Assembly: GCF_001714725.1 (NCBI RefSeq)
Contig: NZ_CP016447.1
Location: forward strand, 948,501-1,012,500
DNA length: 64,000 bases
Reading direction: 5' to 3'
Source: Acidovorax sp. RAC01
GTDB lineage: Bacteria > Pseudomonadota > Gammaproteobacteria > Burkholderiales > Burkholderiaceae_C
The position numbers and the translations under genes were made by a program. Below the pieces are notes generated by a model. The model was not told where the DNA came from and made no database searches. It worked only from the letters and a program-made list of their open reading frames with translations. Below, piece by piece: positions 1 through 64,000 of this stretch (position 1 is the stretch's first letter; every line of letters starts with the position of its first letter).

Positions 1-1192
1 CGATCACCCATTTCTTCTGGTCGTCGGTGAGCTTGTACCAGGGCGTGTCGCGCGGGATGCCTGCCGCCTCGGCGTGGCGCATGAGGTCGTCTTGCGCCTC
101 TTTCCACGCAGGGGTCTGGATGGTCTTGATGGCACCGGCGCGCAGCGTGAGCTTGTCGTTGGGGATGACCAGGCCGTAGTCCACGCCGATCACGCGGCCA
201 AAGCCCCGGCAGCTGTCGCACGCGCCCACGGCGGAGTTGAACGAGAAGGCCGACGGAATGGGGTCGCTGTAGCGCAGATCGCTGTCAGGGCAGTGCAGGC
301 CGGTGGAGAAGCGCCAGAGTTCGGGTGCGGGCTCCGTTCGCGTTGAGCCTGTCGAAACGCTTTCCCGGCCTTCGACAGGCTCAGGCTGAACGGCCTGGGC
401 GATGACATAGACATTCAGCCGCCCCGTTCCGCGCTTGAGCGCAACTTCGATCGCCTCGATCACGCGCGCCTTCTCGGCGTTGCCCAGGCGGAAGCGGTCG
501 GCCACCACATCCAGCACTTTCACCGCCCCCACGCTCCCCACTGCGTGTGGTTCGCTGCCCCCCGAGGGGGCGCTCGCTTGCTTGGGGCGGCCCGGCGCGG
601 CGCTCGTGCGCGACCCGATGGGCCTGACCTCTTCGAGCTCGGCCTGCACCTTGGTGAAGCCACTGGCAGACAGCCATTGCTCGACCTGCTCGGCCGATGT
701 ATTGGCAGGCAGCTCGACCGGGAAGGTCAACACGATGCGGGGGTCACTGGCGGCGGCGCAGCGCGCAGCCAGCTCGGCATAGATGGTCTCGGGCGTGTCG
801 TGCCGCACGGGCTGCGCCGTCTGTTTGTCAAACAACTGGCCGGCACGCGCAAACAACAGCTTCAGGTGGTCGTTCAGCTCCGTCATCGTGCCCACGGTGG
901 ATCGGCTGGAGCGCACCGGGTTGGTCTGGTCGATGGCAATGGCCGGGGGCACGCCCTCGACCTTGTCCACCGCCGGTTTGTCCATGCGGTCGAGGAACTG
1001 GCGCGCGTAGGCGCTGAAGGTCTCCACATACCGGCGCTGGCCCTCGGCGTACAGCGTGTCAAACACCAGGCTGGATTTGCCCGAGCCGCTGGGGCCGGTC
1101 ACCACCGTGAGCTCGCCGGTGCGGATGTCCAGGTCCAGGTTCTTGAGGTTGTGCTGGCGCGCACCGCGGATACGGATCAGTCCCTGGGTCAT
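1..1192 (-). CDS. uvrA: UvrA excinuclease ATPase subunit, N-terminal part (gene continues past the left edge)
   Basis: This is the damage-recognition ATPase of nucleotide excision repair, cytoplasmic. The visible 397 residues start at an ATG on the minus strand and stay open to the window edge. The Walker A motif GPSGSGKSS is at residues 33-41, followed by YAEGQRRYVETFSAYARQF and later the zinc-finger-like GACDSCRGFGRV. The wording RYVETFSAYARQFLDRMDKP and SSRSTVGTMTELNDHLKLL fits the second UvrA type seen in beta- and gammaproteobacteria better than classical E. coli UvrA; that assignment is from memory of the family. Two interspersed DNA repeats (334-393 and about 524-606) are translated in frame inside the linker region. 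It is divergent from the binding-protein gene at 1403. Confidence 0.9.
   Translation of the reverse strand, partial: MTQGLIRIRGARQHNLKNLDLDIRTGELTVVTGPSGSGKSSLVFDTLYAEGQRRYVETFSAYARQFLDRMDKPAVDKVEGVPPAIAIDQTNPVRSSRSTVGTMTELNDHLKLLFARAGQLFDKQTAQPVRHDTPETIYAELAARCAAASDPRIVLTFPVELPANTSAEQVEQWLSASGFTKVQAELEEVRPIGSRTSAAPGRPKQASAPSGGSEPHAVGSVGAVKVLDVVADRFRLGNAEKARVIEAIEVALKRGTGRLNVYVIAQAVQPEPVEGRESVSTGSTRTEPAPELWRFSTGLHCPDSDLRYSDPIPSAFSFNSAVGACDSCRGFGRVIGVDYGLVIPNDKLTLRAGAIKTIQTPAWKEAQDDLMRHAEAAGIPRDTPWYKLTDDQKKWVI
334..393. repeat. GAGCCTGTCGAA-type inverted repeat inside uvrA
   Basis: A roughly 60-bp imperfect palindrome begins CCGTTCG and ends GCTGAACGG, with arms GAGCCTGTCGAA and TTCGACAGGCTCA. 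The same family occurs at 28617-28675. In uvrA it is read in frame as QPEPVEGRESVSTGSTRTE, so it lengthens the protein without breaking it. Repeats of this kind are common between genes in Comamonadaceae. Confidence 0.8.
524..606. repeat. PGRPKQASAPSGGSE-coding interspersed repeat inside uvrA
   Basis: A GC-rich segment contains the hairpin CCCCC-GA-GGGGG near 558-570. On the minus strand it reads in frame as PGRPKQASAPSGGSEPHAVG. I recognise this wording from many unrelated Comamonadaceae proteins, where it marks an interspersed element. Only one copy is visible in this window, so the repeat identity rests on recall. Confidence 0.6.
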
Positions 1193-1402
1193 GGAAGGCA
1201 GTCTTTTCGGGGGTAAGGCGGAAGATTCTAGGGATGCGCCGCCCGTCGCGCCGCCGTATCGCAATTGCCCCCAGAAGTCGGTGCACTGCTACTGACTGCT
1301 GCGCCAGCGCAGAACCACACGTAACGTTCGGAAACTACTGACGCGGCTGTCACCTTCGGTCGATAAACTGGTTTTGCTTTCAAAAAGATACAAGGAGACA
1401 CG

Positions 1403-2518
1403 ATGAAACCAGCCAAGAAGCTGGCCGCAATGGCGGCCCTTTTCGCTGCAGTGATGCTGCCAGCACACGCGCAGATCCTGGTCGGCCAGACCGCGGGGTT
1501 CAGCGGGCAGGTAGCCGCAGGAGTGCGCGAGACAACGGACGGCGCGCTGCTGTTTCTGGATGCGGTCAACGCCAAGGGCGGCGTCAACGGTCAGAAGGTC
1601 GAACTCGTGTCACTGGACGACAAGTTCGACCCCAAGCTGGCAGCTGAAAACGCGCGCAAGCTCATTGAAGAGCAGAGCGTGGTGGCCCTGTTTCTCACGC
1701 GCGGCACGCCGCACACGCAGGCCATCATTCCGCTGCTGGACAAGCATGGGGTCCCGCTGGTGGCGCCGTCTACCGGGGCTATCGTGCTGCACCGGCCGGT
1801 GCAAAAGTACATCTTCAACGTGCGCGCTACCTACCAGCGCGAGGCCGAAAAAGCCATGACCCACCTGGCCTCCATGGGCGTGAAGCGCATTGCGCTGGTC
1901 TCGGCCAACGACACCTTTGGCGATGACGGCATTGCCGGCGCGCTCAAGGGCCTGGCGGCCAGCAACCTGCAGCCCGTGCTGCAGGAAAAATTCGACCGCG
2001 CGAAGCCGGACTTCGCCCCCATCGTGGCCAAGGCCGCCAAGGCCGATGCGCAGGCGGTGCTGATGGTGGCATCGGGCGCAGCTGTGGTCGATGCCACCAA
2101 TGCACTGCGCCAGGCCGGCTCTGCCGCCCAGATCGTGACGCTGTCCAACAATGCCTCGAGCGGCTTCATCAAGAGCCTGGGCGCCAATGGCCGTGGCGTG
2201 ATCGTGACGCAGGTCTTCCCCAATGAACGCGCCATGACGTTCCCGCTGGTCAAGGAAGCGCAGGACCTGGCACGTGCCAAGGGGCTGGGCGAGCTGAGCC
2301 CCGCCATGCTCGAAGGCTTTGCCGGGGCCAAGGTGCTGGTCGAGGGCCTGCGCCGTGCGGGCCCCAAGCCCACGCGCGAGAAGCTGCAGGCCGCGCTGGA
2401 AACCCTGCGCAAGTTTGATCTGGGTGGGCTGGAGCTGAACTTCTCCCCCGAAGACCATACGGGGCTGGATTTCGCCGATCTTTCCATCATCGGCACGGAC
2501 GGCAAGTTCCGTCGCTGA
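1403..2518 (+). CDS. LivK-like ABC transporter substrate-binding protein, copy 1
   Basis: A periplasmic binding protein of the branched-chain amino acid (HAAT/LivK, type I fold) family, 371 aa. It has a Sec signal peptide ending AHAQ at about residue 24 and an AAGG-AGACACG ribosome site just upstream of the ATG. Family wording such as VNAKGGVNGQKVELVSLDD and RGTPHTQAIIPLL is present. The next gene is a paralogue of exactly the same length and closely similar sequence. No permease or ATPase genes lie beside it, so it either supplies a transporter encoded elsewhere or acts as an orphan sensor/receptor. The ligand is unknown. Confidence 0.9.
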   Translation: MKPAKKLAAMAALFAAVMLPAHAQILVGQTAGFSGQVAAGVRETTDGALLFLDAVNAKGGVNGQKVELVSLDDKFDPKLAAENARKLIEEQSVVALFLTRGTPHTQAIIPLLDKHGVPLVAPSTGAIVLHRPVQKYIFNVRATYQREAEKAMTHLASMGVKRIALVSANDTFGDDGIAGALKGLAASNLQPVLQEKFDRAKPDFAPIVAKAAKADAQAVLMVASGAAVVDATNALRQAGSAAQIVTLSNNASSGFIKSLGANGRGVIVTQVFPNERAMTFPLVKEAQDLARAKGLGELSPAMLEGFAGAKVLVEGLRRAGPKPTREKLQAALETLRKFDLGGLELNFSPEDHTGLDFADLSIIGTDGKFRR

Positions 2519-2795
2519 GCCCCGGCGGCGCTGCACCGGTGCAAGGGATGCCCATGCGATACGACAGTGCCACACGACCATGCCATGACGGCGCTGGCGG
2601 CATGGCAGGACGCATCGGCAATGACCTTGGAGGCGCCGCACCGGCTATGCACCGCACAGGCAGGCGCCTTCCGCCGCCACCACCGCGTGTTCATTCCGCG
2701 CGCGCCGTCGCCACATCTTTCCGGCTACGCATTTCTACAGATGCCGCGCCGTATGCCTTGCCTACACTGGCACCCCTTCCTCACACCCTACACAC

Positions 2796-3911
2796 ATGCA
2801 CGCCATCTTCAAGCTTGGGCAAGTCGCCGCAGTGGCGTCACTGACCCTGGGCATTGCCCATGCGCAGATCCTTATCGGGCAAACGGTGGGCATTACCGGC
2901 TCGGCCGCTGCCACGGTGGCCGAATCCATGCAGGGCGCAGCGCTGTACATCGATCACGTCAACGCGCGCGGCGGTGTGGGCGGGCAGAAGATCGAGGTCA
3001 TCTCGCTGGACGACAAGTTCGACCCCAAGCTGACGCTGGAAAACACGGTCACGCTCGTCGAGCAAAAGGGCGTGATTGGCCTTTTCATGACGCGCGGCAC
3101 ACCGCACACGCAGGGCATCATGCCCTTGCTGGAGCAGCATGGCGTGCCTCTGGTGGGGCCCTCGACGGGCGCCATTGCGCTGCACCAGCCGGTCAGCAAG
3201 TACATCTTCAACGTGCGCGCGCCCTACCAGCGCGAGGTGGAAAAAGCCATCACGCACCTGAACACGCTGGGCATGAGGCAGATCGGCGTGGTGCATGTGG
3301 ACGATACCTTCGGCGCAGACGGCCTGGCCGGAGCGCAGGCAGGCTTCAAGGCCAACAGCATCGAGGCGCTGTTCGTCGAGAAATTCGACCGGGCCAAGCC
3401 CGACTACAGCGCCATCGCGCCCCGCGTGGCCCAGAAGCAGCCGCAGGCGGTGATCTTCATCGGCACGGGCGCCGCGGTGGTCGATGGCATCAAGGCCCTG
3501 CGCACTGCGGGTGTCACAGGGCAGATCGTGACGCTGTCGAACAATGCGTCGGGCGGTTTTGTGAAGGCGCTGGGCAGCCAGGCCCGCGGCGTGGTGGTCA
3601 CGCAGGTGTTCCCGTCGGAGCGCTCGCTGAACTATCCGGTGATCAAGGAGGCCATGGACCTTGCGCGCGCACGCAACCAGGGCGACCTCACGCCTGCCAT
3701 GGTCGAAGGCTTCGTGAGCGCCAAAGTGCTGGTCGAGGGCATCCGGCGCGCAGGCCCCAAGCCCGACCGCGCCAGGCTGCACGCCGGCCTTGAAAGCATT
3801 CGAAAGTGGGACCTGGGCGGGATGGAGCTGAGCTACAGCGCCACCGACCACAGCGGCCTCGATTTTTCCGACCTGTCGATCATCGGCAGCGACGGGCGCT
3901 TCAGGCGCTGA
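2796..3911 (+). CDS. LivK-like ABC transporter substrate-binding protein, copy 2
   Basis: A second 371-aa periplasmic binding protein of the LivK type, with a signal peptide ending IAHAQ. It is collinear with the gene at 1403: both share SLDDKFDPKL, FLTRGTPHTQ or FMTRGTPHTQ, STGAI, KYIFNVRA and a C-terminal LDF(A/S)DLSIIG motif. This points to tandem duplication followed by divergence. The chosen ATG gives a proper signal peptide but has no good Shine-Dalgarno sequence directly upstream. It may be transcribed with copy 1 across the 277-bp gap, in which I see no gene. The ligand is unknown. Confidence 0.9.
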   Translation: MHAIFKLGQVAAVASLTLGIAHAQILIGQTVGITGSAAATVAESMQGAALYIDHVNARGGVGGQKIEVISLDDKFDPKLTLENTVTLVEQKGVIGLFMTRGTPHTQGIMPLLEQHGVPLVGPSTGAIALHQPVSKYIFNVRAPYQREVEKAITHLNTLGMRQIGVVHVDDTFGADGLAGAQAGFKANSIEALFVEKFDRAKPDYSAIAPRVAQKQPQAVIFIGTGAAVVDGIKALRTAGVTGQIVTLSNNASGGFVKALGSQARGVVVTQVFPSERSLNYPVIKEAMDLARARNQGDLTPAMVEGFVSAKVLVEGIRRAGPKPDRARLHAGLESIRKWDLGGMELSYSATDHSGLDFSDLSIIGSDGRFRR

Positions 3912-4262
3912 ACAGGCCCTGGCGCTGCCCGGCGCGTTGGGCGGGCTGATCCAGGCAATGGCTGAACAGACTGCCTGGCAAGCGTCAGGGGCAACGGCCG
4001 AACCCCACAAGCCCGTAGAGGAGCCGGCAGGGCACGGGCATGGGCGACGGCAGGGCTTGCCAGCCAGCTCCGACTGACCACCACCGAGGCGGCGCGAGAC
4101 GCAGGCAGCAGCAGCGCAAAACGCGGCGGAACGCGCCTTCCAGCGCTTGCCACGTGGGCTTGAGCCCAGACGCAACACGAAACCGGTCAACCGACCGCAG
4201 CGTGCGCGCCCCGGAGCGCGTGGCCTGCCAGAAGGAAGGCCCGTGGCGATACCGGAACGGGA
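3912..4262. other. Intergenic stretch without a recognisable gene
   Basis: About 350 bp lie between the convergent ends of the second binding-protein gene and the small membrane protein. Short open frames exist on both strands, but none has a ribosome site, a family motif or codon use that convinces me. I see no strong terminator hairpin with a T-tract here. Confidence 0.5.
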
Positions 4263-4469
4263 TTACTTGGCTTCGCTGGCGCCCGATGCGGGCGTGGCCG
4301 CAGTCGGCGCAGACGCGGGCGTGGCGGCTGCAGAGGCAGGCGCGGCAGGTGCGTGCGAGGTGTCCGTGCCGTGCTTTTCGCCGCCCATGTCCAGGTTGCT
4401 ACCACCCTTGATGATCACAAACATGGCGAGCGCGGCAAACACGACAAATCCAACAGCAATTTTCCACAT
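4263..4469 (-). CDS. Small single-span membrane protein with an Ala/Pro-rich tail
   Basis: A 68-aa protein whose first 20 residues form a hydrophobic segment (WKIAVGFVVFAALAMFVII). It is followed by a short hydrophilic stretch and a low-complexity tail rich in Ala, Pro and Thr. A GGAGAA ribosome site precedes the ATG. It is most likely anchored in the inner membrane with the tail outside, but I recognise no family. It lies downstream of the MHS transporter on the same strand but beyond a strong terminator, so it probably has its own promoter or depends on read-through. Confidence 0.65.
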   Translation of the reverse strand: MWKIAVGFVVFAALAMFVIIKGGSNLDMGGEKHGTDTSHAPAAPASAAATPASAPTAATPASGASEAK

Positions 4470-4497
4470 GGCAATTCTCCGTAATTGAGGTTCACTT

Positions 4498-4530
4498 AAA
4501 AAAAGGCCTTCCGGCGGGGAAGGCCCTTGA
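4498..4530 (-). terminator. Rho-independent terminator after the MHS transporter
   Basis: On the minus strand a GGCCTTCC/GGAAGGCC stem with a short GC-rich loop is followed by a run of seven T residues. It lies just past the transporter stop codon and is a textbook intrinsic terminator for transcription from the right. Confidence 0.85.
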
Positions 4531-4536
4531 TTAAGT

Positions 4537-4558
4537 GTCCCGGCATTGCGGCCGGGAC
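4537..4558 (-). terminator. Secondary hairpin between transporter stop and main terminator
   Basis: A perfect 8-bp stem GTCCCGGC/GCCGGGAC with a 6-nt loop stands between the transporter stop codon and the T-tract terminator. It may protect the mRNA 3' end or assist termination. It has no T-tract of its own. Confidence 0.45.
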
Positions 4559-4575
4559 GCCGGGCGGACCCGCTT

Positions 4576-6249
4576 TCAGTCGTCTGCGTAGATGTCGTTG
4601 TTCTTGGTTTCCTTGACGAACAGGAGACCGATCACGAACGTTGCACCCGCGATGACGATGGGGTACCAGAGGCCGTGGTACATGTTGCCGTTCTGGGCCA
4701 CCATCGCGAACGCAATGGTAGGCATCAGGCCACCGAACCAGCCGTTACCGATATGGTAGGGCAGCGACATCGATGTGTAGCGGATGCGGGTCGGGAACAT
4801 TTCCACCAGCATGGCGGCAATCGGGCCGTACACCATGGTCACGTAGATCACCAGGATCGTCAGGATCACGACGATCATGACCTTGTCGATCTTGGCGGGA
4901 TCAGCCTTGGTGGGGTAGCCAGCAGCCTTCAGGGCATCGGCCACTTCCTTCTTGAAGGCGGCAATGTTCTTGGTGCTTTCTTCGTCGAACTTGCTGTTCA
5001 CGACCTTGGCGGTGGGCGCAGCAATGACCTTGTCGCCGATCGTCACGGTCGATGGGCCGGCGGCAGTGGCCGTCACGTTCTCGTAGCTCACCGAGTTCTG
5101 GGCCAGGAAGCGCTTGGCGATGTCGCAGGACTTGGTGAAGTCGATTTCACGTGCCACGGGGTTGCCCTGGAACGAGCAGTCGCCAGCAGGTGCCGACACC
5201 ACGATCTTGTTCTTGGCCTGGGCAGCTGCCAGGTCAGGATTGGCGGCGTTCGTGAGCATGCTGAACAGCGGGAAGTACGTCACCACGGCCAGGGCCATGC
5301 CGGCCAGGATGATGGGCTTGCGGCCGATCTTGTCCGACAGCGTACCGAAGATCACGAAGAACGGCGTACCGATCAGCAGCGACATCGCCACCAGGATGTT
5401 GGCGGTGGCACCGTCCACACGCAGCACGCTGGTCAGGAAGAACAGCGCGTAGAACTGGCCCGAGTACCAGACCACAGCCTGACCAGCCACCAGGCCGAAC
5501 AGGGCCAGCAGCACGATCTTCATGTTCTTCCACTGGCCGAAGGCTTCGGTCAGCGGGGCCTTGGAGGTCTTGCCCTCGGCCTTCATCTTCTGGAAGGCAG
5601 GCGATTCGTTCATCGACAGGCGGATGTACACCGAGATGCCCAGCATCACGATCGACACGATGAACGGCACGCGCCAGCCCCAGTCGGCGAAGGCGGCTTC
5701 ACCGATGATGGTGCGGGTACCCAGAATCACCATCAGCGACAGGAACAGGCCCAGCGTTGCCGTGGTCTGGATCCAAGCCGTGTAGGCGCCGCGGGAGCCT
5801 TGCGGAGCGTGTTCGGCAACGTACGTGGCAGCACCGCCGTACTCACCGCCCAGGGCCAGGCCCTGCAGCATGCGCAGGATGATCAGGATGATGGGAGCCG
5901 CAACGCCGATGGTGGCGTAGTTGGGCAGGATACCGACGATGAAGGTCGACGCACCCATCAGCAAAATGGTCACCAGGAAGGTGTACTTGCGGCCGATCAT
6001 GTCACCCAGGCGGCCGAACACCAGCGCACCGAACGGACGCACGATAAAGCCCGCAGCGAAAGCCAGCAGCGCAAAGATGAAAGCAGCCTGCGGGTCCAGA
6101 CCCGAGAAGAACTGCTTGGCGATGATGGCCGCGAGCGAGCCGTACAGGTAAAAGTCGTACCACTCGAAGACGGTGCCGAGCGAAGACGCGAAGATGACCT
6201 TTCGCTCTTCGGCTGACATCGGCCGCGGTGCGGGATGGGTGTTTGCCAT
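4576..6249 (-). CDS. MFS transporter of the metabolite:H+ symporter (MHS/ProP-like) type with a large extra loop
   Basis: A 557-aa inner-membrane secondary transporter. The start (VFEWYDFYLYG) and the loop motif GRLGDMIGRK are typical of the MHS family (ProP, KgtP, ShiA), as are LRMLQGLALGGEYGGA and a second GTLSDKIGRKP. About 12 hydrophobic segments are visible. Between the tenth and eleventh there is an inserted hydrophilic domain of roughly 100 residues (about 342-445) with two cysteines and acidic/lysine-rich segments. Normal MHS members are about 430-450 aa long, so this insert explains the extra length. The substrate cannot be told. A terminator follows. Confidence 0.88.
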   Translation of the reverse strand: MANTHPAPRPMSAEERKVIFASSLGTVFEWYDFYLYGSLAAIIAKQFFSGLDPQAAFIFALLAFAAGFIVRPFGALVFGRLGDMIGRKYTFLVTILLMGASTFIVGILPNYATIGVAAPIILIILRMLQGLALGGEYGGAATYVAEHAPQGSRGAYTAWIQTTATLGLFLSLMVILGTRTIIGEAAFADWGWRVPFIVSIVMLGISVYIRLSMNESPAFQKMKAEGKTSKAPLTEAFGQWKNMKIVLLALFGLVAGQAVVWYSGQFYALFFLTSVLRVDGATANILVAMSLLIGTPFFVIFGTLSDKIGRKPIILAGMALAVVTYFPLFSMLTNAANPDLAAAQAKNKIVVSAPAGDCSFQGNPVAREIDFTKSCDIAKRFLAQNSVSYENVTATAAGPSTVTIGDKVIAAPTAKVVNSKFDEESTKNIAAFKKEVADALKAAGYPTKADPAKIDKVMIVVILTILVIYVTMVYGPIAAMLVEMFPTRIRYTSMSLPYHIGNGWFGGLMPTIAFAMVAQNGNMYHGLWYPIVIAGATFVIGLLFVKETKNNDIYADD

Positions 6250-6540
6250 GGGTGTGTCTCCTGTTGGTTATTCAGACCGCGTGACAGCGGACTGCACGCA
6301 TTCTTGGAGACGCCACTGACCACGCTCTGACGCCAAACCAACAGGAGCTTTCACCAAACTGACCGCTCTCTGACAACTTAGGGTGAAACCCGCACGCTTG
6401 CTTTCGACATGCGGGAGTTGGGCGGTTTCAGGCCTTCGGCGGGTCTGCACGGCTGACAGGTGTGCGCTGCATCGCGCAGCGATTTGTCAGCCCGAATCGG
6501 AAAAACCGTGCGTTCTGGCAACGCCGCACGGTGGGCCACA

Positions 6541-7194
6541 TCAGCCCCGCGGGGGCAGGCCCGAGCCGATCTGGCCTGCGGCCTCCCATTGGCCGCTTTC
6601 GAACCAGGGGTCGGCATCCAGGTAAGCGCGCAGCATCGGCAGGCCGTCCAGGCCCCAAAAGAGCTTTCCGTCCACCTCAAACGCGGGTACGCCAAACACC
6701 CCTGCGGCCTGGGCGGCCTCGGTGTTGGCACGCAAGAGGGCCTTGGGCGCGTCGCTCGCGGCATCCTGCCCCGGGCGGATCTGCTCGGCCAGTTCGGCAG
6801 CCAGGGCGCTCAGCCGCCCCGCGTCGAGCGCGTCGTGCCCGCCCTGCCACACATGGCGCAGCACGGCACCGGCCACAAAGCGGTTGATGTGGCCGTCATC
6901 GCTGCAAGCCAGCGACTGGCGCAGCAGAGGCAGCGGGTTGAACGGGTGGCGCGCCGGCATCTGCAGCGGCGTGCCCTCCGCATGGCCGAGCCACGTGACA
7001 TGGCGGTAGGTCCAGTCGCGCTTGGGCGCAATCCCGGCGGGCCCCGGGTTTCCATGCTGCTGCAGCAGCGCGCCCAGCAGCACGGGCTTGTAGGCCACGC
7101 TGTAGCTCAGGCCTTCGAGCACCTCGGGCAGGCGCTCGAACGCCAGCCAGGCGTAGGGCGACACAAAGTCGAGATAGAACGTGATGCGTTTCAT
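6541..7194 (-). CDS. DsbA-fold 2-hydroxychromene-2-carboxylate isomerase-like protein
   Basis: A 217-aa protein of the HCCA isomerase/kappa-class GST branch of the thioredoxin fold. The N-terminal MKRITFYLDFVSPYAWLAFE carries the Ser-Pro-Tyr that replaces the CxxC of true DsbA, and GVFGVPAFEVDGKLFWG is the typical cis-Pro region. I chose the internal ATG at 7194 because AGGAG lies just upstream and the fold begins there. Naphthalene-degrading relatives isomerise a chromene acid with glutathione, but nothing nearby suggests aromatic breakdown, so the substrate is open. It is the last gene of the minus-strand series. Confidence 0.85.
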   Translation of the reverse strand: MKRITFYLDFVSPYAWLAFERLPEVLEGLSYSVAYKPVLLGALLQQHGNPGPAGIAPKRDWTYRHVTWLGHAEGTPLQMPARHPFNPLPLLRQSLACSDDGHINRFVAGAVLRHVWQGGHDALDAGRLSALAAELAEQIRPGQDAASDAPKALLRANTEAAQAAGVFGVPAFEVDGKLFWGLDGLPMLRAYLDADPWFESGQWEAAGQIGSGLPPRG

Positions 7195-7272
7195 GGCGGA
7201 GGTCTCCTGGGGAAATTCAGTCATCGGCATCCCTGGCACCGTGCCGGGCGGGCAGGTGCCCGAGAGGCCGCG

Positions 7273-7527
7273 TCAGGCCGACGGCGTGGCGATGCCCGCA
7301 CGCACCAGCAGCTGCCGCCAGATGCCGCGTCGCAGGTCGGCATCGGCGCGGGCCCAGATGCGGATTTCGTCCAGCGTGCGAAAGCAGCCCTCGCAGTGGC
7401 TGCGGTCGGGCGACATGCGGCATACCGAAATGCAGGGTGAGGGCACCGGCTCGACAGATTCTTGGTCAAAATAGCCTTCAGCGCTTGTCTCTATTGCCTT
7501 TTTAGCTAGTAAATCGATAGCATTCAT
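7273..7527 (-). CDS. DUF1289 small cysteine-rich protein
   Basis: An 84-aa protein with the DUF1289 signature PCISVCRMSPDRSHCEGCFR followed by TLDEI; four cysteines could bind a metal. Function is unknown for the family. Its ATG overlaps the stop codon of the YbaK gene (ATGA), so the two are translationally coupled. The first 27 codons are AT-rich and unlike the rest. They contain a short repeat element (CCTTCAGCGCTTGT on the plus strand) that recurs near 30860, so the N-terminus seems to have been extended by a repeat. Confidence 0.85.
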   Translation of the reverse strand: MNAIDLLAKKAIETSAEGYFDQESVEPVPSPCISVCRMSPDRSHCEGCFRTLDEIRIWARADADLRRGIWRQLLVRAGIATPSA

Positions 7528-8030
7528 GGTGCAGGACCCTCCTGCACCACATCCACCACCGGCGCGCCGGTCAGCCGCTCCAGGTCGGACGGGTGCAGTG
7601 CAAACACGGCATGCGGGTGCCCCGCGGCGGCCCACACCACATCAAAGCGCAGCAGGTCGCGGTCGATCAGCGTGACGGGCGGTGTGGCGTGCGCCAGCGG
7701 GGCCACGCCGCCAATGGAAAACCCCGTGCGCTGCTTGACGAAGTCCGCATCTGCACGGCCCACCTTGCCCACGTGGGCCTCGACCTTTTTCTCATCCACA
7801 CGCCGGTCGCCCGAGGTGACCACCAGCACCGCGGCGTCGTCGCTCTTGCGTCGAAAGATGATGCTCTTGGCCACCTGCCCGACCAGGATGCCCAGTGCAT
7901 CGGCAGCCTGCTGCGCGGTGCGGGCTGCGTCGTCCAGCATGCGCGGCATATGGGTGTGGTTCTGCGCCTGCAGGGCTGCGGCCACGCGCTGTACGCCCTC
8001 GGGCAATGTCTTCAACTCCGCTCCGCACAT
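7524..8030 (-). CDS. YbaK/EbsC-type aminoacyl-tRNA deacylase
   Basis: A 168-aa protein of the YbaK/ProX family, which hydrolyses mischarged aminoacyl-tRNAs in trans. The family core is visible as VAKSIIFRRK, VVTSGDRRVDEKKV and the loop GFSIGGVAPLAH. The start at 8030 was chosen over upstream options because AGGAGCC lies eight bases before it and the family begins there. Substrate specificity (Cys, Ala or other) cannot be read from the sequence. It overlaps the DUF1289 gene by four bases and lies 165 bp after HMG-CoA lyase. Confidence 0.88.
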   Translation of the reverse strand: MCGAELKTLPEGVQRVAAALQAQNHTHMPRMLDDAARTAQQAADALGILVGQVAKSIIFRRKSDDAAVLVVTSGDRRVDEKKVEAHVGKVGRADADFVKQRTGFSIGGVAPLAHATPPVTLIDRDLLRFDVVWAAAGHPHAVFALHPSDLERLTGAPVVDVVQEGPAP

Positions 8031-8195
8031 TCGTTCGGCTCCTGATGGGGTGTCTGCTTGGGTAGGAATGCGATGGCCGCACCGGGGGCCCGCACACATC
8101 GGTGAGCGCGCATTGTCGTGCGGCGCGCGGGGGCATGTTGTCCGTGGGGGTGATCCACCGCAGTCCGCCCGCACGTTGACCCGTGCCCCGTGCGA

Positions 8196-9104
8196 TCAGG
8201 CCGTGCGGCGCGCCAGCAGCGCGTTGGCGGCACGAGAGTGGGGCCTCCGGCCGAGAAAGTCGCTGATGAACGCACCCGCATCGATAAGCCTGTCCAGGTC
8301 GATACCCGTCTCCACCCCCATGCCTTGCAGCATGTAGACCACATCTTCGGTAGCCAAGTTGCCCGTGGCGCCCTTCGCATACGGGCAGCCGCCCAGGCCC
8401 GCAATCGATGTCTGGAAGTTCCACACGCCCAGCTCCAGGGCAGCCAGCGTGTTGGCCAGCGCCTGGCCGTAGGTGTCGTGAAAGTGGCCCGACACCGCGT
8501 CGATGCCGAAGTGCTGCAGCGTGGCCTCCAGCGCGCGCTGCACCTTGCCCGGCGTGCCCACGCCAATGGTGTCGGCCACGTCCACGCGCTGCACGCCGAT
8601 GCCCTGGAGCAGGCCGGCGAGGTACGCCACGCGCTCAGGCGCAATGTCGCCCTCGTACGGGCAGCCCACGGTGCAGCTCATGGCACCACGCACGCGGATG
8701 CCGGCAGCCAGAGCAGCCTGCACCACAGGCGCAAAGCGCTCGATGCTCTCGGCAATGCTGCAGTTGATGTTGCGCTGGCTGAAGGCCTCGCTGGCCGAGC
8801 CGAACACCACGATTTCATCGGGCTGGTCGAGCACAGCGGCTTCAAAGCCCTTGAGGTTGGGCGTGAGCACCGAGTACGCCACGCCCGGCTGGCGCGAAAT
8901 GCCGCTCATCACCTCGTGGTTGTCGGCCATCTGCGGCACCCACTTGGGCGACACGTAGCTGGTGACCTCGATCTCCTGCAAGCCCGCAGCCTGCAGTCGG
9001 TGTACCAGCTCGATCTTGACGGCGGCGGGGACGGGGGTCTTTTCGTTCTGCAGGCCGTCGCGCGGGCCGACATCGATGAGTTGAACGCGGGAGGGAATGC
9101 TCAT
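8196..9104 (-). CDS. mvaB: Hydroxymethylglutaryl-CoA lyase
   Basis: This enzyme cleaves 3-hydroxy-3-methylglutaryl-CoA to acetyl-CoA and acetoacetate, the last step of leucine breakdown. It has 302 aa, as usual. The motif VGPRDGLQNE near the N-terminus, the metal-binding HFHDTYGQA and the catalytic-cysteine loop GLGGCPYAKGATGNLATED are all intact. It lies on the same strand as mccA, mccB and the methylglutaconyl-CoA hydratase, but is separated from them by a plus-strand block (10231-13201) and a LysR gene. The pathway operon therefore appears interrupted. Confidence 0.95.
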   Translation of the reverse strand: MSIPSRVQLIDVGPRDGLQNEKTPVPAAVKIELVHRLQAAGLQEIEVTSYVSPKWVPQMADNHEVMSGISRQPGVAYSVLTPNLKGFEAAVLDQPDEIVVFGSASEAFSQRNINCSIAESIERFAPVVQAALAAGIRVRGAMSCTVGCPYEGDIAPERVAYLAGLLQGIGVQRVDVADTIGVGTPGKVQRALEATLQHFGIDAVSGHFHDTYGQALANTLAALELGVWNFQTSIAGLGGCPYAKGATGNLATEDVVYMLQGMGVETGIDLDRLIDAGAFISDFLGRRPHSRAANALLARRTA

Positions 9105-9212
9105 GGGGCTACCAGTTCAAGAGGACACAAAACACCAAGGATGCTCGATTGTCTGGCGTGTGCCCCGCCGGGGCCACCCCATTTCCTGCCAGTCCATTCG
9201 CCGGACGCGCCA

Positions 9213-10130
9213 TCAGGCTGCCCGGACATTCGCGCCTTCCACCTCGTCGCGCAGCAGCGCCACCATGGCCTGCGCCGCCAGCGACAGCGGCCGCCCGCGC
9301 AGCGTGATCAGGCCGATGGGCCGGTGCAGCACGGGCGCCTTCAGTGGCCGGGTGACCACTTCGGGCCGCTGCACCACCTGCGCGGCCAGCTCGGGCAGCG
9401 CGCTCACGCCCAGCCCTGCTGCCACCATGGCGGCGATGGTGGCCAGGTGCTCCACCTCGTAGCGGGGCGCAAAACGGATGCGGTGGGTCAGCAGGGCCTC
9501 CTGCGCGTACTGGCGCACGCTGGTGCCGGCGGGCATGGAGATGTGGGGCATCGCGGCCACATCGGCCCAGGCCACGGCGCTGCGCCCCCGGGCCAGCGGG
9601 TGCTGGCGGCCCATCAGCAGCACAAAGCGGTCAGACACCAGCGGGGTGTAGTCCAGATCGGCGTACGCCGGGTTGGCCGCCGTCAGGGCAAAGTCCACCC
9701 GGCCTGCGCGCACCATGTCAAACGCCGGGCCGGCCAGGCTGTCAAACAGCTCCAGCTGCACGCCCGGGTACTGGGCCGCAAAGCGGGCAAAGGCCCGCGG
9801 TACGGCGCCCGCTGCGAGCGATGGCAGCGCAGCCAGGGCAATGCGCCCCACCTGCAATTGCGCCACCTCCTGCACGCGGCGCACGGTTTCATCCATCTGG
9901 TGGCGCAAAAAGCGCGCCTGCTCGGCAAACACCTCGCCCGCCTGCGTGAGCTGCACCGTGCGCGTGGTGCGGTCAAACAGCCGTGCGCCCAGCATCTCCT
10001 CCAGCCGCGCCACGGTACCCGACACCGCCGACTGCGACAGGTGCATCTGCAGCGCAGTGCGCCGAAAGCTCAGCGTGTCTGCCAGTGACAGGAACACATC
10101 CACCTCGCGGGCAGACCAATTGATCTTCAT
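9213..10130 (-). CDS. LysR-type transcriptional regulator
   Basis: A 305-aa LTTR. The N-terminal winged helix-turn-helix covers about residues 1-60 (FLSLADTLSFRRTALQMHLS then QSAVSGTVARLEEMLGARLF), followed by a substrate-binding domain. It is divergent from the dehydrogenase-BKACE-Bug operon starting at 10231, so it very likely controls that operon. The 100-bp shared intergenic region contains CGAT-N6-ATCG at 10134-10147, a possible half-site pair. The inducer is unknown but is probably the substrate or an intermediate of the neighbouring pathway. Confidence 0.9.
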   Translation of the reverse strand: MKINWSAREVDVFLSLADTLSFRRTALQMHLSQSAVSGTVARLEEMLGARLFDRTTRTVQLTQAGEVFAEQARFLRHQMDETVRRVQEVAQLQVGRIALAALPSLAAGAVPRAFARFAAQYPGVQLELFDSLAGPAFDMVRAGRVDFALTAANPAYADLDYTPLVSDRFVLLMGRQHPLARGRSAVAWADVAAMPHISMPAGTSVRQYAQEALLTHRIRFAPRYEVEHLATIAAMVAAGLGVSALPELAAQVVQRPEVVTRPLKAPVLHRPIGLITLRGRPLSLAAQAMVALLRDEVEGANVRAA

Positions 10131-10230
10131 AGCCGATCAGTCTATCGAAAAAGACGTCTGGACCGCGCAATGACGGCTGCCTAGACTGGCCTCTGAAGCG
10201 AACGGATTCGCCCAACGACAAGGAGAAAGG

Positions 10231-11238
10231 ATGGACCCGATGGACAAGAGTTCGCCACGCAACGCCCGCACCGTGGTCGTCGGTGGCGGCACCATGGGCG
10301 CCGATGTGGCCGTGGTGCTGGCCCGGGGCGGCGCCCACGTCACGGTGGTCGACCCGCACGCCGACCGCCGCGCACTGCTGCTGCCCCACATCGCGCAAGA
10401 GCTGGCCGCCGCAGGCCAGGCCACCCACGCAGGCCCGGTGCAGGTGTGCGCCAGCCTGCAGGATGTGGACTGGAGCGGCGTGGTGCTGGTGGTGGAATGC
10501 ATCACCGAGCAACTGGCTGCCAAACAAAAGCTGTTTGCCGAGCTGGAAACCGTGGCGCCCCCAAACGCCGTGCTGGCCAGCAACAGCTCGGGCTTTCCCA
10601 TCAGTGCCATTGCCCAGGGGCTGACCACGGCGCAGCGCATGCTGGGGCTGCACTTTTTCATGCCCGCCCACCTGGTGCCGCTGGTGGAGGTGGTGCTGGG
10701 CGAGCGCAGCAACCCGGCCCTGGGCACCTGGCTGCACGCCTTCATGCGCGGCTGCGGCAGCGTGCCGGTGCTGGTCAGGAAGGACAAGCCCGGCTTTCTG
10801 GCCAACCGCATGCAGCACGCGCTCTCGCGCGAGGCCTTTGCGCTCATCGACGAAGGCATCGCCTCGCCGGAGGACGTGGACGCCGCCGTGCGCTTTGGCT
10901 TCGGCTTCCGCTTTCTGGCGGCCGGCCCTGTGCTGCAGCGCGACCACGCAGGCATTGAGGTGCACACCGCCGCAGCCGCCACCATGTACCCCACGCTGTC
11001 GAACACCGACATCCCCGCCCAGGCCCTGCGCGACAAGGTGGCCCAGGGCCAGCTCGGCATGAAGACGGGCAAGGGCTTTTTCGACTGGCCCGAAGACCGC
11101 AAGCAGGCCGAACGCGCGCGCTACGACACCCTGCTGCGCCAGGGCCTGGCCCTGCTTGCCAGCGAGTTGCCCACCATCGAGCCCCCCGCCGACACGTCAC
11201 CGACGGACACCCCAACGACCACTGGAGCCCGCGCATGA
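10231..11238 (+). CDS. 3-hydroxyacyl-CoA dehydrogenase-family NAD-dependent dehydrogenase (carnitine dehydrogenase-like)
   Basis: A 335-aa cytoplasmic dehydrogenase. The N-terminal Rossmann motif VVVGGGTMGADVAVVLARGG binds NAD, LASNSSGFPIS and LGLHFFMPAHLVPLVEVV are family motifs, and the C-terminal domain ends in LGMKTGKGFFDW. The single-domain length matches 3-hydroxybutyryl-CoA and L-carnitine dehydrogenases. It overlaps the following BKACE gene by ATGA. A dehydrogenase that makes a beta-keto acid beside an enzyme that cleaves beta-keto acids implies a two-step route. In the carnitine pathway the same pairing is known, but the substrate here is not proved. AAGGAG precedes the ATG. Confidence 0.85.
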   Translation: MDPMDKSSPRNARTVVVGGGTMGADVAVVLARGGAHVTVVDPHADRRALLLPHIAQELAAAGQATHAGPVQVCASLQDVDWSGVVLVVECITEQLAAKQKLFAELETVAPPNAVLASNSSGFPISAIAQGLTTAQRMLGLHFFMPAHLVPLVEVVLGERSNPALGTWLHAFMRGCGSVPVLVRKDKPGFLANRMQHALSREAFALIDEGIASPEDVDAAVRFGFGFRFLAAGPVLQRDHAGIEVHTAAAATMYPTLSNTDIPAQALRDKVAQGQLGMKTGKGFFDWPEDRKQAERARYDTLLRQGLALLASELPTIEPPADTSPTDTPTTTGARA

Positions 11239-12092
11239 GTGCATCGCCCGCATCACCCACCATTGCCAGCCAGTGGGTTGACCCACTGATCGTGACCGTG
11301 GCGCCCAACGGCGCTTACAAGCAGCCTGCCGACCACCCCGCCGTGCCCATCGCGCCCGCCACGCTGGCTACCACGGCCAAGGCCTGCCTGGATGCGGGCG
11401 CTGCCATGCTGCACATGCACATCCGCGACGCGCAAGGCCGCCACAGCCTCGACGTGGAGGGCTACCGCGAGGCGCAGCGCGTGGTGCGCCAGGCCGTGGG
11501 CGACGCGATGGTCATCCAGATCACCAGCGAAGCCGCAGGCGTGTACCAGGCCCCCGCGCAGATCGCCATGGTGGAGGCCCTGCAACCCGAGGCCGTGTCC
11601 ATCGGACTGCGCGAAGTGGACAAGCCCGAGATCGGCGAAGCCGGACTGCAGCGCTTCTTCACTGGCCTGGCCAAGCACCGCACCATGGTGCAGGTCATCC
11701 TGTACGACATAGCCGACCTGCGCCGCTGGCAGGCACTGCGCGCCAGTGGCGTGGTGCCGGATGCGCCCTGGTTCCTGCTGTTTGTGCTCGGCCGCTACAG
11801 CGCGGGCCAGACCTCCAGCCCGCGCGACCTGCTGCCGTTTTTGAACGCCCACGATGGCCCCGAACCGTGGGCCGTGTGTGCCTTCGGTGCAGCCGAAAAC
11901 GCCTGCGTGGCCGCCGCCGCCGTGTTTGGCGGCCACGCCCGCGTGGGGTTTGAAAACAACCTGCTGTGCAAGGACGGCAGCGTGGCCCCCGACAACACCG
12001 CGCTGGTGCGCCAGGCCGTCGAAGCCGCCGCCGCGCTGGGCCGCCCGCTGGCCACCGCCGCCGACATCCGGCAGCGCTTTGGCGCAGCCTGA
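11235..12092 (+). CDS. Beta-keto acid cleavage enzyme (BKACE, DUF849)
   Basis: A 285-aa member of the BKACE family, zinc-dependent TIM-barrel enzymes that join a beta-keto acid with acetyl-CoA to give acetoacetyl-CoA and a new acid or CoA ester. The metal pair His60 and His62 lies in MLHMHIRDAQGRHSLD, and PNGAYK near the N-terminus is the family's opening strand. Family members use 3-keto-5-aminohexanoate, dehydrocarnitine and others, and the side chain of the substrate cannot be read here. It is translationally coupled to the dehydrogenase and followed by a Bug binding protein that may bring in the substrate. Confidence 0.9.
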   Translation: MSASPASPTIASQWVDPLIVTVAPNGAYKQPADHPAVPIAPATLATTAKACLDAGAAMLHMHIRDAQGRHSLDVEGYREAQRVVRQAVGDAMVIQITSEAAGVYQAPAQIAMVEALQPEAVSIGLREVDKPEIGEAGLQRFFTGLAKHRTMVQVILYDIADLRRWQALRASGVVPDAPWFLLFVLGRYSAGQTSSPRDLLPFLNAHDGPEPWAVCAFGAAENACVAAAAVFGGHARVGFENNLLCKDGSVAPDNTALVRQAVEAAAALGRPLATAADIRQRFGAA

Positions 12093-12160
12093 GAACGCGC
12101 CTCACCCATTGAACCCAACCCGCAGCAGACGGGCTTCATCCATCCCCACCGGAGACAGAC

Positions 12161-13201
12161 ATGTACACTGCAAACGCTTTTTCAGCCGCCATTTCGACCA
12201 CCTTCACCCCCACCCGCCGCGCCGCGCTGCAAGCCGCCTTCGCCGTGCCCCTGGCCCTGGGCATAGCAGGCCATGCTGCTGCGCAAACAGCGGCCACCGC
12301 CTTCCCCAGCAAGACCATCCGCTTTGTGGTGCCCTACCCGCCCGGCGGCCCCACCGACCTGATGGCCCGCATGCTGCAGCCCGAGCTGCAAAGCCGTCTG
12401 GGTGTGACCGTGGTGGTGGACAACAAGGGCGGCGCTGGTGGCAACACTGGCAGCGCCGAGGTCGCCAAGCAGGCACCGGCCGACGGCCACACCCTGCTGC
12501 TGGCCGCCAGCGGCCCGATGGCGGTCAACCCGTCGCTGTACGCCAGCATGCCGTTCAACCCGATGTCGGACCTGGCACCGGTGATCCAGCTGTCGGCGTT
12601 CCCGCTGGTGCTCGAGGCCCACCCCTCGCTGGGCGTGAAAACGGTGGCTGAGCTGCTCGCCATGGCCAAGGCCGGCAAGCCGGTGCTGAGCTACGCGTCT
12701 GCCGGCAACGGCACACCGCAGCACCTGGCGGGCGAGCTGTTCAACACCACTGCGGGCGTGAAGATGGGACACATCCCCTACCGTGGAGCTGGCCCCGCGC
12801 TCAACGACCTGATCGGCGGGCAGGTGAACGTGATGTTTGACATCGTGGGCAGCTCCCTGCCCCACATCCAGGCGGGCAAACTCATCCCGCTGGCCGTCAC
12901 CTCCAGCGAACGCGCCAAGGTGTTGCCCAATGTGCCCACCATGGCCGAGGCCGGCATTGCGGGCTACCAGATCACCGGCTGGCACGGCATTGCAGTGCGC
13001 GCAGGCACCCCGCAAGCCACCATCGACAAGCTCAACGCCACGGTGAATGCGATCTTCAAAGAACCCGCCTTCCGCGCCAAATGGGAAGCCATTGGCACGC
13101 CCGTAGTCGGGGGCACGGCGGCAGACTTTGGGGCGCTCATCAAGGCCGACGCGCAGCGACTGGGCAAGCTGGTGCGCGATGCCGGCGTGACGGTGGATTG
13201 A
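12161..13201 (+). CDS. Bug-type (tripartite tricarboxylate transporter family) periplasmic binding protein
   Basis: A 346-aa Bug-family protein with a long N-terminal export signal containing TRRAALQ (possibly Tat) and ending AAAQTA at about residue 44. FPSKTIRFVVPYPPGGPTD is the diagnostic start of the mature domain, and VVDNKGGAGGNTGS follows. No TctA/TctB membrane genes are adjacent, which is usual for Bug proteins in Burkholderiales. It is the third gene of the LysR-controlled unit, so it probably binds the acid processed by the dehydrogenase and BKACE enzyme. Confidence 0.92.
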   Translation: MYTANAFSAAISTTFTPTRRAALQAAFAVPLALGIAGHAAAQTAATAFPSKTIRFVVPYPPGGPTDLMARMLQPELQSRLGVTVVVDNKGGAGGNTGSAEVAKQAPADGHTLLLAASGPMAVNPSLYASMPFNPMSDLAPVIQLSAFPLVLEAHPSLGVKTVAELLAMAKAGKPVLSYASAGNGTPQHLAGELFNTTAGVKMGHIPYRGAGPALNDLIGGQVNVMFDIVGSSLPHIQAGKLIPLAVTSSERAKVLPNVPTMAEAGIAGYQITGWHGIAVRAGTPQATIDKLNATVNAIFKEPAFRAKWEAIGTPVVGGTAADFGALIKADAQRLGKLVRDAGVTVD

Positions 13202-13240
13202 ACCCGGCGCCTGCCCTTTTTCGCATGGCAGTGCAGGGGG

Positions 13241-13699
13241 CTAAGCGGCCGGTCTGGAGCGCAGGCGTAGCAACAACCAGCCCGCTGCGACGCCCGTCAT
13301 GCTGGCCAGCAGCATCACGGCACCGGCCACGATCTTGACGGCGGTGGAACCGCTGATCTCAGCCTGCGAAGGGTCTTGGGCGGAGTAGCGCACCGACACG
13401 GTTTCGCCCACCCGGTGGATCGCCTGCTGTTGGCGTGCGACCGAATCCGTGAAAGTGATCCGACGTCCGTCGCCGGCCACGAATTCGACCACGCTCTTCT
13501 TGGAGAGCCCCCGCCGGTGCGAGGGACCGGTCATGATTTCCTCGTGCGCCACCACCCGGCCCTGGGCAGTCTGCGTGCCACCCAGCATGTTCAGGCCAGA
13601 CGCCAGCATCCACGCCGCACCCAGCCCCGTGAGAAGGCTGGGGACCAGCAGGATCCAGCCCAAAGGGCCCAGTAAGCCGCGAAACGAGAAGGTGCTCAT
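13241..13699 (-). CDS. DUF3592 membrane protein
   Basis: A 152-aa protein with two hydrophobic segments (about residues 10-38 and 117-145) flanking an extracytoplasmic region with TAQGRVVAHEE and GETVSVRYSAQDPSQAEI, the DUF3592 pattern. Function is unknown for the family. It lies 39 bp downstream of the ghrA-like gene on the same strand and converges with the Bug gene. Confidence 0.8.
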   Translation of the reverse strand: MSTFSFRGLLGPLGWILLVPSLLTGLGAAWMLASGLNMLGGTQTAQGRVVAHEEIMTGPSHRRGLSKKSVVEFVAGDGRRITFTDSVARQQQAIHRVGETVSVRYSAQDPSQAEISGSTAVKIVAGAVMLLASMTGVAAGWLLLRLRSRPAA

Positions 13700-13738
13700 G
13701 CCGCCATTCTCTGTGGTGCAAAACCGATGCCCCGGGGG

Positions 13739-14659
13739 TCAGTACCCGCGACCAGGGTTTACCACCCCGGCCACGGCCTCGCCGCGCTCCAACGCCGCCA
13801 TCTTGCGTGCAATCTGGGCAATGCTCTCGTCGCGCAGCGTGCGCGCCGAGGTGTGGGGCGTGACGTTGATGCGCGGGTGCGTCCAGAACGCATGGCCTGC
13901 GGGCAACGGCTCGGTGCGGAACACATCGAGCGTGGCGCCTGCCACATGGCCGCTGTCGATGGCGGCCAGCAGGTCGTCGTCCACCAGGTGCGCGCCGCGC
14001 GCCACATTGATCACGTAGGCACCGGGCAACAGGCGGCCCAGCGTGTCCTTGTTGATCACATTGGCCGTGTCGGGCGTGAGCGGCAGCAGGTTGACCAGCA
14101 CGCGGCTGGCAGACAGAAAGTCATTGAACTGGTCCGCCCCCGCGAAAGCGCGCACACCGTCGATGGCCTTGGGGCTGCGGCTCCAGCCGTTGATGGGAAA
14201 GTCAAACTGCGCCAGCGCCTTGGCAACCCGCTCGCCCAGCACGCCCAGGCCCATCACGCCGATGGGGTAATGGCTGCGCAGGCGCGGCTTGCGGTAGCCC
14301 CAGCGGCCGGCCTGGGTGTCGGCCTCATAGCCGTCCAACTCGCGGAAGTGGCGAATGACCGCGTGGCACACGTACTCGGCCATCTGCACCGCCATGCCCG
14401 CGTCGTCCAGGCGCACCACCAGGGCCTTGGGAGGCAGCCGCAGCTTGAGCAGGGCATCCACCCCCGCGCCAATGTTGAACAGGGCTTTGAGCGCTGGCTG
14501 TTCGTCCATGAACTGCTGGGGTGGTGCCCAGACCACGGCGTAGTCGGCCTGCGGGGCGCCGGGTTGCCACACGGAAATCTCAGCGTTGGGCAATGCAGCG
14601 GAGAGCCCCTGAAGCCAGGGCTCGGGCTTGGTATCGGTACAGCAAAAGGTGATTTTCAT
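13739..14659 (-). CDS. ghrA: Glyoxylate/hydroxypyruvate reductase A (D-2-hydroxyacid dehydrogenase family)
   Basis: A 306-aa NAD(P)H-dependent reductase of glyoxylate and hydroxypyruvate. It has the nucleotide-binding GLGVLGERVAKAL, the catalytic Arg in VINVARGAHLVDDDLL, Glu in DVFRTEPLP and His in INVTPHTSA. I start at the ATG at 14659 because it gives the canonical MKITFCC opening; the upstream 20 codons look untranslated. It sits 63 bp after mccA on the same strand and could be co-transcribed, though its reaction has no obvious part in leucine breakdown. Confidence 0.88.
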   Translation of the reverse strand: MKITFCCTDTKPEPWLQGLSAALPNAEISVWQPGAPQADYAVVWAPPQQFMDEQPALKALFNIGAGVDALLKLRLPPKALVVRLDDAGMAVQMAEYVCHAVIRHFRELDGYEADTQAGRWGYRKPRLRSHYPIGVMGLGVLGERVAKALAQFDFPINGWSRSPKAIDGVRAFAGADQFNDFLSASRVLVNLLPLTPDTANVINKDTLGRLLPGAYVINVARGAHLVDDDLLAAIDSGHVAGATLDVFRTEPLPAGHAFWTHPRINVTPHTSARTLRDESIAQIARKMAALERGEAVAGVVNPGRGY

Positions 14660-14722
14660 GGCGGCCAAGGGTAGCCGCATTGGGCGCCTTGCGCTGTCAC
14701 CAGCAGGGCGCCCCAGCAAGGC

Positions 14723-16750
14723 TCAAGTCTTTTCGGCCACCACCAGCTTGAGCAGCTCTGCCCCCTCGGTCACCTGGTCGCCCGGCGCGTACAGCAGCTC
14801 CTGCACTACACCATCCGAAGGGGCAGCAATGGTGTGTTCCATCTTCATGGCTTCCATCACGGCCAGGGGTTGGCCCTTGGTCACGGCGTCGCCCGCCTTC
14901 ACCGCAAACGACACCACCTTGCCAGGCATAGGGGCTGTGAGGCGCCCGCCTTCGGCCGCAGCCTCGCCCGCGTGCGCCAGCAGGTCGATGGCCGTGATCT
15001 GCGTGGCGCCCAGCGGGGTGAACACATGGTCCACCTCGCCCTGGGCATACACAGCGGCACGTGTGCGCTGGCCTGCAAACTGCAATTCGATGCCCTGCCC
15101 CACAGCGCTGAACACGAACGGCCCGGCCACGGCGGCATCGCCCTCACCGACGGCCAGATGCAGGCTGCCACCACGCTCGTAGGTCAGCAGCGCCTTGGCG
15201 TGCTCGCCGCCAAACTCGAACTCAAACCGGCGCTGCACCACGCCATGGGTATGGAAACCATCGCGGCGGCTGAACGGGTCCACGCCTTCGCTGGCGCGCT
15301 CGTTCAGCAGGGTTTGCGCCACGGCGGCCGCAGCGGCCAGCGGCAGGCCCACGGGCTCCTGGTGGAACAGCACGGCCTGTTCGCGCGGGATCAGCGCGGT
15401 ATCCAGCCTGGCTTGCGCAAACGCGTCCGTGCGCGCCACGCGGCGCAAAAACTGCACATTGGTGGCCAGGCCCACGATGTGCGTCTGCGCCAGCGCTTCA
15501 TCGAGCCGCGCCAGCGCCTGCGCACGCGTGTCGCCATGCACGATGAGCTTGGCCACCATGGAGTCGTAGAACGGGCTGATCGCATCACCCTGGCGCACGC
15601 CGGAGTCCACACGAACAGCACCCCGCTCAAACGTCACGCACTCGGGCAGCGCATACACGTTGAGCGCGCCGGTGGCAGGCAGGAAGTTGTTGTCGGGGTT
15701 CTCTGCGCAGATGCGGGCCTCGATGGCGTGGCCTGTGATGCGCAGGTCTTGCTGCTGGAGCGGCAAGGGCTCGCCCGACGCCACACGCAGTTGCCACTCC
15801 ACCAGGTCGAGGCCTGTGATGGCCTCGGTCACGGGGTGCTCCACCTGCAGGCGGGTGTTCATCTCCATGAAGTAGAACTTCATCTGCTCGGGCGCGTCGT
15901 AGCCGCCGGGCTGCTCGACGATGAATTCCACCGTGCCTGCGCCCACGTAATTCACCGCCCGTGCTGCGGCCACGGCAGCCTCGCCCATGCGGGCGCGCAG
16001 CTCCGGCGTCATGCCGGGGGCAGGCGCTTCCTCCAGCACCTTCTGGTGGCGGCGCTGCACCGAGCAATCGCGCTCAAACAGGTACACGCAGTTGCCGTGC
16101 GTGTCGCCAAACACCTGGATCTCAATGTGGCGCGGGCGCTGCACGTATTTTTCGACCAGCACCGCGTCGTCGCCAAAGCTGTTGACGGCCTCGCGCTTGC
16201 AGGAGTCGAGCGCCGCCGCAAAGTCCTCGGCCTTGTCCACGGCGCGCATGCCCTTGCCACCACCGCCCGCGCTGGCTTTGATGAGCACCGGGTAGCCAAT
16301 GCGGTCCGCCTCGCGTTGCAGCAGTGCCGGGTCCTGGTCCGCACCGTGGTAGCCGGGTACCAGGGGCACCTGGGCCTGCTCCATCAGGCGCTTGGACTCG
16401 GCCTTCAGCCCCATCGCATTGATCGCGCTGGCGGGGGGACCGATGAAGACCAGGCCCGCGTCGGCACAGGCCTTGGCGAAGTCTTCGTTCTCGCTCAGAA
16501 AACCGTAGCCAGGGTGAATGGCCTGCGCGCCCGTGGCCTTGGCCGCGTCGATGATGCGCTCCCAGCGCAGGTAGCTGTCCTTGGGTGCGCTGCCGCCAAT
16601 GTGCACGGCCTCGTCGCACACGGCGACATGTTTGGCGTTAGCGTCGGCGTCGGAATACACGGCGACAGTCTTCACGCCCAGACGCTTGGCCGTGGCGGCC
16701 ACTCGGCAAGCGATCTCACCGCGATTGGCAATCAAAATTTTCGTAAACAT
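14723..16750 (-). CDS. mccA: 3-methylcrotonyl-CoA carboxylase biotin-carrying alpha subunit
   Basis: A 675-aa biotin-dependent acyl-CoA carboxylase subunit, cytoplasmic. Domains in order: biotin carboxylase N-domain (ILIANRGEIACRVAATAKRL), ATP-grasp with the glycine-rich KASAGGGGKGMR, carboxylase C-domain, linker, and a C-terminal biotinyl domain with VMEAMKMEHTIAAP (biotin Lys about 636). The methylcrotonyl assignment rests on context: mccB, methylglutaconyl-CoA hydratase and HMG-CoA lyase are all in the same series. The sequence alone would also fit other acyl-CoA carboxylases. Its ATG directly follows the DUF4126 stop codon. Confidence 0.92.
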   Translation of the reverse strand: MFTKILIANRGEIACRVAATAKRLGVKTVAVYSDADANAKHVAVCDEAVHIGGSAPKDSYLRWERIIDAAKATGAQAIHPGYGFLSENEDFAKACADAGLVFIGPPASAINAMGLKAESKRLMEQAQVPLVPGYHGADQDPALLQREADRIGYPVLIKASAGGGGKGMRAVDKAEDFAAALDSCKREAVNSFGDDAVLVEKYVQRPRHIEIQVFGDTHGNCVYLFERDCSVQRRHQKVLEEAPAPGMTPELRARMGEAAVAAARAVNYVGAGTVEFIVEQPGGYDAPEQMKFYFMEMNTRLQVEHPVTEAITGLDLVEWQLRVASGEPLPLQQQDLRITGHAIEARICAENPDNNFLPATGALNVYALPECVTFERGAVRVDSGVRQGDAISPFYDSMVAKLIVHGDTRAQALARLDEALAQTHIVGLATNVQFLRRVARTDAFAQARLDTALIPREQAVLFHQEPVGLPLAAAAAVAQTLLNERASEGVDPFSRRDGFHTHGVVQRRFEFEFGGEHAKALLTYERGGSLHLAVGEGDAAVAGPFVFSAVGQGIELQFAGQRTRAAVYAQGEVDHVFTPLGATQITAIDLLAHAGEAAAEGGRLTAPMPGKVVSFAVKAGDAVTKGQPLAVMEAMKMEHTIAAPSDGVVQELLYAPGDQVTEGAELLKLVVAEKT

Positions 16751-17470
16751 CTAAGCCACCTTGGCAGAACCAGAAAAGAAAGAGGACAAGCGCCGCACCA
16801 CGGCGCGCAGAAACTTGAACAGCACCACCAGCAGCAGTACGGACACCACCACCATCACAACCAACGCAACACCAAACGCCACCGGGTGCTGTGTGGCCAG
16901 CCACACCACGGCCACGACCAGGCCGTCTTCCAGGAACGACAGCCCCCAGTTGGAAAACGGCTCGGGCGAGGTGTTCACGGCGGCGCGGGTGGTCATCTTG
17001 GTGGCCAAGGCCGTGGCAGAGAGCGAGCCGCCCAGCAGCCCCGCGACCACGGCCATGGTGGCGTTGTCGGCGCCAAACACGCCATAGGCCAACGCAGCGC
17101 CCGCAGGCACGCGAATGAAGGCGTGGATGGCATCCCAGGCGCTGTCCACCCAGGGCACCTTGTCGGCAAAAAACTCCACCATGAGCATGAAGCCACTGAC
17201 GAGCAACACCAGCGGATGCTCCAGCATCGCCAGGCCCGGCGGCAGCGGCATCCAGCCCAGCACACCCATCATTCCGACCAGGAACACCACGGCATACAGC
17301 CGAAAACCGCTGGCCCAGCCCAGTGCGGCGGCCAGCGCCAGCAGGCTGGGCATGTCGAGCTTCGCAGTTGCTGTGGCTGCCGCGTCGCCCACGGCGCGCG
17401 CGGTGCCGCCATCCACATGCAGCCCCAGCGTGTGGAGCCACTGCACGATGTTGAACCAGAGGGTGTCCAT
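16751..17470 (-). CDS. DUF4126 multi-span membrane protein
   Basis: A 239-aa inner-membrane protein with about six hydrophobic segments. GWASGFRLYAVVFLVGMMG and NWGLSFLEDGLVVAV fit DUF4126. Its stop codon abuts the mccA start, and it lies 12 bp after the enoyl-CoA hydratase gene, so it is embedded in the leucine operon. Function is unknown; the embedding suggests either a role in membrane handling of the pathway or simple hitchhiking. Confidence 0.82.
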   Translation of the reverse strand: MDTLWFNIVQWLHTLGLHVDGGTARAVGDAAATATAKLDMPSLLALAAALGWASGFRLYAVVFLVGMMGVLGWMPLPPGLAMLEHPLVLLVSGFMLMVEFFADKVPWVDSAWDAIHAFIRVPAGAALAYGVFGADNATMAVVAGLLGGSLSATALATKMTTRAAVNTSPEPFSNWGLSFLEDGLVVAVVWLATQHPVAFGVALVVMVVVSVLLLVVLFKFLRAVVRRLSSFFSGSAKVA

Positions 17471-17482
17471 GGGCGGTTAAGG

Positions 17483-18265
17483 TCAGCTCAACCAGTTGGG
17501 CTTGCGCTTGTTCAAAAAGGACTGCACGCCCTCCTTGCCCTCGTCGCTGGCACGGATTTCGGCGATGCCTTGCACCGTGGCGGCGATGAGGCCCGCGTTG
17601 ATCTCGCGCTCGGCCACATCGATGACCAGTTTCTTGCACATGCGCACCGCGTTGGGGCTGGCAGTAGTCAGGGCCTTGAGCAGTTCATCCACCTTGGCGT
17701 CGAGCTGGTCAGCGGCCACGACCTCATGCACAAAGCCAATGCGCAAGGCTTCGGCCGCGCCAAAACGCTCGGCTGTGAGGAAGTACCGGTGCGCAGCGCG
17801 TGCGCCCATGGCACGGATCACATACGGGCTGATGGTGGCGGGGATGAGGCCCAGCTTCACCTCGCTGAGGCAAAAGCCCGCCGTGTCCACCGCCACCGCC
17901 ATGTCGCACGCAGCGACCAGGCCCATACCGCCGGCGTACACATCGCCCTGCACACGTGCCACCGTGGGCTTGGGGCACTCGTAGATCACACGCAGCATCT
18001 CGGCCAGCTTGCCCGCGTCGGCGATGTTTTCATCGCGCGTGTAGTCCGCCATGCGGCGCATCCAGTTGAGGTTGGCACCGGCGCAAAACGCCGGGCCCTC
18101 CGCGGCCAGCACCACGGCACGCACATCGGCGCGGCTGCCCACCTCGGTGAAGGCTGCGGTGATCTCGGCAATGACTTCGTCGCTGAAGGCGTTGCGGATG
18201 TCAGGCTGCGTGAGCGTGATGCGCGCCACGGCGCCTTCGTAGGTGATCTGGAGGTTGGTGGTCAT
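17483..18265 (-). CDS. liuC: Enoyl-CoA hydratase/isomerase family, probable methylglutaconyl-CoA hydratase
   Basis: A 260-aa crotonase-fold enzyme. The oxyanion-hole regions are GPAFCAGANLNWMRRM and VQGDVYAGGMGLVAACDMAV, and the catalytic-acid region is SEVKLGLIPATISPYV. The ANLNWM wording is typical of 3-methylglutaconyl-CoA hydratase. Its position between mccB and mccA supports the hydration step that makes HMG-CoA. The ATG overlaps the stop of the DinB gene, giving translational coupling. Confidence 0.9.
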   Translation of the reverse strand: MTTNLQITYEGAVARITLTQPDIRNAFSDEVIAEITAAFTEVGSRADVRAVVLAAEGPAFCAGANLNWMRRMADYTRDENIADAGKLAEMLRVIYECPKPTVARVQGDVYAGGMGLVAACDMAVAVDTAGFCLSEVKLGLIPATISPYVIRAMGARAAHRYFLTAERFGAAEALRIGFVHEVVAADQLDAKVDELLKALTTASPNAVRMCKKLVIDVAEREINAGLIAATVQGIAEIRASDEGKEGVQSFLNKRKPNWLS

Positions 18266-18780
18266 GGCTTGGGGGTGGCCTGTTGGGCCTGCAGAAAATA
18301 GACAAGGTCCAGTTCAGGGCACGGCTGTCCAAGGGCCGTCAAGGCAGCCGTGATCTGCCCGCGATGGTGGGAGCCGTGGTTGAACACATGTGCCAGCGTG
18401 GCCGCAAATGGCAGCGACGCAGCCGTGCCGCGCATGGTGGTGTAGTCCAGCGTGCCATCCCAGCGCTCCGGGGGCCAGCCGGCAATCAAGGGCCGCCAGC
18501 GTGCAGCCCCGTCGCGCAATCTCTGTGCAAGCTGCAGGCGGTCCGGTTCTACCTCGGCATCCAGTGCCACGCGTGGCGAAGTGCCTTCGGCAAACCGCAC
18601 AAACCACAGCAGATGCTCGCCCACCAGCAGGTGGTTGAGCGTGCGGTGGATGCTGCGAAAGAACAGGCCCATATCGCGGCGATAGTCGTCATCGGGCACT
18701 GCGCCCACAGCGCCGAGCAGGCGGTCGGTGGCCCACTCGTTGTAGCTAGCCAGCACGCCAAAGTGTTGCGTCGGGTTCAT
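18262..18780 (-). CDS. DinB-family putative metalloprotein
   Basis: A 172-aa four-helix-bundle protein of the DinB/YfiT group. HFGVLASYNEWATDRLL is the family start, and HRTLNHLLVGEHLLW and HVFNHGSHHRGQITAAL supply the conserved histidines likely to bind a metal. Relatives act as thiol-dependent transferases or are uncharacterised. It overlaps by ATGA both the hydratase downstream and the hydrolase upstream, so it is an integral part of the operon. Confidence 0.87.
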   Translation of the reverse strand: MNPTQHFGVLASYNEWATDRLLGAVGAVPDDDYRRDMGLFFRSIHRTLNHLLVGEHLLWFVRFAEGTSPRVALDAEVEPDRLQLAQRLRDGAARWRPLIAGWPPERWDGTLDYTTMRGTAASLPFAATLAHVFNHGSHHRGQITAALTALGQPCPELDLVYFLQAQQATPKP

Positions 18781-19682
18781 GGTGCGACTCCGTTGCCCAG
18801 CACGCGGTGCCAGAAGGATTGCAGGGCTGCCAGCGATTGCACACGCGCCTGCGGGTTGCCGCCCTGGTGCACACCCTGGGCCGAGGTGCCGTTGGGCACA
18901 TCGCCGCGCAGGCGCACAGGCGCGGTGCCATCAAAGCCGTGGTAGCTGCCCTCGTACACGTGCACCGTCACGTCGCTGCCCGCACGGGCCTGGAGCGTTG
19001 CGGCCCAGTCCGCGCAGGGCTGTGCGGGGGTCCAGTCATCCAGTGCACCCAGTTGCATCAGCAGGGGCACGCCTTCGATCTCTGCCTTGCGCTTGAGCAG
19101 GGGGACGCAGCCCGGGTAAAACACTGCGGCGCCCGCCAGCGCGGGCTCGCCTGCCTGCGGGTGGGTGCGGCGCTGCTCCAGCAGGTGGAGCACGGTCGTG
19201 CCACCATTGGACCAGCCCAGCACGCCGATGTGCCGCGCGTCCACGCCCGGCTGTGCGCCCAGCCACACCAGCGCGGCGCGGGCGTCCTGCACGCGGTCGT
19301 TCACGCCCACGCTGCGGTCGCTGTAACGGGTCTGGCACACATCGCGCAGCCCGCGCGAGCCAAAGCTGTCGGGCATCAGCACGGCATAGCCTGCAGCGTG
19401 CAGGCTGTTGGCCGTCTCGCGGTAGCGCGATGACAGCGCGCCGCCCTTGGCATACAGGCCACCGCAACCGTGCAATGCCAGCACCGCCGGCCGGGCGGGC
19501 TGCCCAAGCTGAGCAGCCGCGGGCAACCAGTGCGCGCGCAACACCATGCCCGATGGCAGGGGCAGCTCCACACGCTGCATGTCGGGCGCAGCCTGCGCCA
19601 GCGCGGAGCCCAACAGCGCCGCAGCACAAAGCAGTACGCGCAACAGGCGTCGGGCAGGGTGAAAGCGGGCAACGCGGTGCAT
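18777..19682 (-). CDS. Exported dienelactone hydrolase-like alpha/beta hydrolase
   Basis: A 301-aa alpha/beta hydrolase with an N-terminal signal peptide ending ALAQAAP at about residue 33, so probably periplasmic. The nucleophile elbow is GWSNGG, the oxyanion region is VLALHGCGGLYAK, and the His of the triad is probably in YEGSYHGFDG. The ORF overlaps the DinB gene by four bases and begins 18 bp after mccB. An exported hydrolase inside an acyl-CoA operon is unexpected; it may release a leucine-derived or terpenoid acid from an ester outside the cytoplasm, but this is a guess. Confidence 0.83.
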   Translation of the reverse strand: MHRVARFHPARRLLRVLLCAAALLGSALAQAAPDMQRVELPLPSGMVLRAHWLPAAAQLGQPARPAVLALHGCGGLYAKGGALSSRYRETANSLHAAGYAVLMPDSFGSRGLRDVCQTRYSDRSVGVNDRVQDARAALVWLGAQPGVDARHIGVLGWSNGGTTVLHLLEQRRTHPQAGEPALAGAAVFYPGCVPLLKRKAEIEGVPLLMQLGALDDWTPAQPCADWAATLQARAGSDVTVHVYEGSYHGFDGTAPVRLRGDVPNGTSAQGVHQGGNPQARVQSLAALQSFWHRVLGNGVAP

Positions 19683-19700
19683 GGCAGTGGGCTCAGGCCA

Positions 19701-21308
19701 TCACATGCGGAACAGGCCGAACCTGGTGTCTTCGATCGGCGCATTGCGCGTGGCGGCCAGCCCCAGCGCCAGCACGCGGCGGGTGTCGGCGGGGTCAATG
19801 ACGCCGTCGTCCCACAGGCGGGCGGTGGCGTAGTAGGGGTGGCCCTGGTCTTCGTACTGGCGGCGGATGGGGGCCTTGAAGGCTTCTTCTTCCTCCATGC
19901 TCCACTGCCCACCCTTGGCCTCGATGCCGTCGCGCTTGACCGTGGCCAGCACGCCCGCCGCCTGGTCGCCGCCCATGACGCTGATGCGCGCGTTGGGCCA
20001 CATCCACAGGAAGCGGGGGCTGTAGGCCCGGCCGCACATGCCGTAGTTGCCCGCGCCAAAACTGCCGCCGATGATGATGGTGAACTTGGGCACGCTGGCC
20101 GTGGCCACGGCCGTCACCATCTTGGCGCCGTTGCGGGCAATGCCTTCGTTTTCGTACTTGCGGCCCACCATGAAGCCGGTGATGTTCTGCAGGAACACCA
20201 GCGGGATCTTGCGCTGGCAGCACAGCTCGATGAAGTGCGCGCCTTTCAGGGCCGATTCGCTGAACAGGATGCCGTTGTTGGCGATGATGCCAACCATCAT
20301 CCCTTCGATGCGCGCGAAGCCCGTGACCAGCGTGGTCCCGTAGCGCGCCTTGAACTCGTCGAACTCGCTGCCATCGACGATGCGGGCAATGATCTCGCGC
20401 ACATCAAAGGGCTTGCGCGTGTCCACCGGGATCACGCCATACAGCTCTTCTGCTGCAAATTTAGGAGCTTCCGGGGCAGTATCTGCAAGCGCTACCGCCT
20501 TTTTTTTATTCAAATTGCGCACTGCGTTGCGCGCCAGCTGCAGCGCATGCATGTCGTTTTGCGCCAGGTGGTCGGCCACACCCGACAGGCGCGTGTGCAC
20601 ATCGCCACCGCCCAGGTCTTCGGCCGTGACGACCTCGCCCGTGGCGGCCTTGACCAGCGGCGGGCCACCCAGAAAGATCGTGCCCTGGTTCTTGACGATG
20701 ATGGACTCGTCGCTCATCGCGGGTACATACGCACCGCCCGCCGTGCACGATCCCATGACCACGGCGATCTGCGAGATGCCCATGGCGCTCATGTTGGCCT
20801 GGTTGAAGAAGATGCGGCCGAAGTGGTCGCGGTCGGGGAACACCTCGTCCTGATTGGGCAGGTTGGCGCCGCCCGAGTCCACCAGGTAGATGCAGGGCAG
20901 GTGGTTCTGCTGCGCTACTTCTTGCGCGCGCAGGTGCTTCTTGACGGTGAGCGGGTAGTAGGTGCCCCCCTTCACCGTGGCGTCGTTGCACACGATCATG
21001 CAGTCCACGCCGCTCACGCGGCCGATACCCGCGATGAGCCCCGCGCTGGGCGCGTCGCTGTTGTACATGTTCAGCGCAGCCAGCGGCGCGAGTTCGAGGA
21101 ACGGCGTGCCCGGGTCCAGCAGCATCTGCACGCGCTCACGCGGCAGCAGCTTGCCGCGTGCGGTGTGCTTGGCGCGGGCGGCCTCGCCGCCGCCCTGGGC
21201 CACCTTGTCGAGCTGGGCGCGCAGGTCATCCACCAGCGTGCGCATGGCGGCGGCATTGGCCAGAAAATCCGCCGAGCGGGCGTTGAGTTGGGTGTCGAGA
21301 ATGGTCAT
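19701..21308 (-). CDS. mccB: 3-methylcrotonyl-CoA carboxylase carboxyltransferase beta subunit
   Basis: A 535-aa carboxyltransferase that moves CO2 from biotin to the acyl-CoA. Family motifs include [48 protein letters not shown], and the C-terminal [16 protein letters not shown] with MGGDQAAGV. These match MccB/LiuB rather than the propionyl enzyme. Around 20455-20517 the gene has an AT-rich stretch ([18 protein letters not shown]) that looks like an in-frame insertion compared with the usual linker. It is followed 18 bp later by the exported hydrolase. Confidence 0.95.
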
Positions 21309-21321
21309 ACGTGTGGCTCTC

Positions 21322-23052
<1,731 letters not shown>

Positions 23053-23150
23053 GGGGGTTGTCTCCTTGGCTTTGCCATCCGGCCCGGCCACGGGGGTCTT
23101 GGGCGTCGGTTTGCAAGCATAGAAGCCTGCACCCCGGAGGGGTTGCCACA
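23053..23150. promoter_or_regulatory. Divergent promoter region between acyl-CoA ligase and AraC regulator
   Basis: The 98 bp between two divergent start codons must hold both promoters and probably the AraC-type operator. I see the two ribosome sites (AAGGAGA for the ligase, GGAGG for the regulator) but no clear operator repeat. Confidence 0.5.
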
Positions 23151-24299
23151 ATGGTTGCAAATCGTGCCACGGCTGGCACACTCTGCGGCGTGACACCGCC
23201 CGCCCCGCTCCACGCCCACCTGCCCTCACCCTCGGCCGCCACTGCAGGCCCAGCGGCCACACCTGCCACACCTGCGGCCACGCCCATAGCCTTCGTTCGG
23301 GCTATTGCCCTCGCCTACACACAGCGCGGCCTGAGCCCCGCACGCGCCCTGGCCCAGGCACAAATCGCGCCGCAGCTGCTGCAAGACGACAGCGCCCGCA
23401 TCACCGCCTGGCAGATGGAGCAGATCTCCGACGCCGCCATGCAGGAGCTGGACGACGAAGCCCTGGGCTGGTTCAGCCGCCGGCTGCCCTGGGGCAGCTA
23501 CGGCATGCTGGCGCGCGCATCCATCAGCTCTCCCACGCTGCAGGTGGCCCTGGCCCGCTGGTGCCGCCACCACGGCCTGCTGGCGGACGACATTGCCCTG
23601 CACCTCACCACCACCGGCTACACCGCCACCCTGGCGATTACCGAGGCCCGCGACCTGGGCGCGCTCCGCGAGTTCTGCCTGGTGTCTGTATTGCGCAATG
23701 CGCACGGGCTGGCCTGCTGGATGGTGGACTCGCGCATCCCCCTCATCGCCGCCGAGTTTGCGTTTGCCGCGCCACCCCATGCCGATGCGTACGCCGTGCT
23801 GTTCCGCAGCCCGGCCACCTTCAACGCGCCGCGCACCGCCCTGCACTTCGACGCCCGCTACCTGCACCTGCCGCTGCGCCGCGACGAACAGGCCCTGCGC
23901 CAGATGCTGCAGCACGCCCTGCCCCTGACCGTGCTGCACTACCGCCGCGACCGCCTGCTGGTGCAGCGCGTGCGCCAGCTGCTGGCGGTGCCGCTGCCAG
24001 GCCAGCCCGCGCACGCCCTGCCGCAGCACAGCGCCGAAACACTGGCTGCGCTGCTGCATGTGTCGCCGCGCACGCTGCACCGGCAGTTGAAGGAAGAAGG
24101 CGCCACGCTGCAGGGGCTGAAGGATGAGGTGCGCCGCACCCGCGCGGTGGAGCTGCTGCACCGCACGCAACGACCCATCAAGCAGGTGGCCGAGGCGGCA
24201 GGGTTTGAGAACGAGAAGAGTTTTATCCGGGCGTTCCGGGGGTGGACGGGGCAGTCGCCGGCGGAATTTCGGAGGGACCGGGAGACAATTCCTAGATGA
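23151..24299 (+). CDS. AraC-family regulator with arabinose-binding-like N-domain
   Basis: A 382-aa regulator. After a low-complexity Ala/Pro/Thr leader, an N-terminal ligand domain of the OruR/ArgR type ([17 protein letters not shown] to about residue 230) is followed by a C-terminal AraC DNA-binding domain with [20 protein letters not shown] and [20 protein letters not shown]. The ATG at 23151 has GGAGG upstream. It is divergent from the acyl-CoA ligase and is the natural candidate to control the mcc operon. Its stop overlaps the ATG of the DUF4238 gene. Confidence 0.88.
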
Positions 24300-25131
24300 C
24301 TGATTCTCGCAATCATCACTTCATACCCCAAGGCTACTTGCGCGGCTTCGGCTCGAAGCGCGGCAAGCACCACATGGTGATAGTCCACGATCTCAATGAC
24401 AAAAAAACTTACGAAACTAACACGCGCAACGTCTGCGCTCAGCGCGATTTCATGCGATTCGAATTCAACGATCGCGCGCCTGACTGGCTTGAGACCGAAT
24501 TTGGAAAACTCGAATCGAGGTCAGTAACGGCAATACGCGAAGTGGTGTCTTCAGGGATATTTGACGGCGAAAACAAGGACTACATACTCAACCTGATGGC
24601 ACTGCTCGCAGTGCGCTCGCCCGAGCAACGGGAAAACATGCGGGAATTTCAAGCGCGCGTGGCGCAGCGCATGATGGACTTGGTGCTCTCGAAGAAAGAG
24701 CACTGGGAATCTCAAATGGAGGAGATGAAAGAAAAAACTGGCAAGTCATCTCTAGTGACGTACGAGGAAGCAAAAAACTTCCACATGCGAGGCGAATACA
24801 AAATCGAGGTCGCACGCGAACGCCATATTCAAACGGAGATCGGTCTGCATCACACAGTGTTGCAATTGCTTGGCCAGCGGAAGTGGACCTTGTACATCGT
24901 GTCCGGAGACTATGGCGAATTTATCACTACAAATCGACCTGTCGTTATCGCTTACATCAATCCCGAAAGCGTGCCATTGCTCCTGCGACACAGCCCAGGC
25001 TTTGGCCTCAAAAACACTGAAATCTATTTTCCACTGACAAGTCGCGCGCTCCTGATAGGTCGTTGGACTTGACCTGCCCCCTTCCAGCCGTACCAGTCTG
25101 AAGTTAGTGAAGTCCGTCAACCACCAGGAGA

Positions 25132-25407
25132 ATGACGGACATGAAGAAGAGCAGATTCAGCGAGGAACAGATCATCGGGTTCCTTAGGCAGGCCGAAGCA
25201 GGCATGCCGATCAAGGAGCTGTGCCGCAACGGCGGCTTCAGCGATGCGACGTTCTATAAGTGGCGCGCCAAGTTCGGCGGTATGCAGGTCTCGGAGGCCC
25301 AGCGCCTGCGTGAGCTCGAATCCGAGAACGCCAAACTCAAGCGGCTGCTGGCCGAGGCCCACCTCGACATGCACGCGCTCAAGAGCGTTCTTGGGGTAAA
25401 GCGCTAG
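25132..25407 (+). CDS. IS3-family OrfA, outer IS copy 1
   Basis: A 91-aa transposase DNA-binding subunit. It has a helix-turn-helix (FSEEQIIGFLRQAEAG then IKELCRNGGFSDATFYKWRA) and a leucine-zipper-like segment (RLRELESENAKLKRLLAEA). AGGAG precedes the ATG. It is intact and identical in protein sequence to the copy at 61353-61628. Confidence 0.95.
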   Translation: MTDMKKSRFSEEQIIGFLRQAEAGMPIKELCRNGGFSDATFYKWRAKFGGMQVSEAQRLRELESENAKLKRLLAEAHLDMHALKSVLGVKR

Positions 25408-25617
25408 CCCCACAGGCCAGGCGCGAGGCGATCCGGATCATGGTCAGCGAGCACCATTTGTCTGAACGCCGCGCGTGCCGTCTTGTGGGGCTCTCCCGCG
25501 ACAGCTACCGACATCCACCAACGGCCGACCAGGCCACGCTGGATCTGCACGAGAAGATCGTGGAGATCGCGCATGTGCGTCGGCGCTTTTGTATTGACCC
25601 AGCGGTTTCTGCGCAGG

Positions 25618-26439
25618 TCAGGCTGCTAAAGCATAAGCCTCAGCGGGGGTCTTCATGGCCAGCGCCTGGTGTGGGCGCCGGTGGTTGTAAAAGCTGATCC
25701 AGTCTGCGATCACGCGACTGGCGTGCTGCAGGGTTTCAAATCGGTGGCGGTGAACGCACTGCTCTTTGAGCGTTCTGATCACGCGCTCGACCATGCCGTT
25801 CTGCTCGGGGCTGTACGGGGTGATGAACTCCTGCTGTAGCCCGTAGCTTTTGACCAGTGCCGTGTAGCTGCGGCTGGTGAACACCAAACCGTTATCCGAT
25901 CTCAACAGGAACGGTTGCTTGACCTTACCCAAGCAACCGTACCGGGCGATCAAGGCTTGCTCCAACGCGGCCTCGGCCGTCTTGGAGCGGCCGCTGCGGC
26001 TGAGGTGCCAACCCAGTAATTCGCGGCTGTAGCAGTCGATTACCAGGGCCAGCGAAGCCCAGCCATCACGCCCTGCCCATACACGGCACAGGTCTGTGGC
26101 CCAGCGTTCATCCGGCGCCTTGGCAACGGATGGCAGAGCCTGAATGCGAGGCCTGAAGCCCACAGGTCGTTTGCGAACCTGCCAGCCCTTGAGCTGAAAG
26201 ATGCGCTGCACGGTGTTCTTGTTGAATCCCAGCAGATGCGCCACCGTCCGATACCCGAACGATGGGTTCGCCTCGATCATGGCCTTGATCGGCTTGACCA
26301 GATGATCCTGCACCTTCGGCGCAGTTTTGACGCTGCGGTAATACACCGTGCGCCGCGGCATCTCGAACCACTGACACAGCTTGACCAGGCTGACTTTGAC
26401 TCCGTCTTGTGCCAATCCCTGCTGAAGGCTGAGGATCAT
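25618..26439 (-). CDS. IS3-family OrfB transposase, inner IS copy 1
   Basis: A 273-aa DDE integrase-fold transposase. HTH_21-like region SFGYRTVAHLLGFNKNTVQR, first Asp in WATDLCRVW, second in LRSDNGLVFTSRSY, Glu in SPEQNGMVERVIRTLKEQ. Its ATG overlaps the orfA stop (ATGA). It looks intact and potentially active. Confidence 0.95.
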   Translation of the reverse strand: MILSLQQGLAQDGVKVSLVKLCQWFEMPRRTVYYRSVKTAPKVQDHLVKPIKAMIEANPSFGYRTVAHLLGFNKNTVQRIFQLKGWQVRKRPVGFRPRIQALPSVAKAPDERWATDLCRVWAGRDGWASLALVIDCYSRELLGWHLSRSGRSKTAEAALEQALIARYGCLGKVKQPFLLRSDNGLVFTSRSYTALVKSYGLQQEFITPYSPEQNGMVERVIRTLKEQCVHRHRFETLQHASRVIADWISFYNHRRPHQALAMKTPAEAYALAA

Positions 26440-26753
26440 TTCTCGTCCTCGTTGCCCAGCAGGGAAGCCAGCTTTTTTCTGGCACGCAGCTCCAGCATGG
26501 CTTCGCCGTAGGCCTGCTGCAAGTCACTGAGCTGGCGCTCGTACTGCTCTTTGACTTCCAGGGGCTTGGTTCGCAGAGCGTTCTCCATGCCCTTCTTGCC
26601 ATCGTCGACCCACTGCTCTACCTCAGAAGGGTTGAGGTCATAGGTCCGGCTGGCTTCCGACACGGTCGTCTTGCCTTGAATGATGTCCAGAACCAGGGCC
26701 GTCTTACGCTTGGCCGTCCAGCGCTTGATGTCGTCTTCCATCAGGGTGCTCAT
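26436..26753 (-). CDS. IS3-family OrfA (DUF1153-like), inner IS copy 1
   Basis: A 105-aa helix-turn-helix subunit with IKRWTAKRKTALVLDIIQGK and VSEASRTYDLNPSEVEQWVD. I start at MSTLMEDD, with AAGGAAACGACG upstream, rather than the upstream GTG. The C-terminus LRARKKLASLLGNEDEK overlaps the start of orfB. Confidence 0.9.
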   Translation of the reverse strand: MSTLMEDDIKRWTAKRKTALVLDIIQGKTTVSEASRTYDLNPSEVEQWVDDGKKGMENALRTKPLEVKEQYERQLSDLQQAYGEAMLELRARKKLASLLGNEDEK

Positions 26754-27431
26754 CGTCGTTTCCTTCAACGTTAACACCTGTGCAGGAATTCACTGGGTCA
26801 ATACACTTTGGCTATCGGCGAATCCACGATCTGCTGCGCCCGCAGTTTCCCGGCGTCAACCACAAGCGGGTGTACCGCCTTTACCGGCAAGCCAATCTGG
26901 CTGTACGCCGGCGCAAGAAGAGCAAGCGGCCTATCAATGAGCGTGTGCCGCTGCAGCTGGCACGCACGGTCAACGAGGTGTGGAGCATGGATTTCGTGAG
27001 CGACAGCCTCTCGGGTGGGCGGCGCCTGAAGTACCTCACGGTCGCTGACGACTTCAGCCACGAGAGTGTGGACATCGTGGTGGACTTCGGCATCTCGGGC
27101 CAGTACGTCACCCGCGTTCTGGACCGGGCAGCGCTGTTCCGTGGGTATCCTCAGGCGGTGCGAACCGACAACGGCCCGGAGTTCACAAGCAGGGCATTCA
27201 TGGCCTGGGCGCAAGCGCATGGAATTCGCCACATCCTGATCCAGCCGGGGCGCCCGATGCAGAACGGCTACATCGAGAGCTTCAATGGCAAGTTCCGCGA
27301 TGAGCATCTCAACGAGTGCTGGTTCCAAACCTTGCATCAGGCCAGGATGGCGGTGGCGGTCTGGCGCACGGACTACAACGAAGTCAGGCCGCACAGCAGC
27401 TTAGGGCGCATGCCACCGGCTCGTTTCGCCC

Positions 27432-27463
27432 AGCTGCATCGCCAGCGCGCTGGCGATGCAGCT
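27432..27463. repeat. Perfect 32-bp palindrome near the end of outer IS copy 1
   Basis: Two 16-nt arms, AGCTGCATCGCCAGCG and CGCTGGCGATGCAGCT, form a perfect palindrome inside the last codons of orfB. The same sequence is in copy 2 at 59297-59328. It could fold as a cruciform or as an RNA hairpin blocking transcription into or out of the element. Confidence 0.85.
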
Positions 27464-27883
27464 CAACACCCTTCAACTCAAAAACAAATCGATTAACCTT
27501 GAACCCGGACTTCCACTTTTGATTGGTACGGCTGCAGGGGGCAGGTCAGACTGGAAATGAGGCGACAGTCAACCCAGCAAATCAGCCGTTCATAGGGGTG
27601 ATGAACAACCAAATGATTCAGCACTCGTATGGGCTGGCTATTTCTTCGTGCCGCACAGTGCTCTACCACGACCCCCTACTTCGCCTTAGATACGATGACC
27701 AATTGATCAACAGATTCACAACTCCCCCAAGTGCGGAAGAGATAGCACAATTCAAAGCCAGTCACGGAATCGCAGACATTTCGGAAGCTAGTCAGGCAGA
27801 TTGATCGAACGCCAGCTAGAACCATAAGTTGCTTGCCTACTGATCACGCTGAAACTAGACAACGACGTCACTCCGGTGCCCCC

Positions 27884-28552
27884 ATGCTCCACCTCCACCA
27901 CTGCATCAGCGCCCGCTCCTTCCGCCCCCTGTGGATGCTCGAAGAGCTGCAGCTCCCCTACCAGCTCCACATGCTGCCCTTCCCACCGCGCGCCAAGGCC
28001 CGGTGGTTTCTGGACGAAAACCCGCTGGGCACGGTGCCGCTGCTGGTGCAGGGCGATGTGCACATGACCGAATCGGCGGCCATCTGCCAGTACCTGGCCG
28101 CCACGCACCCCGATGCGGGGCTGGATGTGGCGCCCACGCACCCGGCGTATGGCGCATACCTGAACTGGCTGCACATGAGCGATGCCACGCTGACCTTTCC
28201 GCAGACGCTGGTGCTGCGCTATGGCCGCTTTGAGCCGGCAGAGCGGCAGCAGCCGCAGGTGGTGGCGGATTACAGCCGCTGGTTTCTGGCACGGTTGCGG
28301 GCGGTGGAGACCGCGCTGCAGCGGGGCGAGCACCTGTGCGCGGGCCGATTCACGGCGGCGGATGTGGCGGTGGGTTATGCGCTGCTGCTGGCGCAGCACC
28401 TCACGCTCAACGAACAGTTCGGCCCGGCCACGCAGGCCTACTGGCAGCGGCTGCAGCAGCGGCCCGGCTACCAGCGGGCGATGGCGGCGCAGTTGCAGGC
28501 GGCAGAAGAGCAGGGTGTGCCGGACACCCCGGCGCCTGATGTGCGGCCCTGA
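27884..28552 (+). CDS. Glutathione S-transferase family protein
   Basis: A 222-aa GST. The thioredoxin-like N-domain has SARSFRPLWMLEELQLPY, the cis-Pro segment LGTVPLLV and the glutathione-contact MTESAAICQYLA; the helical C-domain has AGRFTAADVAVGYALLLAQ. I chose the ATG at 27884 over one 51 bases upstream because the fold begins immediately. It follows the split DUF4238 gene. The substrate is not predictable. Confidence 0.88.
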   Translation: MLHLHHCISARSFRPLWMLEELQLPYQLHMLPFPPRAKARWFLDENPLGTVPLLVQGDVHMTESAAICQYLAATHPDAGLDVAPTHPAYGAYLNWLHMSDATLTFPQTLVLRYGRFEPAERQQPQVVADYSRWFLARLRAVETALQRGEHLCAGRFTAADVAVGYALLLAQHLTLNEQFGPATQAYWQRLQQRPGYQRAMAAQLQAAEEQGVPDTPAPDVRP

Positions 28553-28616
28553 GTGGCAGGCGCGCGTGGTGCATGCGGCGTTTTCACGCCCGCTCTCGGG
28601 TTGCCATTCCCCACAC

Positions 28617-28675
28617 CGTTCGGGCTGAGCCTGTCGAAGCCTTGCGCTGCGCTTCGACAGGCTCAGCGTGAACGG
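28617..28675. repeat. GAGCCTGTCGAA-type inverted repeat between GST and patatin genes
   Basis: Arms GCTGAGCCTGTCGAAG and CTTCGACAGGCTCAGC pair perfectly over 16 bp, bordered by CCGTTCG and GTGAACGG. It is the same family as the repeat inside uvrA (334-393). It lies between convergent genes, where it may act as a bidirectional terminator. Confidence 0.85.
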
Positions 28676-28741
28676 TTTTGGGTGAAAGGGCTGACCCTTG
28701 CCCTGCCTGGCGCGAACACCCGTTCAGCACCACACCCCCCA

Positions 28742-30172
28742 TCAGTCCCTGGCCTGCAACCCAGCCGCCGGCGCAGGCCGTTGCTCCAGCGACTGCAGCA
28801 GCGCCCGAAATTCCGGGGCATTGCGCAGCACGCTGCCCCCGGCGGCGATCAGGTCGGTGACCTCATCCTGGGTGATGGAGAACGCCGTGGGCACCTGCAG
28901 CAGGCGGCGGCGGGCGACGTCGTCCGGCGCATCCCGCAGGTTGACCGGGATGACGTGAATCTCGGCATCGGGTGCAAACGCATCGGTGCCGGTGGCGCCG
29001 CCGGAGGCCAGCGCCTCGCGCCACTGGCGGGTGATGTCGCGCAGAAACTCCTGCGTTTCGCGTGTGGCACGGGCGCCGGTGCCGAACAGCAGCGCGTCCA
29101 CCACCTGGGCCATGTTGGGCACGCGGTCGCTCATCTCGATCTTTTCCGACGGGTCGCGCTCAGCATTCACGGTGATGAGCACCAGCTTGCGGATGGTGGC
29201 GGGCGGGATGCCAACCTCGCTGAAGGTCTGGCGCAGGCCGCCGCCGGCCAGCGCGCGGTCCAGCAGGCGCTGCACACCCAGGTTGTCGGCCAGGCCGCCA
29301 TCCACCAGGTGGATGTAGGGCTTGCTCTTGGCGTCGGTATAGCTCAGCTCGTGGGCGCGGTACAGGCGGGCACGGTAGTCGGCCGGTGCGCCTGCCGCAG
29401 CAGCAGAGGCGCGCGGCGGCAGCTGGCGGGGCGGGCAGCGGTCGGCGTAGTTGCGCAGCGTCATGGGGCTGAGCAGCAGGGGCACGGCCGATGAAGACGC
29501 CACCGCAAATGACAGCGGCACGCTGCGCAGGTCCGAGCAGATCAGCGCGAACTGCTCCCAGGTGAACTCAAAGCCCGCGCCCAGCGACATGTCGGTGGCG
29601 GTGATGAACAGCTGCGGGTGGCGCGGGCGCCGCGCCACGTCGCCAAAGGTCATGCCCTTGTAGAGGTCGTCCAGCCGCCGCGCCAGCAGGTGCGAGCGGC
29701 CCAGCCAGGGCGAGGTCAGGTCTGCCAGGTTGCCGGGGCGCAGGGCCTGGGTGATCAGACTGTTCTGGAAGTTATCGCGCAGAAACTCCTGCTCAAACCG
29801 GGGCAGGCCATTGATGCCGTGCGCCGCCAGGTAGGCCGCCACGATGCTGCCGCCCGAGACGCCGCTGACCACATCGGTGGCATCCAGCAGCGTGGTCTCG
29901 GCGCCGTTCCAGTGGTAGCGCGTTTCCTGCATGGCGGTCAGCACGCCAAAGCCGAAGGCGGCCGCCCGCGCACCACCGCCCGACAGCGTGATGGCCACCA
30001 GCATGGTCGGGTCGCGCTCGGTCTTGCGCACGGGCAGGTTCTGATCTTCAGGCGGCAGGGGCTCGTTGATCCACGGCTTGCCAGATGCGCAGCCCGCCAG
30101 CATGGCCGCTGCCAGCACCAGTGCCAGCGCGGCCACCATTCTTGGAAACCGGTCCAAGCGTGTGCGGGTCAT
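28742..30172 (-). CDS. Patatin-like phospholipase lipoprotein
   Basis: A 476-aa protein with a lipoprotein signal (lipobox LAGC near residue 28) and a patatin domain. The oxyanion loop is SGGGARAAAFGFGVL, the nucleophile elbow GVSGGS and the catalytic Asp VDGGLADNLG. Patatins hydrolyse acyl chains from phospholipids with a Ser-Asp dyad; membrane anchoring suggests action in the envelope. GGAGACACCGCG precedes the ATG. It lies 15 bp downstream of the HAD gene. Confidence 0.9.
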   Translation of the reverse strand: MTRTRLDRFPRMVAALALVLAAAMLAGCASGKPWINEPLPPEDQNLPVRKTERDPTMLVAITLSGGGARAAAFGFGVLTAMQETRYHWNGAETTLLDATDVVSGVSGGSIVAAYLAAHGINGLPRFEQEFLRDNFQNSLITQALRPGNLADLTSPWLGRSHLLARRLDDLYKGMTFGDVARRPRHPQLFITATDMSLGAGFEFTWEQFALICSDLRSVPLSFAVASSSAVPLLLSPMTLRNYADRCPPRQLPPRASAAAAGAPADYRARLYRAHELSYTDAKSKPYIHLVDGGLADNLGVQRLLDRALAGGGLRQTFSEVGIPPATIRKLVLITVNAERDPSEKIEMSDRVPNMAQVVDALLFGTGARATRETQEFLRDITRQWREALASGGATGTDAFAPDAEIHVIPVNLRDAPDDVARRRLLQVPTAFSITQDEVTDLIAAGGSVLRNAPEFRALLQSLEQRPAPAAGLQARD

Positions 30173-30187
30173 CGCGGTGTCTCCGGT

Positions 30188-30841
30188 TCAGCAGCCCAGC
30201 AGGGCGGGCAGCTCCGCCATGCTGGCAAACACCTGGGTGGCGCCGGCCGCCACCAGGGGCCCGGCGTTGCCCAGCGGGGCATAGGCATACACGGTGGCGC
30301 CCGCGGCCACGCCGGCCATCACACCGGTCACCGTGTCTTCCACCACGGCGCAGCGCGCAGGAGGCGCCTGCAGGGCGGCAGCCGCGGCCAGGTACACATC
30401 GGGCGCGGGCTTGGTGGCGGGCATCTCGTGGCCACTGAAGATGCGGCCTTCAAAGTACGGGGCCAGCCCCACCTTGGCCAGCTGCAGCTCGACCTTGTAG
30501 CGGTCGGCCCCAGAGGCACAGGCAATGCGTCCGCCATGGTGGGCATGCACGCGCTCGATGGCGGGGTGGATGTGCTCGATGGCGGTCAGCTCATCGGCCA
30601 GGCGGGTGTTGCGCCGGTCGTAGAACTCGGCCATCCACGCGTCCGTCAGCGGGCGGCCGGTGTGGGCCTCGATGCGGGCGGCCTCCCTGCGCACCGTCTT
30701 GCCGATGAAGACCTCCATGCACTGCGCCGGGCTGATGGCCCAGCCCGCCTCGTTGAGCATGGTGCACAGCACGCCGTTGGTGATGGGTTCGCTGTCTACC
30801 AGCACGCCGTCGCAGTCAAACAGGATTGCTTCAAATTTCAT
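30188..30841 (-). CDS. HAD-superfamily phosphatase (beta-phosphoglucomutase/YfbT-like)
   Basis: A 217-aa HAD hydrolase. Motif I is FDCDGVLVDSEPIT, motif II lies near IACASGADR, and motifs III/IV are KPAPDVYL and CAVVEDTVTGVMAG. The helical cap covers about residues 18-85, as in sugar-phosphate phosphatases. The start at MKFEAILFDCDG is clear from the fold, but the leader has no Shine-Dalgarno and consists of an AT-rich repeat also seen near 7473. Confidence 0.88.
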   Translation of the reverse strand: MKFEAILFDCDGVLVDSEPITNGVLCTMLNEAGWAISPAQCMEVFIGKTVRREAARIEAHTGRPLTDAWMAEFYDRRNTRLADELTAIEHIHPAIERVHAHHGGRIACASGADRYKVELQLAKVGLAPYFEGRIFSGHEMPATKPAPDVYLAAAAALQAPPARCAVVEDTVTGVMAGVAAGATVYAYAPLGNAGPLVAAGATQVFASMAELPALLGC

Positions 30842-30852
30842 AGCATTAAAGT

Positions 30853-30882
30853 CAATTAAAACAAGCCCTGAAGGCACTTTTC
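30853..30882 (-). repeat. Short AT-rich repeat in the HAD gene leader
   Basis: On the minus strand the segment contains GAAAAGTGCCTTCAGGGCTTGT. It matches CAAAATAGCCTTCAGCGCTTGT at about 7466-7487 on the plus strand in 17 of 22 positions by eye. It forms the leader upstream of the HAD start codon. Confidence 0.5.
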
Positions 30883-30977
30883 ATTCAAAAAATTCGCCAG
30901 AGTGCCTGCAATCCCCCTCCTGGCGGCATCCGGGCCCGTAGGCCGCGGCGGGCCTGCTGTGTCGCCGGCACCGGCGG

Positions 30978-31415
30978 TCAGGCCATCTGGTCGCCATCCA
31001 CATAGAGCCACTGGTCCGCTTCGCGCACGAACCGGCTGCGCTCATGCAGGCGCACTGCACGGCCGCCCACGCGGTAGCGGGCCACAAACTCCACTTCGGC
31101 GCGGTCGACGCCAGTGGGGCAGTGGCTGCGCACCGTGAGGCCCAGCCACCGGGCCCCGGGCTCAAAGTCGAGCATGGCCGGGCGGGTGCTGGGGTGCCAG
31201 GTGGCCTGCAGGTAGTCTGCACGCTGCAGCACAAAGGCGGTGTAGCGCGATCGCATCAGGCTTTCGGCGTCGGGCGCGCCCGGCGCTGCGGCACTGTCGA
31301 CATAGCGGCCGCAACAGTCGCTATAGGCCAGGAGCCGGGCACGGCTGCCACTGCCGTGGAGGCGGCCGCAGGGGCACGGTTGTGCCGCAGTGGCGTTGGC
31401 GGGGCTGGTGGGCAT
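30978..31415 (-). CDS. YchJ/UPF0225-family SEC-C motif protein
   Basis: A 145-aa protein with an N-terminal zinc-binding SEC-C-like segment ([13 protein letters not shown] with a later DCCGRYV) and the NTF2-like YchJ domain ([40 protein letters not shown]). Cellular role is unknown. It is on the same strand as the DUF4197 and HAD genes. Confidence 0.9.
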
Positions 31416-31468
31416 GGGGGATGGGCGGGCAATGCAGGGGATGATGTGGCGGCGAGCGGAGCGCAGGG

Positions 31469-32167
31469 TCAGCGCAGCGTCCCAAACACCTTGCGCACGA
31501 TGGCGCTGCCAGCACCGGCAGGGTCCTGGCGGATACGGCGCTCTTCCTCGCCGATCATGAAATACAGGCCGTCCAGCGTCTTGCCGGTGACGTACTGGGC
31601 CAGGTTGGCCTCTTCCGGCTTGAGCAGGCCAAAACCCGCAGCCTTGCCCGCCACGGCGTTGTACTTTTGGGTGAGGCCCACTTTCTCGGTCGCCTGGTTC
31701 ACCACGGGCAGAAAGCGCTCGCCCAGCGGCAGACGCGTCTTCTCGGCAAAGAACGCCGTCACCGACGTGTTGCCGCCCATGAGGATGTTCTTGGCGTCGG
31801 TCACGGTCATGTTCTGCACGGCCTTGACCAAGAGGTCCTTGCCCATGGGCACGGCTTCTTCGGCGGCGCGGTTCATGGCTGTGACGAGCTCATCCACCCG
31901 CCGTCCCTGCCCCATCGATTTGAGTACCTTGGCCGCATCCTGCAGGTAGCCGGGCAGGCCGATGCGCACCTGCGAGTTGCCCAGGAAGCCGTCGGTACGG
32001 CCCAGCAGCGCCACTGCCGCCTCTGCGCCCTGACCCAGCGCCGCCTTCACGCCGCTGGACGCATCGGCATGGGAGAGATCGCCCAGCGACAGGGCCCAGG
32101 CGTGCTGCGCGGTGGCGCACAGCAGCGCCCCCGCAAGGCTGGTGTGGAGGAACTGGCGGCGTTGCAT
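31469..32167 (-). CDS. DUF4197 exported protein
   Basis: A 232-aa protein. The start [16 protein letters not shown] resembles a Tat signal and ends at AWAL near residue 26. DUF4197 features: [20 protein letters not shown], a helical body, and [20 protein letters not shown] near the C-terminus. Function unknown, probably periplasmic. It is divergent from the YetF-like gene. Confidence 0.88.
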
Positions 32168-32341
32168 GGTGCGGTACTTTCGGTGATGGCGGCAGATGAT
32201 GCCCGCTGGGCGGCCCCTGCCATGAGGGCGCACGGTGCCGGGACAAGGGAGGAAATTGCCCCGGATTCTCGCTCAGCGCATCAGGGGCAGGCCGCGGGCC
32301 GTAGACTGTCCCGACCCCAGCATCCAACAAGGAACCTTGCA

Positions 32342-32821
32342 ATGTGGCAAATGAGTGTGCCGTGGTGGGAGTTTGTGCTGCGCGGCGTGGTGGTGTACCT
32401 GTTTTTGCTGGCGTTCATGCGCCTGTCGGGCAAGCGGCAGACGGGGCAATACGAGCCGTTTGACCTGATCCTGCTGCTGATCCTGTCAAACGCGGTCCAG
32501 AACTCGATGAACGCTGGCGACAACTCGCTGCTGGGCGGGCTGGTCTCGGCCAGCACGCTGATGCTGCTGCATGTGGCGCTGACGCGGCTGGCATTCCACT
32601 TTCCGCGCGTCGGGCGCTGGGTGGACGGCAAGGCCCAGGTGCTGATCCACCAGGGCACGCTGAACCAGGCGGTGATGCGCAGGGAGTTGCTGACCCGCGA
32701 GGACGTCGAGGCGGCACTGCGCGCTGGCGGCTGCCTGCACGCGCACGAGGTGGAACGCGCCACCATCGAGACCAACGGGCAGATCACCGTCGTGCTGCGC
32801 CGCCGTGGCGCGGATGGCTGA
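32342..32821 (+). CDS. YetF/DUF421-family membrane protein
   Basis: A 159-aa protein with about three N-terminal transmembrane segments followed by a cytoplasmic domain. RLSGKRQTGQYEPFDLILLLILSN is the family signature, and GKAQVLIHQG and ELLTREDVEAALR lie in the soluble part. It is shorter than the usual 200-230 aa. Function is unknown, with links to spore and envelope physiology in Bacillus. Confidence 0.88.
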   Translation: MWQMSVPWWEFVLRGVVVYLFLLAFMRLSGKRQTGQYEPFDLILLLILSNAVQNSMNAGDNSLLGGLVSASTLMLLHVALTRLAFHFPRVGRWVDGKAQVLIHQGTLNQAVMRRELLTREDVEAALRAGGCLHAHEVERATIETNGQITVVLRRRGADG

Positions 32822-32899
32822 CCCACCCTGCACCCACAGCAAAATTCCCTGACTTCCCTCTCCCCACAACACCCGCGATCTGAACACCCGCGACCTGAC

Positions 32900-33256
32900 A
32901 TGACTGCACTCAACGTTCTGGGCACCATGCTGATGCCCTGCTCCTACGACCCGCTGACCGGCTTCTACCGCGACGGCTGCTGCAACACCGACGAGCATGA
33001 CCACGGAACGCACGTCATCTGCGCGCGCGTGACGCAGGAGTTTCTGGACTTCTCGCTGTCGCGCGGAAACGACCTGGTGACACCCCGGCCCGAGTACCGT
33101 TTCGCAGGGCTCAAACCCAACAACCGCTGGTGCCTGTGCGCCTTGCGCTGGAAGGAGGCCTACGAAGCCGGTGTGGCACCGCCCGTGGTCCTGGAATGCA
33201 CGCATGCGCGGGCGCTCGATTTTGTGACGCTGAAGCAACTGCAAAGCGCGGGCTGA
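32900..33256 (+). CDS. DUF2237 family protein
   Basis: A 118-aa protein almost entirely made of the DUF2237 core: NVLGTMLMPCSYDPLTGFYR, DGCCNTDEHDHGTHVICARV, LKPNNRWCLCALRWKEAYEA and APPVVLECTHARAL. Many conserved cysteines and histidines suggest metal binding. Function is unknown. Confidence 0.92.
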   Translation: MTALNVLGTMLMPCSYDPLTGFYRDGCCNTDEHDHGTHVICARVTQEFLDFSLSRGNDLVTPRPEYRFAGLKPNNRWCLCALRWKEAYEAGVAPPVVLECTHARALDFVTLKQLQSAG

Positions 33257-33455
33257 GCGGGGCAGCACCTGCTGCGAACCTGCGCTGGCCCGCGCAGACA
33301 GGCGCCCGCAGCGCGCGATCCACCCTTGGCGCCACGAGGCTCGCGATCTGCGCACCAGTTAACGATTTGCCTCTGGAAATCCCTGATCAAGGCCCGGGGG
33401 CAGCCAACCATAATCCGGCGATTCCCGCGCTCTGCCCCGGGGGAGGAAGAACCGG

Positions 33456-34595
33456 ATGCAGCTGGTTCCCATCGAAGAAGTACAACATAAGCTCGTGCCC
33501 GGCATGGCACTGCCATGGAATGTTCGCAACGCTCAGGGCGTGCTGCTGCTGGCCAAAGGGTCGCCGCTGCCGACCGAGGGCATGGTCGAAGTCCTGCGGC
33601 GCCGTGGCGTGTTCGTCGATGTCACCGACCTGGCGAGCGTGCAAGGCGGCGAGGGCGAAGACCGCCAACCCGCCAGCCTGGCGCACCGCTGGTACACACT
33701 GGCCGACCGCCTGGGAAGCCAGCTGCGGGCAGTCGATCAGCCCACCTTCATCCAGCGCATCCAGGAGTCGGTCTCCCAGGTCATTACCCTGGTCGATGCC
33801 GATGCCGATGAGGTCATCTTCCTCATCGTCCGCCACGATCACGCCCGGTTTTCCAGTTATGGGGTCGCGCATTCCCTGCACACCGCCACGTTGTGTGCCT
33901 TGCTCAGCCAGCAGATGCAATGGACGGTGGCAGACCGGATCAGCCTGGTGGGCGCTGCACTGACCATGAATCTGTCCATGCTGGACCTGCAGGGCGTATT
34001 GGCCTCGCGCAGCACGCCACCGACACCTGCCGAGCGCCGGAGCATCCACGAGCATCCGGCCACCAGTGCCCGATGGCTGCGGGAAGCGGGGCTGACCGAC
34101 AGTGCATGGCTCGGTGCCGTGGAACAGCACCATGAGGTCAGTGGCGGCGGTGGATACCCGCAAGGCTTGCACACGCCCGGCGAGATGTCGCAGATCGTGC
34201 GCTTCATCGACAACTTCACCGCCAAACACAGCCCACGGGCCAGTCGCAAACCGCTTCCGGCCCAACAGGCTGCGCGCGATCTGTTCATGCAAAGCAGCGG
34301 CAATCCGCTGGCCAGCCTGCTGATCAAGGAGCTGGGCATCTACCCGCCAGGCTGCTACGTCAAGCTCGCCAGTGGCGAGATTGCCGTGGTGACCCACCGG
34401 GGAGAGTCGGCCAAAACGCCCCGGGTGGCGGCCGTGACCAGCCCCAATGGCGATGTGCGCTCTCAGCCGCTGCGCCGCGACACCAGCCTGCCCACGCACG
34501 CCATCACGGGCACGGTCCCGAGCCAGGCCGTGAAGCTCCGGGTGGGAGCGCAAGACCTGTACGAGCGCCGGACGGGGCCGGTTCAGTTCGGTTAG
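33456..34595 (+). CDS. Degenerate HD-GYP domain protein
   Basis: A 379-aa protein with an N-terminal DUF3391-like region (residues 1-60) and an HD-GYP domain that normally hydrolyses cyclic di-GMP. The first His region (YGVAHSLHTATLCALLSQ) and the GYP segment (EQHHEVSGGGGYPQGL) are kept. The metal-binding His-Asp pair expected in ALLHDIGK is replaced by ALTMNLSM, and the later RIVAVADVYDA-type motif reads RFIDNFTA. Catalysis is therefore doubtful; it may bind cyclic di-GMP or a partner instead. The C-terminus is a beta-rich extension. Confidence 0.87.
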   Translation: MQLVPIEEVQHKLVPGMALPWNVRNAQGVLLLAKGSPLPTEGMVEVLRRRGVFVDVTDLASVQGGEGEDRQPASLAHRWYTLADRLGSQLRAVDQPTFIQRIQESVSQVITLVDADADEVIFLIVRHDHARFSSYGVAHSLHTATLCALLSQQMQWTVADRISLVGAALTMNLSMLDLQGVLASRSTPPTPAERRSIHEHPATSARWLREAGLTDSAWLGAVEQHHEVSGGGGYPQGLHTPGEMSQIVRFIDNFTAKHSPRASRKPLPAQQAARDLFMQSSGNPLASLLIKELGIYPPGCYVKLASGEIAVVTHRGESAKTPRVAAVTSPNGDVRSQPLRRDTSLPTHAITGTVPSQAVKLRVGAQDLYERRTGPVQFG

Positions 34596-34900
34596 CAGCG
34601 CCACCGCTTCCCGCGGGCCTGCGGGGCAGCGTCTCCAGGCAGCTCTCCGTGACCAGGCTGCCCCGTTCCGGGCGGCCCCACCCTACTTGCGTCGGGTTGC
34701 CGCACCCCGAGGCTTGGCCAAAGATCAGCGCTTTGTCTGCACGCTCCGCACCGTGGCAGGGCGTGCACTGTCTCTGCCCTTTGGCCCTTTGGCCCTTTGC
34801 ACTGCACCCCATGAACCTGCATACCACCCCTGCTCTCGCGGCCGAAGCCGCGGCCTGCCGAGCCCCACACTTCCCAGCCCCCCGGCACGGGCGCAACCCG
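34596..34900. other. Intergenic stretch with a short CTTTGGCC tandem repeat
   Basis: About 300 bp between the HD-GYP and CsgG-like genes. Around 34779-34799 the sequence CCCTTTGG is repeated three times in tandem. An in-frame ATG at 34811 could add 30 residues to the next protein, but those residues do not look like a signal peptide. Confidence 0.45.
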
Positions 34901-35989
34901 ATGTCCGCCGCACAGCGGCCGCGCGTACCCGGCCGCATGGCTGCCGCTGCCGTGCTGGGTGTGGCCGCGCTGCTGGCGGGCTGTGAAACCACGAACATGC
35001 GCATGGGCAGTTCGGAAGCCAAGACGGTGGCCACGGGCAGCGCAGCCGGTGCGGCCAACGCCAATGCCAGCGATGCGCTGGAGCGCTGCGAGAGCCCGCT
35101 GGGCACCGTGTCGCTGATCGAAAACCAGCAGGCCGGCTGGTACACCATCCTGCGCGACCAGTACCGCCTGCCGCCCACCGCCAATTTGCTGCGCCTGCTG
35201 GTGCAGCAATCGAACTGCTTTGTGGTGGTGGAGCGCGGTGCCGCAGGCATGAACGCCATGACGCGCGAGCGCGCCCTGATGCAGTCGGGCGAGATGCGCC
35301 AGGGCAGCCAGTTTGGCCAGGGGCAGGTGGTGGCGTCCGACTATGGCCTGTCGCCCGAGATCGTGTTCCAGAACAACAACGCCGGGGGTGCCTCGGCATC
35401 GCTGGGCGGCCTGGTGGGCGGGCGCGCGGGCGGGCTGCTGGCCGTGATTGGCGGCAGCCTCAACACCAAGGAGGCAAGCGCGCTGCTCACGCTGATCGAC
35501 AACCGCTCGGGCGTGCAGGTGGCGGCCTCGGAAGGCAGCGCATCCAAAACCGACTTTGGCGCCATGGGCCAGCTGATGGGCGGCTCGGGCGGCGCGCGCA
35601 TGGGCGGCTACTCCAACACGGCCGAGGGCAAGGTCATTGCCGCGGCTTTCATGGATGCGTTCAACCAGATGGTGATATCCCTGCGCAACTACAAGGCGCA
35701 AACGGTCCGCGGCCAGGGTCTGGGCGGCGGCGGCCGACTGGGTGTGGACGGCGCTGCGCCGCCAGCGCAGACCTCAGCCCCCCGTGCAGCCACGGGCGCA
35801 CAGGCGGGCGTGGCCATGCCGCTGCGCGATGCACAGGCCCGGCTGAACGCGCTGGGCTACAACACCGGCACACCCGACGGCGCCATGGGCCAGCGCACGG
35901 CCGCCGCGCTGCGGGCATTCCAGAAGGACAAGGGCCTGCCCCAGAGCGGGCGGCTGGATACCGCGACCGCCGACGCGCTGGCGCAATGA
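34901..35989 (+). CDS. CsgG/HfaB-like lipoprotein with C-terminal peptidoglycan-binding domain
   Basis: A 362-aa outer-membrane-type lipoprotein: signal with lipobox LLAGC near residue 28, then a CsgG-type domain (LVQQSNCFVVVERGAAGMNA, GQVVASDYGLSPEIVF, KEASALLTLIDNRSGVQVAA). After a Gly/Ala/Pro linker there is a PG_binding_1 repeat (LRDAQARLNALGYNTGTPDG, MGQRTAAALRAFQKDKGLPQ). CsgG proteins form outer-membrane secretion pores for curli-like fibres, but no curli subunit genes are near. The start was chosen for the lipoprotein signal. Confidence 0.85.
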   Translation: MSAAQRPRVPGRMAAAAVLGVAALLAGCETTNMRMGSSEAKTVATGSAAGAANANASDALERCESPLGTVSLIENQQAGWYTILRDQYRLPPTANLLRLLVQQSNCFVVVERGAAGMNAMTRERALMQSGEMRQGSQFGQGQVVASDYGLSPEIVFQNNNAGGASASLGGLVGGRAGGLLAVIGGSLNTKEASALLTLIDNRSGVQVAASEGSASKTDFGAMGQLMGGSGGARMGGYSNTAEGKVIAAAFMDAFNQMVISLRNYKAQTVRGQGLGGGGRLGVDGAAPPAQTSAPRAATGAQAGVAMPLRDAQARLNALGYNTGTPDGAMGQRTAAALRAFQKDKGLPQSGRLDTATADALAQ

Positions 35990-36026
35990 CCGGCTGCGCA
36001 ATGCCCTGGCATGGAGCCACAGCGCA

Positions 36027-37034
36027 GTGAAGGTTATCGAATGCACGCGCTACGGCACACCTGACGTCCTGCAATGGGCCGAACGCCCCATGCCCCGGCC
36101 TGGCAGCCACGAGTTGCTGGTACGCGTGGTGGCCACCACGGTCAACAGCGGCGACTGGCGCGTGCGCGCGCTGCATCTGCCGCCTGGCTTTGGCCCGCTG
36201 GGCAGGTTGGCGCTGGGCCTGCGCCGCCCCAGGCAGCCGGTGCTGGGCACCGAATTTTCGGGTGTGGTCGAAGACACGGGCGTGCTGGCCTGCCGCTTCA
36301 GGCCGGGCGACCGGGTGTTTGGCTTTACAGGGTCGCGCATGGGCTGTCATGCCCAATACCTTTGCATGGACGAACACGGCCCGGTGGCACCCACACCGCC
36401 CCAGCTCGGTTGCGAGCAGGCGGCTGCGCTGTGTTTTGGCGGCAGCACCATGCTGCACTTTCTGCGCCGCGCCCGCTTGGCCGCAGGCGAGAAGGTGCTG
36501 GTCATCGGTGCCAGCGGCACGGTAGGCTCGGCCGCAGTCCAACTTGCGCGCAGCCAGGGGGCCCGCGTGACCGCAGTGTGCAAAGCCGCCAATGCGCCGC
36601 TGATGCACCGGCTGGGTGCCCTTCACACCATCGACCCGGCGCGGCATGACTTCACGGCGCTGGGCGAACGTTACGACGTGGTGGTGGACTGCGTGGGCAC
36701 GTTTGCGCCCGAGGAAACCCTGGACATTCTGACCCCCGGTGGGCGCCTGCTGCTGCTGGCCGCCGGGCTGGCTGACCTGCTGCGCGCACCTTGGCTGGGC
36801 CGATCGCGCGGGCTGCGCGTGATCGCCGGGCCCGCACGGGAGCGCGCTGCCGATGTGGGTGAGCTGGCGGACCTGACAGCCCGCGGCGCGTTCGTGCCCG
36901 TCATTGACAGCGTGTACCCGTGGTCCGACTTCCGCCTGGCCCATGCCCGCGTGGAAAGTCGGCGCAAGGTGGGCACCGTTGTGCTGCGGGTATCCGGACA
37001 GACCAAGCAGCAGCCAGCCCCGATCCCGGCCTGA
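36027..37034 (+). CDS. Zinc-independent medium-chain dehydrogenase/quinone reductase family protein
   Basis: A 335-aa MDR-family oxidoreductase starting at GTG. VVATTVNSGDWRVRA is the family catalytic-domain motif, and the NADPH-binding site is VLVIGASGTVGSAAVQLARS. The zinc ligands of true alcohol dehydrogenases are lacking. The ending RFELAHARVESRRKVGTVVL-like pattern (here FRLAHARVESRRKVGTVVLR) is typical of quinone reductases. The physiological substrate is unknown. Confidence 0.87.
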   Translation: MKVIECTRYGTPDVLQWAERPMPRPGSHELLVRVVATTVNSGDWRVRALHLPPGFGPLGRLALGLRRPRQPVLGTEFSGVVEDTGVLACRFRPGDRVFGFTGSRMGCHAQYLCMDEHGPVAPTPPQLGCEQAAALCFGGSTMLHFLRRARLAAGEKVLVIGASGTVGSAAVQLARSQGARVTAVCKAANAPLMHRLGALHTIDPARHDFTALGERYDVVVDCVGTFAPEETLDILTPGGRLLLLAAGLADLLRAPWLGRSRGLRVIAGPARERAADVGELADLTARGAFVPVIDSVYPWSDFRLAHARVESRRKVGTVVLRVSGQTKQQPAPIPA

Positions 37035-37229
37035 GCAGGCAGGCCAGGGCCCGCCAAGGCGGTTGCCTGCCGCTCCCAAGACCGCCGGGCAGGTCCGGCG
37101 TCGCCGCATCCCGGCCTGCAGTCCCACCGCACCACACCACACCCGGCAGAGCGGGCTGGCATGGCAGATGCGCCAGCAGCAAGGCGCATCCATCCACTCG
37201 CCTACTGGCCTACTGGCCCGCCATCCCTG

Positions 37230-38291
37230 TCAGTTCTGCGTGTAGCAGATCTTGTTGGGGATGATGGTGTTGGTGTAGCTCTCCACGCTGGCTGCCGTCG
37301 GGAACGCCGACGGGGTCTGGTCACCCAGGATGCACAGACGCGAGCCCGTGCGTGCCCACACTGCTCGCGATGTCAGGCCCGAGGGCTGCGTCCACAGGCC
37401 CCAGAAGGCCGTCAGTGTGGGTGTGCTGCCGTTGCGATCGAACACCACCGTGCCCACATCGCTCAAGGGCCCGGCCACCGTCCCCGCGCCCGAGCAGTTC
37501 GCGTCGCCGTAGATGGCTGCGCCAATCTGTGCGGTCACACGGGTATCGCTCTGGCGCGTGATGCGCCAGAGCGAGCGCCCCCACTGGCCCGGGCGCACCT
37601 GGCTGCAGAACTCCTGCTTCCAGTCGCCCTCGGGCAGCGCCACCACCGTGCCGCAATTCACCTCGACCGATCCCACGTTGGCGGCCGACACCGTGCCCGC
37701 GCCGTTGCGCACCGTACAGGCCTGCCCGGCTGGCTGCGTGCGCACGCTGACGGCATAGGCAGCGCCCCCGGCCAGCGGCGTGGCAAAGGTGAAACCGCCA
37801 TTGCTGGCGACCGCGAGGTCATCGCCGCCATTGTTTTGCAGCACCACGGTGCCGCCCACCAGGCCCGCCACCGAGCCACCCACGCTGAACGTGGCGGCGG
37901 GCAGGTTTTCGCAACGCACCTGCACGTCCGTCACATTGGCCGTGGCCTTGCCGCTGCCTTGCGCCACGGCGCAGCGCTGGCCGGCCGGCTGCGTCTTGAC
38001 CGTGACGGCATAGGCCACACCGCTGTCGAGCCGGGTGACGAAGACGAAGGAGCCGTTGGCATTTACCGACAGGTCGTCGCCCGCGTTGTTCTGCAGCGTC
38101 AGCGTCTTGCCGCTGCCCAGGCCGGCCACTGTACCGCCGATGGTGAAAGCGCCGACCGAGGGGGGTGGCGTGGTGCCATCGTCATCGCCGCCGCCGCAGC
38201 CTGCCAGCAAGACGGCAGCCACGGCCACCGGCGCCCAGCGAAAGGCAGGTCGGGCACAGCGCCCGCCGCCCCAAGCATCTGGATTGGTCAT
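37230..38291 (-). CDS. Repeat-domain lipoprotein A of unknown function
   Basis: A 353-aa predicted lipoprotein (lipobox LLAGC, lipidated Cys32, then GGGDDDG). Two repeats of about 80 residues follow; each begins (T/S)VGG-VAGL, has LQNN-GDDL, NG-F-F-T, a (Y)AV(T/S)V-TQPAGQ-C segment and ends VQVRC or VEVNC. A C-terminal domain of about 120 residues (PEGDWKQEFCSQ to PNKICYTQN) contains four cysteines and several tryptophans. I do not recognise that domain. It is paralogous to the gene at 38628 and divergent from a response-regulator remnant, with an ACCCT-N8-AGGGT palindrome between them. Confidence 0.8.
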   Translation of the reverse strand: MTNPDAWGGGRCARPAFRWAPVAVAAVLLAGCGGGDDDGTTPPPSVGAFTIGGTVAGLGSGKTLTLQNNAGDDLSVNANGSFVFVTRLDSGVAYAVTVKTQPAGQRCAVAQGSGKATANVTDVQVRCENLPAATFSVGGSVAGLVGGTVVLQNNGGDDLAVASNGGFTFATPLAGGAAYAVSVRTQPAGQACTVRNGAGTVSAANVGSVEVNCGTVVALPEGDWKQEFCSQVRPGQWGRSLWRITRQSDTRVTAQIGAAIYGDANCSGAGTVAGPLSDVGTVVFDRNGSTPTLTAFWGLWTQPSGLTSRAVWARTGSRLCILGDQTPSAFPTAASVESYTNTIIPNKICYTQN

Positions 38292-38346
38292 GAACAGAAC
38301 TCCGTATCTTGAAAAGGGGCGGATTCTGCGCCGCGCTCGCTGCAGC

Positions 38347-38374
38347 ACGTAACCCTACCGGGGCAGGGTTACGT
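38347..38374. promoter_or_regulatory. Palindromic operator candidate upstream of lipoprotein A and the regulator remnant
   Basis: A perfect 10-bp inverted repeat ACGTAACCCT/AGGGTTACGT is separated by 8 bp. Its core ACCCT-N8-AGGGT recurs upstream of the intact response regulator at 40173-40190. It lies between the divergent lipoprotein A gene and the regulator remnant, where an autoregulatory operator would be expected. Confidence 0.6.
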
Positions 38375-38454
38375 CTTTCCCACCGCGGGGCATACTTGGC
38401 GAGATTTGTCTTGTCCCAGATTCCGGGCCGCCAAGTCCCGTCACCGGTACCGCC

Positions 38455-38559
38455 ATGGCTTCGTACGCACTGATCATTGACGATCAACCGCTGGTCGCGC
38501 GCGGCGCGGCCCAGGGCCTGGGCGGCGGCGGCCGCCCGACGCATGTCCCGCGGCTTTAG
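38455..38559 (+). pseudogene. Truncated response-regulator remnant
   Basis: A 34-codon open frame, MASYALIIDDQPLVARGAAQ and then a glycine-rich end. Its first 18 residues match the N-terminus of the intact regulator at 40290 (MLPYALILDDHPLVAQGVAA), including the acidic pair of the receiver domain. Everything after the first helix, including the phosphorylation site and DNA-binding domain, is missing. With the neighbouring paralogous lipoprotein it indicates that a lipoprotein/regulator pair was duplicated and this regulator copy later lost. Confidence 0.75.
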
Positions 38560-38585
38560 CGAGCTCACCCAACCGCCCTGCACGG

Positions 38586-38610
38586 CCCGAAGGCGCATTG
38601 CGCCTTCGGG
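38586..38610. terminator. Hairpin between regulator remnant and lipoprotein B
   Basis: A perfect 11-bp stem CCCGAAGGCGC/GCGCCTTCGGG with a 3-nt loop, just beyond the stop codon of lipoprotein B. There is no T-tract, so termination is likely but not certain. Confidence 0.5.
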
Positions 38611-38627
38611 CTGAACGGCACCCTCCG

Positions 38628-39689
38628 TCAGTTCCGCGTGTAGCAGGTTTTGGATGGAATCGTGGCGTCGGTGTACTGCTCGACCTGAGCGGCCGTGGGC
38701 AGGGCCAGGCGCTCCTCGCCCCCCAGCAAGCAGAAGTAGCCGCCCTTGAGCGACCAGACCGTCCGCGTCGTGCGACCGGACGGCAATACCCACGGACCCC
38801 AAAAGGCTGTCAGGGTAGCCGTGCTGTCCCTCCGGTCATAGACGAACTGGCCGGCGTCAAAAAACAGGTCCTCGCGGGTCGTTCCGGCACCGGCGCAACT
38901 CGCATCCGTGAACGTGACCACACTCTGACGCACATTCACCCGGTCATCGCCTTGGCGAGTCAGCCGCCACAGTGATCGCGCCCACTGTCCGGTGCCGGCA
39001 GCGTTGCAGGCCTGCTGCTTCCAGTCGCCCTCGGGGAAGCCGGAAACCGCTGGATTGGAAGCACAACGCACGTCCACCGAGCTGACATGGGCGGTTCCCA
39101 CCGTGCCTGCACCATTGGCGACGGCACACTCCTGGCCGGTGGGCTGGGTTTTCACGGTCACGGCATAGCCCGTGCCGCTGGCCTGCGCGGTGGCAAAGCT
39201 GAAGCCTCCGTTGGCGGTGATAGCAAGGTCGCTGCGCCCATTGTTCTGCAGTACCAGTCCGGTGCCCGACAACCCCGAAACCGTTCCGCCCACGGTATAG
39301 GTGGCCGCAGGGAGATCGTCGCACCGCACCTGCACATCACGCACATTGGCCGTAGCGCGGCCCGCGCCCTGCGTTACGGTGCAGCGCTGACCGGGGGGCT
39401 GTGTCTTGACCGTGACCTCATAGGACACCCCATGGTCCAGCAGGGTGGGGAACGAAAAACTGCCGTTCGCACTGAGGGACAAATCGTTCGCAGCGTTGTT
39501 TTGCAGCGTGACAGAGCGACCTGCGGCCAGCCCGCTGAGCACGCCTCCAACAGAGTAAGCGCCCACGGTGGGCTCTTGGGATTCGTCGCCGCCGCCGCAG
39601 GCAGACAACAGGGAAACAGCCATCGCGACGGAGGCTAACTGCATCAGCACATGGCCCTCGCGGCGGTGCATCCGATATTCAGCGTTCAT
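38628..39689 (-). CDS. Repeat-domain lipoprotein B of unknown function
   Basis: A 353-aa predicted lipoprotein with the same architecture as lipoprotein A. Lipobox LLSAC (Cys31), a GGGDES spacer, two repeats (SVGGVLSGLAAGRSVTLQNN and TVGGTVSGLSGTGLVLQNNG, each ending in a VRC motif), then the cysteine- and tryptophan-containing C-domain from PEGDWKQQACN to PSKTCYTRN. The two mature proteins align end to end by eye. Start codon choice is uncertain (ATG at 39689 or 39671); neither has a strong ribosome site. It precedes, divergently, the response regulator and two hybrid kinases, and may be a sensor or output protein of that system. Confidence 0.8.
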   Translation of the reverse strand: MNAEYRMHRREGHVLMQLASVAMAVSLLSACGGGDESQEPTVGAYSVGGVLSGLAAGRSVTLQNNAANDLSLSANGSFSFPTLLDHGVSYEVTVKTQPPGQRCTVTQGAGRATANVRDVQVRCDDLPAATYTVGGTVSGLSGTGLVLQNNGRSDLAITANGGFSFATAQASGTGYAVTVKTQPTGQECAVANGAGTVGTAHVSSVDVRCASNPAVSGFPEGDWKQQACNAAGTGQWARSLWRLTRQGDDRVNVRQSVVTFTDASCAGAGTTREDLFFDAGQFVYDRRDSTATLTAFWGPWVLPSGRTTRTVWSLKGGYFCLLGGEERLALPTAAQVEQYTDATIPSKTCYTRN

Positions 39690-40289
39690 GGGACAGTTAC
39701 TTTCAAGTGGAAGGAGGGAAGTCAGATTCCACCCCGCGGGTGGGGAACGAGAATTCTGCGCAGCGGCATACGCCCCGCGAACCCCACCCACGTCGGGGAG
39801 CCGCATGAGCCAACGTTGCGCAAAGCACGCACCAGAGCGGCGGCAGTCACCCCCCCCTCGCCCCGGAGAACGTGGCGCTACCGGCGACCCCATAAATTGG
39901 GGGGATGGACGCAGGCAGTCGTGCCACTCGAGACCGATCCCGCCCAACAGGCGCCGACACCCCGAACGGGCCGCTGCACTTGGGGATGGGAACCCCCCAG
40001 GCATCTGCATGCTCTGTTCGGGCGATGTGCCACACGACGGCGTCATGGACGGAAATGCTCAGCCCTGGACAGCAAGTGCGCCATACGTGCTGCGGCCCGC
40101 GGAGGGCGAGAGGGACCCGGCAGACCCGCACCTTACCGACGTGATGCAGTCTTGGCTGGCCTGCGACCCACCACCCTCCTTTGGTAGGGTTTCCATCGCT
40201 CTATTTCCGCGTCACACTGGCACACTGCTGCGCCAGACCCGTAGCGCGGCGGTATTCGTCGCGCACGGGCAGTCCACTTGCGCGATCAC
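39690..40289. other. Long divergent intergenic region between lipoprotein B and the response regulator
   Basis: About 600 bp without a convincing gene. It contains a CCACCCCGCGGGTGGGG palindrome near 39737-39753, GC-rich sequence, and the ACCCT-N8-AGGGT element at 40173-40190. The corresponding region of the A copy is only 163 bp, so this region has expanded or the A copy has shrunk. Confidence 0.5.
40173..40190. promoter_or_regulatory. ACCCT-N8-AGGGT operator candidate upstream of the response regulator
   Basis: An inverted repeat with the same half-sites and spacing as the core of the palindrome at 38347-38374. It is about 100 bp upstream of the regulator start, a plausible position for LuxR-type activator binding. 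Confidence 0.5.
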
Positions 40290-40946
40290 ATGCTCCCGTA
40301 CGCACTCATCCTGGACGATCACCCGCTGGTAGCGCAGGGCGTTGCCGCCTTCGTGCGTGCACGACTTCCCTCTCTGGAGGTGGTCGTGGCCGCTCAGGCC
40401 GAAGCGGCCCGCGAGATCCTGGCATTGCGCGGCGCCCCCTCGATCGCACTGGTGGACTACTGGATTGCCCACGATACGACGCTGGACCTGGTGACCGACC
40501 TGCGCGCGCGCTTCCCGGCCACGCCTGTGGCCGTGATGAGCGGCGATGATGATCCGGCGGTGGTGGCGCAGGTGCGTGCAGCGGGAGCCCACGGCTTCAT
40601 CCACAAGCAAGAGCCGCCGGAGGTCGTGGCCCAGGCGGTCGAGGCTCTGCTGGGGGGCCTGGCCTGGTTTCAGCCACTTCCGCATCCCGCTTCGCCGGTA
40701 CGGTCGCGCGAGATTCCAGTGAGCCCCGCCGAACTGGGCCTTTCCACGCGGCAGGGTGAGATCCTCGCCCTGGTGCTTCAGGGCTTTCCCAACAAGCGGA
40801 TTGCCCGCGAGTACGACTTGTCGGAAAGTACCGTGAAAGAACACATGACCGCCATCCTGCAACGGCTGGGCGCCCGCACGCGGGTGGAAGTCATTACGCA
40901 GCTGCGCGGGCGCCGGCTGGTGCTGCCACCGGCGCCGGCCGACTGA
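40290..40946 (+). CDS. NarL/LuxR-type response regulator
   Basis: A 218-aa two-component response regulator. The receiver domain has the acidic pair in ALILDDHPLVAQG, the phosphoacceptor Asp56 in ALVDYW, and the switch Lys in GFIHKQEPPE. The C-terminal LuxR helix-turn-helix has LSTRQGEILALVLQGFPNKR and LSESTVKEHMTAILQRLGA. I use the ATG at 40290, which matches the remnant at 38455, rather than the upstream TTG. It is followed by two hybrid kinases that presumably phosphorylate it. Confidence 0.92.
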   Translation: MLPYALILDDHPLVAQGVAAFVRARLPSLEVVVAAQAEAAREILALRGAPSIALVDYWIAHDTTLDLVTDLRARFPATPVAVMSGDDDPAVVAQVRAAGAHGFIHKQEPPEVVAQAVEALLGGLAWFQPLPHPASPVRSREIPVSPAELGLSTRQGEILALVLQGFPNKRIAREYDLSESTVKEHMTAILQRLGARTRVEVITQLRGRRLVLPPAPAD

Positions 40947-41096
40947 AATGCCCGGGCAACCCTCGATGGGGCGCGCATTCCAGCCCTGGGCAGGCTCGTC
41001 CCGCGCATCGGGTGGATGGCCGGCCACGGCTCAGCCGGCACGCGCAGCAGGCCGGGCGCCAGGGGCGGTGCATTACGCTGCACGGGGCCTGCAGTG

Positions 41097-43031
41097 ATGG
41101 ACACCTCGTTCTGGCGCCGCTGGTTTCCGCGCCCGCTGGACGGCGGCGAACTGGGTGACCGCGGCCATGTGCGCATGCTGGAACTTACCCACCAGCGGCT
41201 GGTTTTGAGTATTTGCGCCATGCCGCTGCTGGGGGCGCCGCTGACCATGTGGTTCCAGGGCCTGGGGCGCAATCCGCTGGGGTTAGGTCTGTGGACGGCG
41301 CTGTACACGGTGGCTGCACTGGCCGTGTGGCAGCAGTCCCGCCGGCTGCGCCACAGCAGGGTGGCACCTCAGGGGCAGGACGACGCACAGTGGCTGGCGC
41401 AATGGCGGCCCCGTGTGCGGGCTACCAGCCTCATCCACGCACTGGGGCTGGCGGCGCTGGGCGCCATCGTGGTGGCCACGCCGGGCCGGGCGCACTACGA
41501 CTTCATCCTGCTGCTGCATGTGACTCTGGCCGTGGTGATCGTGGGCAACGCCACGTTCCAGCTTCCCTCGGTGGGCATGTTTTTGCGCATGTACGGGCTG
41601 GGCTGGGGCGTGGCTACCGTGGTGCTGCCGGTGGCGCTGATGCAATGGCCCTCGCTCATGCATGGGCCGGGCGATGCCGGGGGCGGCGCTGCGTCGCCCT
41701 GGCGCTTCATCATTCCCGTATCGCTGCTGCTGCTGATTGCGCTGTACCGCCACGCGGTGGTAGCGAACAATTTTTTTGTGCAGCAGGTACGGCTGGAGGA
41801 AGAAGGCCTGCACCTGGCCCGGCAGGCAAGCCTTGCGCATGAAAAAGCCGAGGCCGCGCTGGTGGACAAAAACCTGTTTCTGCGCACCGCCAGCCACGAC
41901 CTGCGCCAGCCGGTGCATGCCATGGGCTTTCAGATCGAGGCCATCCGCCAGCGCAACCAGGACCCGGCGCTCACGCCCGCGCTGGAAGACCTGCGGCGCA
42001 GCGTGCAATCGGTGCACCTCATGTTCAATGCGCTGCTGGACCTGTCGCGCATGGAGAACCGGGCGTTGCCCGAACGCCTGGTGCCAGTGGCATTGCCCCC
42101 CCTGCTGTGCGACATCGCGCAGCTGTTCCGCGAAGAAGCCGCGGGGCTGGGCCTGGCGCTCAGGGTGCGCGCGCCGACAGGGGGCGCCACGGTGCTGGCA
42201 GACCCTGTGCTGCTGCGACAGTCCCTGGTGAACCTGGTGCACAACGGCTTGCGCTACACCGGGCGCGGCGGCCTGCTGCTGGCAGCACGCCGGCGCGGCA
42301 CCGACTGGTGTATTGAGGTGTGGGACACCGGCCTGGGCGTGGCACCCGAGGACCACGCCCGCATCTACGAGCCCTTCTACCGCCCTGCGCATACGGCGCC
42401 CCTGCACCACGCCGGTCATGGCCTCGGGCTGGCTGTAGTGGCCCGCTGTGCCGAGCTGATGGGTGCGGCGCACGGCATGCGCTCGCGACCCGGGCGTGGC
42501 TCGTGCTTCTGGCTTCGGCTGACCGCAGCGCCAGACACGCTGCCGGACGATGCCACGGAGGCGATGGAGACCACGCCCTTCAGACCATTGGCCGGGCGTT
42601 GCCTGGTGGTGGATGACGACCCCCATGTGCTGCGCGCGTGGTCGTCGATGATGGCCAGCTGGGGCCTGGAGACCCGGACCGCCAGCGATGCAGCAGCGGC
42701 CCTGGCAGCACTGGACGCAGGCTTTGTGCCTGACGCGATCTTCTGCGACCAGCGCCTGCGCAGCGGCGACAGTGGTTTTGATGTGCTGCTCGCTTTGCTG
42801 GAGCGCTGCCCACGGGCGCGCGGGGCCATGGTGAGTGGCGAACGGGATGCGCCCGAACTGGCTGCGGCACAGGCGCAGGGCTATCTGGTGCTGAGCAAAC
42901 CGGTGGATGTTGTCACGCTGCACACCTTGCTGGTGCAGTGGCTGGCACTACAGCCAGAAGACCGGGCCATGGGAGCCGATCACGGGGGGACTGGTGGTAT
43001 CGCGGCGCACACCCGGAGTACGCCGGCATGA
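41097..43031 (+). CDS. Membrane hybrid histidine kinase 1
   Basis: A 644-aa sensor kinase. The N-terminal half has about six hydrophobic segments with short loops and no large periplasmic domain, so it probably senses something in or near the membrane. HisKA has TASHDLRQPVHAMGF (His267), the ATP-binding domain has LVNLVHNGLRYT, DTGLGVAPED and HGLGLAVVARC. A C-terminal receiver has CLVVDDDPHVLRAW and the phosphoacceptor Asp551 in IFCDQRL. The hybrid design suggests a relay, but no histidine phosphotransfer domain is visible. It overlaps kinase 2 by ATGA. Confidence 0.9.
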   Translation: MDTSFWRRWFPRPLDGGELGDRGHVRMLELTHQRLVLSICAMPLLGAPLTMWFQGLGRNPLGLGLWTALYTVAALAVWQQSRRLRHSRVAPQGQDDAQWLAQWRPRVRATSLIHALGLAALGAIVVATPGRAHYDFILLLHVTLAVVIVGNATFQLPSVGMFLRMYGLGWGVATVVLPVALMQWPSLMHGPGDAGGGAASPWRFIIPVSLLLLIALYRHAVVANNFFVQQVRLEEEGLHLARQASLAHEKAEAALVDKNLFLRTASHDLRQPVHAMGFQIEAIRQRNQDPALTPALEDLRRSVQSVHLMFNALLDLSRMENRALPERLVPVALPPLLCDIAQLFREEAAGLGLALRVRAPTGGATVLADPVLLRQSLVNLVHNGLRYTGRGGLLLAARRRGTDWCIEVWDTGLGVAPEDHARIYEPFYRPAHTAPLHHAGHGLGLAVVARCAELMGAAHGMRSRPGRGSCFWLRLTAAPDTLPDDATEAMETTPFRPLAGRCLVVDDDPHVLRAWSSMMASWGLETRTASDAAAALAALDAGFVPDAIFCDQRLRSGDSGFDVLLALLERCPRARGAMVSGERDAPELAAAQAQGYLVLSKPVDVVTLHTLLVQWLALQPEDRAMGADHGGTGGIAAHTRSTPA

Positions 43032-44833
43032 CACTGCCCGTCTCCGACCTCGCTTCAGACCCCCTGGCGAATGACACCCCCAGCGCCGCAGGACAGCTGC
43101 GCCTGCTGGAAGCATCGTTCGCGCGCCTGCGGCTGGGCATGTCTGCGATGCCCCTTACCGGCCTGATCTTCGGTGTGCTGATGAATGCACAGGATGGCCC
43201 GGGCGTCAGGATGTTCTGGTGGGGTGGCGCCTACGTGCTGGCGCTGTTGCTGGTCTGGTGGGGGCATCAACGGTATCGGCAGCAGCGAACCCACGAGCCT
43301 CCCGAGGTCATGCTGCGCATCTGGTACGGACGCGTGTGCTGGCTGGCGCTTGCACACGGCCTGGGCATGTCGCTGTCCGTGGCGCTGTCGCTCGATCACG
43401 CCCACTACGAATACATGTTGATGCTGCACGTGGCTCTGTTGGGTATCCTGACTGCCAACGCGGCACAGATGACCGCGGTGCTTCGGGTGTACCAGATGTT
43501 CATGGCGGGTGCAGTCAGCGGTTTGGTCGTGGGACCCTTCGCATTTCCCACCATATGGCCGTTCTTGTTCCCGATGACCCTGATCATGTCGTTCGTGATC
43601 TACCGCAGCGGCGTCAAAGCGCACGGCTTTCTGGTCCGGCAAGTTCTGCTCGAAGAGCGCAGCCGCGACCTGGCCGAACGTTACCGCGCTGCCAGCAGTG
43701 CTGCACTGGAGGCGCTGGCCGAGAAAAACCACTTCCTGGGTGCGGCTGCGCACGACCTGCGCCAGCCTGTCCACGCCATGGCCCTCTTGGCCGAAGCCAT
43801 TGCACTGCACGGCCAGCATGTTGCCGGGCTGGCCCCGCTGCTGCAGCAATGGCGCCAGAGCATGCGCTCCGTGAACCACATGTTCAATACGCTGCTCGAC
43901 CTGTCGCGCATCGAGTCGGGCACCATGAAGGCGCGACCCACAACCGTTTCCATTGCGCAGCTACTGGACGAAGTGGGCCTGCAGTTTGGCGAGGATGCGC
44001 GAGCCCGTGGGCTGGTGCTGCGGCTGCGCCCTGCGCCACCCGAGGCCCTGCTCTGGACCGACCCGGCCCTGGTGCGGCAGGCGCTGTTCAACCTGGTGCA
44101 CAACGCCTTGCGCTACACACCCCACGGCGGCGTGCTGGTGGCGGCGCGCCGGCGGGCGGGTCGCTGGCGCATCGGGGTCTGGGACACCGGCACCGGGATG
44201 GCCGAACAGGAACAGACACGCATTTTTGAGGCCTTCTACCGCGGCGCGGGCGCCCATGCCGCAGTGCCCGGTGGCCACGGGCTGGGCCTGGCCGTGGTGG
44301 CGCGGTGCGTGGCGCTCATGGATGCCCGACAGGGCGTGCGTTCACACCCCGGCCGCGGCTCGTACTTCTGGCTTGAACTGCCTGCGGCCACGGCCAAGCA
44401 GGCCACGTCGGTCCCCTCTTGCACCTATCAGACACCCCCGCCTTCACCGCGCCTGCGCGGAAATTGCCTGGTCGTCGACGATGAGCCCCAGGTCCTGCAG
44501 GCTTGGTCAGCCCTGCTCGGCAGCTGGGGGCTGCATCTGCGCACCGCCACCGGTTTGCAACAGGCATGGGCGCAACTGGACGCCGGGTTCGTGCCGGACG
44601 TGATCCTGTGCGACGAGCACCTGGGCCATGGCGAGCGCGGTTTCGCCGTTTTGCAGGCGCTGCTCGAGCGCTGCCCCGCAGCGCGCGGTGCGATGGTCAG
44701 CGGTGAATTCGACACACCCTCCCTGCAGGACGCGCTGGGCGAGGGCTATCTGGTACTGCACAAGCCGGTAGACCCGGAAACCCTGCACGACATGCTCAGC
44801 CGCTGGCTGGATGGCAATCAAAATGCCACTTAG
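43028..44833 (+). CDS. Membrane hybrid histidine kinase 2
   Basis: A 601-aa paralogue of kinase 1 with the same layout: several N-terminal membrane segments, HisKA with AAAHDLRQPVHAMAL (His242), HATPase with LFNLVHNALRYT, DTGTGMAEQEQ and HGLGLAVVARC, and a receiver with CLVVDDEPQVLQAW and Asp529 in ILCDEHL. The start overlaps the stop of kinase 1, so the two are made together, possibly as a heterodimer. Sequence divergence is greatest in the membrane part, suggesting different signals or partners. Confidence 0.9.
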   Translation: MTLPVSDLASDPLANDTPSAAGQLRLLEASFARLRLGMSAMPLTGLIFGVLMNAQDGPGVRMFWWGGAYVLALLLVWWGHQRYRQQRTHEPPEVMLRIWYGRVCWLALAHGLGMSLSVALSLDHAHYEYMLMLHVALLGILTANAAQMTAVLRVYQMFMAGAVSGLVVGPFAFPTIWPFLFPMTLIMSFVIYRSGVKAHGFLVRQVLLEERSRDLAERYRAASSAALEALAEKNHFLGAAAHDLRQPVHAMALLAEAIALHGQHVAGLAPLLQQWRQSMRSVNHMFNTLLDLSRIESGTMKARPTTVSIAQLLDEVGLQFGEDARARGLVLRLRPAPPEALLWTDPALVRQALFNLVHNALRYTPHGGVLVAARRRAGRWRIGVWDTGTGMAEQEQTRIFEAFYRGAGAHAAVPGGHGLGLAVVARCVALMDARQGVRSHPGRGSYFWLELPAATAKQATSVPSCTYQTPPPSPRLRGNCLVVDDEPQVLQAWSALLGSWGLHLRTATGLQQAWAQLDAGFVPDVILCDEHLGHGERGFAVLQALLERCPAARGAMVSGEFDTPSLQDALGEGYLVLHKPVDPETLHDMLSRWLDGNQNAT

Positions 44834-44856
44834 GGCAAGTCTCACAAAGATTCAAA

Positions 44857-44873
44857 GCTATTATTTTTATAGC
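44857..44873. repeat. AT-rich palindrome GCTATTATTTTTATAGC
   Basis: A 17-bp AT-rich inverted repeat in the gap between kinase 2 and the chemoreceptor gene. A nearly identical one (one base different) is at 50010-50026. It stands out in a GC-rich genome and may be part of a dispersed short repeat family. Confidence 0.6.
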
Positions 44874-44982
44874 ATCAAAAATGCCCCAGGCACGGAATCA
44901 TTTAACAATTGATAACAATTGCATCTTGCTGATAAATGATGAAATTGATAACTTCAACGCTGTTCTAACTCGGTGATCCGCC

Positions 44983-46596
44983 ATGAAACGCTCTGCCCTG
45001 TCCACTGCCCAACGCCTGATGCTCGGTTTCGGGTTGGTGATCGCCCTTTTGGTGATGTGCATCGCCTTTTCGTACCGTGCGCTCACGGTGTCCGACGCGT
45101 CGATGCAGACGATCTACGAAGACAGGACCGTGGCGCTGGAGCAGCTGGGGGACATCCGCTACCTGATCGCCCGCAACCGCCTCATCCTGATGGACGCGCA
45201 GGAGAGCCGGGACGCTGGGGTGACGCAACGCCGCGTGACGGAATACGACAAGAACACCCAGCGCGCTGCCGACTTCTGGAAGGCGTACGCCTCCACGCTC
45301 CTCACTCCCGATGAAAAGCAGCTTGTCACGCAAATGGAAGGCGAATGGGCTACCTACCGCGACAAGGCCGAAAAGCCCACCGCGGAGGCCCTGCGCGCCC
45401 AGAACTATGAAGAAGCCGCAACCGGGCTGAAGGCCATCAGCAAGCTTTCGCCACCGGTGCAAAAGACACTGGATGCACTGATCGACCTGCAGGTGAAGGT
45501 GGCGGGCGAAACCTACAAGGAAGCGTCTTCGGTCAATGCCACCACGCTGAAGGCGCTGCTGGGCCTGGGGCTGTTTGCGGTGATTGCATCGGTGGCCGCA
45601 GCCCTGGTAATCGTGCGCAAGATTGTGGGCGTGCTGGGCGCCGAGCCGCACGAGCTGGCATTTGAAGCCACGCGCATCGCCGAGGGCGACCTCACGCACC
45701 AGACCGGCCGCAGCATCGCCGCGGGCAGCGTGATGGCCAACATGGAAACCATGCGCAACCGCCTCAACCAGGTGGTCAACATGGTGCGCGAAAGCGCCGA
45801 AGCGGTTGCCGCATCCAGCGGTCAGATCGCCCAGGGCACGCAAGACCTGTCGGCACGCACGGAAGAGCAGGCCTCTTCGCTGGAAGAAACGGCTGCATCG
45901 ATGGAGCAGATGGCCGCCACCGTGGCCAAAAATTCAGAAGGTGCGGACGGCGCCCACCAGATGACCGCGAAGGCGTCTGCCATCGCCCAGGAGGGCGGCG
46001 AAGCCATGGCACGCATGGCGGAGACGATGAAGGACATCCAGACCAGCTCGCAGAAGATTGCAGACATCATTGGCGTCATCGACTCGATCGCGTTCCAGAC
46101 CAATATCCTGGCGCTCAACGCCGCGGTGGAAGCCGCCCGCGCGGGCGAGCAGGGCCGGGGCTTTGCCGTGGTGGCAACCGAGGTGCGTGCACTGGCCAGC
46201 CGCTCGGCCGATGCAGCCAAGGAGATCAAGACGCTCATCCACAGCAGCGCGGACCGCGTGAATCAGGGCAGCGCGCTGGCCGTGGCCGCTGGCGAGACGA
46301 TTGACAAGGTGGTCCACAGCATCCGCGATGTGGCCACCTTGATGAGCGAGATCCGGCACTCGGCCTCCGAGCAGACTGCAGGCATCGGGCAGGTGAGCGA
46401 AGCCATGGGCCAGATCGACCAGACCACGCAGCAGAACGCCGCACTGGTGGAGGAAATGGCGGCAGCATCGTCGCACCTCAAGCAGCAGTCAGACAGCCTG
46501 GTGAACGCCGTGGCAGCCTTCAAGCTGGAGCATGTGGCGGCTGATACACCGTCTCTGGGCCAGCGCCCGGCCCAGGCCCGGCTGGCTGCGGCCTGA
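44983..46596 (+). CDS. Methyl-accepting chemotaxis protein with four-helix-bundle sensor
   Basis: A 537-aa chemoreceptor. First membrane segment about residues 12-34, a helical periplasmic 4HB_MCP domain (about 35-188), second membrane segment about 189-211, HAMP-like region, and the cytoplasmic signalling domain with the hairpin tip region IIGVIDSIAFQTNILALNAA and VEAARAGEQGRGFAVVA. Methylation-helix repeats (TEEQASSLEETAASMEQM) are present. No CheR-tethering NWETF pentapeptide at the C-terminus. The ligand is unknown; it follows the two-component genes on the same strand after a 149-bp AT-rich gap. Confidence 0.93.
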   Translation: MKRSALSTAQRLMLGFGLVIALLVMCIAFSYRALTVSDASMQTIYEDRTVALEQLGDIRYLIARNRLILMDAQESRDAGVTQRRVTEYDKNTQRAADFWKAYASTLLTPDEKQLVTQMEGEWATYRDKAEKPTAEALRAQNYEEAATGLKAISKLSPPVQKTLDALIDLQVKVAGETYKEASSVNATTLKALLGLGLFAVIASVAAALVIVRKIVGVLGAEPHELAFEATRIAEGDLTHQTGRSIAAGSVMANMETMRNRLNQVVNMVRESAEAVAASSGQIAQGTQDLSARTEEQASSLEETAASMEQMAATVAKNSEGADGAHQMTAKASAIAQEGGEAMARMAETMKDIQTSSQKIADIIGVIDSIAFQTNILALNAAVEAARAGEQGRGFAVVATEVRALASRSADAAKEIKTLIHSSADRVNQGSALAVAAGETIDKVVHSIRDVATLMSEIRHSASEQTAGIGQVSEAMGQIDQTTQQNAALVEEMAAASSHLKQQSDSLVNAVAAFKLEHVAADTPSLGQRPAQARLAAA

Positions 46597-46661
46597 ACAC
46601 AGGGCCTGCCGCGGGCCCGTCCCCCGCGTTGACGGCATGCCCCTTCACCGCATTCAATGAA

Positions 46662-46687
46662 ACGAGCCGCCCATGGGCGGCTCGTTG
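46662..46687. terminator. Bidirectional hairpin between chemoreceptor and ppk2
   Basis: A perfect 12-bp stem AACGAGCCGCCC/GGGCGGCTCGTT around AT, located between two convergent genes. T residues follow on both sides, though not a pure tract. Confidence 0.7.
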
Positions 46688-46804
46688 GCATTTGGTTTGG
46701 CGTTCGTATTGGCGTTTGTTTTTGCAGGTCTCAGGCAGTGCCCGCAGGCACCAGCACCTGCCCGCGGGCGGCAAGAGGGAGAAGCACCACGCGAAAACCC
46801 TGCG

Positions 46805-48025
46805 CTACAGGATGGCGCCATGCCGCTCACCGCGCTCGTACACCACATGGGCGCGGCCCACGATCAGCGGGTCGAGCTTGCCGATGGTCTTGAGCGACTT
46901 GTTGGCGTAGGGCAGCTTGTGCAGCACGTAGCGCATGGCGCTCAGGCGTGCGCGCTTCTTGCAGTCGCTCTTGATCACCGTCCAGGGTGCGTCGGCGGTA
47001 TCGGTTTCAAAGAACATCGCTTCCTTGGCGCGGGTGTAGTCGTCCCACTTGTCGAGCGAGGCCAAGTCCACGGGGCTGAGCTTCCACTGCTTGAGGGGGT
47101 GCACCTGCCGCTCCTTGAAGCGGCGGCGCTGCTCGGCCTGGCTGACCGAGAACCAGAACTTGACGACGTACACGCCGCTGCGCACCAGATGGCGCTCGAA
47201 CTCGGGCACCTGGCGCATGAACTCGTGGTACTCGGCGTCGGTGCAAAAGCCCATCACGCGCTCCACGCCGGCGCGGTTGTACCAGCTGCGGTCAAACATC
47301 ACGATCTCACCGGCCGTGGGCAGGTGCTGGATGTAGCGCTGAAAGTACCACTGCCCGCGCTCGACATCGCTGGGCTTTTCCAGTGCCACCACACGGGCGC
47401 CGCGGGGGTTCAGGTGTTCCATGAAGCGCTTGATGGTGCCGCCCTTGCCGGCAGCGTCGCGCCCCTCGAACAGGATCACCACGCGCTGGCCCGTTTCCTT
47501 GACCCAGGCCTGCAGCTTGAGCAGCTCCATCTGCAGCTGGTACTTTTGCGACTCGTACGTGGCGCGCCGCATGAGGTTCTTGTAGGGGTAGCCGCCATCA
47601 CGCCAGTCGGCAGCCAGTTCGTCGTCGGGCCGGCCCGCCCCGGCGGCTGCCGCACGGCTGTTACCGTCGCCCAGCAAGGCCTCGCGCAGCATGGCTCGGT
47701 CGTCTTCCGATGCGCCTTCGATCAGCGTGCGCAGCGCCGACGCACGGTCGGCATCGGCCAGACCATCGCGCACCAGCAGGTCTTGCACCGCTGCCAGCTG
47801 CCGGCCCTGCGCCGCATCCGTGGCAACGCGCCGGGCCTGCCGCGGAAGCGCAGCAGCGGCCAGCGAAGGCAGGGTGTCGCCCTGCTCTACGCGGCGCGCG
47901 CGCGGGGCCGTGCTGCGCTGGCGGCGCGGGGCTGCCGTTGCGGCTTGCACAGGGCTGGGAGCCACGGCAGAAGCCGCGTTGGGGGTTTGGGTGGGGGTGG
48001 TAGGGGCGGTGTCTCGTGCGCTCAT
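46805..48025 (-). CDS. ppk2: Polyphosphate kinase 2
   Basis: A 406-aa PPK2 enzyme, which transfers phosphate between polyphosphate and nucleotides. Walker A FEGRDAAGKGGTIKRFMEHL, the downstream FDRSWYNRAGVERVMGFC (Walker B), and the lid region QRRRFKERQVHPLKQWKLSP are intact. The C-terminal half is the usual about 270-residue domain. The first roughly 130 residues are an Ala/Pro/Thr/Arg-rich, low-complexity extension. Whether it favours nucleotide synthesis or polyphosphate synthesis cannot be decided here. Confidence 0.93.
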   Translation of the reverse strand: MSARDTAPTTPTQTPNAASAVAPSPVQAATAAPRRQRSTAPRARRVEQGDTLPSLAAAALPRQARRVATDAAQGRQLAAVQDLLVRDGLADADRASALRTLIEGASEDDRAMLREALLGDGNSRAAAAGAGRPDDELAADWRDGGYPYKNLMRRATYESQKYQLQMELLKLQAWVKETGQRVVILFEGRDAAGKGGTIKRFMEHLNPRGARVVALEKPSDVERGQWYFQRYIQHLPTAGEIVMFDRSWYNRAGVERVMGFCTDAEYHEFMRQVPEFERHLVRSGVYVVKFWFSVSQAEQRRRFKERQVHPLKQWKLSPVDLASLDKWDDYTRAKEAMFFETDTADAPWTVIKSDCKKRARLSAMRYVLHKLPYANKSLKTIGKLDPLIVGRAHVVYERGERHGAIL

Positions 48026-48122
48026 GTCACGATTCTGTCACCCGCCCTGCGCCTGCAAAAGAGGCTCCGCACGCCTGTCGGGGCCGGGCTTGAGCCAGAT
48101 CAAGATTGCCGCGCATCAAGCA

Positions 48123-49253
48123 TCAAGCCAGCGCGCGCTGGATGATGATCTTCTGCACGTCGCTCGTGCCTTCATAAATCTGGCACACGCGCACGTCGCG
48201 GTAGATGCGCTCCACCGGGAAGTCGCTCACCACGCCATAGCCGCCCAGCGTCTGGATGGCGGCGCTGCAGACCTGCTCGGCGATCTCGCTGGCAAACAGC
48301 TTGGCCATGGCGGCTTCCTTCAGGCAGGGGCGGCCTGCATCGCGCAGCGCGGCGGCGTGCCAGATGAGCTGGCGCGCGGCTTCAAGCTGCGTGGCGCAGT
48401 CGGCCAGCCTGAAACCCACGGCCTGGTGGTTGAAGATGGCGGTGCCGAAGCTCTGGCGGTCTTTGGAATACGCCAGCGCCGCATCGAACGCGCTGCGCGC
48501 CATGCCCACGCTTTGCGCGGCGATGCCGATGCGCCCGCCTTCGAGTGCGCCCAGGGCGATCTTGTAGCCCTCGCCTTCGGCACCGATCAGGTTCTCGGCC
48601 GGGATACGGCAGTTGTCGAAGTTGATCTGCGCCGTGTCGCTGCTGTGCTGGCCGAGCTTGTCTTCCAGCCGCGCCACCACGTAGCCCGGCGTGTTCGTGG
48701 GCACCAGGAAGGCGCTCATGCCCTTCTTGCCTGCGCCCTTGTCGGTCACGGCGATGACGATGGCCACATCGCCGTTCTTGCCGCTGGTGATGAACTGCTT
48801 GACGCCGTTGATGACGTATTCGTCGCCCTGCCTGACGGCCGTGGTGCGCAGTGCGGATGCGTCGGACCCTACATGCGGCTCGGTCAGGCAGAAGGCGCCC
48901 AGCATTTCGCCGCGCGCGAGCGGCGTGAGCCAGTCGCGCTTTTGCTGCGCGTTGCCGTAGCGCAGCAGGATGGCGTTGACCGGGCAGTTGGTCACGCTGA
49001 TGGCGGTGCTGGTGCCGCCGTCGCCCGCCGCGATCTCTTCGAGCACCAGTGCCAGCGTGACGTAATCAAGGTTGGCGCCACCGAACTCTTCGGGCACACA
49101 GATGCCGTAGGCGCCCAGGGCGGCCAGGCCCTGGTGGGCCTCGAGGGGAAAGTGGTGCTCCTTGTCCCAGCGCGCGGCGTTCGGCCACAGCTCGGTCTGG
49201 GCAAAGTCGCGCACGGCGTCGCGAATCATTTCCTGGTCTTGGGTCAGCAGCAT
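48123..49253 (-). CDS. Acyl-CoA dehydrogenase
   Basis: A 376-aa FAD-dependent acyl-CoA dehydrogenase. AFCLTEPHVGSDASALRTTA is the FAD/substrate motif, QTLGGYGVVSDFPVERIYRD is in the C-domain, and the catalytic Glu is in QIYEGTSD near the C-terminus, the usual place for short- and medium-chain enzymes. This separates it from the isovaleryl enzyme at 55790. The ATG at 49253 has GGAG upstream. It sits at the end of the minus-strand unit. Likely substrates are short straight or branched acyl-CoAs. Confidence 0.92.
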   Translation of the reverse strand: MLLTQDQEMIRDAVRDFAQTELWPNAARWDKEHHFPLEAHQGLAALGAYGICVPEEFGGANLDYVTLALVLEEIAAGDGGTSTAISVTNCPVNAILLRYGNAQQKRDWLTPLARGEMLGAFCLTEPHVGSDASALRTTAVRQGDEYVINGVKQFITSGKNGDVAIVIAVTDKGAGKKGMSAFLVPTNTPGYVVARLEDKLGQHSSDTAQINFDNCRIPAENLIGAEGEGYKIALGALEGGRIGIAAQSVGMARSAFDAALAYSKDRQSFGTAIFNHQAVGFRLADCATQLEAARQLIWHAAALRDAGRPCLKEAAMAKLFASEIAEQVCSAAIQTLGGYGVVSDFPVERIYRDVRVCQIYEGTSDVQKIIIQRALA

Positions 49254-49293
49254 GGGGGGATCTCCAGAGTCGTCGTTCGAAAATTCAAAAAGC

Positions 49294-49971
49294 TCACCAG
49301 TGGGCAGCGCGGCGGCCGTCGTGGTGCAGCAGGCGGCCCTTGTCGGCATCGGTGACACCGGCCACGGTGCTGCGCAGGCCGCGCACGCTGTCCTGCACGG
49401 TCAGCGGGGCACTGCCGCCGCCCATGTCGGTCTGCACCCAGCCGGGGTCGATGGTGACGAGCGTTGCGCCCGGGTAGCTGTGCTGGGCCGCGGCCACCGC
49501 CATGTTCAGCGCAGCCTTGCTGGTGCGGTACAGCCATGCATCGCTGCCCGGCACGCTGGCGATCTGCGACATGGACGATGACAGGAATGCAAACACGCCA
49601 CCGGCATCGGCCACCAGCGGGGCCACCTGCGGCAGGGCCTGCATGGCGCCCAGCACGTTGGTGTGCATGACGGCATCAAAGTCCTGCTGCGTGGGCGGGG
49701 TGAGCGCATCGGGCCGGCGGATCACGCCCGCCACGTACCAGGCCTGGTCGAGCTTTTCACCATCAAGCTGCCAGGCCAGGCCGCTGATGCTGGCCGGGTT
49801 GGCCACGTCGAGCGTAAGCACCTCGGCGCCCAGCGCCTGCAGCGTTTCGCGCGCCGCATCGTGGCGCACGGTGGCGATGACGCGGTGGCCGTCGGCCAAA
49901 CTCTGGCGGGCCAGCTCCAGCCCGATGCCGCGGGAGGCGCCGATGACGAGTATGGAGAGCTTTTTGGGCAT
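49294..49971 (-). CDS. Short-chain dehydrogenase/reductase
   Basis: A 225-aa SDR. NAD(P)-binding GASRGIGLELARQ, and catalytic Tyr and Lys in WLYRTSKAALNMAV preceded by Ser in FLSSSMSQIA. I start at MPKKLSILVIG because AAGGAG precedes that ATG; an ATG nine codons upstream lacks one. Substrate unknown. It lies between the acyl-CoA dehydrogenase and PPOX genes. Confidence 0.88.
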   Translation of the reverse strand: MPKKLSILVIGASRGIGLELARQSLADGHRVIATVRHDAARETLQALGAEVLTLDVANPASISGLAWQLDGEKLDQAWYVAGVIRRPDALTPPTQQDFDAVMHTNVLGAMQALPQVAPLVADAGGVFAFLSSSMSQIASVPGSDAWLYRTSKAALNMAVAAAQHSYPGATLVTIDPGWVQTDMGGGSAPLTVQDSVRGLRSTVAGVTDADKGRLLHHDGRRAAHW

Positions 49972-50009
49972 TAAATTGGGCTCCTTGGCTTGATCCATAA
50001 GCTTTTTTA

Positions 50010-50026
50010 GCTATTATTTTAATAGC
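50010..50026. repeat. AT-rich palindrome GCTATTATTTTAATAGC
   Basis: A 17-bp palindrome, one base different from the one at 44857-44873, lying just upstream of the SDR gene. Probably the same dispersed repeat family. Confidence 0.6.
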
Positions 50027-50068
50027 AACTGAAGTATTCTGAGTCAGGCCGTCTGAGGGTTGCAGGCG

Positions 50069-50725
50069 TCAGGGTGCAGCCCCGGGCTGGCGCTCTTGCT
50101 CCAGCTGCGCGCGGTAGCGCTCGGCCATGGCGGCTGCGGTCTCGGGCGGGGTGTGCAGGCCCTGCTGGTCATGGATCATCTGGTTCATCGACGGGAGCAC
50201 GCTGCGGTCTACCTGCGCCTCGGTACGCCACAGGCGCGAACGCATGAAAGCCTTGGCGCAGTGCAGGTAGGCCTCGGCCACACACACCTCAATCACCAGG
50301 CGGGGGCGCTGGCCGGTCGCGGCAAAAATGTCGGTGAAGGCGGGCTCGTCGCGCAGGCGGGCCGTGCCATTGACGCGCAGCGTTTCGTCCACGCCCGGGA
50401 TCATGAAGAGCATGCCGATGCGCGGGTCTGCCAGCAGGTTGGTCAGCGTGTCGAGCCGGTTGTTGCCGCCCGCATCGGGCAGCAGCACGGTATGCGAATC
50501 GGGGGTGCGGGCAAAGCCGGGGGCACCGCCGCGCGGCGATGCGTCGGGCAACGCGCCCTGCCCGCCACCACGTCCGTCACTGCCCCCGCCGCTGGCCAGC
50601 ACGCAAAAAGGCGACAGCGCGATGAAACGCTGGCAGTGCGCATCCAGATGCGGCTGCTGCTTGCGCTGCGCACGCTCGGTGGGGGCCGCGTAGAGCGTGC
50701 GCAACTGGGCGAGGGTTTCGATCAT
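50069..50725 (-). CDS. PPOX-type flavin-dependent protein (MSMEG_1061-like)
   Basis: A 218-aa member of the pyridoxamine-phosphate-oxidase split-barrel group. HCQRFIALSPFCVLAS, HTVLLPDAGGNNRLDTLTNL and DPRIGMLFMIPGVDETLRVN with GTARL match the FMN-binding MSMEG_1061-type family. A glycine-rich insertion (GGGSDGRGGGQGA) breaks the second strand. The reaction is unknown. Confidence 0.85.
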   Translation of the reverse strand: MIETLAQLRTLYAAPTERAQRKQQPHLDAHCQRFIALSPFCVLASGGGSDGRGGGQGALPDASPRGGAPGFARTPDSHTVLLPDAGGNNRLDTLTNLLADPRIGMLFMIPGVDETLRVNGTARLRDEPAFTDIFAATGQRPRLVIEVCVAEAYLHCAKAFMRSRLWRTEAQVDRSVLPSMNQMIHDQQGLHTPPETAAAMAERYRAQLEQERQPGAAP

Positions 50726-50818
50726 GGGTCTGCGTGGACGGGTGGATGTCGCGGTGGGTATCGCGATGGGTGTGGCTGTGGCATTGGCGGCGGCTCTGGC
50801 ACGGCCCGCCGCATGGCT

Positions 50819-51901
50819 TCACATCAGGTAGGCAGCGTATTCGAAGTACCCCGTCCAGGCTGGGTCGTAGCGGGACTTGACCTCCAGCGACTCGGCCTCT
50901 TCGCGCAGCAGCAGCGGCGCCAGGGTCTGCCGCGCCAGTTTTTCGTCACTGACGTAGTACAGGGCCTGTCGGCGGCCCGCGCGCACCAGCGTGAGCACCA
51001 GGATGCCCAGTTGCGGCAGCTGCAGCAGCGTGGCGGCCTGCTCGTGCAGGGCCTGGGCTGCTGCCAGCGCTGCGGCGTCGGGCACGGCCAGGTCGAGCGT
51101 GAGGGCGCAGGCCAGGTCGGCGCGCATGGCCACGGCGTTGGCGCTGGTGTTGATCATCACGGCGCCGGGCTCTGCGCCTTCGCCATCGCCGCCGTCTTCG
51201 TCCTCCTCCACGGCATTGCCGTCGTCATCCACGGCGCAGTCGAACTGCAGCTCCAGCCCGTCCCAGGCGCCGTCGCCTTGCGGGAACAGGCCGGTGCGGC
51301 CCAGGGTGTGAAGCCAGTAGGCGTCGAAGACGGGAGGCAGGTCGGCCAGCGGTGTCCAGGTGGCATCGCGGTCGTGGGTGGCCTCGTCCACAAAGTCCAC
51401 TGCGCCCACCTTCACGGCAAAGTCGTATTCACCGAGCACGTGGTCCACCATGATGAAGGCCATGTGCTGGGCATGTTCCTCGAAACCGGCTGGCACGGCG
51501 CAGGTCAGCCGCAGCTCCAGTGCCACCTGCCCACCGTCTTGCTGCAGGGCCACCAGCACATCGGTGGTCGACATCTCGAAGCCCTCCATGCCCAGCGGAA
51601 AGTCGGGCTCGGTGCTGCGCGGCCGCAGGGCACTCACGCGGTAGGTCGGCAGCTGCGGGGCTGCAGCCGCCCACTGCGCGGCCAGCGGAAACTGGTCGAT
51701 GCTGCCATGCGCGGTCACGATCAGGTCCACACCGCCCTGGCCGGGCTGCGTCTGAAGCTCCAGGCCGAGGCCTTCCACATGGGTGTCGAGCAGGGCATTG
51801 GCGTGCTCCACCCAGTCGCCCGGTGAGAGGTCGAGCCAGTGTGGCTCCTGGGCGGCAAAGGCGGTCCAGAACGCGGTGGTGTTGGCGGCGGTAGATGTCA
51901 T
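50819..51901 (-). CDS. DUF695-like protein with an acidic internal segment
   Basis: A 360-aa cytoplasmic protein that I assign tentatively to the DUF695/RraB-like group from its C-terminal pattern YYVSDEKLARQTL and RYDPAWTGYFEYAAYL. A stretch near the middle (AVDDDGNAVEEDEDGGDGEG) is highly acidic and low-complexity. The N-terminal half carries another globular region with TYRVSALRPRSTEPDFPLG. No function can be given. Start at 51901 chosen because upstream codons lack ribosome site support. Confidence 0.65.
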   Translation of the reverse strand: MTSTAANTTAFWTAFAAQEPHWLDLSPGDWVEHANALLDTHVEGLGLELQTQPGQGGVDLIVTAHGSIDQFPLAAQWAAAAPQLPTYRVSALRPRSTEPDFPLGMEGFEMSTTDVLVALQQDGGQVALELRLTCAVPAGFEEHAQHMAFIMVDHVLGEYDFAVKVGAVDFVDEATHDRDATWTPLADLPPVFDAYWLHTLGRTGLFPQGDGAWDGLELQFDCAVDDDGNAVEEDEDGGDGEGAEPGAVMINTSANAVAMRADLACALTLDLAVPDAAALAAAQALHEQAATLLQLPQLGILVLTLVRAGRRQALYYVSDEKLARQTLAPLLLREEAESLEVKSRYDPAWTGYFEYAAYLM

Positions 51902-51986
51902 GAAAGTCCTGGAGGGCGCTGCGGGGAACGTGGTGGCGTGCAAGCCTGCGGGGGCGGGCACGCCGCGCCGCCGCAAGCTATTCAGG

Positions 51987-53180
51987 TCAGAGAATTTCCA
52001 GTGCCACAGCAGTGGCCTCGCCGCCGCCGATGCACAGCGTGGCCAGGCCCCTGGTCAGGCCGCGCGCCTTGAGTGCGTGGATCAGCGTGACCATGATGCG
52101 GGCGCCGCTGGCGCCAATCGGGTGTCCCAGCGCGCAGGCGCCGCCGTTCACGTTGACCTTGTCGTGGGGCAGGTCCAGCTCTTTCATCAGCGCCATCGGC
52201 ACCACGGCAAAGGCCTCGTTGATCTCCCACAGCTGCACGTCGCCCACCTGCCAGCCGGCCTTGGCCAGCGCCTTCTGCGTGGCACCCAGGGGGGCGGTGG
52301 CAAACCATTCGGGCTCTTGCGCATGGGTGGCGTGGCTCACGATGCGGGCCAACGGCTTGCAGCCCAGCTTCGCGGCCGTGGACGCGCGCATCAGCACCAG
52401 CGCGGCGGCGCCGTCGTTGATGCTGGAGCTGGAGGCGGCGGTGATGGTGCCGTCCTTCTTGAAGGCGGGCTTGAGGGAGGCGATCTTTTCGAGCTTGACC
52501 TTGCCCGGGCCTTCGTCCACCGACACCACGGTTTCGCCCGCGCGGGTCTTGACGGTCACGGGCACGATCTCGGCCGCAAACGCACCGGACTCGGTGGCGG
52601 CCTTGGCGCGCTGCACGCTGGCGGTGGCAAATGCATCCTGCTGCTCACGGGTGAACTGGTACTTGGCGGCGCAATCCTCACCAAAGGTGCCCATGCTGCG
52701 GCCGGCTTCGTATGCATCTTCCAGACCGTCGAGCATCATGTGGTCGAAGATGCGGTCGTGGCCCAGGCGGTAGCCGCCACGGCCTTTTTGCAGCAGGTAG
52801 GGAGCGTTGGTCATGCTTTCCATACCGCCTGCCACCATCACATCGTGCGTGCCGGCCAGCAGCATGTCGTGCGCCATCATGGCGGCCTTCATGCCCGAGC
52901 CGCACATCTTGCTGAGCGTGACGGCGCCCGCGCCCTTGGGCAGCCCACCCTTGAAGGCTGCCTGGCGCGCGGGCGCCTGGCCCTGCCCCGCCATCAGGCA
53001 GTTGCCAAACAGCACTTCACCCACAGCGTCGGGCGACACGCCGGCGCGCTCGATGGCGGCCTTGATGGCGGCGCCGCCCAGGTCGTGCGCGGCCAGGCTG
53101 GAAAAATCGCCCTGCAGCGAACCCATGGGGGTACGGGCTGCGCCGACGATGACGATGGGGTCTTGTTGTGGTGTGGACAT
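51987..53180 (-). CDS. Acetyl-CoA C-acyltransferase (thiolase)
   Basis: A 397-aa biosynthetic-type thiolase. Catalytic Cys in TLSKMCGSGMKA, His in WEINEAFAVVPMAL, second Cys/His region in NGGACALGHPIGASGARI. It would split acetoacetyl-CoA or longer 3-ketoacyl-CoAs, which would finish leucine breakdown after HMG-CoA lyase and acetoacetate activation. AGGAG precedes the ATG. It lies between the DUF695-like gene and aceK in the minus-strand unit. Confidence 0.93.
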   Translation of the reverse strand: MSTPQQDPIVIVGAARTPMGSLQGDFSSLAAHDLGGAAIKAAIERAGVSPDAVGEVLFGNCLMAGQGQAPARQAAFKGGLPKGAGAVTLSKMCGSGMKAAMMAHDMLLAGTHDVMVAGGMESMTNAPYLLQKGRGGYRLGHDRIFDHMMLDGLEDAYEAGRSMGTFGEDCAAKYQFTREQQDAFATASVQRAKAATESGAFAAEIVPVTVKTRAGETVVSVDEGPGKVKLEKIASLKPAFKKDGTITAASSSSINDGAAALVLMRASTAAKLGCKPLARIVSHATHAQEPEWFATAPLGATQKALAKAGWQVGDVQLWEINEAFAVVPMALMKELDLPHDKVNVNGGACALGHPIGASGARIMVTLIHALKARGLTRGLATLCIGGGEATAVALEIL

Positions 53181-53258
53181 GGGGGGCTCCTGTGCAGTGA
53201 AAGGGGTCGGTGGTTCGTGGCGTGTGCGCAATGGCGATGCAAAGACAGCGTCAATCCG

Positions 53259-55061
53259 TCAGGAAGGGTGGTCGCGCGGGAAGCGCCGGTCGGCGTCGTA
53301 CGGAAACACATCGAGCATCTGGCCCGCCAGGATGCGCTCCTTGTGCGACTGCCAGAACGCCGGGTCGAGAAGATCGGCGTGGTGCTGCATGAAGACCTCG
53401 CGCACGGCATCGTTGCCCAGCAGAAACGGGCCGAAGGTTTCGGGGAACACATCGCGCGGGCCCACGCTGTACCAGACCTCACCGCTCATCTCTTCTTCCT
53501 CGTTGCGCGGCGTGGGCACCCGGCGGAAGTGGCAGTCGGTGAGGTACTCGATCTCGTCGTAGTCGTAGAACACGACCTTGCCGTTACGGGTGATGCCAAA
53601 GTTTTTCCAGAGCATGTCGCCGGGGAAGATGTTGGCGGCCACGAGGTCCTTGATGGCGTTGCCGTATTCGATGACGCTGCGCTCCATCTGGCGGTGCGCC
53701 CTGGGGTCGGCCAGTCCGGCGTCAAACGCCTCCTGCAGGTACAGGTTGAGCGGGATCATGCGCCGTTCAATGTACAGGTGCTTGATGATGACTTCGGTCT
53801 GGCCGTCGCCATCGCGGTCGCTGATCTCCAGCTGGCTGGGCGCGAATTTCTCGATCTCGGCGATCAGGGCGTCGTCAAAGCGGTCGCGCGGGAAGGCGAC
53901 CTCGCTGTACTCCAGGGTATCGGCCATACGGCCCACGCGGTCGTGCTGCTTGACCAGCAGGTACTTGCCCTGGACCTGTTCGCGTGTGGTTTCTTTCTGG
54001 TGCGGGAAGTGGTCCTTGATGAGCTTGAACACAAAGGGAAAGCTCGGCAGGTCAAACACCAGCATCACCATGCCCTTGATGCCCGGTGCGATGCGAAACC
54101 GGTCGCTGGAGTGGCGCAAGTGGTAGAGGAAATCGCGGTAGAACAGTGTCTTGCCCTGCTTGGCAAGGCCCAGGGCGTTGTAGATCTCGGCGCGCGGCTT
54201 GCGTGGCATGAGGCTGCGCAAGAACTGAACGTAGGCGCTGGGGATCTCCATGTCGACCATGAAGTACGCCCGCGCAAAGCTGAACAGCATCTGCAGGTCG
54301 TCTTCGCCGAACAGGGCTGCATCGATGTACAGCAGGCCATCGTCGCCATGCAGGATGGGCAGCGCAAATGGCAGCTCGGCATAGCCGTTGATGATCTTGC
54401 CCACCACGTACGCACCCTTGTTGCGAAAAAACAGGCTGGTGAGCACCTGCACCTGGAAGTTGGTGCGCAGTCGGGTGCCATCCAGCCGCTGGCGCAGTGC
54501 GGCGAGGACCAGCGCAGCATCGCGCAGCAGATTGGCAAACGGCCGCTGCAGCTCGAAGTTTTCGAGGATGGTCTGCAGCGTGTCTTGCAGGCCATCCCTG
54601 GCCGGGTAGTAGGCGCGGTAGGTGGGGCGCGCGGCAAGCTCCTCGTTTTCGATGTATTCGGTGCTGACGGCTGGCCGCACAAAGATGAAATCGTTGTGGA
54701 AGTGCGTGCGGTGCAGGATCTTGGTGGTGACCGAGTTGAAGAACGTCTCGGCCAGCTCGGGTTGCCGGTGGTTGACCAGCAGGCCGATGTAGTGAAGCTT
54801 GACCTGGTGCCACACGTCCATGGGCTGCGTGCCGGCGCCGAATTCTTTTTCGAGGCGGCGCACACATTCCTTCACACGCAGGTCGTAGAACTCGATGCGC
54901 TCGCGCTGGGCCCGCTGCTGCCCGTGCCAGTCAGCCGTCTCAAAGCGGTGCTTGGCGCGCGCGGACTCGGTGCGAAACAGCCGGTAGTGCCGGTTGAAGC
55001 CGTCCATCATCGCCTTGGCGATGGCGTAGGCCTCGGGTGCGTCCAGCCGTTGCGGAAACAT
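53259..55061 (-). CDS. aceK: Isocitrate dehydrogenase kinase/phosphatase
   Basis: A 600-aa bifunctional enzyme that switches isocitrate dehydrogenase off and on, sending carbon to the glyoxylate shunt. Family wording: [18 protein letters not shown], the kinase core [20 protein letters not shown], and [20 protein letters not shown] with [18 protein letters not shown]. Length is normal for AceK. No isocitrate lyase or malate synthase gene is adjacent. Its position beside acetyl-CoA-yielding genes fits growth on leucine or fatty acids. I chose the ATG at 55061. Confidence 0.95.
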
Positions 55062-55095
55062 GGAGTGGGTGCCTGGCAAGAACGCGGGCGGCTCA

Positions 55096-55755
55096 CTACT
55101 GGCGGCGAACCGCGGCAACCCCGGCAATGGCGGCGCGGTAGAGCGAGTCAAGGCCCTCGGTGCTGTCCACACTCATGTGCAGGTTGTTGATGAGCCCGTC
55201 TTTAAGCCCATAGCACCAGCCATGCAGCGTGACCTTCTGCCCGCGGCCCCAGGCATCGAGCATCACGGTGGTCTGCGCCACGTTGACCACCTGTTCAATG
55301 GCGTTGAGCTCACAGAGCACGTCATGGCGCCACTGCGGATCGATGGACGCCAGCAGGTCGCGGTGGCGGTCGCGCACGTCGGTGACGTGGCGGATCCAGT
55401 TGTCGGCCAGGCCCACGCGCTTTCCCTCCAGCGCCGCCAGCACGCCGCCACAGCCGTAGTGGCCCACCACCATCAGGTGCTCAACCTGGAGCTGGTCCAC
55501 CGCGTACTGGATGGTGGACAGGCAGTTCAGGTCCGTGGGCACCACCACATTGGCGACGTTGCGGTGCACGAACACTTCGCCAGGCTCCAGGCCGGTGATC
55601 TGGTTGGCGGGCACGCGGCTGTCCGAGCAACCGATCCACATGTACCGCGGCGTCTGCTGAGCCAACAGTGCCGTAAAGAAGCCAGGGCGCTCACGTTCCA
55701 TCTGGGCAGCCCAGGTGCGGTTGTGAACAAACAGGTCTTCGATCGATGTGGACAT
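55096..55755 (-). CDS. can: Beta-class carbonic anhydrase
   Basis: A 219-aa zinc enzyme interconverting CO2 and bicarbonate. Zinc ligand Cys43 and Asp45 in [14 protein letters not shown], and the His/Cys pair in [26 protein letters not shown] is the family motif. It lies 34 bp after isovaleryl-CoA dehydrogenase on the same strand. Bicarbonate is the co-substrate of methylcrotonyl-CoA carboxylase, which could explain its presence in a leucine-related unit. Confidence 0.95.
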
Positions 55756-55789
55756 GGCTTCCTTGGATGGCGCGCCGCGGCGCAGGGGG

Positions 55790-56998
55790 TCAGCAGGTTT
55801 CAGCAAACAGTTCGCGGCCAATCAGCATGCGGCGGATCTCGCTGGTACCAGCGCCAATCTCGTACAGCTTGGCATCGCGCCAGAGGCGGCCCAGCGGGTA
55901 CTCATTGATATAGCCATTGCCACCAAAGATCTGCACGCCCTCGCCTGCCATCCAGGTCGCTTTCTCGGCGCACCAGAGGATCACGCTGGCGCAGTCCTTG
56001 CGGACCTGGCGCACATGGTCCGTGCCCAGCATGTCGAGGTTTTTGGCGACTGTGTAGGCGAACGACCGCCCGGCCTGCAGCACGGTGTACATGTCAGCCA
56101 CCTTGCCCTGGATGAGCTGGAATTCGCCAATGCTCTGGCCGAACTGTTTGCGGTCATGAATGTAAGGGATCACGTTGTCCATGACGGACTGCATGATGCC
56201 CAGCGGCCCGCCGGTGAGCACGGCACGCTCGTAGTCGAGCCCGCTCATCAGCACTTTGGCGCCCTGATTCAGGCCGCCGAGCACGTTCTCTGCAGGCACT
56301 TCGACGTCGTGGAACACCAGCTCACCGGTGTGGCTGCCGCGCATGCCCAGCTTGTCGAGCTTCTGGGCAATGGAGAAGCCCTTCATTCCCTTTTCGATCA
56401 GGAAGGCCGTCACACCGCGCGCGCCCAGTTCAGGCTCGGTCTTGGCATACACCACCAGGGTGTCGGCGTCCGGGCCGTTGGTGATCCACATCTTGCTCCC
56501 GTTGAGCAGGAAGTAGCCGCCCCCCGAGGCACTTGGCTCTTTCCACTCGGCCTTGAGCTTCATGCTGATCACGTCCGAGCCTGCGCCCGGCTCGCTCATG
56601 GCCAGCGCGCCCACGTGTTCGCCGCTGATGAGCTTGGGCAGGTACTTGGCCTTCTGTGCCTCGTTGCCGTTGCGGTTGATCTGATTGACGCACAAGTTGC
56701 TGTGGGCGCCGTAGGACAGGCCCACCGATGCGCTGGCACGGGAGATTTCTTCCATCGCCACCATGTGGGCGAGATAGCCCATGCCCGCGCCGCCAGAGGC
56801 TTCAGGCACGGTGATGCCCAGCACGCCGAGGTCACCCATCTTGACCCACAGGTCCATTGGAAACTGGTCGCTGCGATCAATCTCTGCCGCGCGAGGGGCG
56901 ATCTCTGCCTGTGCGAAGTCCCGGACGGCATCGCGCAGTGCGTCGATGTCTTCGCCGAGTTGGAAGTTCAGACCAGGAAGGTTTGTCGGAATGCTCAT
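55790..56998 (-). CDS. liuA: Isovaleryl-CoA dehydrogenase
   Basis: A 402-aa FAD enzyme that makes 3-methylcrotonyl-CoA, the substrate of MccAB. It is recognised as the isovaleryl type because the catalytic Glu is in the helix-G motif [18 protein letters not shown], while the usual C-terminal Glu position reads [17 protein letters not shown] motif [16 protein letters not shown]. It is about 32 kb from mccB, so the pathway is split in this genome. It lies under the LiuR operator at 57514. GAGGAGACAT precedes the ATG. Confidence 0.95.
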
Positions 56999-57038
56999 GG
57001 GGATGTCTCCTCGAAATGGGTGATGGAACGGGCTGGAA

Positions 57039-57500
57039 TCAGCCCTGGATGCTGTCGCGTCCGGTGACCGCCATGAGGGTGCACCCCATGGTGGCAATCA
57101 GCTTTTCTTGGCTCCCGTCGATGGCGAAGGCGCGCCCTTCGCACACGGTGATGGTGCGGCCGGGCTTCAGCACCCGACCCTCCATTCGAAATCGGTCACC
57201 TTTGGCTGGGGCCAGCAGATTGATCTTGAACTCGATGGTGAGGACAGCTGCATCGGCCGACATCAGGCTGAAACCTGCATATCCGCAGGCCGAATCCAGC
57301 GCGGTGGCGACCATTCCGGCATGAAGAAATCCATGCTGTTGGGTCAACCCGGGGGCCCAAGGCAGTTCGATGTCCACGGCACCTGGCGCCACAAGGCCCA
57401 GCGATGCGTCCAGGGTCTGCATGGCTCCTTGTCGCGCAAAACTGTCGCGCACTCGGTCAGCAAAGTCGGGGCAATGCGGCTCAAAGCGATGCAGGCTCAC
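57039..57500 (-). CDS. PaaI-family hotdog thioesterase
   Basis: A 153-aa hotdog-fold protein. [20 protein letters not shown] is the active-site helix of PaaI-type thioesterases, and [20 protein letters not shown] follows. I use the GTG at 57500 with GGAG six bases upstream; an alternative TTG lies four codons before. It is the first gene after the LiuR operator and likely heads the transcript that includes isovaleryl-CoA dehydrogenase. It may relieve CoA trapping by hydrolysing branched acyl-CoAs. Confidence 0.87.
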
Positions 57501-57513
57501 GGCAGTCTCCAAA

Positions 57514-57535
57514 TTTACGTTTACGTAAACGTCAA
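57514..57535. promoter_or_regulatory. LiuR operator 1
   Basis: Contains the perfect 16-bp palindrome ACGTTTACGTAAACGT (57517-57532) flanked by TTT and CAA. This matches my memory of the proteobacterial LiuR consensus built on TTTACGT and ACGTCAA. It lies directly upstream of the PaaI-type thioesterase and isovaleryl-CoA dehydrogenase genes. Confidence 0.85.
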
Positions 57536-57542
57536 TTATGAA

Positions 57543-57938
57543 TCAGTTTCGCTTTTCCACCTTGGCCAGCAGCGTCCGCGCCTCGTCTTCGTGCTCGCGC
57601 ACCTCTTCCAGGTTGGCCTTCAATTCCGCCATCTGCTCTTCGAGCTGCTTGCGATGGACCACCAGCACGTCGAGGAATTTGCGCAGCTGAACGCCTGTAT
57701 CACGGGGGCTGTCATAGAGATCGATGATTTCCTTGGCCTCCGTGAGTGAGAGGCCCAGGCGCTTTGCCCGCAGCGTCAGGCGCAGCCGGGTGCGGTCGCG
57801 TGCGCTGTACACGCGATTGCGTCCAGTCGAACCGGTACGCTCGGGCTGCAGCAGGCCCATGTCTTCGTAGAAACGGATCGCCCGGGTAGTGAGGTCGAAC
57901 TCTTTGGCGAGATCACTGATGGTGTAAGTGTTGGCCAT
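57543..57938 (-). CDS. liuR: MerR-family regulator of leucine degradation
   Basis: A 131-aa MerR-type regulator. N-terminal HTH TYTISDLAKEFDLTTRAIRF then YEDMGLLQPERTGSTGRNRV, and a C-terminal coiled coil (HRKQLEEQMAELKANLEEVR) for dimerisation. No metal-binding cysteines, so it is not a metal sensor. It is the LiuR type by sequence pattern, by adjacency to isovaleryl-CoA dehydrogenase and by the ACGTTTACG operators on both sides. LiuR proteins repress liu genes until a pathway acyl-CoA appears. Confidence 0.9.
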   Translation of the reverse strand: MANTYTISDLAKEFDLTTRAIRFYEDMGLLQPERTGSTGRNRVYSARDRTRLRLTLRAKRLGLSLTEAKEIIDLYDSPRDTGVQLRKFLDVLVVHRKQLEEQMAELKANLEEVREHEDEARTLLAKVEKRN

Positions 57939-58019
57939 GGTGGGTGCTGCACACAGCAGTATCGGTTGCACACAGGAGACAGCCTTGTGGCGGTAGCTCC
58001 CTACAATGCATCGAATGGA

Positions 58020-58041
58020 TGACGTTTACGTTAACGTCAAT
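58020..58041. promoter_or_regulatory. LiuR operator 2, between liuR and the metallo-hydrolase gene
   Basis: TGACGTTTACGTTAACGTCA is a near-perfect palindrome of the same type as operator 1. It lies between the divergent liuR and metallo-beta-lactamase-fold genes, so it should control both: autoregulation of liuR and leucine-linked expression of the hydrolase. Confidence 0.82.
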
Positions 58042-58063
58042 GCTAACCCATCCTCTCATCCGC

Positions 58064-59143
58064 ATGAATCCACTCGAACACCAGATCCACTACCCGCTAG
58101 GCGATGCGCTTCCACCCGAGGGCGACTCTATTGAAGTCATGCCCGGAGTGCACTGGCTTCGCATGGGTCTTCCGTTCGCGCTCGATCACATCAATCTGTG
58201 GTTACTGCGCGATCGACAACCGGGCGCGGATGGTGTGATGCTGGACGGCTGGAGTGTGGTCGACTGCTGCATCGACAGTGCTGCGACCCGTGCGCAGTGG
58301 GAGCAGGTTTTTGTGAACTGCCTGGGTGGCCTGCCCATCTTGCGCGTCATCGTGACCCACATGCATCCAGACCATATCGGCCTGGCCCATTGGCTGTGCG
58401 AGCGATGGAATGTTCGCTTGTGGATCAGCGCTACCGATTACAACGTGGCGCGCGTCGCTGTCTATGATCCGCAAGGCTTTGGCGGAGAAGCGGGGGCGGA
58501 TTTCTATGCCTTGCATGGTGCGCAAGACGCGTCCTTTCTAGCCCATGTGCGAGGGCGCGGATCGTATTTTCCGACCCTTGTGCCCGCGCTGCCACCCCGC
58601 TTTCGCCGAATCATGGATGGAGACACGCTGGACATCGGCGGCCGAGAATGGCGTTGCATCAGCGGCTATGGGCACGCGCCCGAGCATATCGCGCTGTTCT
58701 GCGCAGAGTTGACGACCTTGATCAGCGGCGACATGGTGTTGCCGCGCATCTCAACCAATGTCAGTGTGCATGCCAGTGAACCAGAGGCCAATCCGCTGCA
58801 GCTCTTCCTGAGCTCGCTGCGCAGATACCTCGACCTACCGGAGAGCACGTTGGTGCTGCCGTCACACGGCAAGCCATTCATAGGGTTGGCGACACGCATT
58901 GCACAACTGCAAGACCATCATCGAGAGCGGCTTGGCGAAATCCTGCAGGCGGCCCAGCACCGCGCCCTGAGTGCGGCTGATACTGTGCCAATTCTTTTTC
59001 AACGCAAGTTGGACACCCATCAGATGACATTTGCACTGGGCGAAGCGCTGGCGCATTTGCACCATCTGTGGGTGGAAGGCAAGTTAGAGCGCTTTATAGA
59101 CCAGGCCGGCGTCCACCGATTTCGTGTAGCGAACGTCGAATAA
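58064..59143 (+). CDS. Metallo-beta-lactamase-fold hydrolase, predicted LiuR regulon member
   Basis: A 359-aa MBL-fold enzyme with the metal motif His99-x-His101-x-Asp103-His104 in VTHMHPDHIGLAHW, a later GYGHAPEHIALFC and TLISGDMVLPRIS. A C-terminal helical domain (residues about 270-359) resembles that of LACTB2-type hydrolases. The LiuR operator lies in its promoter, which suggests a role on a branched acyl-thioester or similar ester, but this is inference. Start at 58064 rather than 58040 because the latter overlaps the operator. IS copy 2 begins 68 bp downstream. Confidence 0.85.
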   Translation: MNPLEHQIHYPLGDALPPEGDSIEVMPGVHWLRMGLPFALDHINLWLLRDRQPGADGVMLDGWSVVDCCIDSAATRAQWEQVFVNCLGGLPILRVIVTHMHPDHIGLAHWLCERWNVRLWISATDYNVARVAVYDPQGFGGEAGADFYALHGAQDASFLAHVRGRGSYFPTLVPALPPRFRRIMDGDTLDIGGREWRCISGYGHAPEHIALFCAELTTLISGDMVLPRISTNVSVHASEPEANPLQLFLSSLRRYLDLPESTLVLPSHGKPFIGLATRIAQLQDHHRERLGEILQAAQHRALSAADTVPILFQRKLDTHQMTFALGEALAHLHHLWVEGKLERFIDQAGVHRFRVANVE

Positions 59144-59296
59144 ACGCATGCAGTCCGCAACAGACAGGCGCCGATTGCGTTGCGAATGAACGCCAGATTC
59201 GTTCGCAGATGTGACCTGCCCCCTGCAGCCGTACCAATCAAAAGTGGAAGTCCGGGTTCAAGGTTAATCGATTTGTTTTTGAGTTGAAGGGTGTTG

Positions 59297-59328
59297 AGCT
59301 GCATCGCCAGCGCGCTGGCGATGCAGCT
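59297..59328. repeat. Perfect 32-bp palindrome in outer IS copy 2
   Basis: The same palindrome as at 27432-27463, made of AGCTGCATCGCCAGCG and its complement, conserved in both copies of the outer element. Confidence 0.85.
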
Positions 59329-59558
59329 GGGCGAAACGAGCCGGTGGCATGCGCCCTAAGCTGCTGTGCGGCCTGACTTCGTTGTAGTCCGTGCGCCAGA
59401 CCGCCACCGCCATCCTGGCCTGATGCAAGGTTTGGAACCAGCACTCGTTGAGATGCTCATCGCGGAACTTGCCATTGAAGCTCTCGATGTAGCCGTTCTG
59501 CATCGGTGTATTGACCCAGTGAATTCCTGCACAGGTGTTAACGTTGAAGGAAACGACG

Positions 59559-59876
59559 ATGAGCACCCTGATGGAAGACGACATCAAGCGCTGGACGGCC
59601 AAGCGTAAGACGGCCCTGGTTCTGGACATCATTCAAGGCAAGACGACCGTGTCGGAAGCCAGCCGGACCTATGACCTCAACCCTTCTGAGGTAGAGCAGT
59701 GGGTCGACGATGGCAAGAAGGGCATGGAGAACGCTCTGCGAACCAAGCCCCTGGAAGTCAAAGAGCAGTACGAGCGCCAGCTCAGTGACTTGCAGCAGGC
59801 CTACGGCGAAGCCATGCTGGAGCTGCGTGCCAGAAAAAAGCTGGCTTCCCTGCTGGGCAACGAGGACGAGAAATGA
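59559..59876 (+). CDS. IS3-family OrfA (DUF1153-like), inner IS copy 2
   Basis: A 105-aa protein identical to the one at 26436-26753, with the helix-turn-helix VSEASRTYDLNPSEVEQW. It overlaps orfB by ATGA. Confidence 0.9.
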   Translation: MSTLMEDDIKRWTAKRKTALVLDIIQGKTTVSEASRTYDLNPSEVEQWVDDGKKGMENALRTKPLEVKEQYERQLSDLQQAYGEAMLELRARKKLASLLGNEDEK

Positions 59877-60694
59877 TCCTCAGCCTTCAGCAGGGATTGG
59901 CACAAGACGGAGTCAAAGTCAGCCTGGTCAAGCTGTGTCAGTGGTTCGAGATGCCGCGGCGCACGGTGTATTACCGCAGCGTCAAAACTGCGCCGAAGGT
60001 GCAGGATCATCTGGTCAAGCCGATCAAGGCCATGATCGAGGCGAACCCATCGTTCGGGTATCGGACGGTGGCGCATCTGCTGGGATTCAACAAGAACACC
60101 GTGCAGCGCATCTTTCAGCTCAAGGGCTGGCAGGTTCGCAAACGACCTGTGGGCTTCAGGCCTCGCATTCAGGCTCTGCCATCCGTTGCCAAGGCGCCGG
60201 ATGAACGCTGGGCCACAGACCTGTGCCGTGTATGGGCAGGGCGTGATGGCTGGGCTTCGCTGGCCCTGGTAATCGACTGCTACAGCCGCGAATTACTGGG
60301 TTGGCACCTCAGCCGCAGCGGCCGCTCCAAGACGGCCGAGGCCGCGTTGGAGCAAGCCTTGATCGCCCGGTACGGTTGCTTGGGTAAGGTCAAGCAACCG
60401 TTCCTGTTGAGATCGGATAACGGTTTGGTGTTCACCAGCCGCAGCTACACGGCACTGGTCAAAAGCTACGGGCTACAGCAGGAGTTCATCACCCCGTACA
60501 GCCCCGAGCAGAACGGCATGGTCGAGCGCGTGATCAGAACGCTCAAAGAGCAGTGCGTTCACCGCCACCGATTTGAAACCCTGCAGCACGCCAGTCGCGT
60601 GATCGCAGACTGGATCAGCTTTTACAACCACCGGCGCCCACACCAGGCGCTGGCCATGAAGACCCCCGCTGAGGCTTATGCTTTAGCAGCCTGA
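59873..60694 (+). CDS. IS3-family OrfB transposase, inner IS copy 2
   Basis: A 273-aa DDE transposase, identical to the one at 25618-26439, with WATDLCRVW, LRSDNGLVFTSRSY and NGMVERVIRTLKEQ. It appears intact. Confidence 0.95.
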   Translation: MILSLQQGLAQDGVKVSLVKLCQWFEMPRRTVYYRSVKTAPKVQDHLVKPIKAMIEANPSFGYRTVAHLLGFNKNTVQRIFQLKGWQVRKRPVGFRPRIQALPSVAKAPDERWATDLCRVWAGRDGWASLALVIDCYSRELLGWHLSRSGRSKTAEAALEQALIARYGCLGKVKQPFLLRSDNGLVFTSRSYTALVKSYGLQQEFITPYSPEQNGMVERVIRTLKEQCVHRHRFETLQHASRVIADWISFYNHRRPHQALAMKTPAEAYALAA

Positions 60695-61352
60695 CCTGCG
60701 CAGAAACCGCTGGGTCAATACATCGGGCGCCCCGGCTGGATCAGGATGTGGCGAATTCCATGCGCTTGCGCCCAGGCCATGAATGCCCTGCTTGTGAACT
60801 CCGGGCCGTTGTCGGTTCGCACCGCCTGAGGATACCCACGGAACAGCGCTGCCCGGTCCAGAACGCGGGTGACGTACTGGCCCGAGATGCCGAAGTCCAC
60901 CACGATGTCCACACTCTCGTGGCTGAAGTCGTCAGCGACCGTGAGGTACTTCAGGCGCCGCCCACCCGAGAGGCTGTCGCTCACGAAATCCATGCTCCAC
61001 ACCTCGTTGACCGTGCGTGCCAGCTGCAGCGGCACACGCTCATTGATAGGCCGCTTGCTCTTCTTGCGCCGGCGTACAGCCAGATTGGCTTGCCGGTAAA
61101 GGCGGTACACCCGCTTGTGGTTGACGCCGGGAAACTGCGGGCGCAGCAGATCGTGGATTCGCCGATAGCCAAAGCGCCGACGCACATGCGCGATCTCCAC
61201 GATCTTCTCGTGCAGATCCAGCGTGGCCTGGTCGGCCGTTGGTGGATGTCGGTAGCTGTCGCGGGAGAGCCCCACAAGACGGCACGCGCGGCGTTCAGAC
61301 AAATGGTGCTCGCTGACCATGATCCGGATCGCCTCGCGCCTGGCCTGTGGGG

Positions 61353-61628
61353 CTAGCGCTTTACCCCAAGAACGCTCTTGAGCGCGTGCATGTCGAGGTG
61401 GGCCTCGGCCAGCAGCCGCTTGAGTTTGGCGTTCTCGGATTCGAGCTCACGCAGGCGCTGGGCCTCCGAGACCTGCATACCGCCGAACTTGGCGCGCCAC
61501 TTATAGAACGTCGCATCGCTGAAGCCGCCGTTGCGGCACAGCTCCTTGATCGGCATGCCTGCTTCGGCCTGCCTAAGGAACCCGATGATCTGTTCCTCGC
61601 TGAATCTGCTCTTCTTCATGTCCGTCAT
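61353..61628 (-). CDS. IS3-family OrfA, outer IS copy 2
   Basis: A 91-aa protein identical to that at 25132-25407, with helix-turn-helix and leucine-rich coiled coil. Intact, but its partner OrfB is disrupted. Confidence 0.95.
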   Translation of the reverse strand: MTDMKKSRFSEEQIIGFLRQAEAGMPIKELCRNGGFSDATFYKWRAKFGGMQVSEAQRLRELESENAKLKRLLAEAHLDMHALKSVLGVKR

Positions 61629-61858
61629 TCTCCTGGTGGTTGACGGACTTCACTAACTTCAGACTGGTACGGCTGGAAGGGGGCAGGTCAATGTATCGAT
61701 GCTTTTAAAGCGTAGAAGGCTGGTGAACCGCCATGCGCGCCCGATCAATACAAACGACCCCAAGCGGCAGTCGCAAGCTACCTGACCGTTCAAACGCAGT
61801 CGATCTGAACCGGCAGGCGCTGCTTTGCTGATTCGATGTTCGCAGCTGCAAAGCAAAA

Positions 61859-61888
61859 CGCCCTTCTACTCGAAAGAGCAGAAGGGCG
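61859..61888 (-). terminator. rRNA operon terminator
   Basis: On the minus strand CGCCCTTCTGCTC pairs with GAGTAGAAGGGCG over a short TTTC loop and is followed by TTTTGCTTT. It lies just beyond the 5S gene in transcription order, as expected for the end of an rRNA operon. Confidence 0.88.
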
Positions 61889-61903
61889 GTTTGGGCTGTA
61901 AGA

Positions 61904-62018
61904 GCCTGACGATGACCTACTTTCACACGGGAACCCGCACTATCATCGGCGCAAAGTCGTTTCACTGTCCTGTTCGGGATGGGAAGGAGTGGTACCAACT
62001 TGCTATGGTCATCAGGCA
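61904..62018 (-). rRNA. rrf: 5S ribosomal RNA
   Basis: Minus-strand sequence starts TGCCTGATGACCATAGCAAG and contains the conserved CCATCCCGAACAGG loop. It ends near CATCGTCAGGCTC, which pairs with the 5' end. Length about 115 nt fits. The ends are set from this pairing and may be off by a few bases. It follows the 23S gene after about 140 bp without a tRNA. Confidence 0.95.
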
Positions 62019-62160
62019 TAACTTGGTGCTGGGCTGTTCGAGGAACAGCCTGGCGAATTCATAGAGTTTGGAATCAGATTTTTGTGTCTTTTGACTGCGT
62101 CAACTTGGCATAACAATCTTTGAGCTGTTCACACTTTTGTGTGTTGGCTATCAAAGTTAT

Positions 62161-64000
<1,840 letters not shown>

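Follow-up and report, generated by a model that had tools for sequence, protein, structure and literature searches.

A locus of Acidovorax sp. RAC01 probably encodes an autoregulated two-component system that switches neighbouring surface-lipoprotein genes; the locus itself appears to have been reshaped by recombination with a divergent relative. The locus lies within a stretch of 64,000 nt (contig NZ_CP016447.1, positions 948,501–1,012,500), referred to here as the window. Its features are given below in window coordinates; operator sites are scored over the 14 positions of the full consensus ACCCTAC-N4-GTAGGGT.

34680–34697: operator-like site ACCCTACTTGCGTCGGGT upstream of the CsgG-like gene, 13/14 positions
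34901–35989, plus strand: CsgG-like lipoprotein with a C-terminal peptidoglycan-binding domain (reading frame 34649–35989; start at 34901 or 34811, judged by reading)
37230–38291, minus strand: LP1, lipoprotein of 353 aa with its ATG at 38291; two DUF4369-like repeats (under the Pfam cut-off) and a four-cysteine C-terminal domain absent from the catalogues
38352–38369: predicted LP1 operator ACCCTACCGGGGCAGGGT, 13/14, 60 nt upstream of the LP1 ATG and common to the RR remnant
38455–38559, plus strand: RR remnant, a 34-codon ORF; about the first 23 codons of the native RR, then unrelated sequence up to the stop
38628–39689, minus strand: LP2, lipoprotein of 353 aa from a clade different from that of LP1
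39781–39798: degenerate operator-like sequence, 11/14, 91 nt upstream of LP2
40173–40190: predicted RR operator ACCCTCCTTTGGTAGGGT, 13/14, 99 nt ahead of the RR ATG
40290–40946, plus strand: RR, NarL/LuxR-type response regulator, apparently mosaic (codons 1–165 divergent, 166–218 near-native)
about 41097–43031, plus strand: HK1, hybrid histidine kinase (HisKA-HATPase-REC) whose N-terminal part is a membrane region with about six hydrophobic segments
43028–44833, plus strand: HK2, hybrid kinase (HisKA-HATPase-REC) with a conserved core and a divergent sensor region

According to the mechanism that we propose, HK1 and HK2 would detect a cue in the membrane, undergo autophosphorylation and hand the phosphate to RR, direct transfer being likely by analogy with CrbS/R. 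A dimer of RR would bind ACCCTAC-N4-GTAGGGT, as the conservation and symmetry of this motif suggest, and would govern three local promoters: those of LP1, of the CsgG-like peptidoglycan-binding lipoprotein and of RR-HK1-HK2 itself. Recombination with a divergent relative would have cut the native RR to about 23 codons and brought in LP2 with the sequence upstream of it, together with about 165 codons from a divergent RR; native sequence would resume close to the RR 3′ end and HK1. Throughout the genus the RR-operator-kinase core is conserved, and it can be recognised in many relatives; the adjacent surface protein and the kinase sensor are exchangeable.

Proteins of the locus

The intact regulator foreseen at position 40290 is a NarL/FixJ-type protein by Pfam (Response_reg 51.1, cut-off 30.2; GerE 56.7, cut-off 23.5). 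It is followed, as was also anticipated, by two membrane hybrid histidine kinases whose reading frames share an ATGA overlap, and which both score above the Pfam cut-offs for HisKA, HATPase_c and the receiver domain. Kinase residues H267, D507, D551 and K601 are invariant in the 16 kinases hand-picked for alignment, and D10, D56 and K106 of RR are present in 7/7 aligned regulators. The CsgG-like protein passes the gathering cut-off of Pfam CsgG marginally (22.8–23.2 bits against 20.8) and reaches 60 bits with PG_binding_1; no solved CsgG structure matched it by sequence.

The two minus-strand lipoproteins are related to each other, with 56–57% identity (the LP1 search query was 37230–38288, that is, minus the first Met). 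The original prediction assigned them to no known family, and this holds for their C-terminal domain, with 0/10 members matching Pfam at E ≤ 1 and a best PDB match of E 0.15. This domain is found in 31 of 47 genomes of the genus, including all 25 that carry RR, and in 22 of these 25 no more than 3 kb separates LP from RR. Within the genus LP is not mostly found without the two-component genes (RR is present in 25/31 LP genomes), and the idea of a self-contained signalling module, here with a shared predicted operator, is supported. The expected co-occurrence is weaker outside the genus. A draw of 250 genomes from the family contained 11–12 genomes with a strong LP-domain match and two with a weak one; RR adjoins LP in 3/9 strong LP-domain genomes, and of the 18 genomes with RR three show a strong LP match and a fourth a weak one. 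Tandem LP copies are also present in another genome (G272).

The predicted operator in the genome and in relatives

The window contains exact copies of the shorter motif ACCCT-N8-AGGGT at 38352 and 40173, and two further one-mismatch sites; shuffled windows have a mean of 1.06 sites at up to one mismatch, and at least four sites in 3/100 shuffles. The palindrome had been described as preceding both regulator starts with identical spacing: both copies are indeed present, but the distance from motif start to ATG is 103 nt in one case and 117 nt in the other. The site at 34680, by which the CsgG-like gene shares the predicted operator, had escaped the earlier reading. One more exact copy of the short motif in the whole genome, at position 1299067, was dropped as an operator, as it reads 11/14 against the full consensus. 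At up to one mismatch, the full consensus gives three sites in the 4.57-Mb genome, preceding RR, LP1 and the CsgG-like lipoprotein, and all of them inside 5.5 kb. A reversed-consensus control gives 12 sites in the same genome, so that three represent no numerical excess; it is the clustering of the sites, not their number, that counts. LP2 has no good operator site at the usual upstream place, and the degenerate sequence at 39781 may be a chance occurrence, there being three of such quality within the 64-kb window.

Exact sites are present in 24 of the 25 genus genomes with RR (26 sites in total) and in 0/22 genomes without it (Fisher 1.6e-12, relatedness of genomes ignored), several of the 22, G256 included, being incomplete (72–95%). 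The reversed control gave one site in the 47 genus genomes. By coordinates, 24/26 exact sites fall at RR or LP promoters, and in 17 of the 20 genus genomes measured the site lies 60–64 nt before the LP ATG (the distances for G000 and G271 were taken from coordinates, the G271 ATG being verified). In G260, where LP and RR are 8–9 kb apart, each retains its own exact site. A site of 11–13/14 precedes 14/14 CsgG-like orthologues in genomes with RR, our own included. The upstream regions of two orthologues from genomes without RR reach at most 8/14, one of the two coming from the incomplete genome G256, and those of nine paralogues at most 9/14.

Relatives of RR accompanied by one or more hybrid kinases were found at 46 loci across Beta- and Gammaproteobacteria, with the palindrome at ≥12/14 upstream of RR in 32 of them (0.07% in shuffles). 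Counted as upstream rows, 54/69 reach 12/14 overall, Serratia and Enterobacter being among them, and 22/23 do so in the genus; the 69 rows count at least eight genomes twice, and 46/61 reach this score with those removed. Two of the 15 rows below 12/14 (L205 and L081) have an exact site just beyond the 250 bp scanned; in L205, whose ATG is at 9167, the site-to-ATG distance is 62 nt from coordinates. Beyond the genus the operator is often weaker, and its reach is reduced by the RR loci of the family draw: outside the genus 6/19 of these score at least 12/14, and an exact site at RR was found in 1/18 RR genomes (G035). Many variant sites differ in just one half of the palindrome: of 62 rows counted, 14 have C/T at position 6 and 9 have A/A at position 1, whereas position 5 is changed in both halves in 4. 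No RR relative was found on plasmids at E 1e-30, nor did blastn detect anything resembling the Enterobacter locus in E. coli genomes.

We consider it very improbable that the palindrome works as an RNA hairpin (an attenuator or an RNA-binding site) and not as an operator in the DNA. Its 7-bp stem and 4-nt loop could form in RNA, and a similar site precedes grpE in another genus. Nevertheless, the palindrome sits between divergent starts and is common to both genes, its presence tracks that of RR in the genus counts given above, its distance to LP is nearly constant, and a terminator scan of 38230–40320 detected nothing at the palindromes. Exact copies in three genomes of that other genus (G029, G155 and G237) were left as unrelated to the system, RR and LP matches being absent from about 20 kb around them; the grpE position refers to G029, the only one of the three that was read.

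Regulator remnant, apparently mosaic regulator and ancestry of the lipoproteins

The ORF at 38455 resembles the beginning of RR, as the original prediction had it. Its local score against the start of the window RR is 55, the best of 2000 single-base shuffles reaching 35, and against the RR start of a close relative (G271) the identity is 83% over 102 nt, leader included (E 8e-25). As judged from these alignments, the 34-codon ORF represents the beginning of the native RR, a stub to be grouped with LP1 and that native regulator. We regard a functional leader peptide as a most improbable reading of this ORF: the frame is open and the start codon kept, but the similarity to RR stops near codon 23, beyond which the sequence is unrelated.

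At the protein level, LP1 and HK1 share about 90% identity with G271, and RR codons 1–165 only 63–72%. With codons 1–165 divergent and 166–218 near-native, the intact RR displays the pattern that recombination would leave, and looks mosaic. The synonymous-site contrast between both parts has a p of 0.002, obtained from 79 and 25 sites; REC domains in general diverge faster than HTH domains. A close donor was not found: the RR of MALMAid1276 is 67% identical, and the nearest non-identical RR is a metagenome fragment (P0133, 83% over 79%).

In the LP tree, LP1 groups with the LP of G271, and LP2 with those of Paracidovorax sp. MALMAid1276 (P0004) and P0005. The AU test rejected a tree uniting LP1, LP2 and their nearest kin (p-AU 5e-83), this group having been chosen after the first LP tree. 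A recent in-lineage duplication of LP is ruled out by the trees and this test. The earlier proposal that a lipoprotein and a regulator were duplicated together, one regulator being lost afterwards, finds no support in the separate ancestry of LP1 and LP2 and the mosaic look of RR. Both this look of RR and the rejection of LP2 as a recent copy of LP1 favour recombination with a divergent relative. We regard as rather unlikely an old duplication, which would move the earlier proposal back in time: both pairs, LP1-RR and LP2-RR, would have been present in an ancestor, each relative would have dropped one of them, and this genome would have retained the two lipoproteins and a single full RR. LP1 and LP2 are paralogous in form and tandem copies exist elsewhere, which would suit it; against it, each of the 25 RR-carrying genus genomes yields a single RR match (E ≤ 1e-35), the LP2 tree and the RR mosaic fit import, and the high identity of LP1 and HK1 to G271 stands against the low one of RR codons 1–165.

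Role of the lipoproteins and comparison with known systems

Partner proteins and the kinase sensor vary, which makes LP more likely an output than a sensor, as far as sequence comparison can tell. We think it unlikely that LP is instead an input, that is, an outer-membrane or periplasmic accessory protein modulating the kinase in the manner of QseG-QseE or RcsF, with the operator serving as feedback. Such a role would agree with the adjacency of LP and RR in 22/25 genus genomes and has precedent in the accessory lipoprotein QseG; periplasmic Reg1 has been proposed to act likewise (PMC7618870). Conversely, hydropathy gives HK1 about six membrane segments with short loops, HK2 having a similar, less clear-cut pattern. 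In seven loci the N-terminus joined to the same kinase core is unrelated (Pfam identifies it as TPR in the single case tested), yet the LP C-domains there remain 63–81% identical to their best-matching reference. Unrelated lipoproteins occupy LP's place in distant taxa, and the operator is also common to the CsgG-like gene. Two Serratia relatives of RR (L102 and L115) adjoin an autotransporter-type gene; crude gene calls gave no evident lipoprotein beside RR in L093, L094, L116 and L117.

A broader reading, which we put forward tentatively as a possibility, is that a single RR-operator-hybrid-kinase core acts as a regulatory socket across Beta- and Gammaproteobacteria, surface proteins and sensors being plugged in by recombination (two-repeat lipoproteins, the CsgG-like lipoprotein, a small lipoprotein with an autotransporter, and others). 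Each lineage would then switch its own surface display through the same DNA sign.

No description of the RR-operator-hybrid-kinase system was found in the open-access literature searched. It now gains a testable predicted operator and a predicted three-promoter regulon, to which an uncatalogued four-cysteine lipoprotein domain and a CsgG-like lipoprotein become tied. Receiver and sensor exchange also has a natural example in this locus, where the native half of a signalling pair adjoins a half that was apparently imported.

Among known systems, the CrbS/CrbR (MxtR/ErdR) acetate system shares the architecture of a HisKA-HATPase-REC hybrid kinase with a LuxR-type regulator, and direct transfer from His to the regulator is its favoured model (PMC5436829); no HPt domain was found in the proteins of our locus tested with Pfam. 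Among NCBIfam models RR matches ErdR best, with 96.2 bits, far below the cut-off of 390, and both kinase cores match NahK/ErcS (NF041832) best, with 206.9 and 254.4 bits against a cut-off of 400. Unlike CrbS, HK1 and HK2 have no SLC5 symporter domain among Pfam matches to E 0.1, and unlike CrbS/CrbR the locus has surface-lipoprotein neighbours. The regulated neighbour shares with the CsgG/HfaB family a CsgG domain just over the Pfam cut-off, and differs from it by its peptidoglycan-binding domain. In Serratia EepS-EepR/Reg1-Reg2-BetR a possible periplasmic protein, a membrane kinase and a regulator are encoded together and autoregulated (PMC7618870), and our locus likewise groups a surface protein, a membrane kinase and RR. 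Identity with EepR/BetR was considered on account of the Serratia relatives and set aside: that paper terms its regulator BetR-family, whereas RR is Response_reg plus GerE, BetR being absent among the 11 Pfam families listed at E ≤ 0.1. Finally, in QseG-QseE and RcsF-Rcs a lipoprotein is linked to a two-component system, as here; there it is an accessory of the kinase, while the evidence from the present locus favours the lipoprotein as a target gene.

Genes and palindromes of the stretch

The genes concerned are the following:
34901-35989, CsgG-like lipoprotein gene
36027-37034, alcohol dehydrogenase gene
37230-38291, minus strand, lipoprotein LP1
38455-38559, response regulator-like ORF of 34 codons
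38628-39689, minus strand, lipoprotein LP2
40290-40946, response regulator (RR)
HK1, then HK2, the last genes of the 34.6-44.8 kb stretch

RR is a regulator of the NarL/LuxR type, and both kinases, HK1 and HK2, are of the hybrid kind. By hydropathy HK1 has about six membrane segments, a pattern that is less clear in HK2; the stop codon of HK1 overlaps the start of HK2 (ATGA). Two DUF4369-like repeats occur in LP1 and LP2 (Pfam; 23.4 bits in LP1 vs a cut-off of 25, weaker in LP2). The C-terminal domain of the lipoproteins (hereafter LP), about 140 residues long, contains four cysteines that are invariant in the ten members aligned; none of the ten has a Pfam match to this domain, and the PDB yielded no convincing one. 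Copies of the four-cysteine domain are expanded to 6-9 per genome in G263, G266, G270 and G291.

As noted originally, the palindrome ACCCT-N8-AGGGT has two exact matches in the window. The identical spacing claimed for them is wrong, the distance from motif start to the regulator ATG being 103 nt in one case and 117 nt in the other. Comparison across relatives lengthens the motif to ACCCTAC-N4-GTAGGGT. Sites with at most one mismatch number three in the 4.57-Mb genome (34680, 38352 and 40173), all of them inside one 5.5-kb stretch; as the reversed control pattern yields 12 sites in the same genome, it is the clustering of the sites and not their number that is in excess.

Co-occurrence of the regulator, the lipoprotein and the putative operator

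Of the 47 genomes of the genus, 25 have RR and 31 the LP domain. All 25 genomes with RR carry LP, six have LP only and 16 neither (Fisher 5e-8, relatedness ignored). In 22 of the 25, no more than 3 kb separates LP from RR; the exceptions are G260 (9 kb apart) and G266 and G291 (separate contigs). Exact copies of the lengthened motif, the putative operator, amount to 26 sites in 24 genomes, every one with RR, and the reversed control to one site; none was found in the 22 genomes lacking RR, several of which are only 72-95% complete. RR or LP promoters account for 24 of the 26. The remaining two (L276 6845-6862 in G263; L277 6682-6699 in G266) precede the same conserved exported protein, DUF6923-like under the Pfam cut-off, possibly a further regulon member in these two genomes.

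The end of the site lies 60-64 nt upstream of the LP ATG in 17 of the 20 genus genomes measured (G263, G270 and G285 left out; G000 and G271 taken from coordinates), the distance being 76 nt in G085 and, with an uncertain start codon, 102 or 126 nt in G264 and G265. The distance to RR is more variable. In G260, LP and RR, 8-9 kb apart, each have their own exact site. The exact site is absent from the LP regions fetched from the six genus genomes with LP only (L217, L221, L244-L247), and from ten regions of RR-bearing genomes where additional LP copies lie (L220, L248-L253, L256-L258).

A third promoter is that of the CsgG-like gene, orthologues of which (about 70% identity or above) occur in 16 of the 47 genomes, 14 of them with RR. 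All 14 of the latter, the window's included, have an upstream site matching 11-13 of 14 positions. The best upstream site reaches 8/14 at the two orthologues from genomes without RR (one 75% complete) and at most 9/14 at nine paralogues, which argues against a general promoter feature.

In a family draw of 250 genomes, the exact site was found in seven (reversed control, one), RR in 21, and the LP domain in 12 (strong) and two more (weak); RR adjoins LP in six of the 12. LP thus partners RR in this genus and in a small number of relatives, but not wherever the regulator occurs. In G135, from this draw, LP has an exact site, and the nearest RR relative (2.6e-25), about 2 kb off, is a LuxR-type gene (L039 6904-7539) without a recognisable receiver domain, possibly a phosphorylation-independent relative of RR. 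G029, G155 and G237, from one other genus, have one exact site each, with no RR or LP match near it (G029 alone read for context); in G029 it precedes grpE-dnaK (L053 9916-9933).

Relatives of the regulator and their changing partners

A scan of genome contigs for RR listed 80 loci, of which 34, remote regulators, were left out. At least 46 relatives (L073-L118; 36-73% identity) are thus retained, including, among the matches listed, Acidovorax, Paracidovorax, Ramlibacter, Polaromonas, Roseateles, Alcanivorax, Methylomonas, Stenotrophomonas, Serratia, Enterobacter and others. A hybrid kinase resembling HK1/HK2 (>100 bits) is found in 44 of these 46 loci, and none at that score in L088 and L091. 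A site of at least 12/14 lies within 250 bp upstream of RR in 54 of 69 rows (32 of the 46 listed loci and 22 of 23 rows from genus genomes, at least eight genomes being present twice), 33 rows having 14/14; shuffled sequences attain 12/14 in 0.07%. For RR loci of the family draw the figure is 9 of 22 (3/3 in the genus, 6/19 outside it). Symmetrical changes occur in the variant sites of L085, L105 and L087; one-sided changes are commoner.

Among the 46 loci, a 104-aa lipoprotein adjoins RR in 10 of 11 from Enterobacterales (all except L101), accompanied by a protein of about 1000 aa, with an autotransporter domain in both cases tested (L102 and L110). The Serratia protein (L102 6148-9264) bears a long GGNPGE tandem repeat. 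Another lipoprotein family is found in Comamonas testosteroni (L107), Paracidovorax wautersii (L080) and an uncultured Acidovorax (L083); L081 has an Ig-like lipoprotein, L086 a BNR-like lipoprotein and L090 a PEP-CTERM protein. By crude gene calls, no lipoprotein is evident next to RR in L093, L094, L116 and L117. Some short LP forms and a Thiobacillus RR locus have look-alike neighbours in common (L041 7970-9156, L098, L220, L245), namely small lipoproteins together with a lipoprotein that resembles alpha/beta-hydrolases (Pfam run for L041 alone).

Origin of the window copy and proposed working

G271 is the nearest relative among those fetched. LP1 and its promoter match it at 87% DNA identity, and the 34-codon ORF with its leader at 83% over 102 nt; this ORF is therefore the start of the native RR, and its reading as a regulator remnant stands. 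No counterpart to LP2 and its upstream region exists at the corresponding place in G271. The proposal that lipoprotein and regulator were duplicated together is not supported by the LP trees (57 rows, 25 of them in the second), in which LP1 groups with G271 and LP2 with P0004 (Paracidovorax sp. MALMAid1276) and P0005; a tree constrained to unite LP1, LP2 and their closest relatives is rejected (p-AU 5e-83; 25 rows, the group having been named after the first tree). Towards its 3' end RR rejoins the native sequence: the fourfold sites that it has in common with G271 are 38/79 in codons 1-165 and 21/25 in codons 166-218, those of HK1 266/362. In HK2, identity is 34-62% along stretches of the sensor and up to 94% in the core. 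From sequence comparison we conclude that a divergent LP2-RR segment would have recombined into the native RR. An old duplication with later losses is a possible alternative, because REC domains in general also diverge faster and no close donor of the divergent segment was found. The LP-RR intergenic region of G271 (L205 ~9293-9450) contains an inverted-repeat insertion resembling a MITE, the operator being 263 bp from RR.

Seven genus loci (L033, L202, L203, L206, L207, L216, L219) retain the kinase core with an N-terminus unrelated to HK1/HK2; these N-termini resemble each other, and that of L203, the only one tested, is TPR (Pfam). LP stays similar across this change, which argues for LP as an output. 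In the working proposed, an envelope cue would probably be sensed by the kinase, which in turn would probably phosphorylate RR; RR probably binds the palindrome, its predicted site, and would thereby set the expression of LP, the CsgG-like gene and RR itself. CrbS/R likewise combines a similar hybrid kinase with a LuxR-type regulator; the published account describes the kinase receiver as dispensable for acsA transcription and favours direct transfer (PMC5436829).
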